This document shows positions 1 through 55,863 of a DNA stretch of 55,863 nucleotides, one piece after another. The stretch's first letter is position 1; each line of letters begins with the position of its first letter. Source of the stretch: a virus. The translations under genes were made by a program, and so were the position numbers. Where the stretch lies: positions 1 through 55,863 of IMG/VR virus record IMGVR_UViG_3300028840_002412. One strand, 5' to 3'. The notes below the pieces were generated by a model that was not told the origin of the DNA, did no database searches, and saw nothing but the letters and a program-made list of their open reading frames with translations.

Positions 1-144
1 TTCCTCCGACTGCTCCTCAAACCAAAATAAGCAATCAGAGCAAATGGCGTCACCAGGGACGAGCTTATCCCAATCCGTAAATGTGGGGCGTACCCACTCA
101 TCGAACGGCTGGCCTTTCACGGCCCTGTTGCCACAGATCCGGCA
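1..144. repeat. Terminal direct repeat, left copy
   Basis: Bases 1-144 are identical to 55720-55863. The repeat lies inside csf1, whose reading frame runs uninterrupted through the junction, so the window is best read as a circular molecule (about 55,719 bp) linearised at an arbitrary point. A true short terminal repeat of packaged DNA is possible but less likely, because such repeats usually lie outside genes. Confidence 0.95.
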
Positions 145-150
145 TATCAT
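1..150 (-). CDS. csf1: Csf1, type IV-B CRISPR large-subunit-like protein (N-terminal part)
   Basis: This is the first 50 codons of csf1; the remainder is at 55072-55719 after closing the circle. The ATG at 150-148 starts MICRICGNRA, giving the first CxxC of a zinc finger (Cys3, Cys6). The second pair (CSDC) follows about 30 residues later. A four-cysteine N-terminal zinc finger is characteristic of Csf1, the Cas8-like subunit of type IV effector complexes. No strong Shine-Dalgarno is visible before this ATG, so translation may depend on the upstream gene at 206-400. Identity is inferred from the zinc finger and from the adjoining cas11-csf2-csf3-cysH genes. Confidence 0.85.
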   Translation of the reverse strand, partial: MICRICGNRAVKGQPFDEWVRPTFTDWDKLVPGDAICSDCLFWFEEQSEE

Positions 151-205
151 CGTGCGTGAGCTACAATCCCGACTTTCCCGACTTTGATCCAATCTACTTT
201 ATCCA

Positions 206-400
206 CTACCGCCCTCCTCTGCGCACCGGTGACACGATAATCGTTCCCGCCGGTACGTCCATGTGCAGTCCGTTCATCACCCGCACAGGCCCCGCGATCT
301 GAACCTGGAGCGGCTGCGCGAGTAGGCCGAATAGATACCCAATGCCCACTGCGCCCACGAGGGCGCAGGTTGCTGCCAGTGCTAGTAAAATCTCCAACAT
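206..400 (-). CDS. Small membrane protein
   Basis: This 64-residue protein has one long hydrophobic helix near the N-terminus (MLEILLALAATC through GYLFGLLA) and a short polar tail rich in Val and Arg. The ATG at 400 is chosen because a good GGAGAG ribosome site precedes it; reading further upstream would translate the CGTG tetranucleotide repeat. It is the gene immediately upstream of csf1 on the leftward operon. No family was recognised; it could be a small anchor or a superinfection or holin-like peptide. Confidence 0.6.
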   Translation of the reverse strand: MLEILLALAATCALVGAVGIGYLFGLLAQPLQVQIAGPVRVMNGLHMDVPAGTIIVSPVRRGGR

Positions 401-418
401 CTGTCCAACTCTCCTTTT

Positions 419-452
<34 letters not shown>

Positions 453-1235
453 TCAGGATGCGCTTTTGCGCACTCCCTGCGCACTTCTCTGGGGCAGGGG
501 GTTCCTACCCAGCAATTCCAACGTTCTCAGCGCATCGGGGGACAATGAAACGCCGAGATTTTTATGCTGCTCGTCCTTCCAGTCGGCCATCCTGCGATCT
601 AGCAGCGCATCGCGGATATTCTGCCTGAATTCACGCCGCTTGATGCCGTATCGCCGCGCCTCTCGCTCTGAGAATTCAGCGCCGCCATTGGCCACAGCGC
701 GATAGAACGACCGCGCCTGGGTGCTGACGAGAAAGTCAGGCAACGTTCGCCGGCGGCGACGCTTGCCGTCTTTGGGCTGGTCCCACAGGTTCAGATCGAC
801 GGTCTCGGCGGTTTTCTCCATCTCCTCCTCTGGCTCCTCCTCGTATCGCCGCCGGCCGAGCGGATTCCAGATACCGTCATCGGGACTCATATTATCATAG
901 AGCGGCGTAGTGCGCGCCAGCAGCTCAATCGCCAGCCGATATAGATACGATGCCGCCGATGGGCCAATCCAGCATAGGATAATCGTCACCGCGAACCAGG
1001 GCCATTCCAGCGCGAACCAGGGCGACCACTCGTAATTCAACCAGCGCCAATATCCGACCGACTTGGCGCGAGCACGTGCCCAAACCAGGCATCCGATAGA
1101 CCACAGGCCGACATCGACGAGCATTAAGACGAGACTCATCATCAACCAGGTCTGTCGCGGGATCTTGACCTCAGTCTCAGCGCCAACTCGCGTTGCCTCA
1201 CGCGGTCCAGTTGTGGAGATAAATGGCACAGGCAT
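453..1235 (-). CDS. Two-helix membrane protein with basic cytoplasmic domain
   Basis: This 260-residue protein has two predicted membrane segments (about residues 29-52 and 80-105). They are followed by an acidic stretch (EEEPEEEMEK), a highly basic patch (DGKRRRRRTL, about 157-166) and a helical, Arg-rich region (about 170-225) that could bind nucleic acid. The ATG at 1235 follows an AGGAGG-like site and lies two bases from the stop of the preceding gene, so it is part of the leftward operon that continues into the csf genes. The family is unknown; membrane anchoring plus a basic domain suggests tethering of DNA or RNA to the membrane, which is inference. Confidence 0.65.
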   Translation of the reverse strand: MPVPFISTTGPREATRVGAETEVKIPRQTWLMMSLVLMLVDVGLWSIGCLVWARARAKSVGYWRWLNYEWSPWFALEWPWFAVTIILCWIGPSAASYLYRLAIELLARTTPLYDNMSPDDGIWNPLGRRRYEEEPEEEMEKTAETVDLNLWDQPKDGKRRRRRTLPDFLVSTQARSFYRAVANGGAEFSEREARRYGIKRREFRQNIRDALLDRRMADWKDEQHKNLGVSLSPDALRTLELLGRNPLPQRSAQGVRKSAS

Positions 1236-1236
1236 T

Positions 1237-1416
1237 TTAGCGCCCCTCCTGCCGCTTGCTGTCCGTCAGCTCCCACACAGCGTCCATAACCCGGATCAGG
1301 AATACGCCGAGTGCGGCCCACGGGTAATGACTCTCTGGCCAAATGAGCGTGGCGGCCAGTGCCAATGCCGTGCAGGCCCCATACACGATCACTGAACCTA
1401 CCAATTGAGCAGGCAT
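1237..1416 (-). CDS. Small membrane protein
   Basis: This 59-residue protein (MPAQLVGSVIVYG...) has two short hydrophobic segments, about residues 5-23 and 29-45, and a charged C-terminus. The start at 1416 is preceded by GGGGAGG and lies just after the stop of the upstream gene at 1418. It is a member of the leftward early operon. No function is recognisable. Confidence 0.55.
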   Translation of the reverse strand: MPAQLVGSVIVYGACTALALAATLIWPESHYPWAALGVFLIRVMDAVWELTDSKRQEGR

Positions 1417-1417
1417 C

Positions 1418-2098
1418 CTAGTGCCTCCCCTGGCCATTCAGACGGCCAGCCTCGCGCAACACTGCCACGTCATTGCCAATCGCTGACCGGCTGACGCCAA
1501 ACTGCTCCGCCAGTTGTACCTGGGTGGGCGGCTCCTGTGCCAACATAGCAGCCAACACCCGCTCACGCCGCTCGTCGGTTGACAAGCCTGACACATCGGG
1601 TGCCAAGTTGTCCGCCGGCCTGTCAACTGGCGCGTCAACTGGCATCGGCTTGGCACTCGTCTTGTCCGGCTTGTCACTCTCGATGCGACCAGATAGCAAG
1701 GACTGGATGTACCCGACGACAATGAGCGCCAACGGAATAAAGCCGGCTGCCAACATTGCCATCGGCCTGGCGGCCTCCGGGTCAACCTGGCGCATACGTG
1801 GCACGAGTTGACGCCAACTGAACAGCCACGCATAGCCAACAAGCAACACCTGGCCAACCAGTATCCACCGTGCCCGCTTGCGTTTGGCTTTGACATCCTG
1901 CTGGAGACGGCCATACCAGTACATGCCCAACTCGCTAGTAATGTCGGCCATCGTGTTGAGCAGCAGGCCCAACCAGCCCCACCCATCCGGCATCAGGCGC
2001 GCCAAGTATGCGCCGTCGAGGCCAGAGCTGGCAATCATCAATCCAATGCTGGCAATCCACAGCGAGGCTTGCAATATCCACTGCCAGACTGATTTCAT
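1418..2098 (-). CDS. Polytopic membrane protein with C-terminal helix-turn-helix
   Basis: This 226-residue protein has about four hydrophobic segments in its first 135 residues (around 8-28, 38-58, 77-94 and 110-133). A Pro/Asp-rich linker follows, then a C-terminal DNA-binding helix-turn-helix (about 190-218, PTQVQLAEQFGVSRSAIGND). This resembles the DUF2637-type architecture of membrane-attached transcription factors on mobile elements, though the family match is unverified. The start at 2098 has a GGGGAGGGGGA ribosome site and overlaps the stop of the upstream HTH gene by four bases, implying translational coupling. A membrane-linked regulator of this operon is the simplest reading. Confidence 0.65.
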   Translation of the reverse strand: MKSVWQWILQASLWIASIGLMIASSGLDGAYLARLMPDGWGWLGLLLNTMADITSELGMYWYGRLQQDVKAKRKRARWILVGQVLLVGYAWLFSWRQLVPRMRQVDPEAARPMAMLAAGFIPLALIVVGYIQSLLSGRIESDKPDKTSAKPMPVDAPVDRPADNLAPDVSGLSTDERRERVLAAMLAQEPPTQVQLAEQFGVSRSAIGNDVAVLREAGRLNGQGRH

Positions 2099-2403
2099 TC
2101 CCCCTCCCCACTCACCCGCTTGAGCACCGCCCGCGCTGCGCGAATGTCCCCCGCCGTGACGTTCAGCACAGCCGGTTCGTCCTCCCCGCTCTCTTTGGGC
2201 CGGCCCGTAGGCCGTGGAATGGCGGCGAATCGCTCCACGTTCGAGCGCCTGAACACCCAACGCCCAGATAGTTTTTGCCCCTCGAGCCGCCCACTCCCTG
2301 CAAGCTGCCGGACGCGGCCCCCAGTCACACTGAGTAGAGCCGCAGCAGCTCTCACATCCATCAGTTCATCTTGTTCGTTCTGTCCATCGGCCATAGTCTG
2401 CAT
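2095..2403 (-). CDS. Excisionase-like (MerR/Xis-type) helix-turn-helix protein
   Basis: This 102-residue protein has an N-terminal winged-helix fold: residues about 15-60 (DVRAAAALLSVTGGRVRQL, then GRWVFRRSNVERFA) match the helix-turn-helix-wing pattern of excisionase/MerR-like domains. Its AGGAGG site at 2410-2415 and the promoter at 2437-2465 lie directly upstream, making it the first gene of the leftward operon that later includes csf1-csf3 and cysH. It is a likely DNA-binding regulator or recombination directionality factor. A second in-frame ATG three codons downstream is an alternative start. Confidence 0.7.
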   Translation of the reverse strand: MQTMADGQNEQDELMDVRAAAALLSVTGGRVRQLAGSGRLEGQKLSGRWVFRRSNVERFAAIPRPTGRPKESGEDEPAVLNVTAGDIRAARAVLKRVSGEGE

Positions 2404-2436
2404 AGTCTGCCTCCTATCAGTTTTGTCAGTGTATAT

Positions 2437-2465
2437 ATTCTATCACACCCGCTAGGCTGCGTCAA
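2437..2465 (-). promoter_or_regulatory. Strong sigma70-type promoter, leftward early operon
   Basis: On the minus strand TTGACG (2465-2460) and TAGAAT (2442-2437) are separated by exactly 17 bases. The predicted start point lies about 20 bases before the AGGAGG site of the 2095-2403 gene. It faces away from the promoter at 2529-2557, forming a divergent control region. Confidence 0.75.
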
Positions 2466-2528
2466 GGGCCAAAGGTAAAATTCAAGGTAAAAGAATTCCT
2501 AGAAATTCTAGAATGGGGAAATTGGGTA

Positions 2529-2557
2529 TTGACAAAGTGTGCCGAATATGATATACT
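2529..2557 (+). promoter_or_regulatory. Strong sigma70-type promoter, rightward early operon
   Basis: TTGACA (2529-2534) and TATACT (2552-2557) are separated by 17 bases. The predicted start point is about 2564, only a few bases before the ATG at 2567. It should drive the rightward early genes beginning at 2762. Confidence 0.8.
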
Positions 2558-2566
2558 TTTATCCAG

Positions 2567-2635
2567 ATGGGCAACGAGAACGAGCAGACAGAAGAGTACA
2601 CGGCCTGGGCAATCGCGCAGAGCTTCAAGGGCTAA
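2567..2635 (+). CDS. Possible leaderless 22-residue micro-protein
   Basis: An ATG at 2567 opens 22 codons (MGNENEQTEEYTAWAIAQSF then Lys-Gly-stop). It lies 9 bases after the -10 box, so the transcript would be leaderless or nearly so. The acidic N-terminus and the gene-like composition hint at a real peptide, possibly a leader peptide for the structured region downstream. The short length makes chance occurrence quite possible. Confidence 0.3.
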   Translation: MGNENEQTEEYTAWAIAQSFKG

Positions 2636-2761
2636 TTCTCCTCCGAGTAGCCGAAACCGGGCATACGCCCGGTCCGCCGGGACTGGCCGCCCGGTGCTGA
2701 CGATGGCAGGCCACATAGCGGCTCAAGCTGGAGCCGACACCAAAACGGAGCGGAGGATACA

Positions 2762-3175
2762 ATGAAACGGACTTTTTCCTACACGACTGAATGGAGCGAC
2801 TGGAGCGAGAACAGCCCGAGCACGCGGGGACGGCTTCCCAGAGCCGTCAGGCTCCCCGACGGAGAGATGATCGACTTGACCCCAGACGAGAGATTCCAGC
2901 GTCCGAGCCGCAGCGGCTATTTCCAGATTCACGCCAATGTGCGCGTGCGGATCGCGCACTGGGGCGACAACGGCACGCAGCGGATGGGCCGCGCCGGGGG
3001 CAAGATGGACGTGATTGCGCCCAAGGGCAGCGAGTTTCTTTTCGAGCAGAGGTGCCCTCTCTGCGGCGGGCACATCGGAATGACGACTGATTCCGACGCA
3101 CCGCCGATGTTCCACCCCGCATGCAAAGCGGAGATGGACGAGAACGAGGCCGCGTGGGCTGAGCAAATGGCCTAG
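2762..3175 (+). CDS. Zinc-binding early protein of unknown function
   Basis: This 137-residue protein starts at an ATG with a GGAGG site eight bases upstream. The N-terminal two thirds are basic and lack a recognisable domain. Near the C-terminus CPLCGGH followed by HPAC (about residues 101-124) provides the ligands of a small zinc ribbon. The C-terminal tail is acidic. It is the first substantial gene behind the rightward promoter. Function is unknown. Confidence 0.7.
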   Translation: MKRTFSYTTEWSDWSENSPSTRGRLPRAVRLPDGEMIDLTPDERFQRPSRSGYFQIHANVRVRIAHWGDNGTQRMGRAGGKMDVIAPKGSEFLFEQRCPLCGGHIGMTTDSDAPPMFHPACKAEMDENEAAWAEQMA

Positions 3176-3192
3176 CCTCCCCCATCGCCCAA

Positions 3193-3220
3193 GCCGGGCG
3201 GGCTGTAGAATAGCCCGGCG
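3193..3220. repeat. Intergenic hairpin repeat, copy 1
   Basis: A 28-base unit, identical to 4103-4130, can fold with GGGCT pairing AGCCC around a GTAGAAT loop, flanked by GCC/GGC. It lies just after a stop codon, as the second copy does. Shorter or diverged relatives are at 3320-3342 and about 4470-4491. Confidence 0.85.
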
Positions 3221-3224
3221 ACAA

Positions 3225-3286
3225 CCGCTTGAGCACAGTGGAGCGCGCTGAGAACCAGCGGCCCGGTTCGAGTCCGAGCAGGCGGG
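3225..3286 (+). other. tRNA-like element, probably degenerate
   Basis: A T-arm-like segment (CCCGG, loop TTCGAGT, CCGAG with one mismatch, 3262-3278) is followed directly by CAGGCGG (3279-3285). That segment pairs over seven positions with CCGCTTG (3225-3231) as an acceptor stem. Between them, CGCTG and CAGCG could form an anticodon-like stem, but its loop has only five bases and lacks the conserved U33, and the D arm is rudimentary. At 61 bases it is too short for a normal tRNA. It could be a decayed tRNA, a tRNA mimic, a piece of an attachment site, or chance. Confidence 0.3.
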
Positions 3287-3319
3287 CATAGAGGAACAAC
3301 CGACGAACTAGTAGACCGA

Positions 3320-3342
3320 GCCGGGCGGGCTGAATACCCGGC
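3320..3342. repeat. Intergenic hairpin repeat, short variant
   Basis: It shares the first half of the 28-base unit at 3193-3220 but has a shorter loop (GCCGGGCGGGCTGAATACCC then GGC). The arm GCCGGG pairs with CCCGGC. It ends at the ribosome site (AAGGAG) of the pentapeptide-repeat gene and could modulate access to it. Confidence 0.6.
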
Positions 3343-3354
3343 AAGGAGAATCAG

Positions 3355-4089
3355 ATGATAAAGTACTTGAGCGATGCGGATCTGAGCAGGGCCGACTTGA
3401 GCAAGGTCAACTTGAGCGAGATTGACCTTAGCAAGGCCGACTTGAGCGGAGCTTGGCTGAACAGAGCTAACCTGCGTGGGGCCAACCTGAGCGAGGCCGA
3501 CTTGAGCGGGGCCAGCCTGTACGAGGCCAACCTGAGCGGTGCCAGCTTGGCCGAGGTCGACCTGCGCGGTGCCGATCTGGGCGAGGCAGACCTGACCAGG
3601 GCCGACCTGACCAGGGCCGACCTGCGCGGGGCTGACCTGCGCGGTGCCGATCTGAGCGAGGCTGACCTGAGCGGGGCTGACCTGCGCCAGGCCGACCTGA
3701 GCAGGGCCAACCTGCACGAGGCCAACCTGAGCAGGGCCAACCTGCTCAGGGCCAGCATGGCCGAGGCCGATTTGACCGAGGCCGACCTGCGCAGGGCCGA
3801 CCTGCGCTGGGCCGACTTGTACGGGGTCGGCCTCTGCCAGGCCGACTTGCGCGGGACTGACCTGCGCGAGGCCGATTTGAGCGGAGCCCGCCTGGACTTT
3901 GTAAATTGGCCGCTCCAGAGCGGCTCATTTGACGTGGGCATTGACCTGGATCGGTTTCGCCAGTTGCTCTACCACATCTGCCGCGTCCAGTGCGGCGGCG
4001 CAAAAGAAATCCAGGGCCTCCTGGCCGGGGAGGCCAATCTCTGGACAGGGGTGGAGCGCTATCATCTGCGCTCCATCACGAAGGACTAG
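3355..4089 (+). CDS. Pentapeptide-repeat protein
   Basis: This 244-residue protein has about 35 consecutive A(D/N)LXX pentapeptides (residues about 8-185), followed by a non-repetitive C-terminal segment of about 60 residues. Pentapeptide repeats fold into a right-handed quadrilateral beta-helix. In the Qnr and MfpA families this fold mimics DNA and protects or inhibits gyrase, but many pentapeptide proteins have no known role. The ATG is preceded by AAGGAG. The position among early genes fits an inhibitor or DNA mimic, for example an anti-defence protein, but that is inference. The internal DNA repetition follows from the coding repeats. Confidence 0.9.
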   Translation: MIKYLSDADLSRADLSKVNLSEIDLSKADLSGAWLNRANLRGANLSEADLSGASLYEANLSGASLAEVDLRGADLGEADLTRADLTRADLRGADLRGADLSEADLSGADLRQADLSRANLHEANLSRANLLRASMAEADLTEADLRRADLRWADLYGVGLCQADLRGTDLREADLSGARLDFVNWPLQSGSFDVGIDLDRFRQLLYHICRVQCGGAKEIQGLLAGEANLWTGVERYHLRSITKD

Positions 4090-4102
4090 CCCCCACCGCC
4101 CA

Positions 4103-4130
4103 GCCGGGCGGGCTGTAGAATAGCCCGGCG
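4103..4130. repeat. Intergenic hairpin repeat, copy 2
   Basis: It is identical over 28 bases to 3193-3220 and likewise lies directly downstream of a stop codon (TAG at 4087-4089). Similar C-rich flanks precede both copies, suggesting duplication of an intergenic module rather than chance. Confidence 0.85.
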
Positions 4131-4173
4131 CTTATTCGAAGATAGTAGCCCGGAAGGGCAGAAAGAGACAAAG

Positions 4174-4452
4174 ATGTTGATTATCTCAAGACACGCCGGA
4201 GCCATCGAATGGCTCAAGCAGCGCGGCATCGAGGGCCGCGTGATTGTTCACGCGACCGTAGACGATATTCGCGGGGAGGACGTTATCGGCCACCTACCAT
4301 TGGCGCTGGCCTCCTGTGCCGCCAGCGTAACCACTATCGATCTCCCCTTTCTCCGGCCAGAACAGCGAGGGAAAGATCTCTCCCCGGAAGAGATGGACGA
4401 GGCGGGAGCATGCACGCGCACGTTCCGCGTGCGCGAGGTAGATTTGGGTTAG
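4174..4452 (+). CDS. csx16: Csx16-like protein (candidate ring nuclease / anti-type III factor)
   Basis: This 92-residue protein begins MLIISRHAGAIEWLKQRG. The SRHxGAxEW signature near the N-terminus, the central (D)VIGxLP(L/V)xLA segment and the ARGKxLSxEEM-like motif (QRGKDLSPEEMDEAGA) match the CRISPR-associated Csx16 family (VVA1548) as I know it. Csx16 occurs in type III CRISPR loci and has been proposed on bioinformatic grounds to be a ring nuclease that degrades cyclic oligoadenylate. No type III locus is present here, so on a phage it would plausibly dampen the host's type III signalling, analogous to AcrIII-1. Family assignment is fairly confident; the anti-CRISPR role is inference. 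Confidence 0.75.
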   Translation: MLIISRHAGAIEWLKQRGIEGRVIVHATVDDIRGEDVIGHLPLALASCAASVTTIDLPFLRPEQRGKDLSPEEMDEAGACTRTFRVREVDLG

Positions 4453-4620
4453 CCTCTTCCGCGCCGCCACGGGACGGCCTACAATATCCCGTCAAGGCCT
4501 GACTTTTCAGGCCCCTTGGGTGCTATCCGACCGGGACACCAAATGGAGTAGCGCGAGTAACCCGGTATCTCGCGGGCACCCAAGGGGGCTGAAACTAATA
4601 GACACAAGGAGAATGGACTG
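4453..4620 (+). ncRNA. Highly structured intergenic RNA with possible pseudoknot
   Basis: This 168-base gene-free stretch follows csx16. It contains CGGGA/TCCCG (4470-4474/4487-4491), a perfect hairpin GGCCTGA-CTTT-TCAGGCC (4496-4513) and a 12-bp stem 4512-4523/4576-4587. Inside that stem are two interleaved helices, ACCGGG/CCCGGT (4530-4535/4561-4566) and CGCGAG/CTCGCG (4552-4557/4569-4574), an H-type pseudoknot order. It ends at the AAGGAG site of the next gene. A cis-regulatory leader or a free small RNA would both fit. No known RNA class was recognised. Confidence 0.55.
4470..4491. repeat. Intergenic hairpin repeat, diverged copy
   Basis: CGGGACGGCCTACAATATCC then CG follows the same pattern as the 28-base unit (CGGG-nn-GGC-y, AATA, CCCG) with substitutions on both arms. 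Pairing of CGGGA with TCCCG is kept, which suggests structure is conserved rather than sequence. Confidence 0.45.
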
Positions 4621-4836
4621 ATGGACGCAAACGTCGCTTACTATGAGACCACATCCAAAACACTCGTGCGCGTGGTGCGCACCGAGGGGCGGATCGCCTA
4701 TCTGGACGACAGCACCACGGCCCACCTGCGCGACCTGTACCGCCCCCGCTGGCTGGTGCGTGCCGAGCAGGCCCTAGACGGCGCCCAGGGCGAGCGAGCC
4801 ACCGTCGAGGATGCCCGCTATGGAGGCCGCCCGTGA
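4621..4836 (+). CDS. Hypothetical early protein
   Basis: This is a 71-residue, mixed-charge soluble protein (MDANVAYYETTSKTLVRVVR...). The ATG at 4621 lies ten bases after AAGGAG; an ATG at 4613 is closed after one codon. Its stop overlaps the GTG of the next gene (GTGA), so the pair is probably translationally coupled. No recognisable domain. Confidence 0.6.
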   Translation: MDANVAYYETTSKTLVRVVRTEGRIAYLDDSTTAHLRDLYRPRWLVRAEQALDGAQGERATVEDARYGGRP

Positions 4837-5186
4837 GCGACCGACAGTACAGCGACGAGTACGCACGCGGCTATGCGGATGCCCTTCTCGGTGCCGGGCC
4901 GGACTACGGCCAGGACACCATCGAGCGGATGCGCGACTACTGCGCCGGATACAGCGCAGGCAAGCGGGAGACCGAAAAAGCCGATCGCCAGACAGTCTTA
5001 CAAGTGAATGGACGACAGGAGGCCCCAGCCACAGCCGAAAGGCGCACACAAAGGCGCGGATATAGTAGTTCTGGGTGGGTGCCCAGGCGGCACTCGACAA
5101 AAATGAGGCGCGCCGATCTCGCCGCAACGGGCTGGCAACTCAACGGCGGTGATGATTCAACCGACAGACACAAGGAGGACCAATGA
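4833..5186 (+). CDS. Hypothetical protein
   Basis: This 117-residue frame starts at a GTG overlapping the previous stop. The first 50 residues (SDRQYSDEYARGYADALLGA...) look like a helical coding sequence; the remainder is rich in Arg, Ser and Gln with lower coding character. It ends at the start of the next gene with a short overlap. No family recognised. Confidence 0.5.
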   Translation: MSDRQYSDEYARGYADALLGAGPDYGQDTIERMRDYCAGYSAGKRETEKADRQTVLQVNGRQEAPATAERRTQRRGYSSSGWVPRRHSTKMRRADLAATGWQLNGGDDSTDRHKEDQ

Positions 5187-5401
5187 ACCTCGTACGACTA
5201 TCCGAAACCACCATCGTGCGCGTCGAGGACGGCGCGGCGCACGTCCTGGCCAGCGCCGACGAAAAGCGCATCGGGCAGACCATCCCGTTAGCCGACCTGG
5301 CCGCCGAGCGTGGCTGGACGCAGGTCGAGCCAGAGCCGCCAGAGGCCCCGTTCGTGCCCTGGCTGTTGAACCTGCTCAGAGAGGCATTCAGGCGCAGATA
5401 A
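5183..5401 (+). CDS. Hypothetical protein with amphipathic C-terminus
   Basis: This 72-residue protein has an excellent AAGGAGG site. The central part is a small alpha/beta segment; the C-terminus (FVPWLLNLLREAFRRR) is a basic amphipathic helix that could contact membrane. It forms a cluster of small early genes with its neighbours. Function unknown. Confidence 0.6.
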   Translation: MNLVRLSETTIVRVEDGAAHVLASADEKRIGQTIPLADLAAERGWTQVEPEPPEAPFVPWLLNLLREAFRRR

Positions 5402-5424
5402 AGGTTGATAGAAAGGAACAGACA

Positions 5425-5652
5425 ATGAAACGAATCACGGTTATCCTGCTTGCCCTCTCGCTCGTATTACTCGCTTGCACGCCACGAGTCATTACGCTGG
5501 AAGGCGAGACCATCGAACTGCGCACGGCGTTTAATATCAAGCTGCAAGGATCTACTTATCCAGTGTACGAATTTGAGCACGATGGGCTGTACTGCCTGAT
5601 TAGCTATGGCAGCTTCCTGAGCGGCCTGTGGTGCGAACGGATTGAGGAATGA
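5425..5652 (+). CDS. Small lipoprotein
   Basis: This 75-residue protein starts at the ATG at 5425 behind GAAAGGA. Its N-terminus (MKRITVILLALSLVLLACTP) is a signal peptide ending in a lipobox (LLAC), so the mature protein should be lipidated at Cys18 and exported. The mature part is about 57 residues with three further cysteines. Phage-encoded lipoproteins expressed early or as lysogenic-conversion genes often block superinfection at the cell surface; that role is inference. Confidence 0.7.
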   Translation: MKRITVILLALSLVLLACTPRVITLEGETIELRTAFNIKLQGSTYPVYEFEHDGLYCLISYGSFLSGLWCERIEE

Positions 5653-5816
5653 CCTACTACACTGCCAGCGGCGTGGCCGACACCCGCACCATCTACGACG
5701 CACACGCCAATGGCGTACAGTACCTCCTCGCCGGGGCTGCCGATCGGATCGCACGCGCAGAACAGATCGCGGCACCTGCTCCAAATACGGCTGCACCGTC
5801 TCGGGTGGCGGCGTAG
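5649..5816 (+). CDS. Small hypothetical protein
   Basis: A 55-residue frame (MTYYTASGVADTRTIYDAHA...) starts with an ATG overlapping the lipoprotein stop (ATGA). It is rich in Ala and predicted helical in its second half. The overlap and codon choice support a real coupled gene. No recognisable domain. Confidence 0.55.
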   Translation: MTYYTASGVADTRTIYDAHANGVQYLLAGAADRIARAEQIAAPAPNTAAPSRVAA

Positions 5817-5878
5817 GGTTCGAACCGCCCGAGGGCGAGGTGGTGTGCATTTCGTGTGCGGGAGATCGCAAGAGGGGC

Positions 5879-5907
5879 TTGACACAGCCGCCCAGATCTG
5901 GTACAAT
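5879..5907 (+). promoter_or_regulatory. Strong sigma70-type promoter
   Basis: TTGACA (5879-5884) and TACAAT (5902-5907) are separated by 17 bases. Predicted initiation is near 5914. The transcript would begin with the structured RNA at 5914-6055 and then reach the 6075 gene if it reads through the hairpin. Confidence 0.75.
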
Positions 5908-5913
5908 GAAGGC

Positions 5914-6055
5914 GCGTGAGTAAAAGAAACGCAGCCCTGTAGCGGGGGCAAGTCACACACGAGGCAAACGCCCTTTTGTGGGTGTCCTGTCGCCTACCCT
6001 TAGTGTGTGAGGGAACCGCTTCAGGCCACAGGATACCCACAAGCGGGCGTTTTTC
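5914..6055 (+). ncRNA. Promoter-proximal structured RNA with pseudoknot and terminator-like end
   Basis: A long hairpin forms from 5966-5973 (AAACGCCC) with 6045-6052 (GGGCGTTT), 5978-5990 with 6028-6040 (13 pairs, one G-U) and 5992-5995 with 6023-6026. It is capped by CCCT/AGGG (5997-6000/6010-6013). Its nine-base apical loop holds GTGTGTG, complementary to CACACAC at 5954-5960 upstream, which creates an interleaved (pseudoknot) arrangement or an alternative fold. The hairpin ends in TTTTT (6050-6054), like an intrinsic terminator. The RNA may be a free small RNA of about 140 nt or an attenuator for the 6075 gene. No known class was recognised. Confidence 0.6.
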
Positions 6056-6074
6056 ATTTTCAGAAGGAGAATAC

Positions 6075-6305
6075 ATGAACACGACAACAGCAGCAACACA
6101 CACGATTGATGCACCGCACGGACGTCGTAGAATCGTGTCTATCCTAGTTTACCCCAGCAATAGCAGCGTTCGCGTCTGCCGAAAGGCACCCATTAATAAC
6201 TACAAGGTGCGCTGGTATTATGACGTCAGCGAGCACATCCTGGCGCGACTAGGGGCCTATCGCCCGCCATCCGTTCGCCAAGGCGGGCAATCATCGACCG
6301 TCTAG
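6075..6305 (+). CDS. Hypothetical early protein
   Basis: This is a 76-residue basic protein. The ATG at 6075 follows AAGGAG by seven bases and sits 20 bases after the terminator-like hairpin, so its expression probably depends on readthrough. The first 20 residues are rich in Thr, Ala and His. No domain recognised. Confidence 0.55.
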   Translation: MNTTTAATHTIDAPHGRRRIVSILVYPSNSSVRVCRKAPINNYKVRWYYDVSEHILARLGAYRPPSVRQGGQSSTV

Positions 6306-6334
6306 CCAAGCAGCCACAAAACAGGAGCACCCAT

Positions 6335-6733
6335 ATGCGCGTTTACGGCGTAGACCCCGAGAGAGCCCCCGTTACCTATGATTATGATGTCAAATGCCCG
6401 CTTTGTAACATCGGGGATATACGCATCGCACTGCGCCTGGGAGAGAGCATAGAATGGATATGCCCGCACTGCGAGGAGCGCGTTGTGATTCAGTGGACAT
6501 TTGACGAGATGCCCTTAGGAGCACCCGCAATGACCGAGACACGAGCAGAGTACAGCACCAGTAGCCGCCCCTGTGGCGAGCTGGCAGAAATGGCCATCAA
6601 ACACGCCGAGAAGTACGGCGAGCCACTCGAGGATGTGCTATCCGGCCCCGTCGCCCTGGCCGTCGAGGCCATTGTCCAGGACATCACCGACCGACGCGGA
6701 ATCAAGCACGCCTGGCGCGCGATTGACGGGTAG
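6335..6733 (+). pseudogene. Zinc-ribbon protein gene interrupted by an IS256-family element
   Basis: The frame encodes 132 residues as it stands. It includes a zinc ribbon (CPLC at about 21-24, CPHC at about 43-46) and a C-terminal helical part with sequence like SSRPCGELAEMAIKHAEKYG. The last two codons come from the insertion element. Removing bases 6729-8007 (the element plus one target copy) joins the frame to 8008-8081 and yields a 155-residue protein whose stop overlaps the ATG of the next gene by the usual four bases. The present product is truncated by about 24 native residues and may keep its zinc ribbon. Confidence 0.8.
6721..6728. repeat. Target-site duplication, left copy (GATTGACG)
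   Basis: The 8-base sequence is repeated at 8000-8007, flanking the insertion element. An 8-9 base duplication is typical of IS256-family transposition. Confidence 0.9.
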
Positions 6734-7999
6734 TATACTGATTTTTGTGTAAAAAGTGGGAACCAGGTATCCTTGGTAGCGGCAAAACTAACCAAGGAGG
6801 ACACCATGGCTCCCAGACAGAAGAATACTACAGTTGAAGCGTTGAGTCAAAACGATTTCCAGTCCTTGCTCCAGGAACAGATCCGTATGGCCGTGCGGTT
6901 GACGCTGGTCACGATCCTGGAGGAAGAGGTCAGCGGCCTGGTCGGGGCCTTGCCCTACGAGCGCACACCTGAGCGGCGCGATTATCGAAATGGATATTAC
7001 ACACGCGATCTAGATACGACAGTCGGTCTGCTCGAAGACCTGTCGGTGCCGCGTACGCGCAATGGACATCAGACCCAGGTCTTTGAGAAGTACAAGCGCC
7101 GCCGGGCCGAGTTGGACAACGCCATCGGTGATATGTTCGTTGGCGGCGTCAGCACCCGCAAGGCCGGCGAGGTGGTCGAATCCTTGACAGGCTCCAAGCC
7201 CAGCCCGTCCACCGTGTCTCGGGTGTTCCACACCCTGGAAGGAGAGTATGAGGCCTGGAAGACGCGACCACTCGAAGAGCACTACGAATACGCCTTTGCC
7301 GATGGGACCTACTTTACGGTAATCTACGATGGTGAAGGTCACAAGATGCCCATCCTGGCCGTGATCGGCATCAACGTCACCGGCCAACGAGAGGTGTTAG
7401 GCTTCACCATTGGCGATCGGGAGAACCAAACGGCCTGGGAGAATCTCTTGGAGGATCTCAAGACCCGCGGGGTCAAAACGGTCGGATTATGGATCACCGA
7501 TGGCAACCAAGCCATGATCAATGCCCTGGAGCTCAAGTTCCCGGACAGCCCGCGACAGCGGTGTGTCAAGCACAAGATGGATAATGTGCTGGGCTACGTA
7601 CCCAACAAGCAGCGCGAGCCCGTGCGAGCGGAGCTGCGGGCGATCTTCTACCAGAAGAATCGTGAAGCGGCCGACCAAGAGGTAGCTGCCTTCTGTGAGA
7701 AGTTCGAACCGATCTACCCGTCGGCCGTGGCCTGCCTGAAACGCGATTTGGAGGCTTGCCTGACCTTCTACGCCTTTCCCAAGGCGCACTGGAAGACGAT
7801 CCGCACGACCAACGTCATCGAGCGGCTGTACAATGAGGTCAAGCGACGCACCAAAAAGATGGCGACGGCCTTCCGAAACGAAAACAGTTGCTTGTTAATG
7901 TTCTATGCTATCGTACGAAGTATGAAGTTCCGAAGGATATCGATGCCCAAGACCGCTGCCTAGCCTGGACCCCTTTTACACAGAACTTGACACACTACC
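6729..7999 (+). mobile_element. IS256-family insertion sequence, 1,271 bp
   Basis: The element is bounded by the GATTGACG duplication. The left end reads GGTAGTATACTG and the right end (reverse complement) GGTAGTGTGTCA; both continue imperfectly into a shared TGTGTAAAA followed by a degenerate GGG and CCAGG segment. These are imperfect terminal inverted repeats of about 35-45 bases. It carries one transposase gene in the direction of the host operon. Intact ends and duplication indicate a fairly recent insertion into the phage. Confidence 0.9.
6806..7963 (+). CDS. IS256-family (mutator-type) transposase
   Basis: This 385-residue protein is full length for the family. The ATG at 6806 follows AAGGAGG; an earlier GTG frame extension is unlikely. 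DDE catalytic residues are visible as Asp166 (FADGTY), Asp232 (WITDGNQAM) and Glu339 ([11 protein letters not shown]), with the family's C-terminal RRTKKM segment after it. The N-terminal part (residues 1-140) is the DNA-binding helical region. It should catalyse cut-and-paste or copy-out transposition at the terminal repeats of its own element. No frameshift or stop is seen, so it is likely active. Confidence 0.95.
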
Positions 8000-8007
8000 G
8001 ATTGACG
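8000..8007. repeat. Target-site duplication, right copy (GATTGACG)
   Basis: This is the right copy of the 8-base direct repeat generated on insertion. Bases after 8007 restore the reading frame of the interrupted gene. Confidence 0.9.
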
Positions 8008-8081
8008 CCGATGTGCAAGACGAGATCAAGTACGTGTGGGGGATCATCATTGAGAAATGCGTAGAGGAGCACCCACAATGA
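8008..8081 (+). pseudogene. 3' remnant of the interrupted zinc-ribbon gene
   Basis: In the restored frame this encodes a 24-residue helical tail (ADVQDEIKYVWGIIIEKCVE then EHPQ) ending in TGA at 8079-8081. The stop overlaps the ATG of the replication gene at 8078. Loss of this fused tail is the main effect of the insertion; coupling to the replication gene may also be weakened. Confidence 0.75.
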
Positions 8082-9019
8082 GCATCCGAGTTATGACCAA
8101 AGTATGGGACACGTCACAGCAAAGCGGGAGCGCCCTGCTCTTGCTCCTGGCCCTGGCAGACCACGCCGCCGATGATGGGTTTTGCTGGCCCGGCGTGGAA
8201 CGGTTGGCGCACAAAATCAGAATGTCCGAGCGCAGTGTCACCCGCCTACTCAAGACATTAGAGGAGGACGGCGACCTGCACGTCATCCGCCAGAACGGAC
8301 AGCACAATTGGTATGTGGTGCGCGTCGGAATGTCTGACCAAGACGTGATTGAAACCCTCAAACAACGCCGTTTTGATACCCCTGACAACTTGTCACCCCT
8401 GACACCCCCGACAGTGCCCACTGACACAGCTACGCCGGAACCACTGACACAGTTATGTCAGCCGAACCATCATAAACCGTCAGTTAACCACCAGAAAGAA
8501 CCGCCTGCGGCGGATTCTCCCCCTCCTTCCGAGGAGCCTTTTTACCTGGAAGGGGAAACGTCCACAGCACCACGGCAACGTCACACCGTCGAGGAGTGTA
8601 AAGCCGCCACGCGCAAAGCCCTGGAGGCCAACGCACGCAACGGGAATGGTCGTGCTGCTGTTGCCGACGCCTCTATCGATCCGTGGTTGTCCACCGCGCA
8701 GGAGTTCAGCGCGCTGATCATTACACCGTTTGAGAATGTACCGGACAGCAGGCGCCGAATGTGGGCCAATGACATCCGCGAGATCGTCGAGGACAGCGAG
8801 ACGGGCAAAGGCCCAGGGGAGGTGTGCAGAGCGATCCGCTCGATCTCTACCTACCCGGCCTATGAATGGCTGCGGTCGGCCAACCGGCCTACGCACCGGG
8901 GATTTGCTGACGCGCTGCTGGCGGTGTTGTGGGGGCAGGCGTTGCCAGAAAAGGGTAATGGTAGTCCATCGACGCCGCGCACCGCCCCGAGCGGTTATAG
9001 GGTGATGCCCAGTGGATAA
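8078..9019 (+). CDS. Winged-helix replication protein (phage O-like / replisome organiser)
   Basis: This 313-residue protein has an N-terminal winged-helix domain (about residues 1-90). It shows the pattern typical of phage replication initiators: LLALADHAADDGFCWPGVERLA, MSERSVTRLLKTLEEDG as recognition helix, then a WYVV wing. A Pro/Thr-rich linker (about 100-165) and a C-terminal helical domain follow. The ATG at 8078 is preceded by GAGGAG, and the stop overlaps the helicase gene. By analogy it binds the phage origin and loads the DnaB-like ATPase encoded next; that role is inferred from domain order and context. Confidence 0.75.
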   Translation: MSIRVMTKVWDTSQQSGSALLLLLALADHAADDGFCWPGVERLAHKIRMSERSVTRLLKTLEEDGDLHVIRQNGQHNWYVVRVGMSDQDVIETLKQRRFDTPDNLSPLTPPTVPTDTATPEPLTQLCQPNHHKPSVNHQKEPPAADSPPPSEEPFYLEGETSTAPRQRHTVEECKAATRKALEANARNGNGRAAVADASIDPWLSTAQEFSALIITPFENVPDSRRRMWANDIREIVEDSETGKGPGEVCRAIRSISTYPAYEWLRSANRPTHRGFADALLAVLWGQALPEKGNGSPSTPRTAPSGYRVMPSG

Positions 9020-9989
9020 GTCATTTGACTACAACCACTTTTTGCACAAGCCTGATGACCAGGCGGGCGAGTTCCTGCGCTGGGCACAGAGCATCAAGGA
9101 CTCACCAGGCATCCCGTTTGGCGTAGACGAGGTGGATCGCTCTGTCTTGCCGCTCCGCAAGGGCACCGAGACGATCTTATTGGGTAGGCCGGGGATGTGC
9201 AAAACCTCGATGCTGCTGGCCCTGGCCCGACAGGAGAGCGACCGGATCGTGGCGAGGGGCGCGTGGGACGAGCAAGCCGTGGTGTACGTGTCCTACGAGC
9301 AAACCAGCGAGGAATTGAGCGCCATTCTACAGACAGACATCCCGCTGGGCGACCTCGTGCGGGGACGCGCCGATGCGCTGGCCATCCGCCAAGCATCCTA
9401 CCCGATGGTCAGTCGGGGATTGTGGATCGTAGGCCACGGATTGAGCCGGGCTGACCCAAGAGCGCCCCGCCTGACGCCTGAGAGCGTTTGGCGCACGATC
9501 CGGGTGATCCAGGAGGAATACCACCGCGAGATCACGCTGCTCTGCTTTGACTACCTCCAGATCGTGCCCATCGAACACGCACGCGACCGGGTGCAGGCCG
9601 TCACCGAGATTCCGATCCGCGTCAAGGAACTGGCGATGGCCATCGGCTGCCCGGTGGTGCTGGCCGCGCAAGCCGGGCGGCAGGTAGACGAGTACAAGTG
9701 GCCGATCCCCGCGATGGCTGATTGCCAGTGGGGATCGAGCATCGAGCAGACCGCCGACCTCGTGCTGGCGCTGTGGAGGCCCTACAACACCTATGGCCCG
9801 GGCGCTGAACCGCTCCCCGCCGGCGTGATTGGGGACAAGCCTTATCCCGTCACCGACAAGCTGCTGGTTTTGAGAATGTTAAAGCAAAGATTCCAAGCGG
9901 GTCACTATACATGGGCATTGTCGCTCGATCCAGAAACGCTGGAAATGAGAAGCATGTCTGTGGAGAAAGAACCGCTGGAGGCGTGGTGA
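9012..9989 (+). CDS. DnaB-like replicative helicase ATPase
   Basis: This 325-residue RecA-fold protein has Walker A GRPGMCKT (58-65), a Walker B strand ending at Asp180 (ITLLCFDYLQI), a Gln-rich sensor strand (VVLAAQAGRQV) and a C-terminal SIEQTADLVLAL segment as in DnaB C-terminal domains. It lacks a separate N-terminal primase-interaction domain, so it resembles short phage helicases. It starts at a GTG overlapping the previous stop and ends overlapping the primase start. Cytoplasmic; it should unwind the fork with the primase. Confidence 0.85.
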   Translation: MDKSFDYNHFLHKPDDQAGEFLRWAQSIKDSPGIPFGVDEVDRSVLPLRKGTETILLGRPGMCKTSMLLALARQESDRIVARGAWDEQAVVYVSYEQTSEELSAILQTDIPLGDLVRGRADALAIRQASYPMVSRGLWIVGHGLSRADPRAPRLTPESVWRTIRVIQEEYHREITLLCFDYLQIVPIEHARDRVQAVTEIPIRVKELAMAIGCPVVLAAQAGRQVDEYKWPIPAMADCQWGSSIEQTADLVLALWRPYNTYGPGAEPLPAGVIGDKPYPVTDKLLVLRMLKQRFQAGHYTWALSLDPETLEMRSMSVEKEPLEAW

Positions 9990-10930
9990 TGGACATCCCC
10001 ACGATTGAGCACGCGATCCAACTTGCACAAGAGCGCTGGCCGAGTACAGTATGGCGCGTCAAGACGCGAGACGAGGCGTGCAGCCCCTGTCCGTGGTGTG
10101 GTGGGGATGATCGGTTCGTTCTCTGGCTGTCGGGATACTACATGTGCCGCGCCGGGGATGGACATTGCGGGCGCGTGGGGTGGCTGGACGAGGAGAGCGC
10201 CACGGAATGGACGCCGGAAGAGCGACGGTTGCGCCGCCTAGAGGCCAAGCAAGCGCACGCGCAGCAAGAACGCGCTGACCTGGAGCGCCGCCTGTCTGCT
10301 ATCGAACGCCTGAACCGCTCGCGCATCCACGAACGGTACTATGCCAACCTGGACGCCGCCGCCTATGAGTGGTGGATCGGGAAGGGCTGCGAGCTCTACA
10401 CGATCCACGACTACAAGCTGGGCTACTGCCCACGCTGCCCCACCGACCGCGAGCACCGCCCGTCCTACACGATCCCGCTGCCGAACCAAGAGCGGACCGC
10501 CCTGCTGAACCTGCGCCACCGCCTGGCCGATGCGCCAAATGGCGACAAATATAGACCTGAACTTGCCGGGCTCGGATCGTGCTTGGCCTTCACTCATCAC
10601 CTGGTCGACGCCGAGTGCGGTATCATCGTCGAGGGCAGTATCAAGGCGATGATCGCCGCGCAGCACGGATTCCCCGCCGTGGGCATCCTGGGCAAGGGTG
10701 GCAAATTCCACAAGGACTGGCTCGACCTGTTCCCGGCCGGCAAGCCGATCTACATTGCCCTCGACCCCGACGCGCAAGAGAGTGCCGAGCGCCTGGGTAC
10801 CGGGATTGCCAAGACAGGCAAAGAGGTCTATGTGGCGCAATTCCCCGCCAAGCCGGATGATATGCTGGTCGAGGGCTGCACCACGCGGGAGTGGGCGCAC
10901 TATCTCAAGCTGGCAAGGAGGATACATTGA
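9989..10930 (+). CDS. Primase with zinc-binding and Toprim domains
   Basis: This 313-residue protein has an N-terminal zinc-binding domain (CPWCGGDDRF at 34-43, with Cys53 and Cys60) of the DnaG/gp4 type. A charged coiled linker (about 75-110) is followed by a Toprim domain (IIVEGSIKAM, then IYIALDPDA near residue 260). These supply the conserved Glu and DxD residues that bind metal during RNA primer synthesis. It overlaps the helicase stop by one base (TGATG). Helicase and primase are separate genes here, unlike T7 gp4. Confidence 0.85.
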   Translation: MDIPTIEHAIQLAQERWPSTVWRVKTRDEACSPCPWCGGDDRFVLWLSGYYMCRAGDGHCGRVGWLDEESATEWTPEERRLRRLEAKQAHAQQERADLERRLSAIERLNRSRIHERYYANLDAAAYEWWIGKGCELYTIHDYKLGYCPRCPTDREHRPSYTIPLPNQERTALLNLRHRLADAPNGDKYRPELAGLGSCLAFTHHLVDAECGIIVEGSIKAMIAAQHGFPAVGILGKGGKFHKDWLDLFPAGKPIYIALDPDAQESAERLGTGIAKTGKEVYVAQFPAKPDDMLVEGCTTREWAHYLKLARRIH

Positions 10931-11070
10931 CCGCCAAGACTGGCCCCAAGCTGCCGAGTAAAAAGAACTGGCGCACCTATCGCCGCTGGAAAGGCTGGTC
11001 GGAATCGCCAGAAGCGTGGTATGTGGACGACACCAAGCCGAAGCGCAAGCCGCGCAAGAACGGGCACTAA
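10927..11070 (+). CDS. Small basic protein
   Basis: A 47-residue protein starts at a TTG (10927) that overlaps the primase stop and has an excellent AAGGAGGA site. It is rich in Lys, Arg and Trp (NWRTYRRWKGWSESPEAWY...KPKRKPRKNGH), suggesting nucleic-acid binding. The strong ribosome site decides the non-ATG start. Confidence 0.6.
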   Translation: MTAKTGPKLPSKKNWRTYRRWKGWSESPEAWYVDDTKPKRKPRKNGH

Positions 11071-11094
11071 CCGCCCGGAAGGAGACACAGACAG

Positions 11095-11325
11095 ATGACG
11101 ACAAGGCCAAGGCCGTGGAGCGCGCACCGTGTACGCGGTGCCTATCAGATCGAGGATGCAAACGGCGACTATGTGTGCGTCGTGCCGGTTATCGGGCCAG
11201 ACGATCCCGATGCGAGAGGCGACGCCGAGTTGATCGTCCAGTCCGTGAATGTGCTTGAACGCGTCAAGGCGTTTCTGGATACGATGCGTTTGGAGAGCGG
11301 CATTCTGAAAGAGAAGGTCGCGTGA
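11095..11325 (+). CDS. Hypothetical protein
   Basis: This 76-residue soluble protein (MTTRPRPWSAHRVRGAYQIE...) has a GGAG site and an N-terminal beta-like part with a C-terminal helix. Its stop overlaps the start of the next gene. The family resembles small phage proteins carrying an IxDxxGxxV strand, but no name can be given. Confidence 0.6.
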   Translation: MTTRPRPWSAHRVRGAYQIEDANGDYVCVVPVIGPDDPDARGDAELIVQSVNVLERVKAFLDTMRLESGILKEKVA

Positions 11326-11558
11326 TGCACTGGATATACATCGTTTTGCTCTCAGCAGGCGGGGCCGTCATCGGCGGCATCGGGGCCTATTTCCTGCTGG
11401 CGATATTCACCGCCTCGCAGTCCGCCGACCTGGATCACGAGCGCTGGATCGCACTCTGCACGCTGGCCCGGTTGTATCACGCCGTCGAGAACTCGGGCGG
11501 GGACCGGAGCGCGGTGGATGCGGCAATGCAGCAGGCGAGAGAGGTGTTGGGGCGGTGA
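11325..11558 (+). CDS. Small membrane protein
   Basis: The frame encodes about 77 residues with one N-terminal membrane helix (MHWIYIVLLSAGGAVIGGIG and on) and a cytoplasmic helical tail. Start may be GTG 11322 or ATG 11325, both overlapping the previous stop. No family recognised; a single-span anchor or holin-like role is possible. Confidence 0.55.
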   Translation: MHWIYIVLLSAGGAVIGGIGAYFLLAIFTASQSADLDHERWIALCTLARLYHAVENSGGDRSAVDAAMQQAREVLGR

Positions 11559-11620
11559 ACGTCGCACCGGATGCACCCAGGCGACCCGCGCTCCGCTACT
11601 ATATGGAAATGGCGCTATGA
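11555..11620 (+). CDS. Possible 21-residue coupling peptide
   Basis: A GTG overlapping the previous stop opens 21 codons that end in TGA overlapping the next ATG. The frame may simply bridge ribosomes between neighbours. Evidence beyond the two overlaps is lacking. Confidence 0.3.
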   Translation: MNVAPDAPRRPALRYYMEMAL

Positions 11621-11901
11621 ACCTCCCCGCCCTCCTCCAAGGCACCTATGAAACCCCCGACGGCCGGCGGCTCGACTACTGGACGCGCTGCGAACACTGT
11701 CCCGACCGGGGCAACTGCCCGCACGAGGACGAACCGGGCTGGATTCGTTTCAGCATCGACGGCAAGCCCAAGGTGCTCATTCAGGGCGTCATCACGCTGG
11801 CCCGGATCAACCGCGCCGTACACGACTACCTGGAGTGCGAGTGGGACGAACTAGACGAGGATGTCGCGCTGCCACCCAGGCAGATGGAGATGCAACTATG
11901 A
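11617..11901 (+). CDS. Hypothetical cysteine-containing protein
   Basis: This 94-residue protein has a CEHCPDRGNCPHED segment (about residues 25-38) suggestive of a small metal site and an acidic C-terminus. The ATG at 11617 overlaps the preceding micro-frame and its stop overlaps the nuclease gene. Function unknown. Confidence 0.55.
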   Translation: MNLPALLQGTYETPDGRRLDYWTRCEHCPDRGNCPHEDEPGWIRFSIDGKPKVLIQGVITLARINRAVHDYLECEWDELDEDVALPPRQMEMQL

Positions 11902-12245
11902 CCACCCTCCCCGACCCCGCCATAATGGCCCGCGAGTCGCGTCTTGAACTGCTCCTCTGGACGCAGCTTGAGCAGGCCGGCCTACCGCTGCCCGCGCATC
12001 AAGTCGAGCTACGCGGCCACCGCTGGGACTTTGCCTACCCCGAGCCGTGGCTAGTCTTGATCGAGGTGCAAGGTGGCACGCGGGGGCTGGGCCGCCACAG
12101 TCGCGAGCCGGGCTACAGTCAGGACCGGGCGCGAGCCAACCGCGCGCAGTTGGACGGTTGGATGGTGCTGGAGTTTACAAGCGGGATGCTCGATGACGGG
12201 AGCGCGCTGGAGACGGTGAGAGAGGCACTGGAGGTGAGAAGGTGA
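11898..12245 (+). CDS. PD-(D/E)XK-like endonuclease (Vsr/VRR-type fold)
   Basis: This 115-residue protein contains HRWDFAYP followed by LVLIEVQGG (about residues 37-58). The spacing is the D...ExQ pattern of small PD-(D/E)XK nucleases, with Gln in place of the usual Lys as in some Vsr/VRR-like enzymes. A conserved-looking R/H-rich segment (GLGRHSREPGYSQDRAR) follows. In phage replication regions such nucleases act in recombination, mismatch processing or branched-DNA cleavage. Exact substrate is unknown. It overlaps its neighbours by four bases on both sides. Confidence 0.65.
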   Translation: MTTLPDPAIMARESRLELLLWTQLEQAGLPLPAHQVELRGHRWDFAYPEPWLVLIEVQGGTRGLGRHSREPGYSQDRARANRAQLDGWMVLEFTSGMLDDGSALETVREALEVRR

Positions 12246-12356
12246 CCGAGATGATCAGCTTTGGCGCGGGGGGTGATAGACAAGGCCCGCCGGGAGAGCG
12301 TGAATATCAGCGCGCTCCTGAGGGCAAAACTCAGAGAATGGGTGGATCAAGGTTGA
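12242..12356 (+). pseudogene. Small ribbon-helix-helix-like frame split at a G run
   Basis: A GTG overlapping the previous stop starts MTEMISFGAG; after a run of six G (12268-12273) the neighbouring frame reads VIDKARRESVNISALLRAKL and on to a TGA overlapping the next ATG. The second part looks like the helical half of a CopG/Arc-type ribbon-helix-helix protein. Removing one G fuses both into 37 residues. It may be a frameshifted gene, a sequencing error, or two chance frames. The matching overlaps at both ends favour a real gene. Confidence 0.45.
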
Positions 12357-12697
12357 TGGACGTCTACTTGCACACCCGCGACTTTGATCGCCGCGGCTGT
12401 ATTGTCGGCGCAAAGTTCGTCACCTACGCCACGCTCAAGCAGTGGTACGTGTGCCGCGAATGCGGCGGCGTGCCGGTGCATCACATCGAGCGGATCGACG
12501 GCGTGACACGGGACTGGGCCGAGTGCGCCGACTGCGGCACGCGGGATTTTATTCCTCAGTGGCTCTATGATCAGCAATGCCGGGAATACTATCTCATTCT
12601 CGACAACCTGCCCGACGAGCTAGCCGCGCTCTTTCCAGAGAGCGAACCACTGGACATCGGGGCCGATGAGGCTATCGCGGACCTGTACGAACTGTAA
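12356..12697 (+). CDS. Zinc-ribbon protein
   Basis: A 113-residue protein begins at an ATG overlapping the preceding TGA. CRECGG (about residues 31-36) and CADCGT (about 57-62) form a C4 zinc ribbon between two beta segments; the C-terminus is acidic (ESEPLDIGADEAIADLYEL). A role in DNA binding or in assembly with the neighbouring gp3-like protein is possible but unsupported. Confidence 0.6.
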   Translation: MDVYLHTRDFDRRGCIVGAKFVTYATLKQWYVCRECGGVPVHHIERIDGVTRDWAECADCGTRDFIPQWLYDQQCREYYLILDNLPDELAALFPESEPLDIGADEAIADLYEL

Positions 12698-12712
12698 AAG
12701 GAGAATGGACAG

Positions 12713-13750
12713 ATGCCAATCAAGGGACTTTCAGACAGAGACAGTGTGGACCCCCGCTTCAAGGAGATCGGGCGCTTGCGCAAAGGGGCCAGCAAGACGG
12801 GCAACCGGCCCGGCGCGGACCTCGACTATTTCCGCTTTGTGCCGGACAACGGGCGGCAGGACATCGCGCAGGCGTTCAAGGTGGCCTACGGTGAGCAACC
12901 CGAGCGACTGACCGTCTACTTCCCGTTTCCACGGATGGAGCAGGTGTTTAGCTCCTACCGCGAGGCATACGGGCAGAATCGGTTGTGTAAGCTGCGTTGT
13001 GATGGAGAGAACTGGATCGACTGGATCGAGGACGACAAGCACTACCACAGCGAGCGCGGCAGGCCGTGCGATTTCAAGTTCAAGGACGTGGCCAACAAAT
13101 GCCCGGACTGCCCGTGCGGATACTATGGACGCCTCAAGGTGGTCCTGCCCGAACTTTTGTATGCTGGGCACATCGGGATCGTGCTGGTGATGACCACCTC
13201 GATCAACGACATCGCCAATCTGAGCGCCAAGCTCGTGCAGTGGGAGCCGCTGATCAAAAAGCCGTTTACGCTCTGGCGGGCACCCGAGCGGATCGGCGTG
13301 CCCATCAAGGGCAAGCGGGCCGCCGTCGAGAAAAGCCTACTGCACCTGGAGCTGCAAGAGGACGAAATGGTCCGCCTGCTCTTGGGCACGAAAGAGGACG
13401 TGCCCGCGTTGCCTGAGCCGGATCGGGAGCCAGATAATGTAATCATCGTCGGCGACGGGCAAGACGAGCCGCCGCCGGACCTGGACTATGACGGAGAACT
13501 GATCGAGGGGGATGAATTTCTGGAGGAGAAGCGAGACGAGGAGGAGGTTTTGCCGCCCTTCTTGATCCCGCCAGAGGAGAACGATTGGACCACATTCTTC
13601 AAGCGGGCCGTTGACGAGCTGGGCTACGACAACCCGGCGCACGCATCCAAGGTGAAAGATCGGTTGTGGTCAAACGATCCGCAACCCACCTGGGCCGATC
13701 TATGGGCCTATATGGTCGAACACCAGGCAGAGAAGGGCCTGGTCGGCTAG
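12713..13750 (+). CDS. gp3-like recombination directionality factor / metal-binding phage protein
   Basis: This 345-residue protein begins PIKGLSDRDSVDPRF and contains paired cysteines (CKLRC, then CDFKFKD and CPDCPCGYYGRL at about 118-142). That is the pattern of a family often annotated 'hydrolase or metal-binding' or gp3-like recombination directionality factor in phages with serine integrases. The C-terminal third is strongly acidic (about 245-285) and ends in a helical domain. An AAGGAG site precedes the ATG. No integrase was seen in the window, so a replication or recombination role unrelated to excision must be considered. Confidence 0.55.
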   Translation: MPIKGLSDRDSVDPRFKEIGRLRKGASKTGNRPGADLDYFRFVPDNGRQDIAQAFKVAYGEQPERLTVYFPFPRMEQVFSSYREAYGQNRLCKLRCDGENWIDWIEDDKHYHSERGRPCDFKFKDVANKCPDCPCGYYGRLKVVLPELLYAGHIGIVLVMTTSINDIANLSAKLVQWEPLIKKPFTLWRAPERIGVPIKGKRAAVEKSLLHLELQEDEMVRLLLGTKEDVPALPEPDREPDNVIIVGDGQDEPPPDLDYDGELIEGDEFLEEKRDEEEVLPPFLIPPEENDWTTFFKRAVDELGYDNPAHASKVKDRLWSNDPQPTWADLWAYMVEHQAEKGLVG

Positions 13751-13770
13751 ACTAACCGAGGGCGGTTTCG

Positions 13771-13795
13771 GGGGCACCGTTCGCAGCGGTGCCCC
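13771..13795 (+). terminator. Hairpin terminator after the gp3-like gene
   Basis: GGGGCACCG (13771-13779) and CGGTGCCCC (13787-13795) form a perfect 9-bp stem with a 7-base loop, followed by a weak TTCT tract. It lies 20 bases after the stop. Termination is probably partial because the T tract is poor. Confidence 0.6.
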
Positions 13796-13842
13796 TTCTA
13801 AGATTGAGGATACGCGGCATAGACGCAGAAAGGCTCGATAAA

Positions 13843-14046
13843 GTGGGAACGCAGTTTTTTGTTATAAAAGTTGAGACGTGTGGAGAGGGCAAGATCGAAT
13901 CTCGCGTCGAGCTAAGAGAGGCCCTGGTGGCAATTGGAGCAATCCATCCCCACCAGTTGCCGGACTGGCAGGAGAGACAAGATGCCTTTGATGTGAAGAA
14001 TTTCGCGGAAGAAGAGGCCGCTCTCGCTAAGGCAGGGGGAGAATAG
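13843..14046 (+). CDS. Hypothetical protein
   Basis: The frame gives 67 residues from the GTG at 13843, which has AAAGG nine bases upstream. Earlier in-frame starts (TTG 13804, GTG 13789) lie in or beside the terminator hairpin and are less likely. The product is mixed alpha/beta with an Ala/Glu-rich C-terminal helix. Function unknown. Confidence 0.5.
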   Translation: MGTQFFVIKVETCGEGKIESRVELREALVAIGAIHPHQLPDWQERQDAFDVKNFAEEEAALAKAGGE

Positions 14047-14063
14047 AAAGGAGGTGCATCGAC

Positions 14064-14117
14064 ATGCTGGAGCTGTCCGACGTGCTCCGCACCGCAGTCT
14101 ATCCGGGCTTTGCGTAA
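14064..14117 (+). pseudogene. Frame-0 start of a possibly frameshifted ASCH-type gene
   Basis: The ATG at 14064 has an outstanding AAAGGAGG site but opens only 17 codons (MLELSDVLRTAVYPGFA). The overlapping +1 frame continues ...SIRALRKRPFKVGD into the next gene. ASCH-domain proteins usually begin with a short helix followed by a Q(T/S)IR motif and KVGD; both pieces exist here, but in different frames. Confidence 0.4.
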
Positions 14118-14421
14118 GCGGCCTTTCAAGGTTGGAGATCGGGTGTATCTCTACACAGGGATGCGGACAAAAGCGTGTCGCAAACTCGGAGAGAGCGATT
14201 GTATAGAGGCCATCCCAATTGAGATCAGCCGGCCAAATGGTGTAGAGCCGTGGATGGGCGCTGTGGTGCTATGGCACATATTTCTGTTGTGGCAGTATGA
14301 GGTAGAGCGGATCGCCCGAGCAGATGGTTTTGAAAGCGCAGTGGCGTTTTATGATTTCTTTGTGCCCGACGGAAAGCCATTTTATGGCCAGCTCATCAAG
14401 TGGGCGGTTCCGATAAGTTGA
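14110..14421 (+). CDS. ASCH (PUA-like) domain protein
   Basis: The frame from TTG 14110 gives 103 residues. KRPFKVGDRVYLYTGMRTKACRK (with only the first part quoted as key) shows the KVGDxxYLYTGxR signature of phage ASCH domains, which bind RNA or act as small RNA-modifying or coactivator modules. Its true N-terminus may lie in the 14064 frame with a frameshift between. The C-terminal part is hydrophobic/aromatic (VVLWHIFLLWQYEVERIARA). Function in the phage is not known. Confidence 0.5.
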   Translation: MRKRPFKVGDRVYLYTGMRTKACRKLGESDCIEAIPIEISRPNGVEPWMGAVVLWHIFLLWQYEVERIARADGFESAVAFYDFFVPDGKPFYGQLIKWAVPIS

Positions 14422-14472
14422 CTTCTCGGAAGAGCGGAAGTCAAGTGGATTGTTGAGTTAGTTGCCACATGA

Positions 14473-14589
14473 GTTGCTGAAAAATGCCAGGACGCCATCG
14501 GCCTGTTGGCCGAGCGGCACCGAGGTGAAATCACCGACGTGCTACGCGACGTGCTGGCACAGGTGGACGGGGAACGTCGTGAACCATAA
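14473..14589 (+). other. Coding-like stretch without start codon
   Basis: Between the ASCH gene and the terminator one frame reads (V)AEKCQDAIGLLAERHRGEI and TDVLRDVLAQVDGERREP up to a TAA at 14587. It has the look of a helical protein C-terminus but no start codon after the upstream TGA. It may be the remnant of a truncated gene. The rest of 14,422-14,691 holds only the terminator. Confidence 0.35.
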
Positions 14590-14598
14590 TTCAAGCAG

Positions 14599-14624
14599 GC
14601 GGGGCGACTGGATGGTCGCCCCGC
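14599..14624. terminator. Bidirectional terminator between convergent operons
   Basis: GCGGGGCGAC (14599-14608) and GTCGCCCCGC (14615-14624) form a perfect 10-bp stem with a TGGATG loop, followed by TCTTTG. It lies where the rightward early/replication genes meet the leftward late genes. Confidence 0.75.
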
Positions 14625-14691
14625 TCTTTGCTGTCTACCCGCCGCGCGTGCCATTCATCAGCGCCGGCTTGGAACGAACAGCCTGAACGCC

Positions 14692-14913
14692 TCACGAACG
14701 ATGTCGCCCCAGCAGGCTTTGAATCTCCATACGCATCGCTGAAACCTTGCGCTCTGCGACAAAGTGCACGATCAGCGCCGCCGCAATGCCCTGTAGCGCC
14801 GCGACTACAGCAAGCGCAAACTCCCGGTACTCTGGCGCGACCCAAATCCCGATGGCCATAATAGCGATGGATACTACCGCGTCTATGATGACCGTCCACA
14901 GCTCTCTACTCAT
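14692..14913 (-). CDS. Small membrane protein, candidate holin
   Basis: This 73-residue protein (MSRELWTVIIDAVVSIAIMA...) has two hydrophobic segments (about residues 8-27 and 33-52) and a charged tail. The ATG at 14913 is preferred over 14919 because GGAG lies seven bases upstream. As the last gene of the leftward late operon, small and doubly membrane-spanning, it is a reasonable holin candidate; no sequence family confirms this. Confidence 0.55.
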   Translation of the reverse strand: MSRELWTVIIDAVVSIAIMAIGIWVAPEYREFALAVVAALQGIAAALIVHFVAERKVSAMRMEIQSLLGRHRS

Positions 14914-14926
14914 TGTCATACTCCTT

Positions 14927-15208
14927 TTACTGTCTCCACTCTAGAAATAGCTGCACGATGACCGGCAGCGCGGCCCCGGCGAATGCCCAGATCGCCGGCC
15001 TGGTTTTCAACTTCACGATCTCGTTGTTGATCGTGCCCATCGTCGCCGTCAATGCCGTAATGTTCGAGGCGTTCGCCGCTACCGTCCTGGCCAGGTCGGC
15101 CAGCCGATCCTCCAGGTTCTCGCGCTTCGCCTCGCAGAGCGCCGACTGCTGCACGATGGCAGCACCGGTGATGGTCTGAATCTCGCTTGTCGTTTTGGCG
15201 TCCGTCAT
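14927..15208 (-). CDS. Coiled-coil protein with C-terminal membrane helix (XhlA-like)
   Basis: This 93-residue protein starts at the second of two tandem ATGs behind AGGAG. Residues about 15-70 form a heptad-rich coil (REN LEDRLADLARTV, NITALTATMGTINNEIVKL), and the C-terminus ends in a hydrophobic helix (AIWAFAGAALPVIVQLFLEW). This layout matches XhlA/haemolysin-like and spanin-like lysis accessories. It neighbours the candidate holin. The lysis role is inferred from architecture and position. Confidence 0.6.
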   Translation of the reverse strand: MTDAKTTSEIQTITGAAIVQQSALCEAKRENLEDRLADLARTVAANASNITALTATMGTINNEIVKLKTRPAIWAFAGAALPVIVQLFLEWRQ

Positions 15209-15245
15209 CATCACTCCTGACTCGCATAGATAGCGCGGCATTCGG

Positions 15246-15413
15246 TCACTGCGACCGATGTGGTGGATCGTAGACGGCCTCCATATGCGAGCACCCAGGG
15301 CAATCATAGACGTGGACCGTTCCCGCCGAGTTGGAGACGCAGAACTCGGCAGTCATCCGCTCGAAACAGTGCGGACATCGGTTGCCGTGCGGGAGACCAT
15401 CACGGTGGATCAT
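15246..15413 (-). CDS. Small zinc-ribbon protein
   Basis: A 55-residue frame starts at an ATG overlapping the stop of the upstream gene (ATGA). It carries CPHC (about residues 13-16) and CPGC (about 39-42) separated by about 22 residues, a typical C4 zinc ribbon, with a conserved-looking FERMTAEFCVSNSAG between them. It is too short for many gene finders. Function unknown. Confidence 0.6.
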   Translation of the reverse strand: MIHRDGLPHGNRCPHCFERMTAEFCVSNSAGTVHVYDCPGCSHMEAVYDPPHRSQ

Positions 15414-16189
15414 CCCGGCCACACCACGGGATTGCGCGCCGCCAGTTCCTCACGCACGATCTGGCGTATCCGGTCATAGTCCACAGGTTCGCCCGGCTCA
15501 GGACCAGGGCCGCCGCCCTCCTCAGTCAAGTGCGCATCGTCCACATAGATATCGTTGTGCGACAGCGCCCACTTGTTCGCAGCGCGGATAAAGAGCGTGA
15601 TTTGCCCAGCGCCCGCCAATACCTTGTGGCTGCCCAGGCGCTTGTATTCCGCACCGATCCACTCCCACTCTGTCCAGGCGATGCCCGGCGCGAATGCGTC
15701 CGTGCCACCGTTGGGATCGATGCCCAACGAGGCGTACAGCTCCCCATCGCTCACGGCAGGATCGTCCCCGTTGCTGCACCACGCTTGCGCCGCCACGTTG
15801 AATTGGTAGACCGCGCCGACAGTGGCCTGAACGCGCTGGTATACCCCGCCGTCCATCACCTTCCAACGAATAAACCAACATTGCGCCGTATCGCCGTCAA
15901 GCACGCGCCGGGGGTCCACCGACTTGGGCGCCGGCTTGTACTCTGGCAACTGGCACGGTCCCGAGCTGCCGCCGGACAGGGGTGGCGCGCCGCTGCTGGC
16001 GAAATAGTGCCAGTCGTGGGCGACCTTGACGGTGGATAGTCCGGGTGCCTCGACGTAGGGCAATTCAAACGATGGATTGAGCAAGGGCTCCTCCTCTGGC
16101 GGTTCAACGTCCTGCGGCCAACTGTAGCCTTGCGCCACGGCATTGTAAAAGTCGGCGTGTACGTTCAGCTTGTCGATGTTGATGCTCAT
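15410..16189 (-). CDS. Virion-associated protein with carbohydrate-binding-like domain
   Basis: This 259-residue protein starts at the ATG at 16189 behind AAAGGAG. Residues about 35-215 (LLNPSFELPYVEAPG..., GGVYQRVQATVGAVYQFNV, ITLFIRAANKWALSHNDIYV) have the beta-rich pattern of CBM4/CBM22-like jelly-roll modules. A Pro/Gly/Glu linker and a short C-terminal helix (YDRIRQIVREELAARN) follow. It sits immediately downstream of the glycoside-hydrolase-like gene and may bind the same polysaccharide. It could be a tail-fibre or lysin accessory. Confidence 0.55.
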   Translation of the reverse strand: MSINIDKLNVHADFYNAVAQGYSWPQDVEPPEEEPLLNPSFELPYVEAPGLSTVKVAHDWHYFASSGAPPLSGGSSGPCQLPEYKPAPKSVDPRRVLDGDTAQCWFIRWKVMDGGVYQRVQATVGAVYQFNVAAQAWCSNGDDPAVSDGELYASLGIDPNGGTDAFAPGIAWTEWEWIGAEYKRLGSHKVLAGAGQITLFIRAANKWALSHNDIYVDDAHLTEEGGGPGPEPGEPVDYDRIRQIVREELAARNPVVWPG

Positions 16190-16191
16190 GC

Positions 16192-17226
16192 TCAATCTCC
16201 TTTCAATGCTCCGCCCGCCGCCGCCATTCGTCGCTCTACCTCTGCCAGCCCGCGCCCCAGTCCCGCGACCTGTGCCTCCAGTTCCGTCACCCGCGCCTCC
16301 AGGTCATTAGGCGGTTCGGGCGGTTCCGGTTCCGTGGGCCAGCGATACCCGGCTTGCTGCGCCTGCTGGAAGTCCGCGATCACGTTCCCCTTGCCGTCGA
16401 TGGCGTACTGGTCGTACTTCGGCCAGCGGTAGAGGCACGCGCAGCGAATGGCCTGCTTGCCGCTCTGGTTCCAGCCGTCGATCTCCTGGTACATCACCGG
16501 TATCCACCCGTTGCGCTGATCGAGCCACGGGCCGTTCTGGTTCGTCTCGGTCAAGTAGACTGGACGGTCCTTGTACTTGTCGGGCACCGCCGCCAGCCAG
16601 TCGCGGTAGGTGCGGAATCCGTTGTGGTATGCCTGGTAAGGCGCGCTCATGCGATCCTCAGACGTGATGCTGGCCGGGTCCGGGCCGCGGCTGTAGGTGT
16701 GGATGGCGAACCCGTCCACGTGCGCGCAGTCGGTGGCGAGCTGCTTGAAATAGTCGATCCATGGTCCTGATTCCACGTTCCAGGGGCCGATGGGCGGCAC
16801 TAGCACCTCGTCGAACTCGTGGCCGGGCAAGGCGTGAATCGCATCCCAGCACTCGTTGTAGCAGAGCGCCACGTAGGCAGGCGACAACTTCCAGCCGTCG
16901 GGACGTTCAATGGACAGGTTCGGTTCGTTGCCGATGATCCACCTATGGCAAAACTTGGAGTTCTGCACCAGCGTGCGCACGCGCTGCACGTAGGCGTCCA
17001 ACTTGTCGGCGCGGGGCAGCGTCCCGGCCTGGTAGCCCCAGCGGTACTGGATGCGGCAGATGATGCCGTAGCCGTCGCGCTCCCACTCGCCGTAGTCTTT
17101 GCCTGGATGTGGCTCTGCGTTGTCCCCCACCTCGACTAGGAAGAGAATCCACCCGCGCGGCATCACGTCCCTGGGCATCGGCTCGTGGCAGCCATAGATG
17201 AGCGGTGAGGTGCCCGGTAGGTTCAT
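16192..17226 (-). CDS. Glycoside-hydrolase-like TIM-barrel protein
   Basis: This 344-residue protein has a strand ending in WIIGNEPN (about residue 96) and a second in VYLTETNQNG (about 240). These are the acid/base and nucleophile glutamates expected at strand ends 4 and 7 of clan GH-A barrels. A C-terminal coiled segment (NDLEARVTELEAQVAGLG, about 305-330) follows a Pro-rich linker and may trimerise or anchor it. The ATG at 17226 follows AGGAGG. It probably degrades a cell-envelope or capsular polysaccharide and may be virion-bound or serve as the lysin. Substrate is unknown. Confidence 0.65.
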   Translation of the reverse strand: MNLPGTSPLIYGCHEPMPRDVMPRGWILFLVEVGDNAEPHPGKDYGEWERDGYGIICRIQYRWGYQAGTLPRADKLDAYVQRVRTLVQNSKFCHRWIIGNEPNLSIERPDGWKLSPAYVALCYNECWDAIHALPGHEFDEVLVPPIGPWNVESGPWIDYFKQLATDCAHVDGFAIHTYSRGPDPASITSEDRMSAPYQAYHNGFRTYRDWLAAVPDKYKDRPVYLTETNQNGPWLDQRNGWIPVMYQEIDGWNQSGKQAIRCACLYRWPKYDQYAIDGKGNVIADFQQAQQAGYRWPTEPEPPEPPNDLEARVTELEAQVAGLGRGLAEVERRMAAAGGALKGD

Positions 17227-17234
17227 AGTGCCTC

Positions 17235-18056
17235 CTATATGCCATACAGCGCACGCGTGTGGTGGTAGAACGCTGATACGATGGTGTTGGACAGGAGCAT
17301 CGTCGAGAGAAAGCAGAGCCCGACTTGCCCATCTAACAGGTTGCCCGCTGCACCGCTCGGCGCGCCGATGGTAAAGTCGGCCCCCGAGTTGTTCAGCGCC
17401 GCTGGGATACCGACTGCGTTGGTGTTGCTCTCTAGCGTGCCTTGACTGGCCCACACCTTGATCTCGGTGCTCGGATCGTAGCGCCCACAGACAAAGGTCC
17501 AAGTAGCCGTTGTCGGGGCAGTGGTCAGGTTCAGATCAACTGTGTCCACCGCCGCCCCGTCGCTCACTTGAAACCGGATCGGATCACCCGCAATGTCACC
17601 CCGGAACAGAAGCCAATACGAACTTGTGGCTGTTATCACAGTCCCTTTACCGATCAAGAACTCGGCTGCCGTCAAGCGGTCAAACCGAAACCAGCCGCCC
17701 AACGTCAAGCCGCGCTGTGCCGCTGCAATGTACGTCTCGGTGCCGAGAATGTCCAGCCCGGCCTCGTCGGCGCGGTTGAGGTAGTCGCCCGTGCCGTCCA
17801 AGGCGAGATACGGGATCAGCCCGTCGTTTGAATAGGTCGGGTTGCCGTTGTAGGAGAGCGTGCGCCCTTGACCGGATAGGTCGTACTGGTCGCCGTTCTC
17901 GTCAAAGCTGCCCATTGTCCAGAGCCCGCGCAGGCCGGGCAGGTTCAGGCCAGCGGCCACTGCCGTTTTCCAGGCAAACGTGCCGTCGTGCCGGTTCTGC
18001 AACTCTCCGCTGCGGCTTTTCATCACGTCCCCGCGTCGAATGGTTGTGCCGGTCAT
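17235..18056 (-). CDS. LamG/concanavalin A-like domain virion protein
   Basis: This 273-residue protein shows the LamG pattern LRGLWTMGSFDENGDQYDLS, ...LALDGTGDYLNRAD, then LTLGGWFRFD and ATWTFVCGRYD (about residues 40-250). This is the jelly-roll used for glycan or protein binding on phage tails. It starts one base after the stop of the upstream tail gene. It is probably a tail-tip or fibre component mediating host-surface binding. Confidence 0.7.
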   Translation of the reverse strand: MTGTTIRRGDVMKSRSGELQNRHDGTFAWKTAVAAGLNLPGLRGLWTMGSFDENGDQYDLSGQGRTLSYNGNPTYSNDGLIPYLALDGTGDYLNRADEAGLDILGTETYIAAAQRGLTLGGWFRFDRLTAAEFLIGKGTVITATSSYWLLFRGDIAGDPIRFQVSDGAAVDTVDLNLTTAPTTATWTFVCGRYDPSTEIKVWASQGTLESNTNAVGIPAALNNSGADFTIGAPSGAAGNLLDGQVGLCFLSTMLLSNTIVSAFYHHTRALYGI

Positions 18057-19262
18057 CTACCCCCTCATTCCAAGTTTTGCTAACATCTGATCCAGCCGAC
18101 CTACTTTGTCCCCGCTGATCTGTAGCCCCCACGGTGCGCTGTAGCGCACGCTCTCTACGAAAATGTGACGCGGGTCTCTGCGCATCGTCGCGGGCACAGT
18201 CTGCCCGGTCAAAAAGTCAGGCAAAAACAACCATCGCGCAGGCCGCGCCAGCCAGGGCATAATCTCCTGTCCGCTCCCGTACCGCTCCAGGCGCATGCCC
18301 GCGCCGCCGATGCGATGCTGGTACTGCACATCGGTCGGCACAGCGGTGTAGACGGCCCGCCGGTCCTCGTAGACCCCGAACGTATAGCGCGCGTCGTTCA
18401 CATCGCCCACGCCAACGAGGTCCGTGATCACGTCCCAGGCCATCCTGTTGTCGTTCTCGTAGCGCGAGGTCAAGAAGGCGTTATCCACCGTCTTGCTATA
18501 GTCCGTCGAGAACATCCCGTTCGGGTCATCGGCCAGGGCCAATTGTACCTTGCCTGTCCCGTCGTCGTTGCTGATCTGCACCGTCGCCGCCGTGGTGTCC
18601 TGCATCACGTATCGCTGTAGGCGATGCACGTAGCCCAAGCAGTCCAGCGTGATCGACGGTGTGCTCGTGTCGCCCAACCCCAGCTCTTCGCTGCTCTGCG
18701 GCCACGCATTCTCCGCCAGAAACGTGTCTCGTATCTGCTCGGCCTCGTCTGTCGTGCCGTCGTCCAAGAGCTGCCCCTGGCTGAGAACCGTTTCTAGCAC
18801 GCCATAGAGCGCCCGGCTGTCGTCGTCGTCCTGAATCGTGGTCGTGGTCTGCGTGCCCACGGTCGGCGGCGTGGTCGTAGCGTCGAGAATGGGCGTGTAC
18901 GTCACGCTGACCCGGTTGCCGACCTGCATCACCGGCCCGTGGACGGCGGTCAGTGTACCTGCCGAGTAGGTGATCTGGTTGACGAACCCTTCCCACACCG
19001 TCGTCAATTCTGGACCATAGACCTCAATGTGCCGGTTGAGACCCTGGGCAAACCACGATTCGAGTACCTGGCGCACATCGCTAAATGTCATCCGCGCCGA
19101 CCAGAACCCGCCATTGGCCAGTATCTCGTGATCGTAGCTGTCCACCTGTTGCCCAAGTTGGTCCGTGATCAGTGTGCCGTTAGGGGTGTACAAGGGTGTG
19201 CTCGTGTCGATGGACGGCTTGAACGCTGAAATGGACAGCCCTACAGAACGGTAGACGCTCAC
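18057..19262 (-). CDS. Tail-tip protein (baseplate hub-like)
   Basis: This 401-residue protein begins at a GTG overlapping the stop of the 19259-22078 gene (GTGA). Its beta-rich N-terminus, a central segment of about 200 residues and the position two genes after the tape measure are typical of siphophage tail-tip hub or distal tail proteins. Specific motifs are not recognised. A longer frame upstream (19325) is just readthrough of the previous coding region. Confidence 0.55.
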   Translation of the reverse strand: MSVYRSVGLSISAFKPSIDTSTPLYTPNGTLITDQLGQQVDSYDHEILANGGFWSARMTFSDVRQVLESWFAQGLNRHIEVYGPELTTVWEGFVNQITYSAGTLTAVHGPVMQVGNRVSVTYTPILDATTTPPTVGTQTTTTIQDDDDSRALYGVLETVLSQGQLLDDGTTDEAEQIRDTFLAENAWPQSSEELGLGDTSTPSITLDCLGYVHRLQRYVMQDTTAATVQISNDDGTGKVQLALADDPNGMFSTDYSKTVDNAFLTSRYENDNRMAWDVITDLVGVGDVNDARYTFGVYEDRRAVYTAVPTDVQYQHRIGGAGMRLERYGSGQEIMPWLARPARWLFLPDFLTGQTVPATMRRDPRHIFVESVRYSAPWGLQISGDKVGRLDQMLAKLGMRG

Positions 19263-22078
19263 TTGTCGCCTCGCATCAGCAGATAACGCTCGGTCGCCCA
19301 GTTCTGGATCGAGCCGCATACCCAAGGTTCCGACTTTTGATCGAACGTCGAGGCCGAGTAATAGCGTGTGCTACAAACCCAAAGACGTTGCCGCGTGTCG
19401 GGTAACAGGACCGGCCCCTCTGGTGCGATGCCCTGCCAGTTGGCGCGTAGCACATCGTCGGCGGACGAATGAACCGAAACGTGCCAGCGTCGCGGATCGG
19501 ATACGTTGTCGGCGTTGACAACCTGACTTCGCACCGTCTTGTTCCGATTGCCTGCAAAAGTATTCACCGTATTGGCCGTGTCTATGCAGTCGGCAGCCCA
19601 CTCGTCTACAGGCAGCAGGATCATATCATAGAGTGTAGCCTGCCCCGTCCCATCGCCGTCGGCATCGATGCGGAAGATGAGTGCTGAACTATCGAAGTTA
19701 CCATAGGCTGTGTCGATGTTGATCTGGCCAAAGTCGAGAAGCTGCCAATCATCCGTCGTCTCAAATTCCATCCAGTCCGAGATAAAGAACGCCTCAGCCT
19801 GGTTCTCGGTTGTGCCTGGCGTATATGTACTTGCCCAAGTCTGCAACGAAATCGCGCCTACCGAACCACTTGTCTGGTACGCTCGCACGTACAGATGGAA
19901 TACGCCCTGATATTGCTCCACGGCATCCGTGCCTTCTAGCACAACCGCCACGCCTGCCGATACGGCAGCTGGCCCCGTCAGCGTGATCGCCTTGCCCGTC
20001 GGCGTCGTGACATCGTTTACGAGACCGCCGATGGCGGCGGGCACAATGCGTACCGTCGCGTCGTCAGCCAGGGAAATGAACTGTTGGTCAGAAGCAGAAG
20101 AGGTCAAGTTGATGTACGGCGAGAAATACTCCCCGCGCGCTATGCTCCGCAATCCCATCAGCACCCGGTTGTAGTACAGGTCTAAGTTTGAGTTGTTGTT
20201 ACTCTGGTTCTCCAGGTAGACCCGCGCCAGTGCAGGCACGTTGCCGTTCAGATGGTCTTTCTGTATCTCTAAGAACGGCCAGAGAACCGTATACACATGC
20301 CGATTCTGCTGGATCGGTGGCCGCGTGCCAGCGTCCTGCACCTCAGCCCGCACCCAGAGCGCCGTCACGCCGTTGACGGTCGAGATGGACCAGCTCGGGT
20401 CTTGCGCCCAGTGCAGCGAGTGAACGCCCGTCGTGTCAAAAGCCGCGCCAGTCATCGCGCCGTTCTGATCGGTGTTGTCCTGAACGGTAAGTGCGGCCCA
20501 CGCCGCACCGTTCCAGAACTCCCAGTCAATATCCGCAATATCTGCCTGCTCCTGTGATAGATCGAATACCAGCGAGCAGAACGGACCCGCGTTGGCTACA
20601 GTGCTATCGATCCCGAAATACACTCGGTCATTCGCCGCCGGGACGGCAGGCAATAGGCTGTAGGGTGGATCGTTGGCGAGCAGGTTGGCCCCGAATGCGC
20701 CGCCGTCCTCTACAAAGATATGCGTCAGGCCGATGGTATTGTGTTTGTTGGCGATATAGGTAAACTCTGGATCGCAGCTCGTCTCACGCGAATCGCTCAC
20801 CGGATCGTAATTGCCATAGATGATTGAGCAGCAATCCCCCCAGACTGTATTAGAGACCGTGCCATCGTTGCTGTTTGGACTCAGGTCGTAGATCGTCGTC
20901 CCGTAACCCTCGTGAATGCCAACCCATTCCACCGTTGGCCCGGAGGGAATCACGCATCGCTCGGGTACGGTGAATGCTACCCCAGGCGTATAGAGCGCCG
21001 AGCTTGCGATCCGAACCCACCCGATCAGGCCATCAAAGTCACCGGTTCCACCAGCAGGAGAGGCACAGCCGATATAGCACGTCTCTGCTGTGTCCGCGTC
21101 ATACACACCTTGGGCATCATTCTGCGTAGTGTATGATGAGATCGGCGTACCGTCGATCCAGAGATAGATTTTGTTGTCGCCACTGTTGTTGAATACCATT
21201 GCGAGGTGGTGCCAAGCGTCGAACTCAGTTGTCGTGAACTCGTCCAGACCAGAACGAGAGAGAGCATCCTGTGTGTTATAGAGGCATCGCCCACTCAGCC
21301 CGTTCGCATTGTCGATAAAAAAGTCCCACCCTACAGCATTCCACGGTCCTTTTGCCGAAATGATTCCGACGTTGTTTGATCCCCATCCCTCGACATAGAC
21401 CCAGGCATCGACAGTCATATCCCCTGCGCTTGGAATATTCTGCAACGCAACAGGGTTGCCTAGCGTGACAAATGAGGTCGCGCCGTCGAACTCCAGTGGG
21501 TAAATTGCGCACATCTCTTGCATTGCGCTGATTTCCACACAATCAGAATCACCGGGGTAATTGCCGCGCCAGGCTGGCTCTCGCTCCAAGACGATCTCGA
21601 ACTCTGAGATGCCCGACTGGATCACGGTCTGCCAGAACGGCTGGCCGAACGGGTTGCCCGCACCCGGTGTACGGTAGTCATGGACCAGCGCATACCGCAC
21701 GTTGGACTCGTTGACCCCGACCGCCTCGATCCACACGGGCGTGGTCGACCACCCCGACGGCCCCCAGTTGCGCGCCTGTTCCAAGAGGTTGTAGAGCAGG
21801 TGCAGCCGGTCAGCCAATCCGTCGGCGTCAAAGTCGGTGATCTCGACGGTCAGCACCTCTTGCACGTTGCCGAGTTTGGAGACTTTGAGGAATCGTCCAT
21901 CGGCCAGCGCGCTGTCAGCCCACACCCCGCCGCCTTTCGTCTCGGCGGTGCGCATTGCCCATTCGGTGATGCAAAAGCCGTTCACGCGGTCGAGCAGGTC
22001 TACCGCGTGCAAGATGCCGCTGTCGGCGTCGGTCGTGCCGTCGGAGAGAATGAATTGTCGATAGGGAATTGTGCCCAC
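19259..22078 (-). CDS. Distal tail / fibre protein with LamG domain
   Basis: This 939-residue protein directly follows the tape measure gene, with a GTG overlapping its stop. The first about 180 residues resemble a distal-tail (Dit-like) platform. Residues about 195-395 form a LamG domain (YPLEFDGATSFVTLG, MTVDAWVYVEGW, DAWHHLAMVFNNSGDNKIYL). The C-terminal 500 residues are further beta-rich modules. It likely forms the tail tip and contacts the host surface glycans. Confidence 0.65.
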   Translation of the reverse strand: MGTIPYRQFILSDGTTDADSGILHAVDLLDRVNGFCITEWAMRTAETKGGGVWADSALADGRFLKVSKLGNVQEVLTVEITDFDADGLADRLHLLYNLLEQARNWGPSGWSTTPVWIEAVGVNESNVRYALVHDYRTPGAGNPFGQPFWQTVIQSGISEFEIVLEREPAWRGNYPGDSDCVEISAMQEMCAIYPLEFDGATSFVTLGNPVALQNIPSAGDMTVDAWVYVEGWGSNNVGIISAKGPWNAVGWDFFIDNANGLSGRCLYNTQDALSRSGLDEFTTTEFDAWHHLAMVFNNSGDNKIYLWIDGTPISSYTTQNDAQGVYDADTAETCYIGCASPAGGTGDFDGLIGWVRIASSALYTPGVAFTVPERCVIPSGPTVEWVGIHEGYGTTIYDLSPNSNDGTVSNTVWGDCCSIIYGNYDPVSDSRETSCDPEFTYIANKHNTIGLTHIFVEDGGAFGANLLANDPPYSLLPAVPAANDRVYFGIDSTVANAGPFCSLVFDLSQEQADIADIDWEFWNGAAWAALTVQDNTDQNGAMTGAAFDTTGVHSLHWAQDPSWSISTVNGVTALWVRAEVQDAGTRPPIQQNRHVYTVLWPFLEIQKDHLNGNVPALARVYLENQSNNNSNLDLYYNRVLMGLRSIARGEYFSPYINLTSSASDQQFISLADDATVRIVPAAIGGLVNDVTTPTGKAITLTGPAAVSAGVAVVLEGTDAVEQYQGVFHLYVRAYQTSGSVGAISLQTWASTYTPGTTENQAEAFFISDWMEFETTDDWQLLDFGQINIDTAYGNFDSSALIFRIDADGDGTGQATLYDMILLPVDEWAADCIDTANTVNTFAGNRNKTVRSQVVNADNVSDPRRWHVSVHSSADDVLRANWQGIAPEGPVLLPDTRQRLWVCSTRYYSASTFDQKSEPWVCGSIQNWATERYLLMRGDK

Positions 22079-24894
22079 TATGCCGCTCCTGCCAGCGCCC
22101 TGCGCACCGTGCGCAAGATCATCGCCTCGAATGCCACCGCGTCTATGCCGCTGTTCACCGTCGTGTCAAAGCTGAACGAGTTTGCCGTCTGGTTGGTCAC
22201 GCTCCCCGCCGGCCGGAAAGAGGACCCCATCCCTGCCGGCTGAAACGTCATCGCGCCCTGGAGCTGCGGAATACTCACCCGCGCCATTCGCTCCATTGCA
22301 TCGGCGGCGGTCTGGATGCCAATGGCCAGCGGGGAGGGCGATTGGCCGACCAGGAACTTGATCTTGTCCCAGAATCCCGGCCCCATCCCCTCGATTCGCT
22401 TGATCAAATTGCCCAGCCATGTGTCCGAGTTTTTGAGCGCTTGGTACATCGTGTCAATGCCCGTTGCCAGCGGGTCGATCACCTCGTCCTTGAACCACTG
22501 CAAGATTGGGCCTAGTCCATCCTCACCTAAAATCTCGGGTATGAACGTGTCCTTGATGTAGTCTCGCACGTTCTGGAATGCCTCAAGCAGGCTTTGGTCT
22601 CCGGTCAGTACGCCGAGCAGGTTGTCACTGATTTCGCTGTAGAGACCCCCAAGCGATTCTGTCAGCGGGTCCCACGCCTCGACAATCATCTGTTTGACTA
22701 CCGGAATGTTGTCAACGAGCCAATCCTCTACATTTTGCAAGAACGGGTACTTTTCCTTGAGCGTGTCCCACGCCTCGCCGACCGTGTCCTTGAACTCGGT
22801 CCAGGTCCCACCTAGTTTTGCGATGGCGGCGTCCCACTTGTCGGAAAACTCTTCTTTGATGGTCTGCCAGATGCCGCCCAGGCTGGTCTTGATCCGCCCC
22901 TTGGCGTCCTCAATCGCCTGGGCAATCGCCCCGCCGATACCCCCGGCTGCCGGTCGAAGCGCGCCCTCGGGTAGACCCGGAATCACAGCCCCCTTGCCTG
23001 CTCCGCTGCCCCGCCGTTCCTGCTCGGTCAGCGCGTCTTGAATGCCGAAAAGCTGCTGTAGAAATCGCTGCTGCCACTCGACTTGTTCTTTGAGCGCGTC
23101 CACCTGCTCTTTGGCGGCGTCCACGCCCGTCTCGGCGGCGCCCACCTCTTTGCGCGCCACGTTGGCCTCTTCCTCGGCGGCGTTGATCCGGGCGAGCTGG
23201 GCCTGTAACGCCTGCTCGCTGGCCCCCTCGCGCAACATCTGGTTGTACTTGGCGGTCTCGGCGCTCACTCGCTGATTGGTGCGCACCGCCCGCTCTTGTG
23301 CGTCGGCCAGCTTTTGCTCTGCCACGGCCACGGCGTCGGTCGCATCGGCCAGGGCAAACTCGCGCCGCGCCAATTCCGCGATGTCGTCTCCGAACTGCTC
23401 GGAGGATTTGGCCAGGATGTTGAGCGCCCCGGCCCGGTCGCCGCCCGCCAGCGCGCCGGAAAGCGCCTTGCTCACGTCGGCAAAGGCCGGCCCTTCAAGC
23501 GCCTTTTTGAGCGGCCCCTGCACCGACTCGAGCACGCCAAAGTCCGCCTCGGTCATCCCTTTCAAAAATGACTCGAACGCCGCGATGCCCCACTTGTCGA
23601 GGTCGGGCGCCACTTTGGGCGGGCTGCCCGGTGCAAGCCACCAGGACAGGATGTTACCGATCTGGTTCATCGCCCAGGTCAGGACGGTGTTCGCCGCGTC
23701 CAGGATGCCCACGGCGAAATTGGTCACGAGGTCCGCGCCCCATTGGATCGCGCTCGCAGCCATCCCGCCCATTCGCGCCGTCCAGTCGGCGTCCAGGTTG
23801 CCCAGCCAGTGCGCGGCTCGATCTGCCAGGTCTCTGAATCCATCGCCGACCAGGGCGAGCACCGCGCCCAGGTTGACCAGGAGCGGGTAGAATGCGCCGC
23901 CCTCGCTGATCGCCGCTGAGAATGCGCCGGTCAGCGCGTTGACGCCTTGCAGGAACGAGGTGAACGCAGGTAGGAGGAACTGGCCCAGCGTGTCCTTGAT
24001 GTTCTGGAAATTAGCTTGTAGCATTGCCATCTGAGCGCCTGCCGTCTCGCTGATGTCCGGCAATGCACCAAACTTTTCTTCGAGCTTGGCCAGGGCCAGC
24101 TCGGTGAGTGCGGTTTGCTGTTCAACCTTGGTCAGTTGGTCGGCCTCTTTGCCGAACATCTCAGACGCCTTAGCGGTCGCCTCTGCTACGCCGACCTGGA
24201 TTTTGAGATTATCCAGGATCATCGGGGACACACGCCCCACGCCGGTGACGAGGCTATTTAGCAGGTAATTCATATCGGTGCCGGTTGCCGCCGATACCTT
24301 GCCCAGCAGGCCCAGCGCTTCCGGCAAGCGCTCGGCAAACTGTCGATTGACGAGGGCCGCCGCGTCGTTGTAGGAGCGCATCAAGTCGCGGTTGGCAATC
24401 ATCCCGCTGGAAGAGCGTTGTAACGCGCTGAGCATGGCCCCGCTGCCACCCTCGATCTCTTGGGTCAGCGTGCGGAACTGGAAGTCTAAGCCCTGGATTG
24501 GCGCGGTCTGTTGTGCGAGCTCGGCCATTTTCTTGCCCAACGCCGCGACGCCTACCGCAGCCCCACCCAAAGCCGCGATTGATCCGGCTGCCGCCACGCC
24601 CACGCCCGCAATGGCTGGGCCAGCAGCACCTAGATATTTGGTCGCAACCCCGGCGAGTTGCCCGAGGCTGCCCATTTTGCCGCCCAATTGGGCAATTCCG
24701 CCGCCCAATCCCGTTAGATTTTGGAGTGCGCTGCCAACTGTCGCGAGAGAAGCACCCCAGGTTTGGAGCTTTGCTGCGTTTGCGCTTCCCCCGACCGCCT
24801 TTCCAAATCCGTCAACCGCTTGTCCAGCGGCCTTCATTTGCGTAATGAATTGGCTTGCGCCCTCGACGGCGAGGATTACGCCTTCTTTTTGCAT
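22078..24894 (-). CDS. Tail tape measure protein
   Basis: This 938-residue protein has an Ala/Gly-rich N-terminal segment with hydrophobic stretches (about 60-130), a TP901-like helical core, a long coiled coil (about 500-620, EQKLADAQERAVRTNQRVSA...) and repeated amphipathic helices with Trp (about 690-780). It sits directly after the chaperone pair, where tape measures belong. Length of a tape measure scales with tail length, so a tail of ordinary siphovirus size is expected. It also forms part of the DNA-ejection channel. Confidence 0.85.
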   Translation of the reverse strand: MQKEGVILAVEGASQFITQMKAAGQAVDGFGKAVGGSANAAKLQTWGASLATVGSALQNLTGLGGGIAQLGGKMGSLGQLAGVATKYLGAAGPAIAGVGVAAAGSIAALGGAAVGVAALGKKMAELAQQTAPIQGLDFQFRTLTQEIEGGSGAMLSALQRSSSGMIANRDLMRSYNDAAALVNRQFAERLPEALGLLGKVSAATGTDMNYLLNSLVTGVGRVSPMILDNLKIQVGVAEATAKASEMFGKEADQLTKVEQQTALTELALAKLEEKFGALPDISETAGAQMAMLQANFQNIKDTLGQFLLPAFTSFLQGVNALTGAFSAAISEGGAFYPLLVNLGAVLALVGDGFRDLADRAAHWLGNLDADWTARMGGMAASAIQWGADLVTNFAVGILDAANTVLTWAMNQIGNILSWWLAPGSPPKVAPDLDKWGIAAFESFLKGMTEADFGVLESVQGPLKKALEGPAFADVSKALSGALAGGDRAGALNILAKSSEQFGDDIAELARREFALADATDAVAVAEQKLADAQERAVRTNQRVSAETAKYNQMLREGASEQALQAQLARINAAEEEANVARKEVGAAETGVDAAKEQVDALKEQVEWQQRFLQQLFGIQDALTEQERRGSGAGKGAVIPGLPEGALRPAAGGIGGAIAQAIEDAKGRIKTSLGGIWQTIKEEFSDKWDAAIAKLGGTWTEFKDTVGEAWDTLKEKYPFLQNVEDWLVDNIPVVKQMIVEAWDPLTESLGGLYSEISDNLLGVLTGDQSLLEAFQNVRDYIKDTFIPEILGEDGLGPILQWFKDEVIDPLATGIDTMYQALKNSDTWLGNLIKRIEGMGPGFWDKIKFLVGQSPSPLAIGIQTAADAMERMARVSIPQLQGAMTFQPAGMGSSFRPAGSVTNQTANSFSFDTTVNSGIDAVAFEAMILRTVRRALAGAA

Positions 24895-24901
24895 TGCTAT
24901 T

Positions 24902-25207
24902 CTAGTCTCGTTCCGCCTGGTACTGTTCCCAGGCGCGCATCGTGTTGGTCGCCCGCACCCAGGCCATCAATTCAGTCTTGCGCTGCACGCTCAACTCGTC
25001 CCACACATCCGCCATCCCGGTCGTGACCATCGCGTCCATCTCGACGGCCAGCGGCCCCAGCAGCCAACCCGGCTCAGCCTTGCGCCGGTCCCTGCGCGCC
25101 AGGAACGCTCGAATCTCCTTGAGCGTCGGCCCCGTCTCGGAGTCCCAGTGAATCGAGAAACGTGGCCTCGACGGAATCGAGTGCCTCCTGTGCCAGGCCA
25201 CTGGCAC
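24902..25207 (-). CDS. Tail assembly chaperone, frameshift extension (gpT-like)
   Basis: This overlapping frame encodes a conserved-looking helical domain (PTLKEIRAFLARRDRRKAEP..., MADVWDELSVQRKTELMAWV). Its own start is unconvincing. It is in the +1 (equivalently -2) frame relative to 25074-25733. A run of four G at 25133-25130 (codon GGG followed by G) lets tRNA-Gly slip +1, joining ...GLRDG to PTLKE. Fused chaperones made by programmed frameshifting upstream of the tape measure gene are a hallmark of long-tailed phages. The slip site is a proposal. Confidence 0.6.
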   Translation of the reverse strand: MPVAWHRRHSIPSRPRFSIHWDSETGPTLKEIRAFLARRDRRKAEPGWLLGPLAVEMDAMVTTGMADVWDELSVQRKTELMAWVRATNTMRAWEQYQAERD

Positions 25208-25733
25208 GCATAATGCCCGCCGTCACCCTTGCGCCGTCCGCCTGCGTGCGGATCACCTCGTTGTCGATGAACGACAGGCGGAGCGCCGCGGCGTGGGGCA
25301 AGTCGCCGTCCTCGATCTCGAATCCAAAGAGCGCGCGCTGTTCGGCGGCCCACGTTTCCAGGTCGGCAGGCAGGCCGCGCACCCGGACGCCACGGAGGGC
25401 CATAAAGCGCCCGCGCATCTCGTTGCGCTTGGCGGCAATCGCGGCCATCTCGGCGTCGTAGGCGGCCTTGGCCTCCAGGTAAGCGCACCACTTTTCCCGG
25501 TCCGCTGCGGGCGTCGTTGGATCGTCGGCGGCCTTCTGGTCATAGGTCCGTTCTTCCGTCTCTCCGCCCGCGCCCATCACGGTGTAGGTCGGCGGTTCGG
25601 GCGCGTCCGGCTCGGCTAGCGTCTGCCCGGCCCTCAGCAGCAGGTCCGCCACGGGTTGGCATTCCACCTGCCAACCGGAGGCGGTCGTCACGACGACAGT
25701 CCCGTCGCTCTCGACTTCGTACAGTGTGCTCAT
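25074..25733 (-). CDS. Tail assembly chaperone (gpG-like)
   Basis: This 219-residue protein has a beta-rich N-terminus (MSTLYEVESDGTVVVTTASG...), a helical middle (about 80-120, Ala/Glu/Lys-rich) and a C-terminal part that overlaps the gpT-like frame by more than 130 bases. It starts with an ATG overlapping the upstream metalloprotease stop. It should bind the tape measure during tail assembly and not be in the mature virion. Assignment rests on the overlap and location. Confidence 0.6.
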   Translation of the reverse strand: MSTLYEVESDGTVVVTTASGWQVECQPVADLLLRAGQTLAEPDAPEPPTYTVMGAGGETEERTYDQKAADDPTTPAADREKWCAYLEAKAAYDAEMAAIAAKRNEMRGRFMALRGVRVRGLPADLETWAAEQRALFGFEIEDGDLPHAAALRLSFIDNEVIRTQADGARVTAGIMRASGLAQEALDSVEATFLDSLGLRDGADAQGDSSVPGAQGPAQG

Positions 25734-26017
25734 TGCTCACCCCTCAGTTCTGGGTTGTCTACAAGCACCTGCATAATGCCGTAGGATAGGGCGGCAAGCT
25801 GCCCCTCGTCGTGTCGCTCATATCCGGCGTGTACCAAGATGGCGTGCATCACCTCGTGCCACAGTGTCGCCCTTTGCGCCGCCGGGCTCAAAGTTGACTC
25901 TAGCTTGATCGCGGATTCATCGTGTGCAAGCTGCCCGTCTATCGGTTCGTCCCCGTCCCTCAAGTTGGGCACGTACTCAACCTGGTAGTAGATCGCGCCA
26001 ATGCGTACTTTGTTCAT
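25730..26017 (-). CDS. ImmA/IrrE-like small metallopeptidase
   Basis: This 95-residue protein has HEVMH at residues 54-58 (HExxH zinc motif) within TLWHEVMHAIL, and a downstream Glu/His-containing helix. That is the minimal core of the IrrE/ImmA or SprT-like zincin fold. ImmA enzymes cleave phage repressors, but small zincins also occur among virion genes. No repressor gene is adjacent. Substrate unknown. A GGGGAGCAATG start is good. Confidence 0.65.
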   Translation of the reverse strand: MNKVRIGAIYYQVEYVPNLRDGDEPIDGQLAHDESAIKLESTLSPAAQRATLWHEVMHAILVHAGYERHDEGQLAALSYGIMQVLVDNPELRGEQ

Positions 26018-26039
26018 TGCTCCCCTTTTCGTGGAAACA

Positions 26040-26125
26040 GCCGAGTTAGCAGGGAGGGGAGCGCCCCACTAGCCCGGCTGTCTCCATAACGGACACCCGT
26101 TTTTGCTCCCCTAGTTTGTGTCCGC
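26040..26125 (-). terminator. Paired stem-loops after the major tail gene
   Basis: On the leftward strand CGGACAC/GTGTCCG forms one hairpin and ACAGCCG/CGGCTGT plus CTAGC/GTTAG extends a second, with GGGG-CGCT-CCCC inside it. They occupy most of the 114-base gap between the major tail gene and the metallopeptidase gene. The lack of a long T tract suggests mRNA processing or partial termination that keeps major tail protein levels high. Confidence 0.5.
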
Positions 26126-26131
26126 GTTACC

Positions 26132-27694
26132 CTAGTCCCAGGTCTCGCCCGCCGGCTTGAGCGTCCATACGATGCTATGCCCGCCGGTCAACTGCTCGCC
26201 GACGCCGTGTACCTTGTTGTAGCCGCACACCTGGATCGCGTTGATGCCGTAGTAGGTCGGCGTCGTAGAGAACGAGGTGGTGTGCGTGTAGACCTCCCAC
26301 TCGTAGCCGCCGTCAAACGTGCGGTAGATTGCCGGGTATTTGTGCGTGCTCACCACGCGGTAGCCACCGATAAATCCGCAGTATTCGTCAATGAATCGCC
26401 CGTCCCCGGTCTCGGTCGGCGCGCTGGGCAAGTTGCGCTCGGTCCACGTCGCGCCCCAGTCGTTGGTGTACCAGACGTTGATCCCGTCGTCCGTGCCGAC
26501 CCAAACGCGGTTGGAGTCGATGACCGAGACCCAGATGCCCTCTTGTGCCTCTGGCTCCGCCGTCGCCAGCGCCCAGTGTGCGCCGCCGTCGGTCGTCTGG
26601 ATAAAGTGCCCACTGGTTGCGGGTTGCCCGCCCACCGCCCAGCCATAATTGGCGTCGGCAAAGTGAACATAATACAACCCTTCGCTTGCGCCCGCGTCGG
26701 GCACGCTCTGCGCCGTCCAGGACGCGCCGCCGTCAGACGAAAAATAGACGTTGGCCTGATCCGTGCAAAACCAGATATGGCGCTCGTCCAGTGCAAACAG
26801 CGCACCCGAGTGCAGCGCATACTCGCCGTTCGTGCTGCCCACGTTGACGGTCGTCCAGGTGGCACCGCCGTCGTCCGAGTAGGCAATCTCGGCGGGGTTG
26901 GCGCCGTCTGTCGTGCCACGGGCAGCGATCAGGCGCTCGGTCGTCGAATCGATGGAAAAGCATACCAGCGATGCGACGGCTTCGCCGGCCGCAAACGGAT
27001 CTGCCGCGCCAGTGGTCCAGGTTGCGGCGTAGTCATCGCTGTAGTACGTGTTGGCCGTCGCGCCTGCACTGGTCGCATCCTCGCCGACCTGGAGGTACTT
27101 GCACGCGCCCTCTTTGGAGCCACACGGACCCAGGCATTGCGGCGTGGTGCACGTCACGATATCCCGCAGCGGGTTGTCCGAGTCCTGCGCATCCGTCACC
27201 GTGCCGACCAGAGGCCAGTATTCCTCTGGAAGCGGCTGGGCGCTGAGGCTAAACGTCTGTTCGTTCTTCTCTGCGCCTTCGCCCTCATTTGCTCGCCTGC
27301 GCACGTTCTGCGCGCTGCTCTTGCTCGTCACGAACGAGTTGGCAAGAAGCTGGCCCGATTCGTAGTTGAGGAATGTGTCGGCCCTGCCACAGTGGAAATG
27401 GTGCACATAGACACCCACCGGGCAGCGTTCCTTTGCCACCTTGGCCAGCCACGCGCGAGATTTCTTACGCCAGCTCATCACGTCCCCCGTGGCCGCGCTG
27501 GGCGTGCCCTGCGTGCGGTTGACCGTGACCCAGTTGCCTGCCGCGTCTTGGCAAAACCGGCTCGTTACGTCGCCTTGCGGCTCGTCGATTCCGTCGATGT
27601 CTGAGCAGAGAAGCGGGTAGCTGATCGTGTTGGGGCCACCGGGTTGTACCCAGATCACCCCGTTGAAGTTGTCAAAGTAGTTGTCGTTAGGCAT
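26132..27694 (-). CDS. Major tail protein with C-terminal beta-propeller
   Basis: This 520-residue protein lies where the major tail tube protein is expected. Residues 1-190 are the candidate tail-tube domain. Residues about 215-515 contain repeated SDDGGATWT/TTDGGAHW/TNDWGATWT/FDGGYEWEV Asp-box motifs, which define BNR/sortilin-type beta-propellers. A propeller this size appended to a tail tube protein is unusual and would decorate the tail surface. Alternatively the whole protein is a separate decoration. The N-terminal assignment is from position only. Confidence 0.6.
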   Translation of the reverse strand: MPNDNYFDNFNGVIWVQPGGPNTISYPLLCSDIDGIDEPQGDVTSRFCQDAAGNWVTVNRTQGTPSAATGDVMSWRKKSRAWLAKVAKERCPVGVYVHHFHCGRADTFLNYESGQLLANSFVTSKSSAQNVRRRANEGEGAEKNEQTFSLSAQPLPEEYWPLVGTVTDAQDSDNPLRDIVTCTTPQCLGPCGSKEGACKYLQVGEDATSAGATANTYYSDDYAATWTTGAADPFAAGEAVASLVCFSIDSTTERLIAARGTTDGANPAEIAYSDDGGATWTTVNVGSTNGEYALHSGALFALDERHIWFCTDQANVYFSSDGGASWTAQSVPDAGASEGLYYVHFADANYGWAVGGQPATSGHFIQTTDGGAHWALATAEPEAQEGIWVSVIDSNRVWVGTDDGINVWYTNDWGATWTERNLPSAPTETGDGRFIDEYCGFIGGYRVVSTHKYPAIYRTFDGGYEWEVYTHTTSFSTTPTYYGINAIQVCGYNKVHGVGEQLTGGHSIVWTLKPAGETWD

Positions 27695-27697
27695 TGC

Positions 27698-28114
27698 CTA
27701 TTTACTCCTTGGGGGTTTTGCCTCTGCGGCCCGCCGGGCCGCGTCACGCACCACCCGTCCGATTAGATTGGTTCCGATCCGTATGAGCTGGCGATCTCGG
27801 TCACGGAGATCGTCCAGCGTGTAGATGCCCGCTTGGCGGAGCATAGAGGCCAATGTCTCAGTCGTGATGCTGTCCATTCCCAGGTACGCTTCCCACTGGA
27901 TGCCGTAGTAGGGGCATTGGTCCAGGTCGCCTTGTGCGATCGTGCCGTCCTCGATCTTGGCCGTGGGCGCGTAGTAGCGCCGAAAGTCGTCGGTCTGCAC
28001 CAGCGCGCTCTTGCCCTGTTCCTCGATCACGCGCACCAGGATGCGCTCTGGTTCTGGCGTCGGACCCGGTTCTGGATGGGTCGATCCGGTTTGCTCGTTC
28101 AATTCTTCTGTCAT
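27698..28114 (-). CDS. Head-tail region protein, helix-hairpin-helix-like C-terminus
   Basis: This 138-residue protein has a Pro/Glu-rich N-terminus, a compact middle (VIEEQGKSALVQTDDF...) and a helical C-terminus LASMLRQAGIYTLDDLRDRD reminiscent of helix-hairpin-helix segments. Its ATG overlaps the stop of the gp10-like gene. It could be the tail terminator. No firm family. Confidence 0.5.
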   Translation of the reverse strand: MTEELNEQTGSTHPEPGPTPEPERILVRVIEEQGKSALVQTDDFRRYYAPTAKIEDGTIAQGDLDQCPYYGIQWEAYLGMDSITTETLASMLRQAGIYTLDDLRDRDRQLIRIGTNLIGRVVRDAARRAAEAKPPRSK

Positions 28115-28605
28115 TTGAATATCCTGCCTATGCCTTGCCCGATTCGCTTGGCGAATTTGGGCACATATTTGATCGTAATCGCCAATCCAAAACGGCGAGC
28201 CTTGGTACCGGGATGATCCACCTCTTTAAATGCGACTCGTTCCCCGTCCGATACAGTTCCGGGGCCGCCGAACTTGCCAATGGGCTTGGTTTTTGGCTGA
28301 TAGCTTCTTGGGCCGCCCCACACAAACGAGAGCGCTTTTGCATTCTTTGCGCGTATCTTGTGCGGTTTCGTGCCTCTGCCGTAGCGCCAGATATTCTCGT
28401 TGGGGCCTTGCGCCTCAATTCCAATCGTGAACCTTCGCACCTTAGCGACAAACTTCGGCTGGTGATCCCAGTCAGCTACCACCTTGTCATACTCTTCGAT
28501 CAGGTCTATTGCAGCCTCTTTTTGGGCGTCTTTGAGTTCAGCTTTCGCTCGTTTAGCCCAATCTGCGACCTTGCCCTTTCCAATTCGCTTGGCTCCAATC
28601 CTCAT
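28111..28605 (-). CDS. HK97 gp10-like head-tail connector protein
   Basis: This 164-residue basic protein contains RYGRGTKPHKIRAKNAKALS...VDHPGTKARRF, the PHxIxxKxAKxLxF...HPGTKxxxF pattern of the HK97 gp10/minor tail family. It should help join head and tail. It overlaps both neighbours by four bases. Confidence 0.8.
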   Translation of the reverse strand: MRIGAKRIGKGKVADWAKRAKAELKDAQKEAAIDLIEEYDKVVADWDHQPKFVAKVRRFTIGIEAQGPNENIWRYGRGTKPHKIRAKNAKALSFVWGGPRSYQPKTKPIGKFGGPGTVSDGERVAFKEVDHPGTKARRFGLAITIKYVPKFAKRIGQGIGRIFK

Positions 28606-28838
28606 TCCATCACCCTAAACACTGCCGTTGCGCCATTCGTCCGTCTCGGCGTCAGGAACTTGACGCCATCCCGCGCGTCTACGTAGCCTGTCGTTCGGTC
28701 TTGCCCGAACCAATACACCAGGCCAGTCACCTGCCCGCGCCAGGGACGCACACCCGGCGCCTTGCCGGTGTAGGCCACGCGCAGCCAGCCAAACTCGCCC
28801 GGCCACGGTGGGGGCGGGCCGTCCGGTTCTTGTGGCAC
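28602..28838 (-). CDS. Small virion-region protein
   Basis: This 78-residue protein is Pro/Trp/Gly-rich at its N-terminus and beta-rich afterwards (VTGLVYWFGQDRTTGYVDAR). Its stop overlaps the gp10-like start. The start is uncertain because the GGAGGA site is closer to an out-of-frame GTG. In this location a head closure (adaptor) role is plausible. Confidence 0.5.
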   Translation of the reverse strand: MPQEPDGPPPPWPGEFGWLRVAYTGKAPGVRPWRGQVTGLVYWFGQDRTTGYVDARDGVKFLTPRRTNGATAVFRVME

Positions 28839-28874
28839 GACACGTCGCGCCCGTCCTCCGCCGCCTCAAGACAC

Positions 28875-29060
28875 CTAGTGGTCCGCCTTCTCTGCGACGT
28901 AAAAGCGGTAGCCGTGCTCGACCAGCCAGCCCAGGCAGCGGCCATAGAGCCAGTCGGGGCAGGCTGCCGCCAGGAGAAGCGCCCAGTAGACGATCCCCTT
29001 CCGGCACAGAGAGCGCGCCAGCCATCTCGGTTGTACGACCATGATTAGCGGTTCGGCCAT
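28875..29060 (-). CDS. Small hydrophobic protein
   Basis: A 61-residue protein starts directly after the previous stop (TAG-ATG). It is rich in Trp, Leu, Arg and Cys (YWALLLAAACPDWLYGRCLGW) and may span or line the membrane once. Function unknown. Confidence 0.45.
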   Translation of the reverse strand: MAEPLIMVVQPRWLARSLCRKGIVYWALLLAAACPDWLYGRCLGWLVEHGYRFYVAEKADH

Positions 29061-29720
29061 CTAGCTGTTCCTCAGAATATCGTTATAGATGATCATCGCC
29101 CGGCTGAATGCGTCCTGCCCCTGCTGTGCCCAGCCCATCGCCGGGAAATTGGCCCCGGTTGCGCCATCGCACACGTCAATCACGCCCGTGGCAATGTTCG
29201 TGAGCTGCGTGCCCATCCACTGGAGCAGCGTGTCCTTGCGCGCATCGCTCAAGTGTGGGTTGCCGCAGGGACACGAATAGTACGATGCCGCGTCAATAAT
29301 GACCAGCTTTTCCAGGTACGAGGTCGCCCAGCTTGCCAGGGTGCAGTCGCAGGCCCCAACCGATGCCAATGCTGCATGGATGTCTGTTGCTGCCACGTCC
29401 AGCCAGTGCTCGATATTGGCGATCTGCATCCCGGTGATAAGCGTGATGCGGTAGGAATCGCCATTGTCCCACGTGACGCCCGTTGCCGTGATCGTCGTCT
29501 CTGTGACGGCAGTCACCGGGCCGCTGGTGCTATCTGTCAGGTTGTAGAGCACCATCCCCACGTTAGCCTGGACGCCTTTCGTCAGAAAGTGCGCGTCATT
29601 GTCCTGTAGCGCCGCATCACCTGGCCCCGCTCCATCGTGCGTGCCCGCTATGAGATTGTCCACGCACCAGAACGTGGCCCACGACCACGCATCCGGCACA
29701 ATTGAGCTATCACACACCAT
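29061..29720 (-). CDS. Head-tail connector region protein with Ig-like module
   Basis: This 219-residue protein has a beta module at about residues 50-93 (VLYNLTDSTSGPVTAVTET...). The same module pattern occurs in the LamG protein at 40428-44216 (IYNVTDGSSGTITAVGGT). A helical C-terminal part with paired Cys follows. Both proteins are probably virion parts. No named family. Confidence 0.5.
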   Translation of the reverse strand: MVCDSSIVPDAWSWATFWCVDNLIAGTHDGAGPGDAALQDNDAHFLTKGVQANVGMVLYNLTDSTSGPVTAVTETTITATGVTWDNGDSYRITLITGMQIANIEHWLDVAATDIHAALASVGACDCTLASWATSYLEKLVIIDAASYYSCPCGNPHLSDARKDTLLQWMGTQLTNIATGVIDVCDGATGANFPAMGWAQQGQDAFSRAMIIYNDILRNS

Positions 29721-29730
29721 CTATCCGCCT

Positions 29731-31083
29731 CTACCACTCATAGCCGTATCGCTCGCTGATCTCTGCGATCTCTGATCGCCACGGCTCGCTGATGTCGCTC
29801 AGTTCTACGCGCACCTCTTCCCCTGCCTTGTGGTTGTAGGACTTGTCCGGGAACAGGTTCCCGAAATCGATCTGATTTGGGTCTACGAGCCCGCGATCCG
29901 CCAGCCACGCCAGAAAGGCACCCTCGCCGTCCTCCACGCGCCAGCGGTAGTAGTCGCGCCCGTTCAACTTGTTCTCGATCAGCTCGGTCCAGAGCACGTA
30001 GCGGGCGGCGAACTGGTCGATCTCGCGCTCCTGCTCACCCACTTCGGGCGCGTGCTGGATCACAAACTGCCAGTAACGCGGCGTGTGCTCGGATGTGCTC
30101 TTGCGCATCCACGACTCAATTACCTTGCGCGGGTGGCGCATCTGGTGGACGATCGGCACGCCTTCCAGGAACTCGTGATCCAGGTAGGGCGCAGCCATCC
30201 AGCTCGAATCGGCGTGAAACTGCCGGAACATCGCCGCCCGTTTTAGCGCCGCCTCCAAGCCTCTGAACATGAAAAGCGCCTCGTGCCCGCAGCGCAAGCC
30301 CAGGCTGCTCAGCCAGTGCGCGGCGAACCCGGTCCCACAGCGCCCGGTGCCCGTTACGACGATGGTCGGCTTCTGCGGCGGCCCTGGGCTGGTCATCTCG
30401 TAGATCAATTTGAGATCAACCGTCTTGGCGTGCCCCATCGCGTAGCCCAGCGCGGCGCAGACCTTGAACCCGGCCTCTTTGGCCAGCCGGCAGAAAAAGT
30501 GGTCCTCACCCACGATGGTACAGCCGTCGTCGTCGTACTCGAATCGAAACGGCGCCTTCATCATCGGGTGGTCGATCACGCGCCGGGCAATGGCGATCAC
30601 GCCCGTCCCGCCCTCTTTGATCTCGACCACGCGGTTCAGCCCGACCGGGATGGTCACATTGTCGTGGCTGCCGCCCTCCGCGCCCAGCGGCACGAGGTTG
30701 GCCATCACCGGCCCGCGCTCGTCATCGCCGCGCAGGATCGGTACAGGCGCCAGTACCACGTCCAGGCCCAGCCCGCCCTTGCTCTCCGGGCAGGCCATAA
30801 AGGCGACCTCGATCCCCTCTGGAATCGGCACAGTGTCCTCGTCGATCATCATCACTGCGTCGATGTCTCTCGGCGCGTCCACGAGGATGCGATTGCGGTT
30901 TGAGTTGACCGGGTGGCTGCGCTGGTCGCAGCCGTAATACTTGATCATCACCGCAGCGCGCTTCTCTGTGGCGATCACGTGGTTGAGCCACGCGGATAAC
31001 TCCCACCTCACTTGTCCGGTGTGCAACACGGCGACGAGCACTCTTGGCACTCCACCACCGCTCCCCTTGGTTGCCTCTGTCAT
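29731..31083 (-). CDS. Glycosyltransferase-sulfotransferase fusion protein
   Basis: This 450-residue protein has two enzyme domains. Residues about 12-230 are a GT-A glycosyltransferase: SNRNRILVDA, then a DxD-like DED at 81-83 (VMMIDEDTVP) and VGEDHFFCRLAKEAG near 191-205. Residues about 238-450 are a PAPS-dependent sulfotransferase: the 5'-phosphosulfate loop TGTGRCGTGF (244-253) and the 3'-phosphate motif RHPRKVIES with Arg316 and Ser324. It should add a sugar and a sulfate, perhaps to virion proteins given its place among head and tail genes. Acceptor is unknown. The Leu-rich linker shows no frameshift. Confidence 0.8.
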   Translation of the reverse strand: MTEATKGSGGGVPRVLVAVLHTGQVRWELSAWLNHVIATEKRAAVMIKYYGCDQRSHPVNSNRNRILVDAPRDIDAVMMIDEDTVPIPEGIEVAFMACPESKGGLGLDVVLAPVPILRGDDERGPVMANLVPLGAEGGSHDNVTIPVGLNRVVEIKEGGTGVIAIARRVIDHPMMKAPFRFEYDDDGCTIVGEDHFFCRLAKEAGFKVCAALGYAMGHAKTVDLKLIYEMTSPGPPQKPTIVVTGTGRCGTGFAAHWLSSLGLRCGHEALFMFRGLEAALKRAAMFRQFHADSSWMAAPYLDHEFLEGVPIVHQMRHPRKVIESWMRKSTSEHTPRYWQFVIQHAPEVGEQEREIDQFAARYVLWTELIENKLNGRDYYRWRVEDGEGAFLAWLADRGLVDPNQIDFGNLFPDKSYNHKAGEEVRVELSDISEPWRSEIAEISERYGYEW

Positions 31084-31086
31084 TTG

Positions 31087-31281
31087 TTAAGGTTCCTTCC
31101 TGGGCACTTTGGCCCGGATTCGCTCTAGCGTGGCACTCCCCACGCCTGGGATAGCCTCGAGTTTCTTGTTCGTAGCTTTCCGCACCTTGGCGGGCGTATC
31201 GTACCCCGCGTCCACCAAGACGGCAGCCAGCCCACGGTCGCCGCCAAGTTTGGTTGCCAGTTTCAGCACTCGTTTGTCCAT
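31087..31281 (-). CDS. Helix-hairpin-helix protein
   Basis: This 64-residue protein (MDKRVLKLATKLGGDRG...) has a DNA-binding helix-hairpin-helix at its C-terminus (KLEAIPGVGSATLERIRAKV). Two tandem ATGs lie behind AGGAG; the second gives better spacing. Small HhH proteins of this kind occur near head-tail joining genes of some phages and may contact DNA at the connector; that is inference. Confidence 0.6.
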   Translation of the reverse strand: MDKRVLKLATKLGGDRGLAAVLVDAGYDTPAKVRKATNKKLEAIPGVGSATLERIRAKVPRKEP

Positions 31282-31289
31282 CATTGCTC

Positions 31290-32843
31290 CTAGTCCGACC
31301 AGATGATTGCTACGTCGGCCTGGCTGTTGTTGTTGTCGGTTCCGTTGATCATTCTCACGATTACCCCGTCGTTGGCGTGCATCCGGCGCGGCTGCTGCCA
31401 CCTGGAGGCGCGGAACTCGCGTGCGCTGGCCGATGAATAATTGAAGTCAGAGCTGTGATACTCACCCTCAGCACGCCAACAGAGATAGGCTACTTCGTTT
31501 CCGCCGTCGTTCGTCGTGTGGTTCCAGTGCAGCCCCGTCCGCCCGCTTGCCTCTGTCTGCCGGGCAATCGTCACGACCGCGCCCGTTACGTCTGTCACCT
31601 CGACAATCTCGCCGTTGGGTTTGTAGCCCGGCGTGCTGATCCAGATCAGGTCGCCCGTGGCAAAGTCCGAGGCGTCATCGAACGTGAGCACCGTTGCACC
31701 CGCGTCCCAGGCATTGCCGCCATTGCGCGCCGCCGATATGTCGTACTCGACCCGGTAGGAGAAGAACCGCTGGTCGTCTGCCGTGGTCGTAGCATAGATG
31801 TTCATTCCCCGGTAGAACCAGTCGGTCGTGATAGTTGCCGGCGGCACGACCACTGCCACGTCGCCGTAGTAGTTCGCCGTGTTGTTGGCCCCGGTCTCGT
31901 CGTTGATCTGTGACTGGACCGTGACCGGATCGCCTGCCGTCCCTTCGCCGTCCGGCGTTGGGTAAGAGTGCTCGTGCTGCTCGCGGGAGTCCTTGTCCAG
32001 AATGTCGAGAAACGTCAACGTTGCGTTGTCGACAAAGTGCCCATCCCCGCCGCCGCTCTCGCACTGGAAAGCGACGATGTTTGTACAGCCTGCGTCAAAC
32101 TGATAGCCGGCAGTGCTGTGACCTTGAGACGAGCACCAGCGCAACCGCGCCTTGTCGCACGAGCCTGTGAGCCAAAATCCGATGCTCGTGTCTGCGATCT
32201 CGCCGCCGGTGCAGCACTCTTCCAACTTGTTCTTGTCACCGCTCACCTTGAACGCAGCCGTAAGCGGGGCCGCACACCGGCACCGGCGCAAGTCACAGCC
32301 GTCGCCCTGGATGTCAAAGCCTAGCGCCCCGGTCGAGCCACACGATACGCGAATCTCGTTGAGGTAGACAAAGTTCCCGGTAACGACGATGCCACTATTG
32401 GCCCCGGCGTCGTTGTTCACCCGCAGCGCGCCGCCAGGGCACGTCACGCGGCAGTAGCTACCCGAGACGGTCAGGCAGTCTCCCGAAGCTGGGTCCAAGA
32501 TCGCGCCCAACTCGAACCAGAGTTCCAGCCCGGTTTTGTTCACATCCAGGCCGGTCTCTGTATACGTGCCCTGCTTGATCGTGATCGCGTCGCCCGCCGA
32601 GGCTGCCGTGATGGCTGCCCCGATGGTCTTTTTTGCCGTCGCCGGGCTCAGGCCGTCTTCTGTGTCATCCGCAGCCGCCGCGTTCACGTAGTAGATCGCG
32701 CCCGTGAAGAGCGGGATGTGTCCACCGTCCGCTGCCCCACCGAGCGCGGCCTGTACTTGCAGGATGCGCGCCGCGAGCGAGTTTGCGATCTCATCGCCCA
32801 CACCGATGGCGGTTTGCTCTAGCTGCCACGCCGCTGTGGTCAT
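31290..32843 (-). CDS. Right-handed beta-helix virion protein
   Basis: This 517-residue protein begins at the ATG that overlaps the upstream stop (TAATG). After an N-terminal helix, residues about 50-300 carry GLSPATAKKTIGAAITAAS and successive short strands typical of pectate-lyase/DUF1565 parallel beta-helices (SIGFWLTGSCDKARLRWC...). The C-terminal about 200 residues are a separate beta domain. It resembles tailspike or capsid-spike proteins that bind or cleave polysaccharide. No catalytic residues are assignable. Confidence 0.65.
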   Translation of the reverse strand: MTTAAWQLEQTAIGVGDEIANSLAARILQVQAALGGAADGGHIPLFTGAIYYVNAAAADDTEDGLSPATAKKTIGAAITAASAGDAITIKQGTYTETGLDVNKTGLELWFELGAILDPASGDCLTVSGSYCRVTCPGGALRVNNDAGANSGIVVTGNFVYLNEIRVSCGSTGALGFDIQGDGCDLRRCRCAAPLTAAFKVSGDKNKLEECCTGGEIADTSIGFWLTGSCDKARLRWCSSQGHSTAGYQFDAGCTNIVAFQCESGGGDGHFVDNATLTFLDILDKDSREQHEHSYPTPDGEGTAGDPVTVQSQINDETGANNTANYYGDVAVVVPPATITTDWFYRGMNIYATTTADDQRFFSYRVEYDISAARNGGNAWDAGATVLTFDDASDFATGDLIWISTPGYKPNGEIVEVTDVTGAVVTIARQTEASGRTGLHWNHTTNDGGNEVAYLCWRAEGEYHSSDFNYSSASAREFRASRWQQPRRMHANDGVIVRMINGTDNNNSQADVAIIWSD

Positions 32844-33289
32844 TATGCCGCCGTCACCGATGCGCCGGCCGTGATGGGCGTCCACCACGCCTGAACGGCC
32901 AGGCTCCCGGTCGATACGTTGCCGGTGCCCACGGTCAAGATGATCGCCTCACTGTCCGAGACGATGTAGCTTGCCAAGACCGTCCCGGCCTCGATGTGCG
33001 CGTCGGGGCTGTTGTCGTGCCAGATTTCGCCCTCGGCAAGGTTGGCCGCCAGCGTTTGCGCGATGATCGCCGCCGTCGAGCCGCTGATGCCCACCTCGAC
33101 CGTCGCCCCGGCCTGCCCGGTCAGATCGCCTGTGCAGACACAGGCGAGGTTGACGAGAACGGCGCCGGATACGGTGAACAAGTTCACCTCGCCGATCGCG
33201 CCCGTTCCTGCCCCACCGGCGAACGTGACGTTTTTGTACTCTCCACACTGGCCCAACCCGGCGGCTGAGCCGTAGACGTTCCTACTCAT
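32843..33289 (-). CDS. Small virion decoration protein, paralogue A
   Basis: This 148-residue all-beta protein has LFTVSGAVLVNLACVC near residue 38 and ends PITAGASVTAA. The same start and end patterns occur in the 34430-34891 protein (FTVSGGPVLV, PLSADSLVTAAA), indicating duplication. Each paralogue is paired with a beta-helix gene. It could form a collar or decorate the capsid. Confidence 0.55.
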   Translation of the reverse strand: MSRNVYGSAAGLGQCGEYKNVTFAGGAGTGAIGEVNLFTVSGAVLVNLACVCTGDLTGQAGATVEVGISGSTAAIIAQTLAANLAEGEIWHDNSPDAHIEAGTVLASYIVSDSEAIILTVGTGNVSTGSLAVQAWWTPITAGASVTAA

Positions 33290-33298
33290 TCAGCCCTC

Positions 33299-34291
33299 CT
33301 AGGTGGGATTAGTTGTCGAATCCCCGTTGAGGCAATGGTTGTTGACCCACGCATCAGTGCCCGATGCAGTGTTCAGATCGTCATAGTCACCATTGGCGGG
33401 TACAGGCAAGAGACAGCTAATCCAGTTGTCGATCACCATATTGTGATCGCCGGTACTGGTGTTGATCCCCTCGTCTGTCGCCAATGCCGCCGCCTGCCCG
33501 TGCGCGTTGTAGATGCTGTTCCGGGCAATCTGGTTGTTTCCAGCACCGCCCAGAAGCGTAATCGCGCCCGATCCACAGTCCAGAAACACATTGTCGTGGA
33601 TCGAGCTGTAGTCCGTGCCCGACCCGCCCAGGCTGGTGTAGACGCCGTATGCATCGCACTGCAAGAACCAGCAGTGGTGAATGTCGCAGTACCACGAGTA
33701 CTCAAGCTGAACGCCGATGTCTACCGTGTCATCACATATACAGTTGCGCACGGTCAGGTTCTCACCGAACGTATTCACCCCGTCCCACTCGGCCAGGATC
33801 GCCGTACACCCGGTATAGGTTGGCCCTTCTGAAAAGAAAAAGCCCTCGATGGTGCAGTCCAGCGCGGTCACATAGATGCAGATTCCGCCATTGGAGGCCG
33901 GATACCAGTACACACCCTGGCCCGCACTGGAGATGCCCACCAGGCGCACGCCCGGAACGTCCAGCGTCACCTCTTCCACGATCGCGGTTGTTCGCCCATC
34001 TGCTGTGTTGCCGTACTGCCACGAGTTGTTGGCCATCACCGCGATCACGTCGCCGTGGTACGGTTGGCACTTGGTGATCGCCGTCGCCACCGTTTGGAGC
34101 GGGTCTTTCGGGTTCGTTCCGTCGCGCTGGTCCGAGACGCCCACGGCGTTTGGATCGACATAGAACACCGTGCCGTGGGTGTCCGTGCGCAAGCCAGTTT
34201 CGGAGTCGGTGCCAGGCACGCCCATTTGCCCAGGGTAAAACGCTGGCTCCCTGAGCAATGGGATCGGCCATCTTACGTTTGATCCTGGCAT
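33299..34291 (-). CDS. Right-handed beta-helix virion protein, paralogue
   Basis: This 330-residue protein starts with a short segment FYPGQMGVPGTDSETGLRTD and FYVDPNAVGVSDQRDGTNPK. It is followed by a beta-helix (VTLDVPGVRLVGISSAGQGV, GNNQIARNSIYNAHGQAAAL). The N-terminal motif is repeated in 34904-35908 (WYPGQMGVSGSDVQRGLRWE), so the two are tandem paralogues sharing an attachment domain. They are likely alternative spikes. Confidence 0.65.
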   Translation of the reverse strand: MPGSNVRWPIPLLREPAFYPGQMGVPGTDSETGLRTDTHGTVFYVDPNAVGVSDQRDGTNPKDPLQTVATAITKCQPYHGDVIAVMANNSWQYGNTADGRTTAIVEEVTLDVPGVRLVGISSAGQGVYWYPASNGGICIYVTALDCTIEGFFFSEGPTYTGCTAILAEWDGVNTFGENLTVRNCICDDTVDIGVQLEYSWYCDIHHCWFLQCDAYGVYTSLGGSGTDYSSIHDNVFLDCGSGAITLLGGAGNNQIARNSIYNAHGQAAALATDEGINTSTGDHNMVIDNWISCLLPVPANGDYDDLNTASGTDAWVNNHCLNGDSTTNPT

Positions 34292-34420
34292 TTAGCCCTC
34301 CTTGGCTGGTTTCGCCTTGACCTTGGGCTTCGCCTCGACCTTGGGTTTCGGATTCAGCAGCTCCGCGCGCCGTTCGCCCAGCGGGCGGTCATCCTGCGGA
34401 AGTTCAAGTTGCTTTTTCAT
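34292..34420 (-). CDS. Small Lys/Pro-rich protein
   Basis: This 42-residue frame starts at an ATG with GGAGAG upstream and ends just before the start of the 34291 gene. The C-terminal half is a PKPKVEAKPKVKAKPAK repeat, typical of flexible nucleic-acid-binding or structural tails. Function unknown. Confidence 0.55.
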   Translation of the reverse strand: MKKQLELPQDDRPLGERRAELLNPKPKVEAKPKVKAKPAKEG

Positions 34421-34429
34421 TGCTCTCTC

Positions 34430-34891
34430 CTACGCCGCTGCCGTGACGAGGCTGTCCGCCGACAGCGGGATGTAGACCATATACCAGGCGATGACGCCAT
34501 CATTCGCAGCGCTGCACGCGGCTTGCATCGTCCCCGCGGGCAGGAACCACATATTCGTCGGCGCCTGGTCAAAGCAGCCGGCGGTCGTCGGCGTCAGAAC
34601 GCCCGGTGTGGCGGCTGTGAAGTGGTAGCTCGTGCCTGCCGCATCGTCAGTGATCGCCACCGCTGTTGAGAGGTTGACCGTGCCCGCCGGCTCTGTCACG
34701 TCAAACTGGATCTGACAGGTTGCGACGTTGGCCCCAATCAGGGTCGTCACCAGCCCGAAAAAGTGCGTCACCAAGACAGGGCCGCCAGAGACGGTAAAGA
34801 TCGGATCGTCTCCATTGAGCACCGCGCCGTCGGTTTTGGCGACGTGGATTTCTGAGCTGTCATACCAAAGTTGATCCTTCGGATTTGCCAT
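34430..34891 (-). CDS. Small virion decoration protein, paralogue B
   Basis: This is a 153-residue all-beta protein related to 32843-33289 through the FTVSG-VLV motif and the C-terminal AANDGVIAWYMVYIPLSADS segment. It is flanked by two beta-helix genes. Role probably structural. Confidence 0.55.
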   Translation of the reverse strand: MANPKDQLWYDSSEIHVAKTDGAVLNGDDPIFTVSGGPVLVTHFFGLVTTLIGANVATCQIQFDVTEPAGTVNLSTAVAITDDAAGTSYHFTAATPGVLTPTTAGCFDQAPTNMWFLPAGTMQAACSAANDGVIAWYMVYIPLSADSLVTAAA

Positions 34892-34903
34892 CTATCATCT
34901 CTC

Positions 34904-35908
34904 CTATGCCGGGACCGCGACGCTGAACCCGTTGTCGGCCACCTCGGCCTCGGCCACGTCCTCGCAGATGTTGCCGACCCAGTTGCCAGGGTTGCCCGCG
35001 TTGGCGTAGTAGCCGCCGGTGTTCGAGTAGTCGCCACCAAAGATGTTTTGCGTGACGGTATTCTCGCCTTGGGTGCCACCGCGCAAGTCGAGCATCAGCG
35101 TAGCCGTGATCAGCACACCGTCGTGGAACGTGTTGCCTTGAAACAGCGAGACGTTGAACGATTTGTTGTTGCCCAGGCTGCCGATGTGGTTTTCGTTTTC
35201 CTCGAACCAGTTGCCGATGATCTTGCACATATACGGGTTCGCGGTCGAGCTGTCGGTGCAGATGATCGCATAGGCCGTGGTGTCGCCCTTGCGCCACTCG
35301 CGGAACCAGTTGTTGCGGATCACCACGTCATAGGGCGCGCCGTACAGGTTGATCGCGTACAGCCCTTGCCAGAGACCGTCGAAATGACAGTTCTGGATCG
35401 TGGTCCTGTACCCGACATAGCTGCTGCCCGGAACCCAGTCCAGCTTGATCGACTGCCCGCCCGCGCCAGCACGGAACAGGATGTGATCGACCGTCCAGCC
35501 CTGCTGGCGGATCGTGAGCGCGACCCCGGTTGCCGTTGCCGCCGTCCAGGCCGGGCAATTGATCCCATCGCCCGCGCCCAGGATGGTGCAGTTTTTCGGT
35601 GCGGTAGCAGGGATGATCACGCTCTCCGCCGGCGTGCTCTCAGCCGCCACGACGATCACCGAGCCCTCCAGGGAGCAGCTCATGGCCGTGGCAAAGTTGG
35701 TCAGGTTCGTGATCGCCTGCTGGATCGTCGTCTGTGGATGCTCTGGATCGGTGCCGTCGGCGGTTGCGCTTGCGCCTGGGTGGTTCTCATCCACGTACAG
35801 CACGATGCCTGCCGGCTCCCATCTCAACCCACGTTGTACGTCACTGCCCGAGACCCCCATCTGACCGGGGTACCAGGGCGCTTGACGCACCTGTGGAAGT
35901 GTAACCAT
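34904..35908 (-). CDS. Right-handed beta-helix virion protein, paralogue
   Basis: This 334-residue protein has the same N-terminal attachment motif (PWYPGQMGVSGSDVQRGLRW, LYVDENHPGASATADGTDPE) as 33299-34291. A distinct beta-helix follows (VVIRNNWFREW, MCKIIGNWFEENENHIGSLG). Conserved head and diverged body suggest receptor-range variation through duplication. It precedes the capsid genes in transcription-reversed order. Confidence 0.65.
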   Translation of the reverse strand: MVTLPQVRQAPWYPGQMGVSGSDVQRGLRWEPAGIVLYVDENHPGASATADGTDPEHPQTTIQQAITNLTNFATAMSCSLEGSVIVVAAESTPAESVIIPATAPKNCTILGAGDGINCPAWTAATATGVALTIRQQGWTVDHILFRAGAGGQSIKLDWVPGSSYVGYRTTIQNCHFDGLWQGLYAINLYGAPYDVVIRNNWFREWRKGDTTAYAIICTDSSTANPYMCKIIGNWFEENENHIGSLGNNKSFNVSLFQGNTFHDGVLITATLMLDLRGGTQGENTVTQNIFGGDYSNTGGYYANAGNPGNWVGNICEDVAEAEVADNGFSVAVPA

Positions 35909-35918
35909 AGTTGTCTCC

Positions 35919-36317
35919 TTATGCCATCAGCCGATCCGGCGTCCACATGGTCGGCGCATTGGCCGGGATCGACGGCGGCCCGCCTTCGAGGCAGTTGATC
36001 TTCTGCCGCAGCACGACCGGCGCCACCTCGTCCAGGGACAGGCCGGGGTAAAATCGCATCGCCCCTAGCTCATCCTCCAGGCAGTACAGTTGCCCGTCTC
36101 TGCCCGTCAGGATATGTGTCTGTCCCTGTGGCGGCTCTTCACCCTCGCTCAGAAGCACGAGGCCAAGAAAGGTCGCGTGCTGCTCGCTGCCGAAGGCGAT
36201 GTAGTCCGGTCGATCCTCTGGTTGATCACTCGGAGCGATCGCCGCCGCGATCCCGGCCCGCGCCAGGAGCGTCTCTAGCTGTTGGACTCGTTGTTCAAGT
36301 TCTCTATTCGTTGCCAC
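35919..36317 (-). CDS. Hypothetical protein next to the capsid genes
   Basis: This 132-residue protein begins with a coiled helix (NRELEQRVQQLETLLARAGI) and ends with a beta/Pro-rich portion (MRFYPGLSLDEVAPVVLRQK). It may be a small spike-associated trimerising protein. No family recognised. Confidence 0.5.
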   Translation of the reverse strand: MATNRELEQRVQQLETLLARAGIAAAIAPSDQPEDRPDYIAFGSEQHATFLGLVLLSEGEEPPQGQTHILTGRDGQLYCLEDELGAMRFYPGLSLDEVAPVVLRQKINCLEGGPPSIPANAPTMWTPDRLMA

Positions 36318-36343
36318 ATTTGCTCCCCTATTCTCGCCCAGTT

Positions 36344-37465
36344 CTAGGGCGCGGTGCCGGCGCTGTAGTAGCCGCCGCGCAGGTCGAAGTAGTTGCCGTT
36401 GCCCGTGCCACCGATGTACGTCCCGAAGATGTCTACCACCTTGAGCACAACGTTGCCGGTGTCAAAGTCGCCCATAATCGCGGGCGCTTGGGCCCCACCG
36501 CCCAGCATCGAGCCGACAAACTCCATATCGCTGCGCTTGCGCGCCACGCGTGGGCCAGTCCAGCCTTGCAGCCTCGCCAGCACGAACGGACGGATGTTGT
36601 TGCTCACGCTGAACGCCCACCAGGGCAGGTTCGGCGCCGTGCCCGTGATGTACGGGTCTTCGATCCAGTTGAACGGGCGGACGATGTTGGCCGCGTTGGT
36701 CGCCAGTTCTGGCACCAGTTCGCTGGCCTGAATCTGCCGCGCCGTGTCCACCAGGCCGCTGTGGATCACGAGGTGATCCATCCGGGCGTTGATCGGTTCA
36801 GAGCACGCGTCGGTGCGCTGGTTGAACGCCATCCGCGCCTCGCTGATGCGGGCCGTGGTCAAGCGCCCGGTCTGCGAGTAGAGCACGCCCAAAGCGGTCA
36901 AAGCCGCGATGCTCACGGCGTTGGTGTACATCCGCGAGACGAACTTTTCCAGCGTGCGCCGGGCCGCCTCGCCCATCAGGCGCACCGTGTCCTCCAGGTA
37001 GCCGAGGTCGTCGTTCACCAGGGCTTCGTAGGAGAAATCGATCTGCTTCTCCCAGCGATAGACCTGGTACTGGCGCTTGGTGGCATCCTGGATGGAACCC
37101 GGTCGCGCCTGGCCCTTCTGGCCGACGTATTCCAGGTCGTCGAACCCGCAGCGGTTCTGGTAGCGGGTATGCGGGAGGAAGTTGCTCAGGGTATCGTTGT
37201 AGACCAACGGCTCAAAAGCAAAGCCCTTGCGCTGATAGCCCGCCACCATCTCACGGTTGACGTACTCCTCCAACGCATAGGGAAAGTCGGCAGAGACCAA
37301 GGTCTCGGCAAGCTGCTCGTTCTCAGCAGGCGGTTCGCGCCAATCGAGCTGGCGGTCCATCTCTCGGAAGAGAACATCGACCTTGCCCAGCCGCTCGCCG
37401 CTTGCGCCCCGTTCGCTCAGTTGTGCCTTGCGGATGTCCGCAAGGAGTGAAAGAAACTTTCTCAT
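36344..37465 (-). CDS. Major capsid protein (HK97 fold)
   Basis: This 373-residue protein follows the protease/scaffold and decoration genes. It carries an N-terminal helix, an E-loop-like region (YQRKGFAFEPLVYNDTLSNF, RYQVYRWEKQIDFSYEALVN), a P-domain helix (EDTVRLMGEAARRTLEKFVS) and a GG-rich C-terminal A-domain (GDFDTGNVVLKVVDIFGTYI). This order suits HK97-fold coat proteins. Start has a TGAGATG context with GGAGCAATGAG upstream. Confidence 0.75.
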   Translation of the reverse strand: MRKFLSLLADIRKAQLSERGASGERLGKVDVLFREMDRQLDWREPPAENEQLAETLVSADFPYALEEYVNREMVAGYQRKGFAFEPLVYNDTLSNFLPHTRYQNRCGFDDLEYVGQKGQARPGSIQDATKRQYQVYRWEKQIDFSYEALVNDDLGYLEDTVRLMGEAARRTLEKFVSRMYTNAVSIAALTALGVLYSQTGRLTTARISEARMAFNQRTDACSEPINARMDHLVIHSGLVDTARQIQASELVPELATNAANIVRPFNWIEDPYITGTAPNLPWWAFSVSNNIRPFVLARLQGWTGPRVARKRSDMEFVGSMLGGGAQAPAIMGDFDTGNVVLKVVDIFGTYIGGTGNGNYFDLRGGYYSAGTAP

Positions 37466-37477
37466 CTCATTGCTCCT

Positions 37478-38107
37478 TTACGCCAGCTCTCGCCAGCCGT
37501 TGGACAGGATGACCGCGTAGACCTGCTGCACGAGGCTGTTGCTCAGAGCGCTGTCGAAAGTGGTCGCGGCGTTGGGACCGCCCACCATGTCGTTGACGTA
37601 TTCATCCTGCGCATAGAACAGGTGCCCAGCCACCGGATTGCGCAGGCCGGCATCGTTGAGCGGGGACATCGAGAGCGTGACGCCCGTGCCCAAGCTCTGC
37701 GAGTCGTCCACATAGACCGGCTGGCCCGGAACGGGCGCGGTCTCAAACGTGCTCGGCGCGCTGGCCGCGTAGGCCGTCACGTTGGCCACGTAGTTGCGCA
37801 CGATCATCCCGTCCGCGATGTTGACGCGGACCAGGCTCTCGGCCAGGGTACTCGAAGGCGTCACATCCACGATCACGCCGGTCAGGTTGAGCGGCCGGCC
37901 ATCAGCCGCGGTGCGACCGCCAATGGCGATCACGGGGTGAACCCCGTTGTAGTTGCCGTTGGCGTCGAGCACGCTGTCCTTGGTCGTCACGTTGGCATTG
38001 TCGTACACGGGCCACACATCAGACTCGTGCACCTGTCGAATCACAAGCGGTCCGGAACTCTGTTCGTAGTCCTCGCCCGCCGTCGCACCATAAAACTCAG
38101 TGGTCAT
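37478..38107 (-). CDS. Capsid decoration (cement) protein
   Basis: This 209-residue beta-rich protein contains DVWPVYDNANVTTKDSVL, VNIADGMIVRNYVANVTAYA and GQPVYVDDSQSLGTGVTLSM. That resembles DUF2190-type head decoration proteins, and it lies between protease and major capsid. Its ATG overlaps the stop of the 38104 gene. It probably stabilises the expanded head. Confidence 0.6.
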   Translation of the reverse strand: MTTEFYGATAGEDYEQSSGPLVIRQVHESDVWPVYDNANVTTKDSVLDANGNYNGVHPVIAIGGRTAADGRPLNLTGVIVDVTPSSTLAESLVRVNIADGMIVRNYVANVTAYAASAPSTFETAPVPGQPVYVDDSQSLGTGVTLSMSPLNDAGLRNPVAGHLFYAQDEYVNDMVGGPNAATTFDSALSNSLVQQVYAVILSNGWRELA

Positions 38108-39978
38108 TCCGTCACCTCCACGTCATAGGTCAGGCCGTACCGCTCTTTGATTCTCTTGTAGCGCGCCTGGCGGTCGGCCTCGCTGATCGGTTGTCTTGCT
38201 GGCGCGGGTCCCGGCTCGCCTTGCGCGAAGGGTTGCCCGCTTCCTGACGCCTTTTTGAGAATGCGCTTGAACTCGGCTATAGCGTCCTGTACGGCCTGTT
38301 CGCTCTCATAGGGGCGGTCGAGCAGCCGCCGCGCATCCTCGCCCAGCCCAGACTCCGCGAGAAGCTCGCCCACCCGCTCCGCTGAATAGGCTGCCTCTGG
38401 GGTGGCCTCTTCCGCGTCCGCTTGGTCCTGCTCGCCGTCGGCGCTCTGCGCGTCCTCGGGCTCTTGGGGCGGGTCTGCGTTTTCCTCTCGCAGCGTCACG
38501 GTTTCGGCTTCTTGGACCTCAACGTCCTGGTCCTGCTCGTGCTCGTTTTCGTTCACCGTTTCGCCTCCGTTTGTATGCGTATCCGATTCAGCCAGCGCCA
38601 GCGCGTGCCCGCCGGCGCCCGCCTTGGTCACCCAATCTGCCGATCCTTCCGTGATCGCCTCTACGATGTTGTACTCCGCCTCGTTGACCTTGCCCTTTTT
38701 GGCCTTGCCCGATCCGATGATCGAACACTCCATTTTCTCAAGCAGGCCCTCGGCCTGGAGCGCGAGAATGTCACGCGCGAACCAGTCTTTGTGAACCACC
38801 ACGCGGGCGATGGGCGCGCCTGACTCGGTGAATCCGACCGGGCAGGCTTTGATCGTCGAGACCCACGTCCCGACGTTCTTCTCGGTCTCGCGGTGGTCCG
38901 TGGCGTGCATCTTGCCGCCCTTAAATACCTTGGCGTCGCGCCTGAGCACCTCCGCCGGGTAGTAGTGCCGGTCGTGGGCGTTGCCCGGTCCGGGCTCGAT
39001 CAACGCCACGTCCAGAGTCAGGGGCACGAGGCCAATCGTGGTCTCGGCCTCTTCGATGGCGATCACGCGACCGGTCGCGGCCTCGGACAAGGCGGCCTCC
39101 TCCATCGGGGCGGGCGGTTCGGCCATCGGGGCGGGCGGCTCCTCTACCAACTCGTAGGTCTGGCGCACCTTTTGCCAGGGCTCCATAAACTCGACCTGCT
39201 CGCCGTCCAGGGAGAACGGCACGAGGTAGAGCGCGCCCTTGCATTCGACGATCATCGCGTCGCCAAAGGTCGGATGCCCCATGAAAATGTCACGCATCCA
39301 GTAGTAGACCTCGGCGCCATAGGGCTCGTCGTCAGTGCGCTTCTGGTATCGCGCCAGGAACGCGCCGCGCACGAGTTCGGACAGCGCGCCCAGGCTCATC
39401 CCGGATGTGTCGAGCTCGGCCACGTCGTCGTCATCCCACTCCATATCCTCGGCATCGTACATCGCCTTGAGCGCGCGGATCGCGGCCTGCTTGTCCGGCC
39501 CCTCGTAGACGTTGCCCCGGTAGCCGACGGTGAGGGCTGCTTTTGCCGCACCCATCAAGCGGTGGTCCGGCTCGCCGCCCGTCTTGACAGGCAGATGCCA
39601 TGTGCTCGTTTCGTCCGGGTCACCCACCACGAGAAAGTCGCCGCGCGCGTGTCCATCCTTCATTTTCGCCTCTGCCAATTCGCCCATCTCATCATCCTCA
39701 TTTTGTGCTACTAGCATCGCGCCGCACTCCGGGCACTCGACCGACCGGCAGGGCACGCCGCGCTCCTTGTCGGCGCTGTATCCGCACTCTGGACACACGC
39801 ACCGCTCCGGGCCGCCCGGCTCTTGCTCTTGCGCGGCCTCTGGCTCGCTCGCGTACAGCGCCGCCATCTGTGCCTCGGCCTCGTCTCGCGTATCGTGGCA
39901 TCCTGCCAGCGATCCATCGCCGTCCTTGATGACTGCGAACCCGTTACAGTCTGCGTGATCTCCGATATGCCAGGGCAT
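38104..39978 (-). CDS. Head maturation protease-scaffold fusion protein
   Basis: This 624-residue protein carries a zinc ribbon near the N-terminus (CPECGYS...CPECGAM, about 62-88), a beta-rich central domain (about 300-430, MHATDHRETEKNVGTWVSTI, IARVVVHKDWFARDILA) with the character of phage prohead proteases, and an acidic helical C-terminus (about 480-560, Glu/Gln/Asp-rich) like scaffolds. It lies directly upstream of the capsid genes. The catalytic His/Ser pair cannot be assigned securely. The extra N-terminal domain (about 150 residues) is uncommon. Confidence 0.6.
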   Translation of the reverse strand: MPWHIGDHADCNGFAVIKDGDGSLAGCHDTRDEAEAQMAALYASEPEAAQEQEPGGPERCVCPECGYSADKERGVPCRSVECPECGAMLVAQNEDDEMGELAEAKMKDGHARGDFLVVGDPDETSTWHLPVKTGGEPDHRLMGAAKAALTVGYRGNVYEGPDKQAAIRALKAMYDAEDMEWDDDDVAELDTSGMSLGALSELVRGAFLARYQKRTDDEPYGAEVYYWMRDIFMGHPTFGDAMIVECKGALYLVPFSLDGEQVEFMEPWQKVRQTYELVEEPPAPMAEPPAPMEEAALSEAATGRVIAIEEAETTIGLVPLTLDVALIEPGPGNAHDRHYYPAEVLRRDAKVFKGGKMHATDHRETEKNVGTWVSTIKACPVGFTESGAPIARVVVHKDWFARDILALQAEGLLEKMECSIIGSGKAKKGKVNEAEYNIVEAITEGSADWVTKAGAGGHALALAESDTHTNGGETVNENEHEQDQDVEVQEAETVTLREENADPPQEPEDAQSADGEQDQADAEEATPEAAYSAERVGELLAESGLGEDARRLLDRPYESEQAVQDAIAEFKRILKKASGSGQPFAQGEPGPAPARQPISEADRQARYKRIKERYGLTYDVEVTE

Positions 39979-40047
39979 CTATCTACTCCACACCCACGCC
40001 AAGGGCCACAAGATCTCGGCAATGGCGATCTGTTTCCAGCGTTTCAT
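39979..40047 (-). CDS. Possible 22-residue hydrophobic peptide
   Basis: A frame of 22 codons (MKRWKQIAIAEILWPLAWVW then Ser-Arg) has its ATG overlapping the upstream stop and its TAG directly abutting the ATG of the protease gene. It looks like a coupling frame or a membrane micro-peptide. Confidence 0.35.
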   Translation of the reverse strand: MKRWKQIAIAEILWPLAWVWSR

Positions 40048-40418
40048 ATCACGAACCGCACCGGGTAGGTCAGGCCGAGACCGTCCACGCCTTCCGCTGC
40101 TGCGATTGCGGCGTCGTTCGCTTCCATCAAGACCGCGAGTTGAGCAATGGTCCAGCCCGCAACCGGGATCGGCTGGTAGGCCAGGTTCGCCGCCAGAGCG
40201 TTCTTGTACGCTGCCGCGATCTGTGGAAATGTCCCGGCCCCAAGCGCCGCTTGTAGCGTAACAGCGGGCACGCTGATCGTCTTGTGCCGACCGGGGACCG
40301 TGATCCAGTTCTCTCCGTCGCTGGATGCCTCTGCAAAAATGTCGTGATCGACGCACCCCGATCCGTCATTGCGCGGAGTGGGCTGCGATTGCAGCCGGTA
40401 TCTGAATTGGTAGGCCAT
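40044..40418 (-). CDS. Hypothetical virion-region protein
   Basis: This 124-residue protein has a beta-rich N-terminus (MAYQFRYRLQSQPTPRNDGSG) and an Ala-rich helical middle (about 55-90). It overlaps the 22-codon frame downstream. No family recognised. It could be a fibre tip or chaperone. Confidence 0.5.
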   Translation of the reverse strand: MAYQFRYRLQSQPTPRNDGSGCVDHDIFAEASSDGENWITVPGRHKTISVPAVTLQAALGAGTFPQIAAAYKNALAANLAYQPIPVAGWTIAQLAVLMEANDAAIAAAEGVDGLGLTYPVRFVI

Positions 40419-40427
40419 CTTGTACTC

Positions 40428-43400
40428 CTATGGCGGCGAGATAACCGCGTCCGCCTGGTAGTTGGGCGTGTCCTCACTGCCAAAGTAGGCGGCGGCAGTA
40501 AAGTCGGTTGCAAAGCCAGTCAGGCCGCCGATCTCCAAGAGGGGCAAACCGTCAAACAGCACGCGGATCAAGCCGCCATAGTTGATCACGTCTATGCTTG
40601 CCTCCGTGTCAGCCGCCCATGCCGGGGTAGCCGAATCCCCCCAAGGCCCTGCTCCGGCTTGGTCCACTTCGAGGTAGAGCGTGCCTCCAGCCGCGTTGTC
40701 GCGGTAGAGCATCACATAGTTGTTGGCATCCTCGGTCAGGTCAAAAAGAACTTCCCAATCCTGCCCAAACGCTTCTGAATTGGCGATGCTGTGACGCGGG
40801 GTGACACGAAATCGAACGCCGCCGCTTGTCGCAAGCATTTTGTGTGTTGCCGCTGGAACCGTGCAGCTATCTCGCCCATCCACGCGGATGCCAGGGTTAC
40901 CCGCCGCTGGAGTCTCTAGCGAATTGACTTGGGAGGCCGGGGTGACGGTGAGGGTTACAGAGTCGCACGCAAACAGCCAAGTATCATCCGAAAAACGATC
41001 TCCTGCTGCACCACTGCTAGCAAACACGAGCGGCCAATAGTCCGTATTTTTGGCTCGGAACACACCTAAAAGTGGCGTCCACACCTGACCTGTACCAGAA
41101 TTTATTGTGGGTCCAGTAGTAGCTACGTTGTGGCGTACTGCGCGGGCTGATGAAGGGCTCCCACTCGCAATCCGTGCAGATCCATCACAATAGCACCATA
41201 CTCCCTGGCTATAATATCCCCCGACAACTGCCAAAGAACCAGCCAGATACATACCCTCGTCAGACGCACTAGCATTCCACTCCAAGCTCTGCGCACCCGA
41301 ATGCACAACTGTCGCCTCTGGCTCAGTATCACCCGCATCTAGTAAATAGTTTGTCCATCCAGTAATCAACTCTGGCGCGCCAGGGAATCCACCATTCAGG
41401 GACTCGTGGTCCCCATTGTCCAGCAACGACTCCAACACCTCAGCCTGATGCACGGTGATCACACCATCCGAGTTGCGGTTGGTGATCCGCACCTCGTAGG
41501 CAGTGTTGGCCGATGTCCGGGCAACAATGGGCTCATTGAACACCCATCCATCAGGGGGCACGATGTAGGCTTGTTCACCTACTTGCCAGTCGTTCGAGCC
41601 GCCCCCTGCGAGTGCAGCGGTGATCGTGTCCTGGTTGGTGCCCCCAACGGCGGTGATGGTGCCGGAACTTCCATCGGTGACGTTGTAGATGGTCCCGCCA
41701 ATCAAGCTGGCAGGGTAGACCTCTCCGGTGGACGTGAATGCGGCTGCACCCGCACCGCCGTCGTGAACGGCTGTCATTGGCGGCGCATCGAAATCAACGA
41801 TTGAGCCAACTGCCGTCACATCGTACAAGGTGATTCGAGGCCAAGCGTTCGGACTGTACTGGAGCGGCACACGGATCACATAGTCCGTCGCCGCTGTCAG
41901 GGTCGTCGGAATGTAGATGCCATCGTTGGCCCCATCGCTCCCCACGTTGTAGCCCTGCTCGTAGATCATCGCGCCGGGTTCGTCAGTCTTGAGATCAGGG
42001 GTGTTGTTCCAGGCGCCCGAACCCATCGTAATCGTGCCGTTGTAGGCGTTGCCTGATGTATCTGCGACGGCTGTCCCCGCGCCGTCTGTCATGGCATAAC
42101 GAAGGTGCATATTGGCATCGTTGGCCCTCGGCGCTACTCTCGAATTGGCGATAAAAGTCGCGCCGGTCCGCACATTGTCCGAGAGCGCTTGCCAGCCAAT
42201 CGCGCCGTCCATTGTCGCCGTCGCCCCGGCGTTGTTACCAATGTAGAGCGTTTGGGCCGCGTCTGCGACATAGTTCCCCACACTGGCCGCTGTGGTGTGA
42301 ACGAGAATGCCGTCACGGTAAACACGCGCAAAACGGTCCACACCATTCTCGTTATAGGTCAGCATCCAGTGGTGTTGTCTGCCGTCCGGCGTCCAAGAGA
42401 ACGTCTCGTTGATGTCCGTCGTATCATAGTCGATAAAGACGCGGATCGTGGTCGCGCTGGCAAACTGCATATACCAGCCGGTTTTGGTCCAGAATATCCC
42501 GCCGTTGCTTTCGCCTGCTGTATCGTGCCGGAAGTAGCCCTCGGCGGTAAAGCCATTGGCTCCGCTGGGTAGGTTGTCGATGTTGGCCCCACTCGTGCCA
42601 TTGAGGATGGTTGCCGCACCATCAAATTCTAGAGACTGTGGGATGACTGGCGTGCCGACGATGGCCCAAATGGCGGACCAGGAGCCGTTGGTGATCGTGC
42701 CGTCGTTGTTGGGCGACGTGACTGAGGCCGCAGCCGTCGCACCGGTACCCTCGTCCATCAGCCAGTATTCGACTGTGTTCCCATCTGCGTAGGGTGCGCG
42801 AGGGGGGATAAAATCCGTGCCAGCGGTGTGGCGATCATTGTCGCTGATCTCGATCCAGGCAATGCCACCGTCCCAAAACGAGGAGAGCGCTGTCAAGCGG
42901 CCCATTTCCAGGTCCGATGCCGCGTCGGACTGGTAGGCCCCGATGCCGGTATCCGATGCGCCCCACACGCCATCCACCGAGATTGTGCCAGTCTTGGTCG
43001 TGTCGTCATAGTGGAAGGCGAAATAGTGCCACTTGCCGTCCCCTATGTCCACGGCAACGGTGCACTGCATATTATCTGTAGCTAGAGGCACGTACCCGTA
43101 TAGCTGCCCATCCACGCCGACATAGACCACCCATCCGGTAGTCAGCGCATCGCCCTTGTGGATAATGGTAAAGGTACTGGCGGCGGTCGAATCCAACCGC
43201 ACCCAACCAGCGACAGTCATCTCTGCGCCGCTTGGAATATCGTCTATACTGGCATCGCTGCCACACCCAATGTAGGTGCTCGTGCCGTTGAACTCTACCG
43301 CGTAGTCCGTCCCCGGCAGGCCGCCATCGTCCAGGAACGGCACGTCGATCAGTTCTGAGCCGTAAGGATGCGACCAGGCTTGGCCGGTCGTGGCAAGCGC

Positions 43401-44216
43401 GCCTTCTGACTGGTCAGTTGGGAGGCAGAAGGTACAATCCCAGGAGCCGCCTACGACCTGTGCCGGATCAGCACCCGCACCAGCCGCATAGACGGCGGCG
43501 ATCTCGTCTACCAGGCCGGACTCGTCAAAGGTCGCACCTACGCCGTAGGTGCCGTCATACAGGACACGACGCCAAACGAACAAGCCGGAGATTTGGGCGT
43601 CAGCGGCAAGCGTGGGCGTTATGGTCGATCCTACGCCAACCGTCGCACCCGGTGCGCTTGCGGTCGGCTGCGTGGTCACGCTGTAGGTATGTGCGTCGTT
43701 CACAGACCAGCGTGCATAGTTCGTGCCGTCGAGTGTGTTCTTGGCATCCCACGAGGCGACAAGATGGTAAGTTGTGCCAGCGGTCCAGGCTGCCGTGCTC
43801 GGGCCGGTGTAGGTCTGACCGCCCGCGATCAATACCAGCGCATTACCGGTAGACTTGTAAAGCCGGTAGTTGGCTGAGGCATAGAGAATGTTGTGCTCGA
43901 TCCCATCGTTGCCCGCCCACTCCAGTGTGATCCAGAACGAGATACTACCCTGATACGGGTCAAAATTGCTGTAGAAATACTGCGTCTGGTTGCCAAGCAA
44001 AGTCCCACGGCTGAAGCTCACCGCGTCCGGCGTGCCTGTTCCGTCCCACTTACCCTGGAAGATGGGGGCTGTATCGAACGCCTTGGCACCCGCCCGCACG
44101 GCCATGTCATCCGAGAACGTGATGTCGCCAAGATCAAAGTTGTAGATGTACGGCCCCAACGAGCCGCCCAAGCGAGAGACTGGCAGAATCCCCGCGCCGT
44201 GGATGCCAAAGCCCAC
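40428..44216 (-). CDS. Giant multi-LamG virion protein
   Basis: This 1262-residue protein has at least three LamG-type jelly rolls. The first is at about residues 40-230 (GTLLGNQTQYFYSNF). The second, at about 310-480, contains VEFNGTSTYIGCGSDASIDD and MTVAGWVRLD. The third, at about 540-700, contains LEFDGAATILNGTSGANIDN and FTAEGYFRHD. Further beta domains follow up to the C-terminus. LamG repeats bind glycans or proteins. It is transcribed before the head protease gene, so it may be a head fibre rather than a tail fibre. It is the longest gene in the window. Confidence 0.7.
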   Translation of the reverse strand: MGFGIHGAGILPVSRLGGSLGPYIYNFDLGDITFSDDMAVRAGAKAFDTAPIFQGKWDGTGTPDAVSFSRGTLLGNQTQYFYSNFDPYQGSISFWITLEWAGNDGIEHNILYASANYRLYKSTGNALVLIAGGQTYTGPSTAAWTAGTTYHLVASWDAKNTLDGTNYARWSVNDAHTYSVTTQPTASAPGATVGVGSTITPTLAADAQISGLFVWRRVLYDGTYGVGATFDESGLVDEIAAVYAAGAGADPAQVVGGSWDCTFCLPTDQSEGALATTGQAWSHPYGSELIDVPFLDDGGLPGTDYAVEFNGTSTYIGCGSDASIDDIPSGAEMTVAGWVRLDSTAASTFTIIHKGDALTTGWVVYVGVDGQLYGYVPLATDNMQCTVAVDIGDGKWHYFAFHYDDTTKTGTISVDGVWGASDTGIGAYQSDAASDLEMGRLTALSSFWDGGIAWIEISDNDRHTAGTDFIPPRAPYADGNTVEYWLMDEGTGATAAASVTSPNNDGTITNGSWSAIWAIVGTPVIPQSLEFDGAATILNGTSGANIDNLPSGANGFTAEGYFRHDTAGESNGGIFWTKTGWYMQFASATTIRVFIDYDTTDINETFSWTPDGRQHHWMLTYNENGVDRFARVYRDGILVHTTAASVGNYVADAAQTLYIGNNAGATATMDGAIGWQALSDNVRTGATFIANSRVAPRANDANMHLRYAMTDGAGTAVADTSGNAYNGTITMGSGAWNNTPDLKTDEPGAMIYEQGYNVGSDGANDGIYIPTTLTAATDYVIRVPLQYSPNAWPRITLYDVTAVGSIVDFDAPPMTAVHDGGAGAAAFTSTGEVYPASLIGGTIYNVTDGSSGTITAVGGTNQDTITAALAGGGSNDWQVGEQAYIVPPDGWVFNEPIVARTSANTAYEVRITNRNSDGVITVHQAEVLESLLDNGDHESLNGGFPGAPELITGWTNYLLDAGDTEPEATVVHSGAQSLEWNASASDEGMYLAGSLAVVGGYYSQGVWCYCDGSARIASGSPSSARAVRHNVATTGPTINSGTGQVWTPLLGVFRAKNTDYWPLVFASSGAAGDRFSDDTWLFACDSVTLTVTPASQVNSLETPAAGNPGIRVDGRDSCTVPAATHKMLATSGGVRFRVTPRHSIANSEAFGQDWEVLFDLTEDANNYVMLYRDNAAGGTLYLEVDQAGAGPWGDSATPAWAADTEASIDVINYGGLIRVLFDGLPLLEIGGLTGFATDFTAAAYFGSEDTPNYQADAVISPP

Positions 44217-44708
44217 CTAAATACTCCTGGTCGCTAGCTGCATCTGGCACACAAGATCATCTGCCGCCGCGTCCACAGCATTGTTGTCGAAAACACGCAC
44301 CTGATCGCCTTCTTGGAGAATCAGACCGGGTGGCAGGGGGGTCATGAGATAATCTGTATCGCGGAAGGCTTGCAGGTCAGCCATGCTGGCCGCAAACTGG
44401 TAGTGGCGGGTAAGGGACGCGGCTTGCACTGTACCGGCGCGGAACTGGCCGATCACGTCGTTTGCCGAGTCCTGGATCTCGATCACAAGCTGCCGGTCAC
44501 CTACCGTCGCCGTCGTGGTCAACTCGTTCCAGATCCAGAGCACTTGAGCCTCTGTGTCAGCGGGAACGGTGTAGATCACCTTGTCGGAGTCGTTGGTTGT
44601 CTCGTCCGCAACCAGCGAGATACGCCACTCGTCAATCACCGGCAAAGGATCCGCTAGAACGACGCCCCCAACCGGCTGCGTTGCTTGATCAGTCAGTCCT
44701 TGTTTCAT
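44217..44708 (-). CDS. Small beta-rich virion protein
   Basis: This 163-residue protein shows IDEWRISLVADETTNDSDKV and a VPADTEAQVLWIWNELTTTA segment with the beta sandwich character of decoration or fibre-adaptor proteins. It starts at an ATG overlapping or adjoining the stop of the previous gene. Its function may be to attach the giant LamG protein. Confidence 0.5.
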   Translation of the reverse strand: MKQGLTDQATQPVGGVVLADPLPVIDEWRISLVADETTNDSDKVIYTVPADTEAQVLWIWNELTTTATVGDRQLVIEIQDSANDVIGQFRAGTVQAASLTRHYQFAASMADLQAFRDTDYLMTPLPPGLILQEGDQVRVFDNNAVDAAADDLVCQMQLATRSI

Positions 44709-45121
44709 TTTAGAATAGCTCCGCTACAATGGAGAGCGTGCCGGGCGTGCCGACTTCCCCGTCCGCCGATTCTCTGGCCCGGATGCGCACGCGTCTGATA
44801 CTCGCGCTGCACCTGGCTCTGTGTGTCCGCCCCCGCGGCGACGGCCCCCGCCGAGTAGATCGCCTCGGTCACCCATTCGGACGCGCCCGCCGGGACGTTG
44901 GCGGCAACGGCATAGATGGAGGTCTCTAGCTGCCAGTCGAATGCACCCCCGGCGGCTCCGCGCGTGTACGTGAATGAGAGCGTCAAGTGGTCCGCCCCAC
45001 TGGTAAAGGATTCCGTCGGCGCAGCGTCCCACGCGCCAGCGGCAGGCAGAGCCGCAGAGGCCCGGAGCGTAACCGGGTTGGTCCACCCGCGTGGGTGGGG
45101 CGAAAATATGGGTAGTGCCAT
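44705..45121 (-). pseudogene. Small virion protein, probably frameshifted near the C-terminus
   Basis: The N-terminal 100 residues (MALPIFSPHPRGWTNPVTLR...) are beta-rich and gene-like, but the tail in the same frame is Arg/His-rich and unlikely (REYQTRAHPGQRIGGRGSRH). The +1 frame instead reads RRVRIRARESADGEVGTPGT and LSIVAELF ending in TAA at 44710-44712, just before the next ATG. The shift seems to lie around 44,810-44,840. The product resembles 44217-44708 in size and is probably a virion protein. Confidence 0.55.
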
Positions 45122-45142
45122 AGTATCTCTCCAGTAGACAAC

Positions 45143-45179
45143 AAAAAAAGGCGCTCACTCCCCTCTATAGGGTTGAGTG
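45143..45179 (-). terminator. Intrinsic terminator inside the late operon
   Basis: On the leftward strand CACT/AGTG and CCC/GGG around a TATAG loop form a hairpin (45179-45156), followed after GCGCC by seven T (45149-45143). It follows the 45196 gene and would lower or separate expression of the genes downstream. Confidence 0.6.
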
Positions 45180-45195
45180 TCTAGTGCGTCGTCGG

Positions 45196-45570
45196 TCATT
45201 GCTCCCCTTTTAGATCCCCGCCCAAAAGCTCGGCAAGCGTGCCAATTGTATGCCCGTCTGTGAACTCGTCACCGATAGACCAGACGATCTTGTTAGGGCC
45301 TGGTGGCAAAGGCTCGCGGTTAGGAAAGGCATTCTGTCTGCGCTGTATCTCTAGCTCGTGGCACTTTTCGTGATACCAGCATTCAAGTTTTCGATAGTCG
45401 GTCAGCAGGTCCATATAGCCCTGTTCCCAACCGTCGGCCCGTTCCTCTTCCGTATCTAGCATCACCTCAAGCTCTGCAATACGAGCGTCCTTGTCAGCAT
45501 CTCTTGCCTTTGGTACAAGAATGCCTGCTGCCAGTACTCCAATGGCTCTAAGTGCATCTCGTCTGTTCAT
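45196..45570 (-). CDS. Exported coiled-coil protein (Tat-like signal)
   Basis: This 124-residue protein begins MNRRDALRAIGVLAAGILVP, a twin-arginine-type signal or membrane anchor. A helical segment follows (DKDARIAELEVMLDTEEERA), then DYRKLECWYHEKCHELEIQR and a beta-like C-terminus. Export signals are uncommon in head-operon proteins. It may be an envelope or adsorption-blocking protein. Confidence 0.6.
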   Translation of the reverse strand: MNRRDALRAIGVLAAGILVPKARDADKDARIAELEVMLDTEEERADGWEQGYMDLLTDYRKLECWYHEKCHELEIQRRQNAFPNREPLPPGPNKIVWSIGDEFTDGHTIGTLAELLGGDLKGEQ

Positions 45571-45582
45571 TGCTGCTCCCCT

Positions 45583-46197
45583 TTATGCCCCCACCAGTTT
45601 GGGCAGTGGGCCCTTGGACAGCGGCTCGTTCGTTGGCTGCAAAATACAGCCGCACGCCCATCCCCCGCATTCCAGATCGGGCATCTGCGGCCTGTATCCG
45701 TACCGCTTCCAAACCGATGCACGCTTCACTTTGTCATTTAGCGCCAAACAATCCGTACACGACTCCTTGGCCGGATCAACAACCCATTTCAACTTTGGAT
45801 CATTCTGCGCCGCCTGCTTGGCCTGATTCTGCACGTCCTTGTAGCGGTTGATCCACAGGTCGGCCCGCGCCATCAAGGGCCGCAGCTTGCCTCCGTTCGC
45901 CTTGCTGCCCTGCTCGATTGCGGTCAAGAATCCGTCGACGTGGGTGAACTCGTCAAAAATGACCCGCTCAAGCTGCGTCCGTTCCTCTGCCGTCATATCG
46001 GTGGGTTGCAATCCTACCTCGCGCATTCCGTTATGCCAGGCGTTGGTCAGGCCGGCGCGAATGTTGAACATCATCAACTCGAACGCCTGATCGTAGTCGT
46101 AGGCCCCCGTCCAGAGGCCGCGGGTAATACCGCGAATTTCTGCCCGGTAGGAGGCGGGGCCCTGCTCGGCCAGCTCGACGGTGTGGAGGTCAGTCAT
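45583..46197 (-). CDS. Minor head protein (SPP1 gp7 / Mu F-like)
   Basis: This 204-residue protein has an N-terminal helical half with FELMMFNIRAGLTNAWHNGM and a C-terminal Cys-rich half (ESCTDCLALNDKVKRASVWK, PDLECGGWACGCILQP). This is the C-x2-C ... C-x-C layout of phage head morphogenesis proteins of the SPP1 gp7 family. It lies downstream of the portal gene as expected and may be injected with DNA. Confidence 0.75.
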   Translation of the reverse strand: MTDLHTVELAEQGPASYRAEIRGITRGLWTGAYDYDQAFELMMFNIRAGLTNAWHNGMREVGLQPTDMTAEERTQLERVIFDEFTHVDGFLTAIEQGSKANGGKLRPLMARADLWINRYKDVQNQAKQAAQNDPKLKWVVDPAKESCTDCLALNDKVKRASVWKRYGYRPQMPDLECGGWACGCILQPTNEPLSKGPLPKLVGA

Positions 46198-46727
46198 AAG
46201 GCAAGCTCCATTTGCTCAGGCTCAGGCACAAAGAGTGGCGGCTGCGTGTTGGCTATCCGCTCGCGGGCAAGGTTGGCGGTGTCGGGGTCGATCTCGAAGG
46301 CGATGTATTGGCGTCCCAGCATCTTGCAGACTGCTGGGACGGTGCCGCTTCCAGAGAACGGATCATAAACAACGTCGTTTCTCTCTGAAAAAGCTGAAAG
46401 ATAGTAAGCAACGCAGTCGGCGTTCTTGGTCCACCAATGACAGGCCCCGCTTGGCAAGCTGCGATAGGCACGATCATAGATCAAATCCCTAATATGCCTA
46501 TTGGGGTATCTCGTGCCTTTCTCGTAGCCAACGAGCCCCTTCCAGTTGCTAAATGTCATATATGCCCCGCGCTGATTTTGCCCAGGCATAAAGTTAACAT
46601 ATTGCCATCTATATTCAAGCGATCTCATTGCCTCGAATGTGTCTGGGGCAAACCCGATACCATACCACACCAAGCACGCACTATCCGGCTTGAGCACTCT
46701 TGCCATCAGCAGATAGAACATGGTCAC
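46194..46727 (-). CDS. N-terminally truncated DNA methyltransferase
   Basis: This 177-residue protein ends with the SAM-binding FxGxG motif (VVYDPFSGSGTVPAVCKMLG) and FEIDPDTANLARER, as in beta-class N6/N4 DNA methyltransferases. Motif order in this class places the catalytic (D/N/S)PP(Y/F) near the N-terminus, before LLMARVLKP; here that region is missing because the gene starts at the end of portal. Upstream in the same frame only WWANSV follows a stop. The protein probably binds SAM without catalysis, or is a decaying gene. Confidence 0.7.
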   Translation of the reverse strand: MTMFYLLMARVLKPDSACLVWYGIGFAPDTFEAMRSLEYRWQYVNFMPGQNQRGAYMTFSNWKGLVGYEKGTRYPNRHIRDLIYDRAYRSLPSGACHWWTKNADCVAYYLSAFSERNDVVYDPFSGSGTVPAVCKMLGRQYIAFEIDPDTANLARERIANTQPPLFVPEPEQMELAL

Positions 46728-46728
46728 G

Positions 46729-48462
46729 CTATTTGCCCACCATCAGAGACGCCTTTTGTTCAACCACCTCTGCTATAACACACTCGGCCAGTTGGTCCAA
46801 GTCTATTGACCCCTCTGCGAAATTCAGGGCAATGCGCCTCAGTGCTGACTGTGCCTCCTGTTGCCCTTGCTCTCGTCCAGTTACGCCGAACGCCTCGTCG
46901 CTGGTCAGCTCTGCGAACTGATCGGCGCCTATCGCTTGCAGGGCAGGCCGCACGAGGGCGGCGTCAATCGCGGCCACGGCGCCCGCCGGGATGATGCCCA
47001 GGCCCGCCGCCTCGTGCAGGCTGGCCATCAGCTTGCTGCTCGCGTCCACCATCGGCGGGAAATCGGGCAGCGAGTAGGAATCAATGCTGACCTCTGCATC
47101 TGTGGACTGGAGCGTCACGCTTCCATACTGCTCTGCGAACGAGAACACGATCCGCGCCACGCGCCGGAATTGCGCCGACCAGAACCGCTTGTACTTGGAG
47201 AACAAGTAGCTCTGTACCTTGTCCATCTCGACGGCGGTTGCCCAGCGCGAGGCGTCCAGGCCCAGCGAGGTGGGAAACAAGCCCGCGCCCAGGCCGGCCA
47301 TCCACGCAAACAGCTTGTTATCCGCCTCGGCGTCGCTGGCCCCGGTTCTCATCGGAAGCTCGCTCGTCTCGACGGCGCGGTTTTCGACGTGCCACGAACC
47401 GGGCGCTGCCGGCGGGTTGGTGTCGGTGAATTGGCTCTGCGACAGATTAGACGCGATGGTGTCGATCACGGACTGGACGGCGCGCGATCCGCCCTGCACC
47501 CGCGACCGGCGCACGAACTGCGCGACCGAAAGCGCCACGGTGAAACGGGCCTGCGCAAAGCGCTTGTGCGTCCGCAGCCAGGGCAGGGCCACGGTCAGGA
47601 GCGGCCAGCCCCACAGGCTGTCCAGATCCTTGCGGTTGTGGGCGATGTGGAGCATGCAGACCGCCGTGCCGGGGCCGGTCTCGATGCCGCCGAGCTGCTG
47701 GCCATTGCGCACCTGATCGGCACGCCGGGCATCGCGTGGGACTTTGCGCTGATCTTGGAGCGTCTGCCACGCCTCGTCCACCGTGATCGCCGCGTCCTCC
47801 CCGCCGCAGTAGAGCGCCCAGTCGGGATAGTAGAGGTCGGTCGGGTCACCCTCTCCCGTCACCCGGCTGCGCTTGTAGAACCAGGGCGTCAAGGCGTCCT
47901 CGGGATTGGCGACGATCTCGATCGCGTCTTGCTGGACGTTCCGCACGGTGGCGAGGCCGTCCACCGTGGAAGCAAAGAATGCCAAGAACGCGTTGCCGTC
48001 CACCAGGACACGCTCGCTTAGGGAATCAAGGTGATCCTGGCCCAAGAGCGCGGCGTTGCGGTCCGCGTTCCAGAACTCGTCCAGGACCGGCTGGCCATTG
48101 GCCTCGTCCTCGGCGCTGACCTGCACCGCGTCCCCGATGCCCCAGGCGGTCCAGGTCCACACCGCCCACTGTGCCAAGGGGGACTGGGAGCGCCACGCCT
48201 GGCGAGATATCTTGATCGCCCATTTGCGCTCGCGCTCCAGGCTGGTCTCCTGCGCGCCGATGTAGTCCCAGAGCAAATCCTGGACCATCAGGTCCAGGTA
48301 CTCCTCGTCGTACTCAGAGAGCGCCTGGACGTGCTCTTGAATGCGCGAGAGGGGCGCATCGGTCTCGGCCCATCTCCAGGTCTCCAGGACGGCCTCACGT
48401 GCGCGCTGCCGCTCCTGGAGCTGTACGTCCACCCCGCGCCATAGCTGGCCTTTTCGATTCAT
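46729..48462 (-). CDS. Portal protein
   Basis: This 577-residue protein starts at the ATG at 48462 (GGAGGACATCGGACA upstream) and overlaps the small gene before it. Length, the position after large terminase and the central sequence (VLVDGNAFLAFFASTVDG, IETGPGTAVCMLHIAHNRKD, LTVALPWLRTHKRFAQARFT) fit siphophage portals that form the 12-subunit DNA channel. The segment LGLDASRWATAVEMDKVQSY resembles the portal crown/stem transition. Confidence 0.75.
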   Translation of the reverse strand: MNRKGQLWRGVDVQLQERQRAREAVLETWRWAETDAPLSRIQEHVQALSEYDEEYLDLMVQDLLWDYIGAQETSLERERKWAIKISRQAWRSQSPLAQWAVWTWTAWGIGDAVQVSAEDEANGQPVLDEFWNADRNAALLGQDHLDSLSERVLVDGNAFLAFFASTVDGLATVRNVQQDAIEIVANPEDALTPWFYKRSRVTGEGDPTDLYYPDWALYCGGEDAAITVDEAWQTLQDQRKVPRDARRADQVRNGQQLGGIETGPGTAVCMLHIAHNRKDLDSLWGWPLLTVALPWLRTHKRFAQARFTVALSVAQFVRRSRVQGGSRAVQSVIDTIASNLSQSQFTDTNPPAAPGSWHVENRAVETSELPMRTGASDAEADNKLFAWMAGLGAGLFPTSLGLDASRWATAVEMDKVQSYLFSKYKRFWSAQFRRVARIVFSFAEQYGSVTLQSTDAEVSIDSYSLPDFPPMVDASSKLMASLHEAAGLGIIPAGAVAAIDAALVRPALQAIGADQFAELTSDEAFGVTGREQGQQEAQSALRRIALNFAEGSIDLDQLAECVIAEVVEQKASLMVGK

Positions 48463-48653
48463 TGTCCGATGTCCTCCGGTGCGATGCCGGCCATCACGCG
48501 CAGCCAGTGCCCGCGCTCGATGATGCCCACCACGCGCCACAGGCCGACCAGGAATACGAGCCGCCCGCGACGCACGCGCACCCGGTTGGCCTCAAAGAAG
48601 CGCACCGGACCGGCCTCGGTCTGGACGGCGAATGAGATCAGGTTATTGGGCAT
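48459..48653 (-). CDS. Small basic protein between terminase and portal
   Basis: This 64-residue basic protein (MPNNLISFAVQTEAGPVRFF...) overlaps the portal start by four bases. It is beta-like with many Arg and may be an adaptor or DNA-binding assembly factor. No family recognised. Confidence 0.55.
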   Translation of the reverse strand: MPNNLISFAVQTEAGPVRFFEANRVRVRRGRLVFLVGLWRVVGIIERGHWLRVMAGIAPEDIGQ

Positions 48654-48662
48654 AGGTCTCTC

Positions 48663-50012
48663 CTACCAATTCCCGCCGATGGACGCCAGGCGGTCGACAA
48701 CTTGTACGCGCTCGTGGGGTTCAGCCAAAAAGGCGACGCCATAGCGTAGGCAGTCCGCAAGGTGAAACACGTCCTTATCCTCTATGTTGTCCGTCGGCTG
48801 GCCGTGGATCACCTTGCGCCGATAGCTGCCCACGTCACTCAAGAGCTGCGGGCACGTGTCGTGAATCACGATCTTGAAATCACGCAGCAGCTCGATCACC
48901 CGGTCAATCTGCGACCAAACCCCGATGTTGGGAGGCTCGCCCAGGGGGATGCCGTGCGCCTGCCAATCGGTGCGCGCTTGTCGCTCGGAAGGCCCGCCGC
49001 CGACCCAGGCAAAGACCGTCTCGCCCTGGCTCAGTCTCAAGATGTTCCGGACGTGCTGCCCGGTCGGGGCACCATAGGGCTCCAGGTACTCCCGGTAGAC
49101 GTTCAGCACCCGCGCCGTCGGATCGAACGCCATCCAGAGCGCTCCGATCATCGCGCCCACCGGATCGATGGCGACGATCCTTGGCCAGAGCGCCGGCGGC
49201 TTGAACCCGCGCACCTTGTGCCGCTCCTCGTCAAAGAGCGAGTAGATCGCGCCCTCGGACACGACCCAGACGCCATACCGCAACCGCAGCTTGCGGGCCC
49301 CGGTCAGCCGGTCCAGCGTGCCGATGTACTCTTCCCCGGACTCGGTCCACTCGCCGTGCGCGCTGTCCCAAAGCACCGGGTTGTCTGTGTGCCGGGTCTC
49401 CAGGAGCGTCGCCTGCCCCTTGTCACAGCGCTGCTTGAGCCAGTGCATCGGGCTCTCTGGGTTGCAGTCGGCAAGCATCTGCCGGAAGGGCATCCCCTGA
49501 CCCCGCAAGCGGGTGAGCAAAGTTTCGTAGCCCCACAGGCTGCCCTCTTCGGCCTGTTGCCAGTAGATCAGATCATACTCGCTGGACAAAATGCGCGCCG
49601 GCTTGTCCATCCCGCCGATGTTGATCTGACTGCCGTTCGGGTAGCGGTAGGAGGAGCGCCAGGGCCGCTTGGGGCCGTCCAGAGCCATCGGATGCAAGGG
49701 CCCTAGCACGTGGTTCTCGAACGTTTCCAGGCCGGTCTCGCTCAGGCTGGCGCGCGTCTGTCGCACGATCAGCGCGCGTGTTCCGGGATAGGTGTTGCAG
49801 CAGTAGTGCAGCTTTTCCAGGCACGCCCTCGATTTGCCGGTCCCTGCTGGCCCCGAGACGACCAGCTCACGATCCGTGTTGAACAGGACGCGCCCGGCAT
49901 TGCCTCGTGGTGCATAGTGCTGGTCAGGGTTGATCGTCCCGATCAGCGTCCGGTCTGTGAGCGTCCGCTGATAGTCCGAACATTCCCTTAAGAGCGTCTC
50001 TACGTTCAGCAT
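48663..50012 (-). CDS. terL: Terminase large subunit
   Basis: This 449-residue protein has Walker A GPAGTGKS (54-61), a Walker B-like strand (SEYDLIYWQQAEE), a coupling region (LADCNPES) and C-terminal nuclease motifs (IVAIDPVG, later EDKDVFHLADCLRYG) of the RNase H-like nuclease. It is the ATP-driven packaging motor and the DNA-cutting enzyme. The first about 30 codons overlap the small terminase; a later start is possible. Confidence 0.85.
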   Translation of the reverse strand: MLNVETLLRECSDYQRTLTDRTLIGTINPDQHYAPRGNAGRVLFNTDRELVVSGPAGTGKSRACLEKLHYCCNTYPGTRALIVRQTRASLSETGLETFENHVLGPLHPMALDGPKRPWRSSYRYPNGSQINIGGMDKPARILSSEYDLIYWQQAEEGSLWGYETLLTRLRGQGMPFRQMLADCNPESPMHWLKQRCDKGQATLLETRHTDNPVLWDSAHGEWTESGEEYIGTLDRLTGARKLRLRYGVWVVSEGAIYSLFDEERHKVRGFKPPALWPRIVAIDPVGAMIGALWMAFDPTARVLNVYREYLEPYGAPTGQHVRNILRLSQGETVFAWVGGGPSERQARTDWQAHGIPLGEPPNIGVWSQIDRVIELLRDFKIVIHDTCPQLLSDVGSYRRKVIHGQPTDNIEDKDVFHLADCLRYGVAFLAEPHERVQVVDRLASIGGNW

Positions 50013-50454
50013 CCGTTAGCTCTACATTCTGGACGACAATCGCGCCCCCTTCGCCGGTGCCCTCGTGGCGTTGCGTCTGCGTAGCCTTGCCCATCTCCCA
50101 TTCGACGATTTCAGTCGAGACGGCTTGCCTCAGTCGTTCGTCGTCGCTGTCCAGGCCCGCGACCTTGACTAGCATCGCCTTGAGGAGGTTCTTGCGACGA
50201 ACAGAGGCCGCGAATATCAGCCCATCCTGAGCCATCAACTCGCAAGCCCTATCAATCGGGTAGCCTTTGCGTTTCCACGACTTGATGGTGTCCGGGCTGA
50301 TCTCCAAGCTCTCAGCAGCGGCCTTGTCTGTATTGTGCTCTTGACGCGCCTGGACGAACCGCATTTGATCCACCGTGAGCTGCTCGGCAATCGCCGTCAG
50401 TTCCTCAGTAAGTTGACTTTCGTGTATTTCCACGCTCTGATTCGTCTCGCTCAT
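49924..50454 (-). CDS. terS: Terminase small subunit
   Basis: This 176-residue protein has an N-terminal helix-turn-helix (DKAAAESLEISPDTIKSWKR), an alpha-helical oligomerisation domain (about 70-125) and an acidic, Asp/Arg-rich C-terminus. Its position before terL supports DNA recognition for packaging. The C-terminal part overlaps the terL start region. Confidence 0.7.
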   Translation of the reverse strand: MSETNQSVEIHESQLTEELTAIAEQLTVDQMRFVQARQEHNTDKAAAESLEISPDTIKSWKRKGYPIDRACELMAQDGLIFAASVRRKNLLKAMLVKVAGLDSDDERLRQAVSTEIVEWEMGKATQTQRHEGTGEGGAIVVQNVELTDAERRDALKGMFGLSADAHRPDADRDDQP

Positions 50455-50641
50455 TCTCGCCTCGTGGCTTGCACGTCACATCCAGCACGATACCCTCGCG
50501 CTTATAGGCCATCATCTCGGCGGCTTGCGCAATCGCGTCCTCGGGCAGATCAAGGTATAAACGGATCCCCCCATCCGCCATCGTTTGCACCTTGCCGACA
50601 ATCGCCCAAAACGTGACGGGTTCCACACTCACGTCCCCCAC
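50405..50641 (-). CDS. Small phage protein
   Basis: The frame gives up to 78 residues (…EPVTFWAIVGKVQTMADGGI, RLYLDLPEDAIAQAAEMMAY). The helical/strand pattern looks like a small nucleic-acid-associated phage protein, and it overlaps the small terminase start. The exact start among several GTG codons is uncertain. Confidence 0.5.
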   Translation of the reverse strand: MGDVSVEPVTFWAIVGKVQTMADGGIRLYLDLPEDAIAQAAEMMAYKREGIVLDVTCKPRGENERDESERGNTRKSTY

Positions 50642-50725
50642 TCCGAACTGGTGACAATGGGAATGCCCTGGGGGGGAATGGATCCATTGCCACTAGTTCG
50701 GAAAGAGTGACGGGCACCGGATAGC

Positions 50726-50749
50726 AAAAACGGCACGTGAACCGTGCCG
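50726..50749 (-). terminator. Intrinsic terminator, end of leftward early operon
   Basis: CGGCACG (50731-50737) and CGTGCCG (50743-50749) form a 7-bp stem with a TGAAC loop. On the minus strand it is followed by TTTTT (50730-50726). It would stop leftward transcripts before the packaging genes. Confidence 0.7.
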
Positions 50750-50905
50750 CCCGTAGATGCCTCAGTTTGATTGTCTGGTGGCGCGTCTATGATGACTATC
50801 AATGCTCCGCCCGCAGGACAGCGCGGCGGATGACCGGCGACGAGACAATGATGCGCCGCGCTGTCCAAAGGAGAATGGAAGAACTGCCGTCTCACGACGG
50901 CTAGT
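50726..50905 (-). ncRNA. Promoter-driven structured leader or small RNA before packaging genes
   Basis: From a predicted start near 50905 the transcript carries GCCGTC-GTGA-GACGGC (50901-50886), a perfect 13-bp hairpin GGACAGCGCGGCG/CGCCGCGCTGTCC (50866-50854 with 50828-50816, 25-base loop) and ends at the intrinsic terminator 50749-50726. Two strong hairpins between promoter and terminator, with no convincing gene inside, suggest a free small RNA of about 180 nt or an antitermination leader controlling late genes. Confidence 0.55.
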
Positions 50906-50911
50906 GATGTC

Positions 50912-50941
50912 ATTATATCACGGAAAGGAAGGAGATGTCAA
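50912..50941 (-). promoter_or_regulatory. Consensus sigma70-type promoter upstream of the late genes
   Basis: On the minus strand TTGACA (50941-50936) and TATAAT (50917-50912) both match the consensus perfectly, with an 18-base spacer. It overlaps the end of the 50938 gene. It probably starts the packaging and structural operon after a structured leader. Confidence 0.75.
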
Positions 50942-51168
50942 GGGGAGCCGTCAGAGGTAACGTGATGCCCCTGGCAGCCAGCCTGAAGCCGGCCACCGAG
51001 CAGACATTCGAGACCTGTGAATTGCGAACACCCCTCACAAGTCGGCTCTGGAGGGGGTAGACTGTCCACCAAGTCAGCCGCGCACTCATCACAGAGACCA
51101 ACCTGTCCCCGTGTCCGAGTGTAGATCGGATCATCGGGCACTTTTGCGCCACACACTGTACATCTCAT
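50938..51168 (-). CDS. Cysteine-rich zinc-finger protein
   Basis: This 76-residue protein carries CTVCGA (3-8), CDEC (26-29), CEGC and a final Cys pair, enough ligands for two zinc sites. Its C-terminus runs into the late promoter. It is the last gene of the leftward early operon and might be a transcription factor for the late switch; that is inference. Confidence 0.6.
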   Translation of the reverse strand: MRCTVCGAKVPDDPIYTRTRGQVGLCDECAADLVDSLPPPEPTCEGCSQFTGLECLLGGRLQAGCQGHHVTSDGSP

Positions 51169-51260
51169 TCTATACCGCCTCCATCCAGGTCGTGTACTTG
51201 GGATTGACGTACAGCGTATCCTCCTCTGGATCGTAGCCCATCATCATCAAATGTGCTCAT
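51165..51260 (-). CDS. Possible 31-residue protein
   Basis: A frame of 31 codons starts at an ATG with GGAGGATAGA upstream and ends overlapping the next ATG. The sequence (MSTFDDDGLRSRGGYAVRQS...) is plain. The overlapping frame at 51170-51247 has better coding character, so one of the two may be a shifted remnant. Confidence 0.35.
   Translation of the reverse strand: MSTFDDDGLRSRGGYAVRQSQVHDLDGGGIE
51170..51247 (-). CDS. Possible 25-residue protein (alternative frame)
   Basis: Three tandem ATG codons open a 25-codon frame (MMMGYDPEEDTLYVNPKYTT then WMEAV). Its composition is protein-like and it ends in TAG just before the next gene. Together with the 51165 frame it suggests a frameshifted gene reading MSTFDDD-GYDPEEDTLYVN. 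Confidence 0.35.
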   Translation of the reverse strand: MMMGYDPEEDTLYVNPKYTTWMEAV

Positions 51261-51261
51261 T

Positions 51262-51525
51262 CTATCCTCCATTCTCTGTCCGTTCGTCCCCCGTCCGTTC
51301 GTCCCCACGGGGGTCCTCTGGACGCGACCCCGACGCGGGGGAGTGGGGGAGTAATTCAATATCTACACTACCAGGTTTATGCCCCGCCATCAAACCACGG
51401 GCGAAACTCCAAAACTCTGTATTGGTCATAATCAAATGCCCACAATTAGCCCCATTGGCAAAGACCGTAAAATGCCGATGCCGAGCGTTGGCCTCGTCTA
51501 TCCGAATCAAGAATCTATTGGCCAT
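51262..51525 (-). CDS. Hypothetical protein
   Basis: This 87-residue protein has a beta-rich N-terminal part (ANRFLIRIDEANARHRHFTV, CGHLIMTNTEFWSFARGL) and a hydrophilic Arg/Glu/Asp-rich tail. The first 60 residues look like a small phage protein family; the tail may be disordered. It belongs to the leftward operon behind cysH. Confidence 0.5.
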   Translation of the reverse strand: MANRFLIRIDEANARHRHFTVFANGANCGHLIMTNTEFWSFARGLMAGHKPGSVDIELLPHSPASGSRPEDPRGDERTGDERTENGG

Positions 51526-51669
51526 CTATCCCCACTCCTCGAGTCCGTCCGTTTCAGACTCCGGCCATCCTCTGATCACCTCAATCGCGCGATAGATGGC
51601 TTCCCAGGTCAACCACTCGAACGTTTCTCGCAGCTCGTCCGGGGTGAACCCGATTCCGAGCAGGACCAC
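51526..51669 (-). CDS. Helical protein fragment overlapping the zinc-finger gene
   Basis: From GTG 51669 this frame reads VLLGIGFTPDELRETFEWLT and WEAIYRAIEVIRGWPESETD to its stop, a convincing helical C-terminal domain. No good ribosome site precedes it. It overlaps the C-terminal codons of 51609-51902, in another frame; the two probably were one gene. Confidence 0.45.
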   Translation of the reverse strand: MVLLGIGFTPDELRETFEWLTWEAIYRAIEVIRGWPESETDGLEEWG

Positions 51670-51902
51670 CCATCGCCGATCACTGCGTCGATAGCCTCCG
51701 GCGGGATCAGGTCGTCTTCTGTCTCCCTGGCGCGACCGTTGCAGGCGACGCAGTGATCGGCGGCCTTCGATTTGATGCCGCCGCAGATAGGGCATGTATC
51801 GACTTCGGTTACGCGCCTGGGGAGGCGCTCGTCGATATAGTTTCCCATCGTGCGGGCGTGGATGAGCCGACATTGCCCGCCCATTGACTCAGTATCCATC
51901 AT
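51609..51902 (-). CDS. Zinc-finger protein, possibly frameshifted
   Basis: This 97-residue frame carries CPICGG and CVAC (about residues 37-55), a C4 zinc site, then DDLIPPEAIDAVIGDGW. The remaining residues (SCSESGSPRTSCEKRSSG) look out of frame compared with the helical sequence in the overlapping 51526 frame. Start overlaps the upstream stop. Confidence 0.5.
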   Translation of the reverse strand: MMDTESMGGQCRLIHARTMGNYIDERLPRRVTEVDTCPICGGIKSKAADHCVACNGRARETEDDLIPPEAIDAVIGDGWSCSESGSPRTSCEKRSSG

Positions 51903-52129
51903 CGCTCATGGGGTATCTCTGCCCACAAAAGCCCAGCCAGCCCAGCCAGCCCGGGCGTCACGCTTGGTTTGCGCTGAATAGATGGTCCCACCGGCTCCAA
52001 CCCGAACGCAAGCCCGACCGACAGCAAGGCATTTCGCACACCTGCCTGGTAGGCTTGGGCCAACTTCTCCGGGTCAGCTACCGTGTCAGGTCCGCTTACA
52101 TCTCCAACCAACTCTATGGCCAGGCTCAT
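51899..52129 (-). CDS. Hypothetical protein with unclear start
   Basis: From the ATG at 52129 the product has 76 residues (MSLAIELVGDVSGPDTVADP...AQAYQAGVRNALLSVGLAFG). The same frame stays open and coding-like upstream to 52204 (IGLDVYFRRDIANILRSTAC), with a good AAGGAGGG site at 52220-52213, but the codon there is ATC after a TAG. The true start may be a rare ATC or a lost ATG. Confidence 0.5.
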   Translation of the reverse strand: MSLAIELVGDVSGPDTVADPEKLAQAYQAGVRNALLSVGLAFGLEPVGPSIQRKPSVTPGLAGLAGLLWAEIPHER

Positions 52130-52207
52130 CGCGCCGTCATTGGCGCAGGCCGTAGAGCGCAGGATATTGGCAATATCACGACGGAAGTATACATCTAAAC
52201 CGATGCC

Positions 52208-52345
52208 CTATACCCTCCTTGGCGCTTTAGGCGCCACTCTGTTCTGTAGAATCACGCGGCTCTCCGGTCCGATGGTTAAATGCCCGAACGTGCTCCGAGT
52301 GATTTGCGAATAGCTCCAAGTTTTCGATCCATCTGCAGTAATCAC
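52208..52345 (-). CDS. Small protein following cysH
   Basis: This 45-residue frame starts at a GTG overlapping the cysH stop (GTGA). It reads MITADGSKTWSYSQITRSTF then a beta-like GHLTIGPESRVILQNRV and a basic tail, and ends in TAG after the next gene's ribosome site. A hairpin GGCGC-TTTAG-GCGCC lies within its last codons (52221-52235). Coupling to cysH suggests a functional link. Confidence 0.5.
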   Translation of the reverse strand: MITADGSKTWSYSQITRSTFGHLTIGPESRVILQNRVAPKAPRRV

Positions 52346-53091
52346 ACAAAGCCCTTCACTTCTGGAAATTCGCTCGCCAATCGATTCCACAACTCCATAT
52401 AATTCCGCTTGAGCCACGCCCAGCGTCCCCACCGACGCTTGGTGCTGCCCGCCCAGTAGGATAGCCGCTGATCCGCTTCCGGCATATCCCACATCTTGTC
52501 GTACACGCCACAGTACGGCAGGCGCTTCGTGACGATATAGGCCCATACGTCACTGTACGTCCAGTCGTGAATTGGCTGGCAACCCCACAACCCATCACGC
52601 TTGTATTGGAACACCGCGCCGCGCATCTTTGCATTCATCCGTCGTCCGTGGCTCTCCTCTGCCCGCAGGCCATACGCTACGCCATCAAACCCGTACTGCT
52701 CGATCAACCGCCGAATTGGCTCATACACCGTCGTGCGCATCGTCTCGCGTTCTAGCGCCGGGCCACCTTCGATCCCGCCATAGCGCCGGAACGTGTCCAG
52801 CAACGGTTCCAGCGTCGGAAACACGATCACATTCTTCGTGCTGGTCAGCGTCTCCTTGCTCTCGGGATACGCGCAGCCCGCGTCAAAATACACCGCTGGC
52901 GTCTCCCGCCGCTGCTCACGCACCAGATCAAGCACGCACGTTGAATCCTTGCCCGTCGAAAATGCAATATACGGATTCTCGACCAGGGCCAGCCACTCGG
53001 ACACACGCCGCTGCGCCTGTGCCACCCGCCAGCGGTGCAGGCGCAGTCGGCTGTATAGCTCGAATCGCTCGCGGGCCTCTTCAGGCATCAT
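52342..53091 (-). CDS. cysH: CysH-like PP-loop ATPase of type IV-B CRISPR loci
   Basis: This 249-residue protein has the PP-loop STGKDS (45-50) and the fold pattern of PAPS reductases/ATP pyrophosphatases (PAVYFDAGCAYPESKETL, GVAYGLRAEESHGRRMNAKM, QPIHDWTYSDVWAYI). The C-terminal ECGLH-type cysteine motif of true PAPS reductases is absent, so sulfonucleotide reduction is unlikely. CysH-like proteins are the signature accessory of type IV-B CRISPR loci, and this one lies downstream of csf3. Its biochemical role there is unknown; ATP-dependent modification is possible. Tandem ATGs 53091/53088 overlap the previous stop. Confidence 0.85.
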   Translation of the reverse strand: MMPEEARERFELYSRLRLHRWRVAQAQRRVSEWLALVENPYIAFSTGKDSTCVLDLVREQRRETPAVYFDAGCAYPESKETLTSTKNVIVFPTLEPLLDTFRRYGGIEGGPALERETMRTTVYEPIRRLIEQYGFDGVAYGLRAEESHGRRMNAKMRGAVFQYKRDGLWGCQPIHDWTYSDVWAYIVTKRLPYCGVYDKMWDMPEADQRLSYWAGSTKRRWGRWAWLKRNYMELWNRLASEFPEVKGFV

Positions 53092-53225
53092 TGATTGAGC
53101 GACTTTCGAATAGCAGCATACCGCTCGCCATAGTGGTGCGCCGCCATAAGCAAAGACTCGTAAAACCAGAGATTCCAACGCAAGCGCGCTAGTTGCACTT
53201 GGCACCAAATCCACTTTTTCTTCAT
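53088..53225 (-). CDS. Small basic protein between csf3 and cysH
   Basis: This 45-residue frame has its ATG at 53225 after AAGGAGG and its TGA overlapping the cysH ATG. It is rich in Trp, Lys and Arg (MKKKWIWCQVQLARLRWNLW). The strong ribosome site and coupling favour a real protein, possibly an RNA-binding partner of the Csf complex. No family recognised. Confidence 0.5.
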   Translation of the reverse strand: MKKKWIWCQVQLARLRWNLWFYESLLMAAHHYGERYAAIRKSLNQ

Positions 53226-53234
53226 CATTCCTCC

Positions 53235-53924
53235 TTACGGCAGCACCAGCGTCATCTGGTTATCCCGCTTCCAGTAGCTAGGCCGTATACCATAATTGCC
53301 GATATTCAGATCAAACTCGTGGCCGTCTAGATCCTCTGGTGGTATGCCGCGCATCAAGCGACCATCCGACCGCCAAACCGACCAGTCCCAAGACCACGGT
53401 TCGATCTGCCAACGCGCCACGCGCCCCCAGCCCTGTACGGCCTTTTTGCCCAGGTGCGTGACGGTGGACAGGAAGTGCTCGATCTCTTTTTTGTCGCCGA
53501 TGCAGTACCACTCAATCCACAGCGCGGCGCGATAAAGCACTGGCATGTGATATGCCTTGTACTTGCCCTGCTCGATGATCACCTTGCCCCGCCGCCGGTC
53601 AAAATCCACCAAATCCACCAACTGCGATCTGAATCGCTTGTTCCAATAGTCCTGACCCTCGACCTCGTGCGACCACTGCGCCCACGAACACTGATAGTAC
53701 CAGTGGCGATGCCCTGGGTGCAGGATGCCCAGCGGCAGTGTCGCCACAGGCGCATTGTTGGTGTACTCGCCCGGTACTGTCATCTCTAGCGCGCCCAGCG
53801 CATCTCGATGATTCTGATAGAGCAGAATGCCATCTAACGGCAAGTGCCGATCCGCCACTACACCGCTGCGCAGCCAGGCGCGCACGCGCAGTGGTTCCAG
53901 GTCGTAGCGATCACGATAGGCCAT
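53235..53924 (-). CDS. csf3: Csf3, Cas5-like subunit of type IV-B complex
   Basis: This 229-residue protein has a RAMP-like fold with a glycine-rich loop GKKAVQGWGRVA (159-170), an Arg-rich start (DLEPLRVRAWLRSGVVADRH) and an aromatic C-terminal half, matching Csf3/Cas5. In type IV effector complexes Csf3 caps the 5' end of the guide RNA. It overlaps csf2 by 14 bases and follows cas11-csf2 in the usual type IV-B order. Confidence 0.85.
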   Translation of the reverse strand: MAYRDRYDLEPLRVRAWLRSGVVADRHLPLDGILLYQNHRDALGALEMTVPGEYTNNAPVATLPLGILHPGHRHWYYQCSWAQWSHEVEGQDYWNKRFRSQLVDLVDFDRRRGKVIIEQGKYKAYHMPVLYRAALWIEWYCIGDKKEIEHFLSTVTHLGKKAVQGWGRVARWQIEPWSWDWSVWRSDGRLMRGIPPEDLDGHEFDLNIGNYGIRPSYWKRDNQMTLVLP

Positions 53925-54885
53925 CGATCAGCCCCCGGATGTCGTCGCCGTGCTCTTGGATGTGCTCCATATAGCGCGACCCAAGCGGCAGATCAACCTC
54001 GCGGCCATCCGGCGCGAGGCGCGGGTTGATCTCGATCCATTGATCAAATCGGATCGCAACCTTGCCGTGTCCAACGCCGCTCTTGCCACCAATGTACGGC
54101 TGCCGGCCAAACTCGGCCAGGGTCACGGCCAGCGCCTCAAACTCGAGATCTGTAGCATCGTCCAGGGTCAAATCCCAAAAGAGCGGTGTGCCTGCCGCCA
54201 GCGTCTCGACAAAGTAGCGCATCTGCTGCTTCTGGCCGGTCTCGACCACCACATCCTCTTTTGTGCCACTCTTTTGCCGTTCTATGCTGGCTCTGGCCTC
54301 CAAAAGAGCGCGAACGTCAGGCGCGATCAATTGGCGCAGGTTCTCATTCTTTTCGTCATCGCGCCGCGTATACGCTTCCTCTTGGCAAAAATCCCACACC
54401 GACTTGATCTCGCCTTGCGCGTACCGCTCCGGCAAGATGTGCGCTGTCTCGTTACAGATCGGGATCGCCTTGCCAATCTTGAGTTTGCCCGGCATGATCT
54501 GGTTGCCCATCGCGCCGCCAAACAGCGCGACAAGCGGGATCAGCTCACGCCACTGCCGCGCCAGATCGATGTCCAGCCCGCGCCCGGCATCTTTGGTCAG
54601 CGCGCCGCCGGAAAACAAAAAGTAGAACGCGGCCAGCGACATGCCAATAGGCACGCCATCTTCGCCTGGTTCGCCATAGCCAAGCTGCCGCGTCATATGC
54701 AGCATCCCCCGGTCGCGCAAGATGCCGCGCAAGGCATTGCCGCTGATGACTGGGATCTCTTCCACGCTCCCGTCTGGCTGGACGATCTTTTCGCGCCGCA
54801 AACGCGCGTTGACACCGAACGTGTCGCCGATATGGCTGATGCTCGTCAATGCCGTCATTGTGCCTTCAAACACGTAGGTTTTCAT
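53911..54885 (-). CDS. csf2: Csf2, Cas7-like backbone subunit of type IV-B complex
   Basis: This 324-residue protein shows Cas7-RAMP features: VISGNALRGILRDRG (46-60) as the RNA-facing helix motif and YIGGKSGVGHGKV (264-276) as the C-terminal glycine-rich loop. An aromatic/hydrophobic core (FYFLFSGGALTKDAGRGLDI) matches the long insertion of Csf2. It should polymerise along guide RNA. The ATG at 54885 overlaps the cas11 stop (ATGA). Confidence 0.9.
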   Translation of the reverse strand: MKTYVFEGTMTALTSISHIGDTFGVNARLRREKIVQPDGSVEEIPVISGNALRGILRDRGMLHMTRQLGYGEPGEDGVPIGMSLAAFYFLFSGGALTKDAGRGLDIDLARQWRELIPLVALFGGAMGNQIMPGKLKIGKAIPICNETAHILPERYAQGEIKSVWDFCQEEAYTRRDDEKNENLRQLIAPDVRALLEARASIERQKSGTKEDVVVETGQKQQMRYFVETLAAGTPLFWDLTLDDATDLEFEALAVTLAEFGRQPYIGGKSGVGHGKVAIRFDQWIEINPRLAPDGREVDLPLGSRYMEHIQEHGDDIRGLIDGLS

Positions 54886-55256
54886 TCTGATTCTGCCTCC
54901 CATTCGTCAGTGTGCTCTGCTTCCCACGCGGCGCGCCGTTCTTGGTTTGCCACGCGCACGTGCAACACGAGCACTTTGGTTTGATCGCGCAACAACCTGA
55001 GCATCGCGCTGCCATCCGCGCTATTCAAGATCGCCTCTGCGCGATCGCGATCCTCGGCATTGCGCCCGATGTCACAGCTCAACTTCTGGCAAAGCGAGCT
55101 GACACATCTGTCCAGGTTGCTCGTGTAGGCCGCGCTGCGGAGCTGATCCTCGAACTGCTGCCAGATATTCATCCGGTAGCGGTTCTTGTAGTCCGCCGGG
55201 ATCCCCCGCCATAGAATCGCCAACAGCTCTATAGCCTGCTCTTTTGTTTCGTCCAC
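54882..55256 (-). CDS. cas11: Cas11-like small subunit of type IV-B complex
   Basis: This 124-residue, largely helical protein lies between csf1 and csf2, the place of cas11 in type IV-B. The GTG at 55256 (VDETKEQAIELLAILWRGIP) is chosen because AAAGGA lies upstream, although an ATG at 55295 exists inside csf1. It should line the belly of the complex. Identity rests on size, helicity and order. Confidence 0.75.
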   Translation of the reverse strand: MDETKEQAIELLAILWRGIPADYKNRYRMNIWQQFEDQLRSAAYTSNLDRCVSSLCQKLSCDIGRNAEDRDRAEAILNSADGSAMLRLLRDQTKVLVLHVRVANQERRAAWEAEHTDEWEAESE

Positions 55257-55863
55257 CCGCCTGTCCTTTCTGTGCCAGGAAAAGGGCGAGTGCAAAGAGC
55301 AGACTGCCGCGCTGCGGCGCGACCTCGGTCTCTAGCGCCTGCCACTCTTCCAGGCCATACTTCAGGATACGATACCCGGCATAGTCGCCCGTCTCAATCT
55401 CTGACTTGCTGAATCCCGTGTACAACGCCTCCACAGCACACAGCAGCGAGCGCAGTTCCTCCGGGTTCAGGTAGAGCGCCTGCTCCTCCACTTGCACCCA
55501 ACCCGCTTTAGCGTCGGGTGGGTTGCGCTGCGCCCGAAACGCGATGTGCTTTTGGCCGCTCATTGCGATAGCGGCCAGTTCGGGGAAAGGCTCACCAAGT
55601 AGCAAAACTTGCATTCTGCCTTTGTCGCCTTTCGAGAGAGGTATCCACTCTCCCGCAACAATAAAGTGGCTATAATTCCGCATCCGTTGCGGCTTTTCCT
55701 TCCCTACTCGCCGCGCCAATTCCTCCGACTGCTCCTCAAACCAAAATAAGCAATCAGAGCAAATGGCGTCACCAGGGACGAGCTTATCCCAATCCGTAAA
55801 TGTGGGGCGTACCCACTCATCGAACGGCTGGCCTTTCACGGCCCTGTTGCCACAGATCCGGCA
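55072..55863 (-). CDS. csf1: Csf1, type IV-B CRISPR large-subunit-like protein (main part)
   Basis: Continuing from 150-1 through the circle junction, the whole frame has 265 codons. This segment has the second zinc pair CSDC (with GDAICSDCLFWFEEQ), a beta-rich middle (MRNYSHFIVAGEWIPLSKGD, KGRMQVLLLGEPF, QKHIAFRAQRN) and helices (EELRSLLCAVEALYTGFS). Csf1 is the Cas8-like subunit. From 55256 on, the frame overlaps cas11 by about 185 bases; its last 60 residues are Gly/Gln/Pro-rich and may not be native. A stop or shift near 55,260 would give a more typical product. Confidence 0.85.
   Translation of the reverse strand, partial: CRICGNRAVKGQPFDEWVRPTFTDWDKLVPGDAICSDCLFWFEEQSEELARRVGKEKPQRMRNYSHFIVAGEWIPLSKGDKGRMQVLLLGEPFPELAAIAMSGQKHIAFRAQRNPPDAKAGWVQVEEQALYLNPEELRSLLCAVEALYTGFSKSEIETGDYAGYRILKYGLEEWQALETEVAPQRGSLLFALALFLAQKGQAGGRNKRAGYRAVGDSMAGDPGGLQEPLPDEYLAAVRGSAPQRGLHEQPGQMCQLALPEVEL
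55720..55863. repeat. Terminal direct repeat, right copy
   Basis: It is identical to 1-144; see the left copy. It lies inside csf1 and joins the two halves in frame. Confidence 0.95.

Follow-up and report, generated by a model that had tools for sequence, protein, structure and literature searches.

The csx16 gene and its surroundings

The window, by which we mean the whole stretch of viral DNA analysed here (55,863 nucleotides, a single IMG/VR viral record), carries a short gene of the Csx16 family within a phage genome that also encodes a type IV-B module (Table 1). The Pfam profile PF09652 (Cas_VVA1548, that is, Csx16) matches its product with 63.4 bits (cut-off 25; E 2.3e-17), covering 84 of the 92 residues (protein residues 3–86, profile positions 2–90 of 91), which places the protein in the family by the gathering cut-off. 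Three PADLOC Csx16 models also match, the best at 7e-18. The NCBIfam model for Csx16, TIGR02620, gave 40.8 bits (E 1.9e-10), below its curated cut-off of 46.35, and by this measure the protein falls outside the equivalog. When a profile built from 32 relatives, with the window copy excluded, was run against the six-frame translation of the window, csx16 was the single match (94.7 bits), and the same profile matched none of 2000 shuffled versions of the protein. The G+C content at the three codon positions (0.67/0.45/0.69) agrees with a real gene, in contrast to that of the overlapping frame.

Table 1. Positions of the features described in the window
Feature	Position	Strand	Evidence or remark
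csx16 (Cas_VVA1548), candidate cA4 ring nuclease	4174–4452	+	92 aa, ATG start
Pentapeptide-repeat protein, 244 aa	3355–4089	+	Pfam PF00805 8e-66; directly upstream of csx16
41-nt repeat with inverted repeat around TAGAAT	4090–4130	+	7-bp arms; about 44 nt upstream of csx16
Second copy of the 41-nt repeat	3180–3220	+	5' of the pentapeptide-repeat gene
Similar inverted repeat around TACAAT	4470–4491	+	just 3' of csx16, upstream of the gene at 4621
Strongly folded stretch	4505–4595	+	long near-perfect stem; just 3' of csx16
Type II hammerhead ribozyme	2649–2715	+	52.9 bits (Rfam gathering 37), E 4e-8; about 1.5 kb upstream of csx16
IS256/Mutator-family transposase	6773–7963	+	insertion within the phage genome
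Replication genes: O-like initiator, DnaB-like helicase, further ORF without Pfam match	8057–10930	+	downstream of csx16, same strand
Portal and large terminase	46729–50012	-	PHROGs 3e-11 and 2.1e-22
Type IV-B module, whole	52342–55863 and 1–161	-	
CysH-like PAPS reductase domain protein	52342–53214	-	Pfam PF01507 2.8e-19
Type IV Cas5 (Csf3)	53235–53924	-	PADLOC 7e-52
Type IV Cas7 (Csf2)	53911–54903	-	PADLOC 3.6e-82
Type IV Cas11	54882–55295	-	PADLOC 1.8e-28
Type IV Cas8-like Csf1	55072–55863	-	PADLOC 3.1e-21

The earlier note had recognised the protein by its SRHxGAxEW start and central motifs, and this reading was borne out. Both the start and a central GxLP motif are present, and the residues conserved in the family (R6, H7, G9, W13, H26, G39, P42, R65 and G66), including those of the RHxG, H26, GxLP and RG positions, are all kept. 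With cellular Csx16 proteins from type III loci (PF09652, TIGR02620) the window copy shares a whole-length domain, a similar size and the RHxGA, GxLP and RG(E/D)L motifs, at about 30–37% identity to the aligned sequences. It differs from them in having no type III genes nearby, in being four residues shorter after GxLP and in scoring below the NCBIfam cut-off. Together, these results establish that the gene product is a member of the Csx16 family. Matches to DARPin and ankyrin proteins in a sequence search of the PDB (E down to 3e-8 with a profile) were rejected; they sum weak repeat matches to GxxPLHLAA, with no single convincing stretch.

The pentapeptide-repeat protein encoded upstream is a possible accessory counter-defence neighbour. 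The two copies of the 41-nt repeat, which precede this gene and csx16, respectively, are 88% identical and represent a putative promoter/operator or RNA hairpin, and the two genes could be under shared control. The copy next to csx16 contains no sigma-70 match, and its folding is not unusual (z -0.6); a Twister-sister candidate at 4078–4144 was not believed, with 21.9 bits against a gathering threshold of 34 (E 0.12). Folding of the stretch 3' of csx16 was strong (-53.5 kcal/mol over 4490–4610, z -4.6), and this structure had no Rfam match and no exact match of its core in the viral contigs.

The phage genome and its type IV-B module

The first and last 144 bases of the window are identical, and csf1 runs across this terminal repeat, with its first codons near position 160 at the window start (translation across the junction: MICRICGNRAVKGQ). 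The window therefore represents a whole phage genome (55,719 bp), which is either circular or terminally redundant. A tape measure gene is recognisable besides the terminase, portal, DnaB-like helicase and O-like initiator, which together identify a tailed phage. The nearest plasmid copies of the inserted transposase are found in Herpetosiphon (67% identity), and this resemblance gives a hint of a Chloroflexota host.

It had been proposed that csx16 stands alone in the early region. The gene indeed stands alone and adjoins the replication region, no Cas10 was found in the complete phage genome, and no type III gene was among the 25 PADLOC families listed in a scan of the 56 window ORFs. Thus, csx16 is not placed here as a type III accessory gene in a locus with Cas10.

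The genes for Csf1, Cas11, Csf2, Csf3 and the CysH-like protein, the latter being the usual type IV-B partner, lie together, and the gene content of the type IV-B module is complete. Such systems have already been described in viruses (PMC10848311). Among the 18 records with csx16 (15 virus and three plasmid), type IV Cas7 was found in the window alone and in none of the 14 other virus records, and the coexistence of csx16 with type IV-B is therefore an individual case. The type IV-B module of the window is real, but the suggested CRISPR warfare on two fronts is no general pattern, and a general link between csx16 and type IV-B was rejected, as type IV Cas7 is absent from all 17 other records.

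Predicted structure of the Csx16 protein

From an alignment of 12 sequences, AlphaFold2 predicted a Rossmann-like alpha/beta domain (pLDDT 96, pTM 0.83) in which five beta strands (residues 2–4, 22–24, 36–39, 51–56 and 80–84) alternate with helices. The five-stranded, CARF-like fold is thus present in the predicted model, and its core layout is the same as that of a published five-stranded Csx16 model (PMC12409355). A Foldseek search with the window model against PDB and BFVD returned nothing significant, and accordingly no significant solved relative. Within the noise of this search were a Cad1 CARF domain, Csx1-Crn2 (TM 0.47) and AFV3-109 (2j6b; E 2.9, TM 0.44). The published Csx16 model also matched 2J6B, with a DALI Z of 4.8 (PMC12409355), and the occurrence of this entry in both comparisons of predicted models amounts to weak agreement on the fold.

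AcrIII-1 (Crn2) has the same proposed task as the window protein, the destruction of cA4, and the two show a weak fold resemblance through 2j6b and Csx1-Crn2. However, they have no sequence family match, and the Foldseek E values of about 1–3 are not significant. The window protein is therefore not a member of AcrIII-1 by sequence or by significant fold match.

Occurrence of csx16 in viruses and plasmids

A survey of other phages, which the earlier note had suggested, extended the occurrence of the gene. Scans in which the window copy and small alignments served as queries revealed csx16 in 12 further IMG/VR viral contigs (L008–L016 and L043–L045), whose Csx16 proteins share 38–66% identity with the window copy over the best segment; those of L013 and L014 are identical to each other. 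An eight-sequence alignment was too diverse for scanning the collection, and closer sets were used instead. The Drs3 and Deinococcus copies described below gave no further viral relatives as single queries, and L016 as a query found no viral relative beyond itself. The neighbours of the viral copies include terminases, portals and methyltransferases, so that viral hallmark genes are present. In L008 (2614–3135), the Csx16 domain lies at the end of an open frame of 173 aa, which has a putative start and includes additional N-terminal sequence. L043, L044 and L045 show no nucleotide match to the window and share almost no other protein with it, which indicates that csx16 moves among unrelated phages. 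Such a pattern would be expected if the gene is a mobile accessory used in counter-defence.

Annotated Csx16-like copies in the phage collection belong to the Methanobacterium viruses Drs3 (two records) and PhiF3, which may be the two phage genomes of PMC12409355. As in the window, csx16 stands alone in these tailed viruses without Cas10; they carry a longer form of the protein, while the window copy is short, and the Drs3 protein is 35% identical to it. Three plasmids encode Csx16 without Cas10, namely Deinococcus pDEIPR02, Allomeiothermus pMESIL02 and one archaeal plasmid. The Csx16 of pMESIL02 forms the start of a 671-aa protein. This protein (L004:6001–8016, Allomeiothermus silvanus) contains a second partial Csx16-like stretch, and two more Csx16 domains occur at 72458–73078 on the same plasmid, within a single open frame of 265 aa. 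In an Aeromonas media plasmid, csx16 is located inside a type III-B locus with Cas10.

The Cas10 palm domain was found in none of the 15 virus records with csx16 (the window, the 12 IMG/VR contigs, Drs3 and PhiF3), some of which are fragments. Of 15 cellular Csx16 genomes that served as a control, nine had Cas10 on the same contig, about 4–22 kb away, and in most of the other six it was on another contig of the draft assembly or weakly matched.

Short and long forms of Csx16

The cellular Csx16 proteins of Pseudomonadota cluster together (support 98/96) and score 116–140 bits against the Pfam profile; the range is 30–97 bits for viral copies and for the domains of plasmids that lack Cas10. Four residues after the GxLP-helix are missing from the bacterial-phage, Deinococcota and archaeal-plasmid copies and present in cellular and methanogen-virus Csx16. 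In a tree whose cellular members come from Pseudomonadota and one archaeal phylum, and whose deep short-form branches lack resolution, Drs3, PhiF3 and L016 cluster with cellular Csx16 of the methanogen lineage from Cas10-holding genomes (99/96). Csx16 therefore probably entered viruses on at least two occasions.

It is conceivable, albeit rather doubtful, that the short form represents a lineage of ring nucleases which is adapted to viruses and plasmids, differs in kinetics or specificity and is exchanged among unrelated phages, and that type III loci may have drawn Csx16 from mobile elements. An origin in mobile elements has reportedly been argued likewise for Crn2/AcrIII-1.

Proposed function and alternatives

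The predominant signal of type III systems is cA4. On infection, a type III CRISPR system (Cas10) of the host would sense phage RNA and make cyclic tetra-adenylate. The phage Csx16, probably as a Rossmann-like homodimer, would bind cA4 and cut it to linear products, whereby the cA4-activated effectors would stay silent and the infection could proceed. Judged from family membership, the retained conserved residues, the modelled fold, the stand-alone position in a complete phage without Cas10 and the recurrence in unrelated viruses and plasmids, the window csx16 likely encodes an anti-type III factor of this kind, and cA4 degradation seems the most economical function for its product. One purified Csx16 has been shown to cleave cA4 but neither cA3 nor cA6 (Hoikkala et al. 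2025, PMC12409355). Ring nuclease activity of the family, as put forward in the earlier note, was therefore demonstrated experimentally in 2025, while for the window copy we infer it, together with early production of this divergent protein and the use of cA4 by the host. Since four residues are missing after GxLP, activity or specificity could differ.

This deletion could also have altered catalysis, in which case the divergent phage copy would act as a sponge that sequesters cA4, or another cyclic nucleotide, and hardly cleaves it. Csx15, another CARF-like protein, indeed binds cA4 with very slow cleavage; however, it has not been seen in phages, and the signal output of type III systems is so large that sponging is thought to be ineffective (PMC13148439). 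In addition, the phage copy has lost none of its charged conserved residues (R6, H7, H26 and R65), and we regard a sponge as unlikely.

A ring nuclease directed at another cyclic-oligonucleotide defence (CBASS or a Panoptes-like mini-Cas10 pathway) instead of type III CRISPR would agree with the differences in sequence and length between the mobile-element group and cellular Csx16, and phage proteins are also aimed at other second-messenger systems. The predominance of cA4 in type III signalling argues against such a target. So does the specificity of the tested Csx16 (PMC12409355), and this explanation appears quite improbable.

That plasmids, too, carry Csx16 without Cas10 would suit a regulator that benefits a lysogen, or that dampens self-damage by the type III system of another mobile element, rather than a lytic weapon. 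This is very unlikely, considering that Pfam recognised no integrase in the 56 window ORFs, so that a lysogenic life is not evident, and that Cas10 is on none of the viral csx16 records. These three, the sponge, another cyclic-nucleotide target and the lysogeny dampener, are the main rivals. That Csx16 belongs to the type IV-B complex of the phage itself, or assists it, is scarcely credible despite the distance of only about 4 kb between csx16 and csf1 on the circular genome, since opposite-strand genes lie between them, the 17 other virus and plasmid records with csx16 lack type IV Cas7, and type IV-B has, to our knowledge, no cyclase.

Degradation of cA4 by a phage protein has a precedent in the viral ring nuclease AcrIII-1 (cited in PMC12409355). 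Crn4b resembles Csx16 in being a ring nuclease that phages and plasmids carry as well as type III loci, but its fold is unrelated and its cOA specificity is broad (PMC12830947). The earlier description of phage Csx16 as a distinct solution proved less new than claimed, because two of 28,114 phage genomes were already reported to contain it (Hoikkala et al. 2025, PMC12409355). The present analysis usefully adds that csx16 recurs in many unrelated viruses, that it is separated there from Cas10, and that a short-form group exists.

If the window copy destroys cA4, it would belong to a viral countermeasure against type III CRISPR that has no sequence relationship to AcrIII-1 and is known to date from very few of the phages sequenced. 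The divergent copies from bacterial phages, methanogen viruses and Deinococcota plasmids would serve as test cases for comparing the speed and specificity of phage and cellular ring nucleases.
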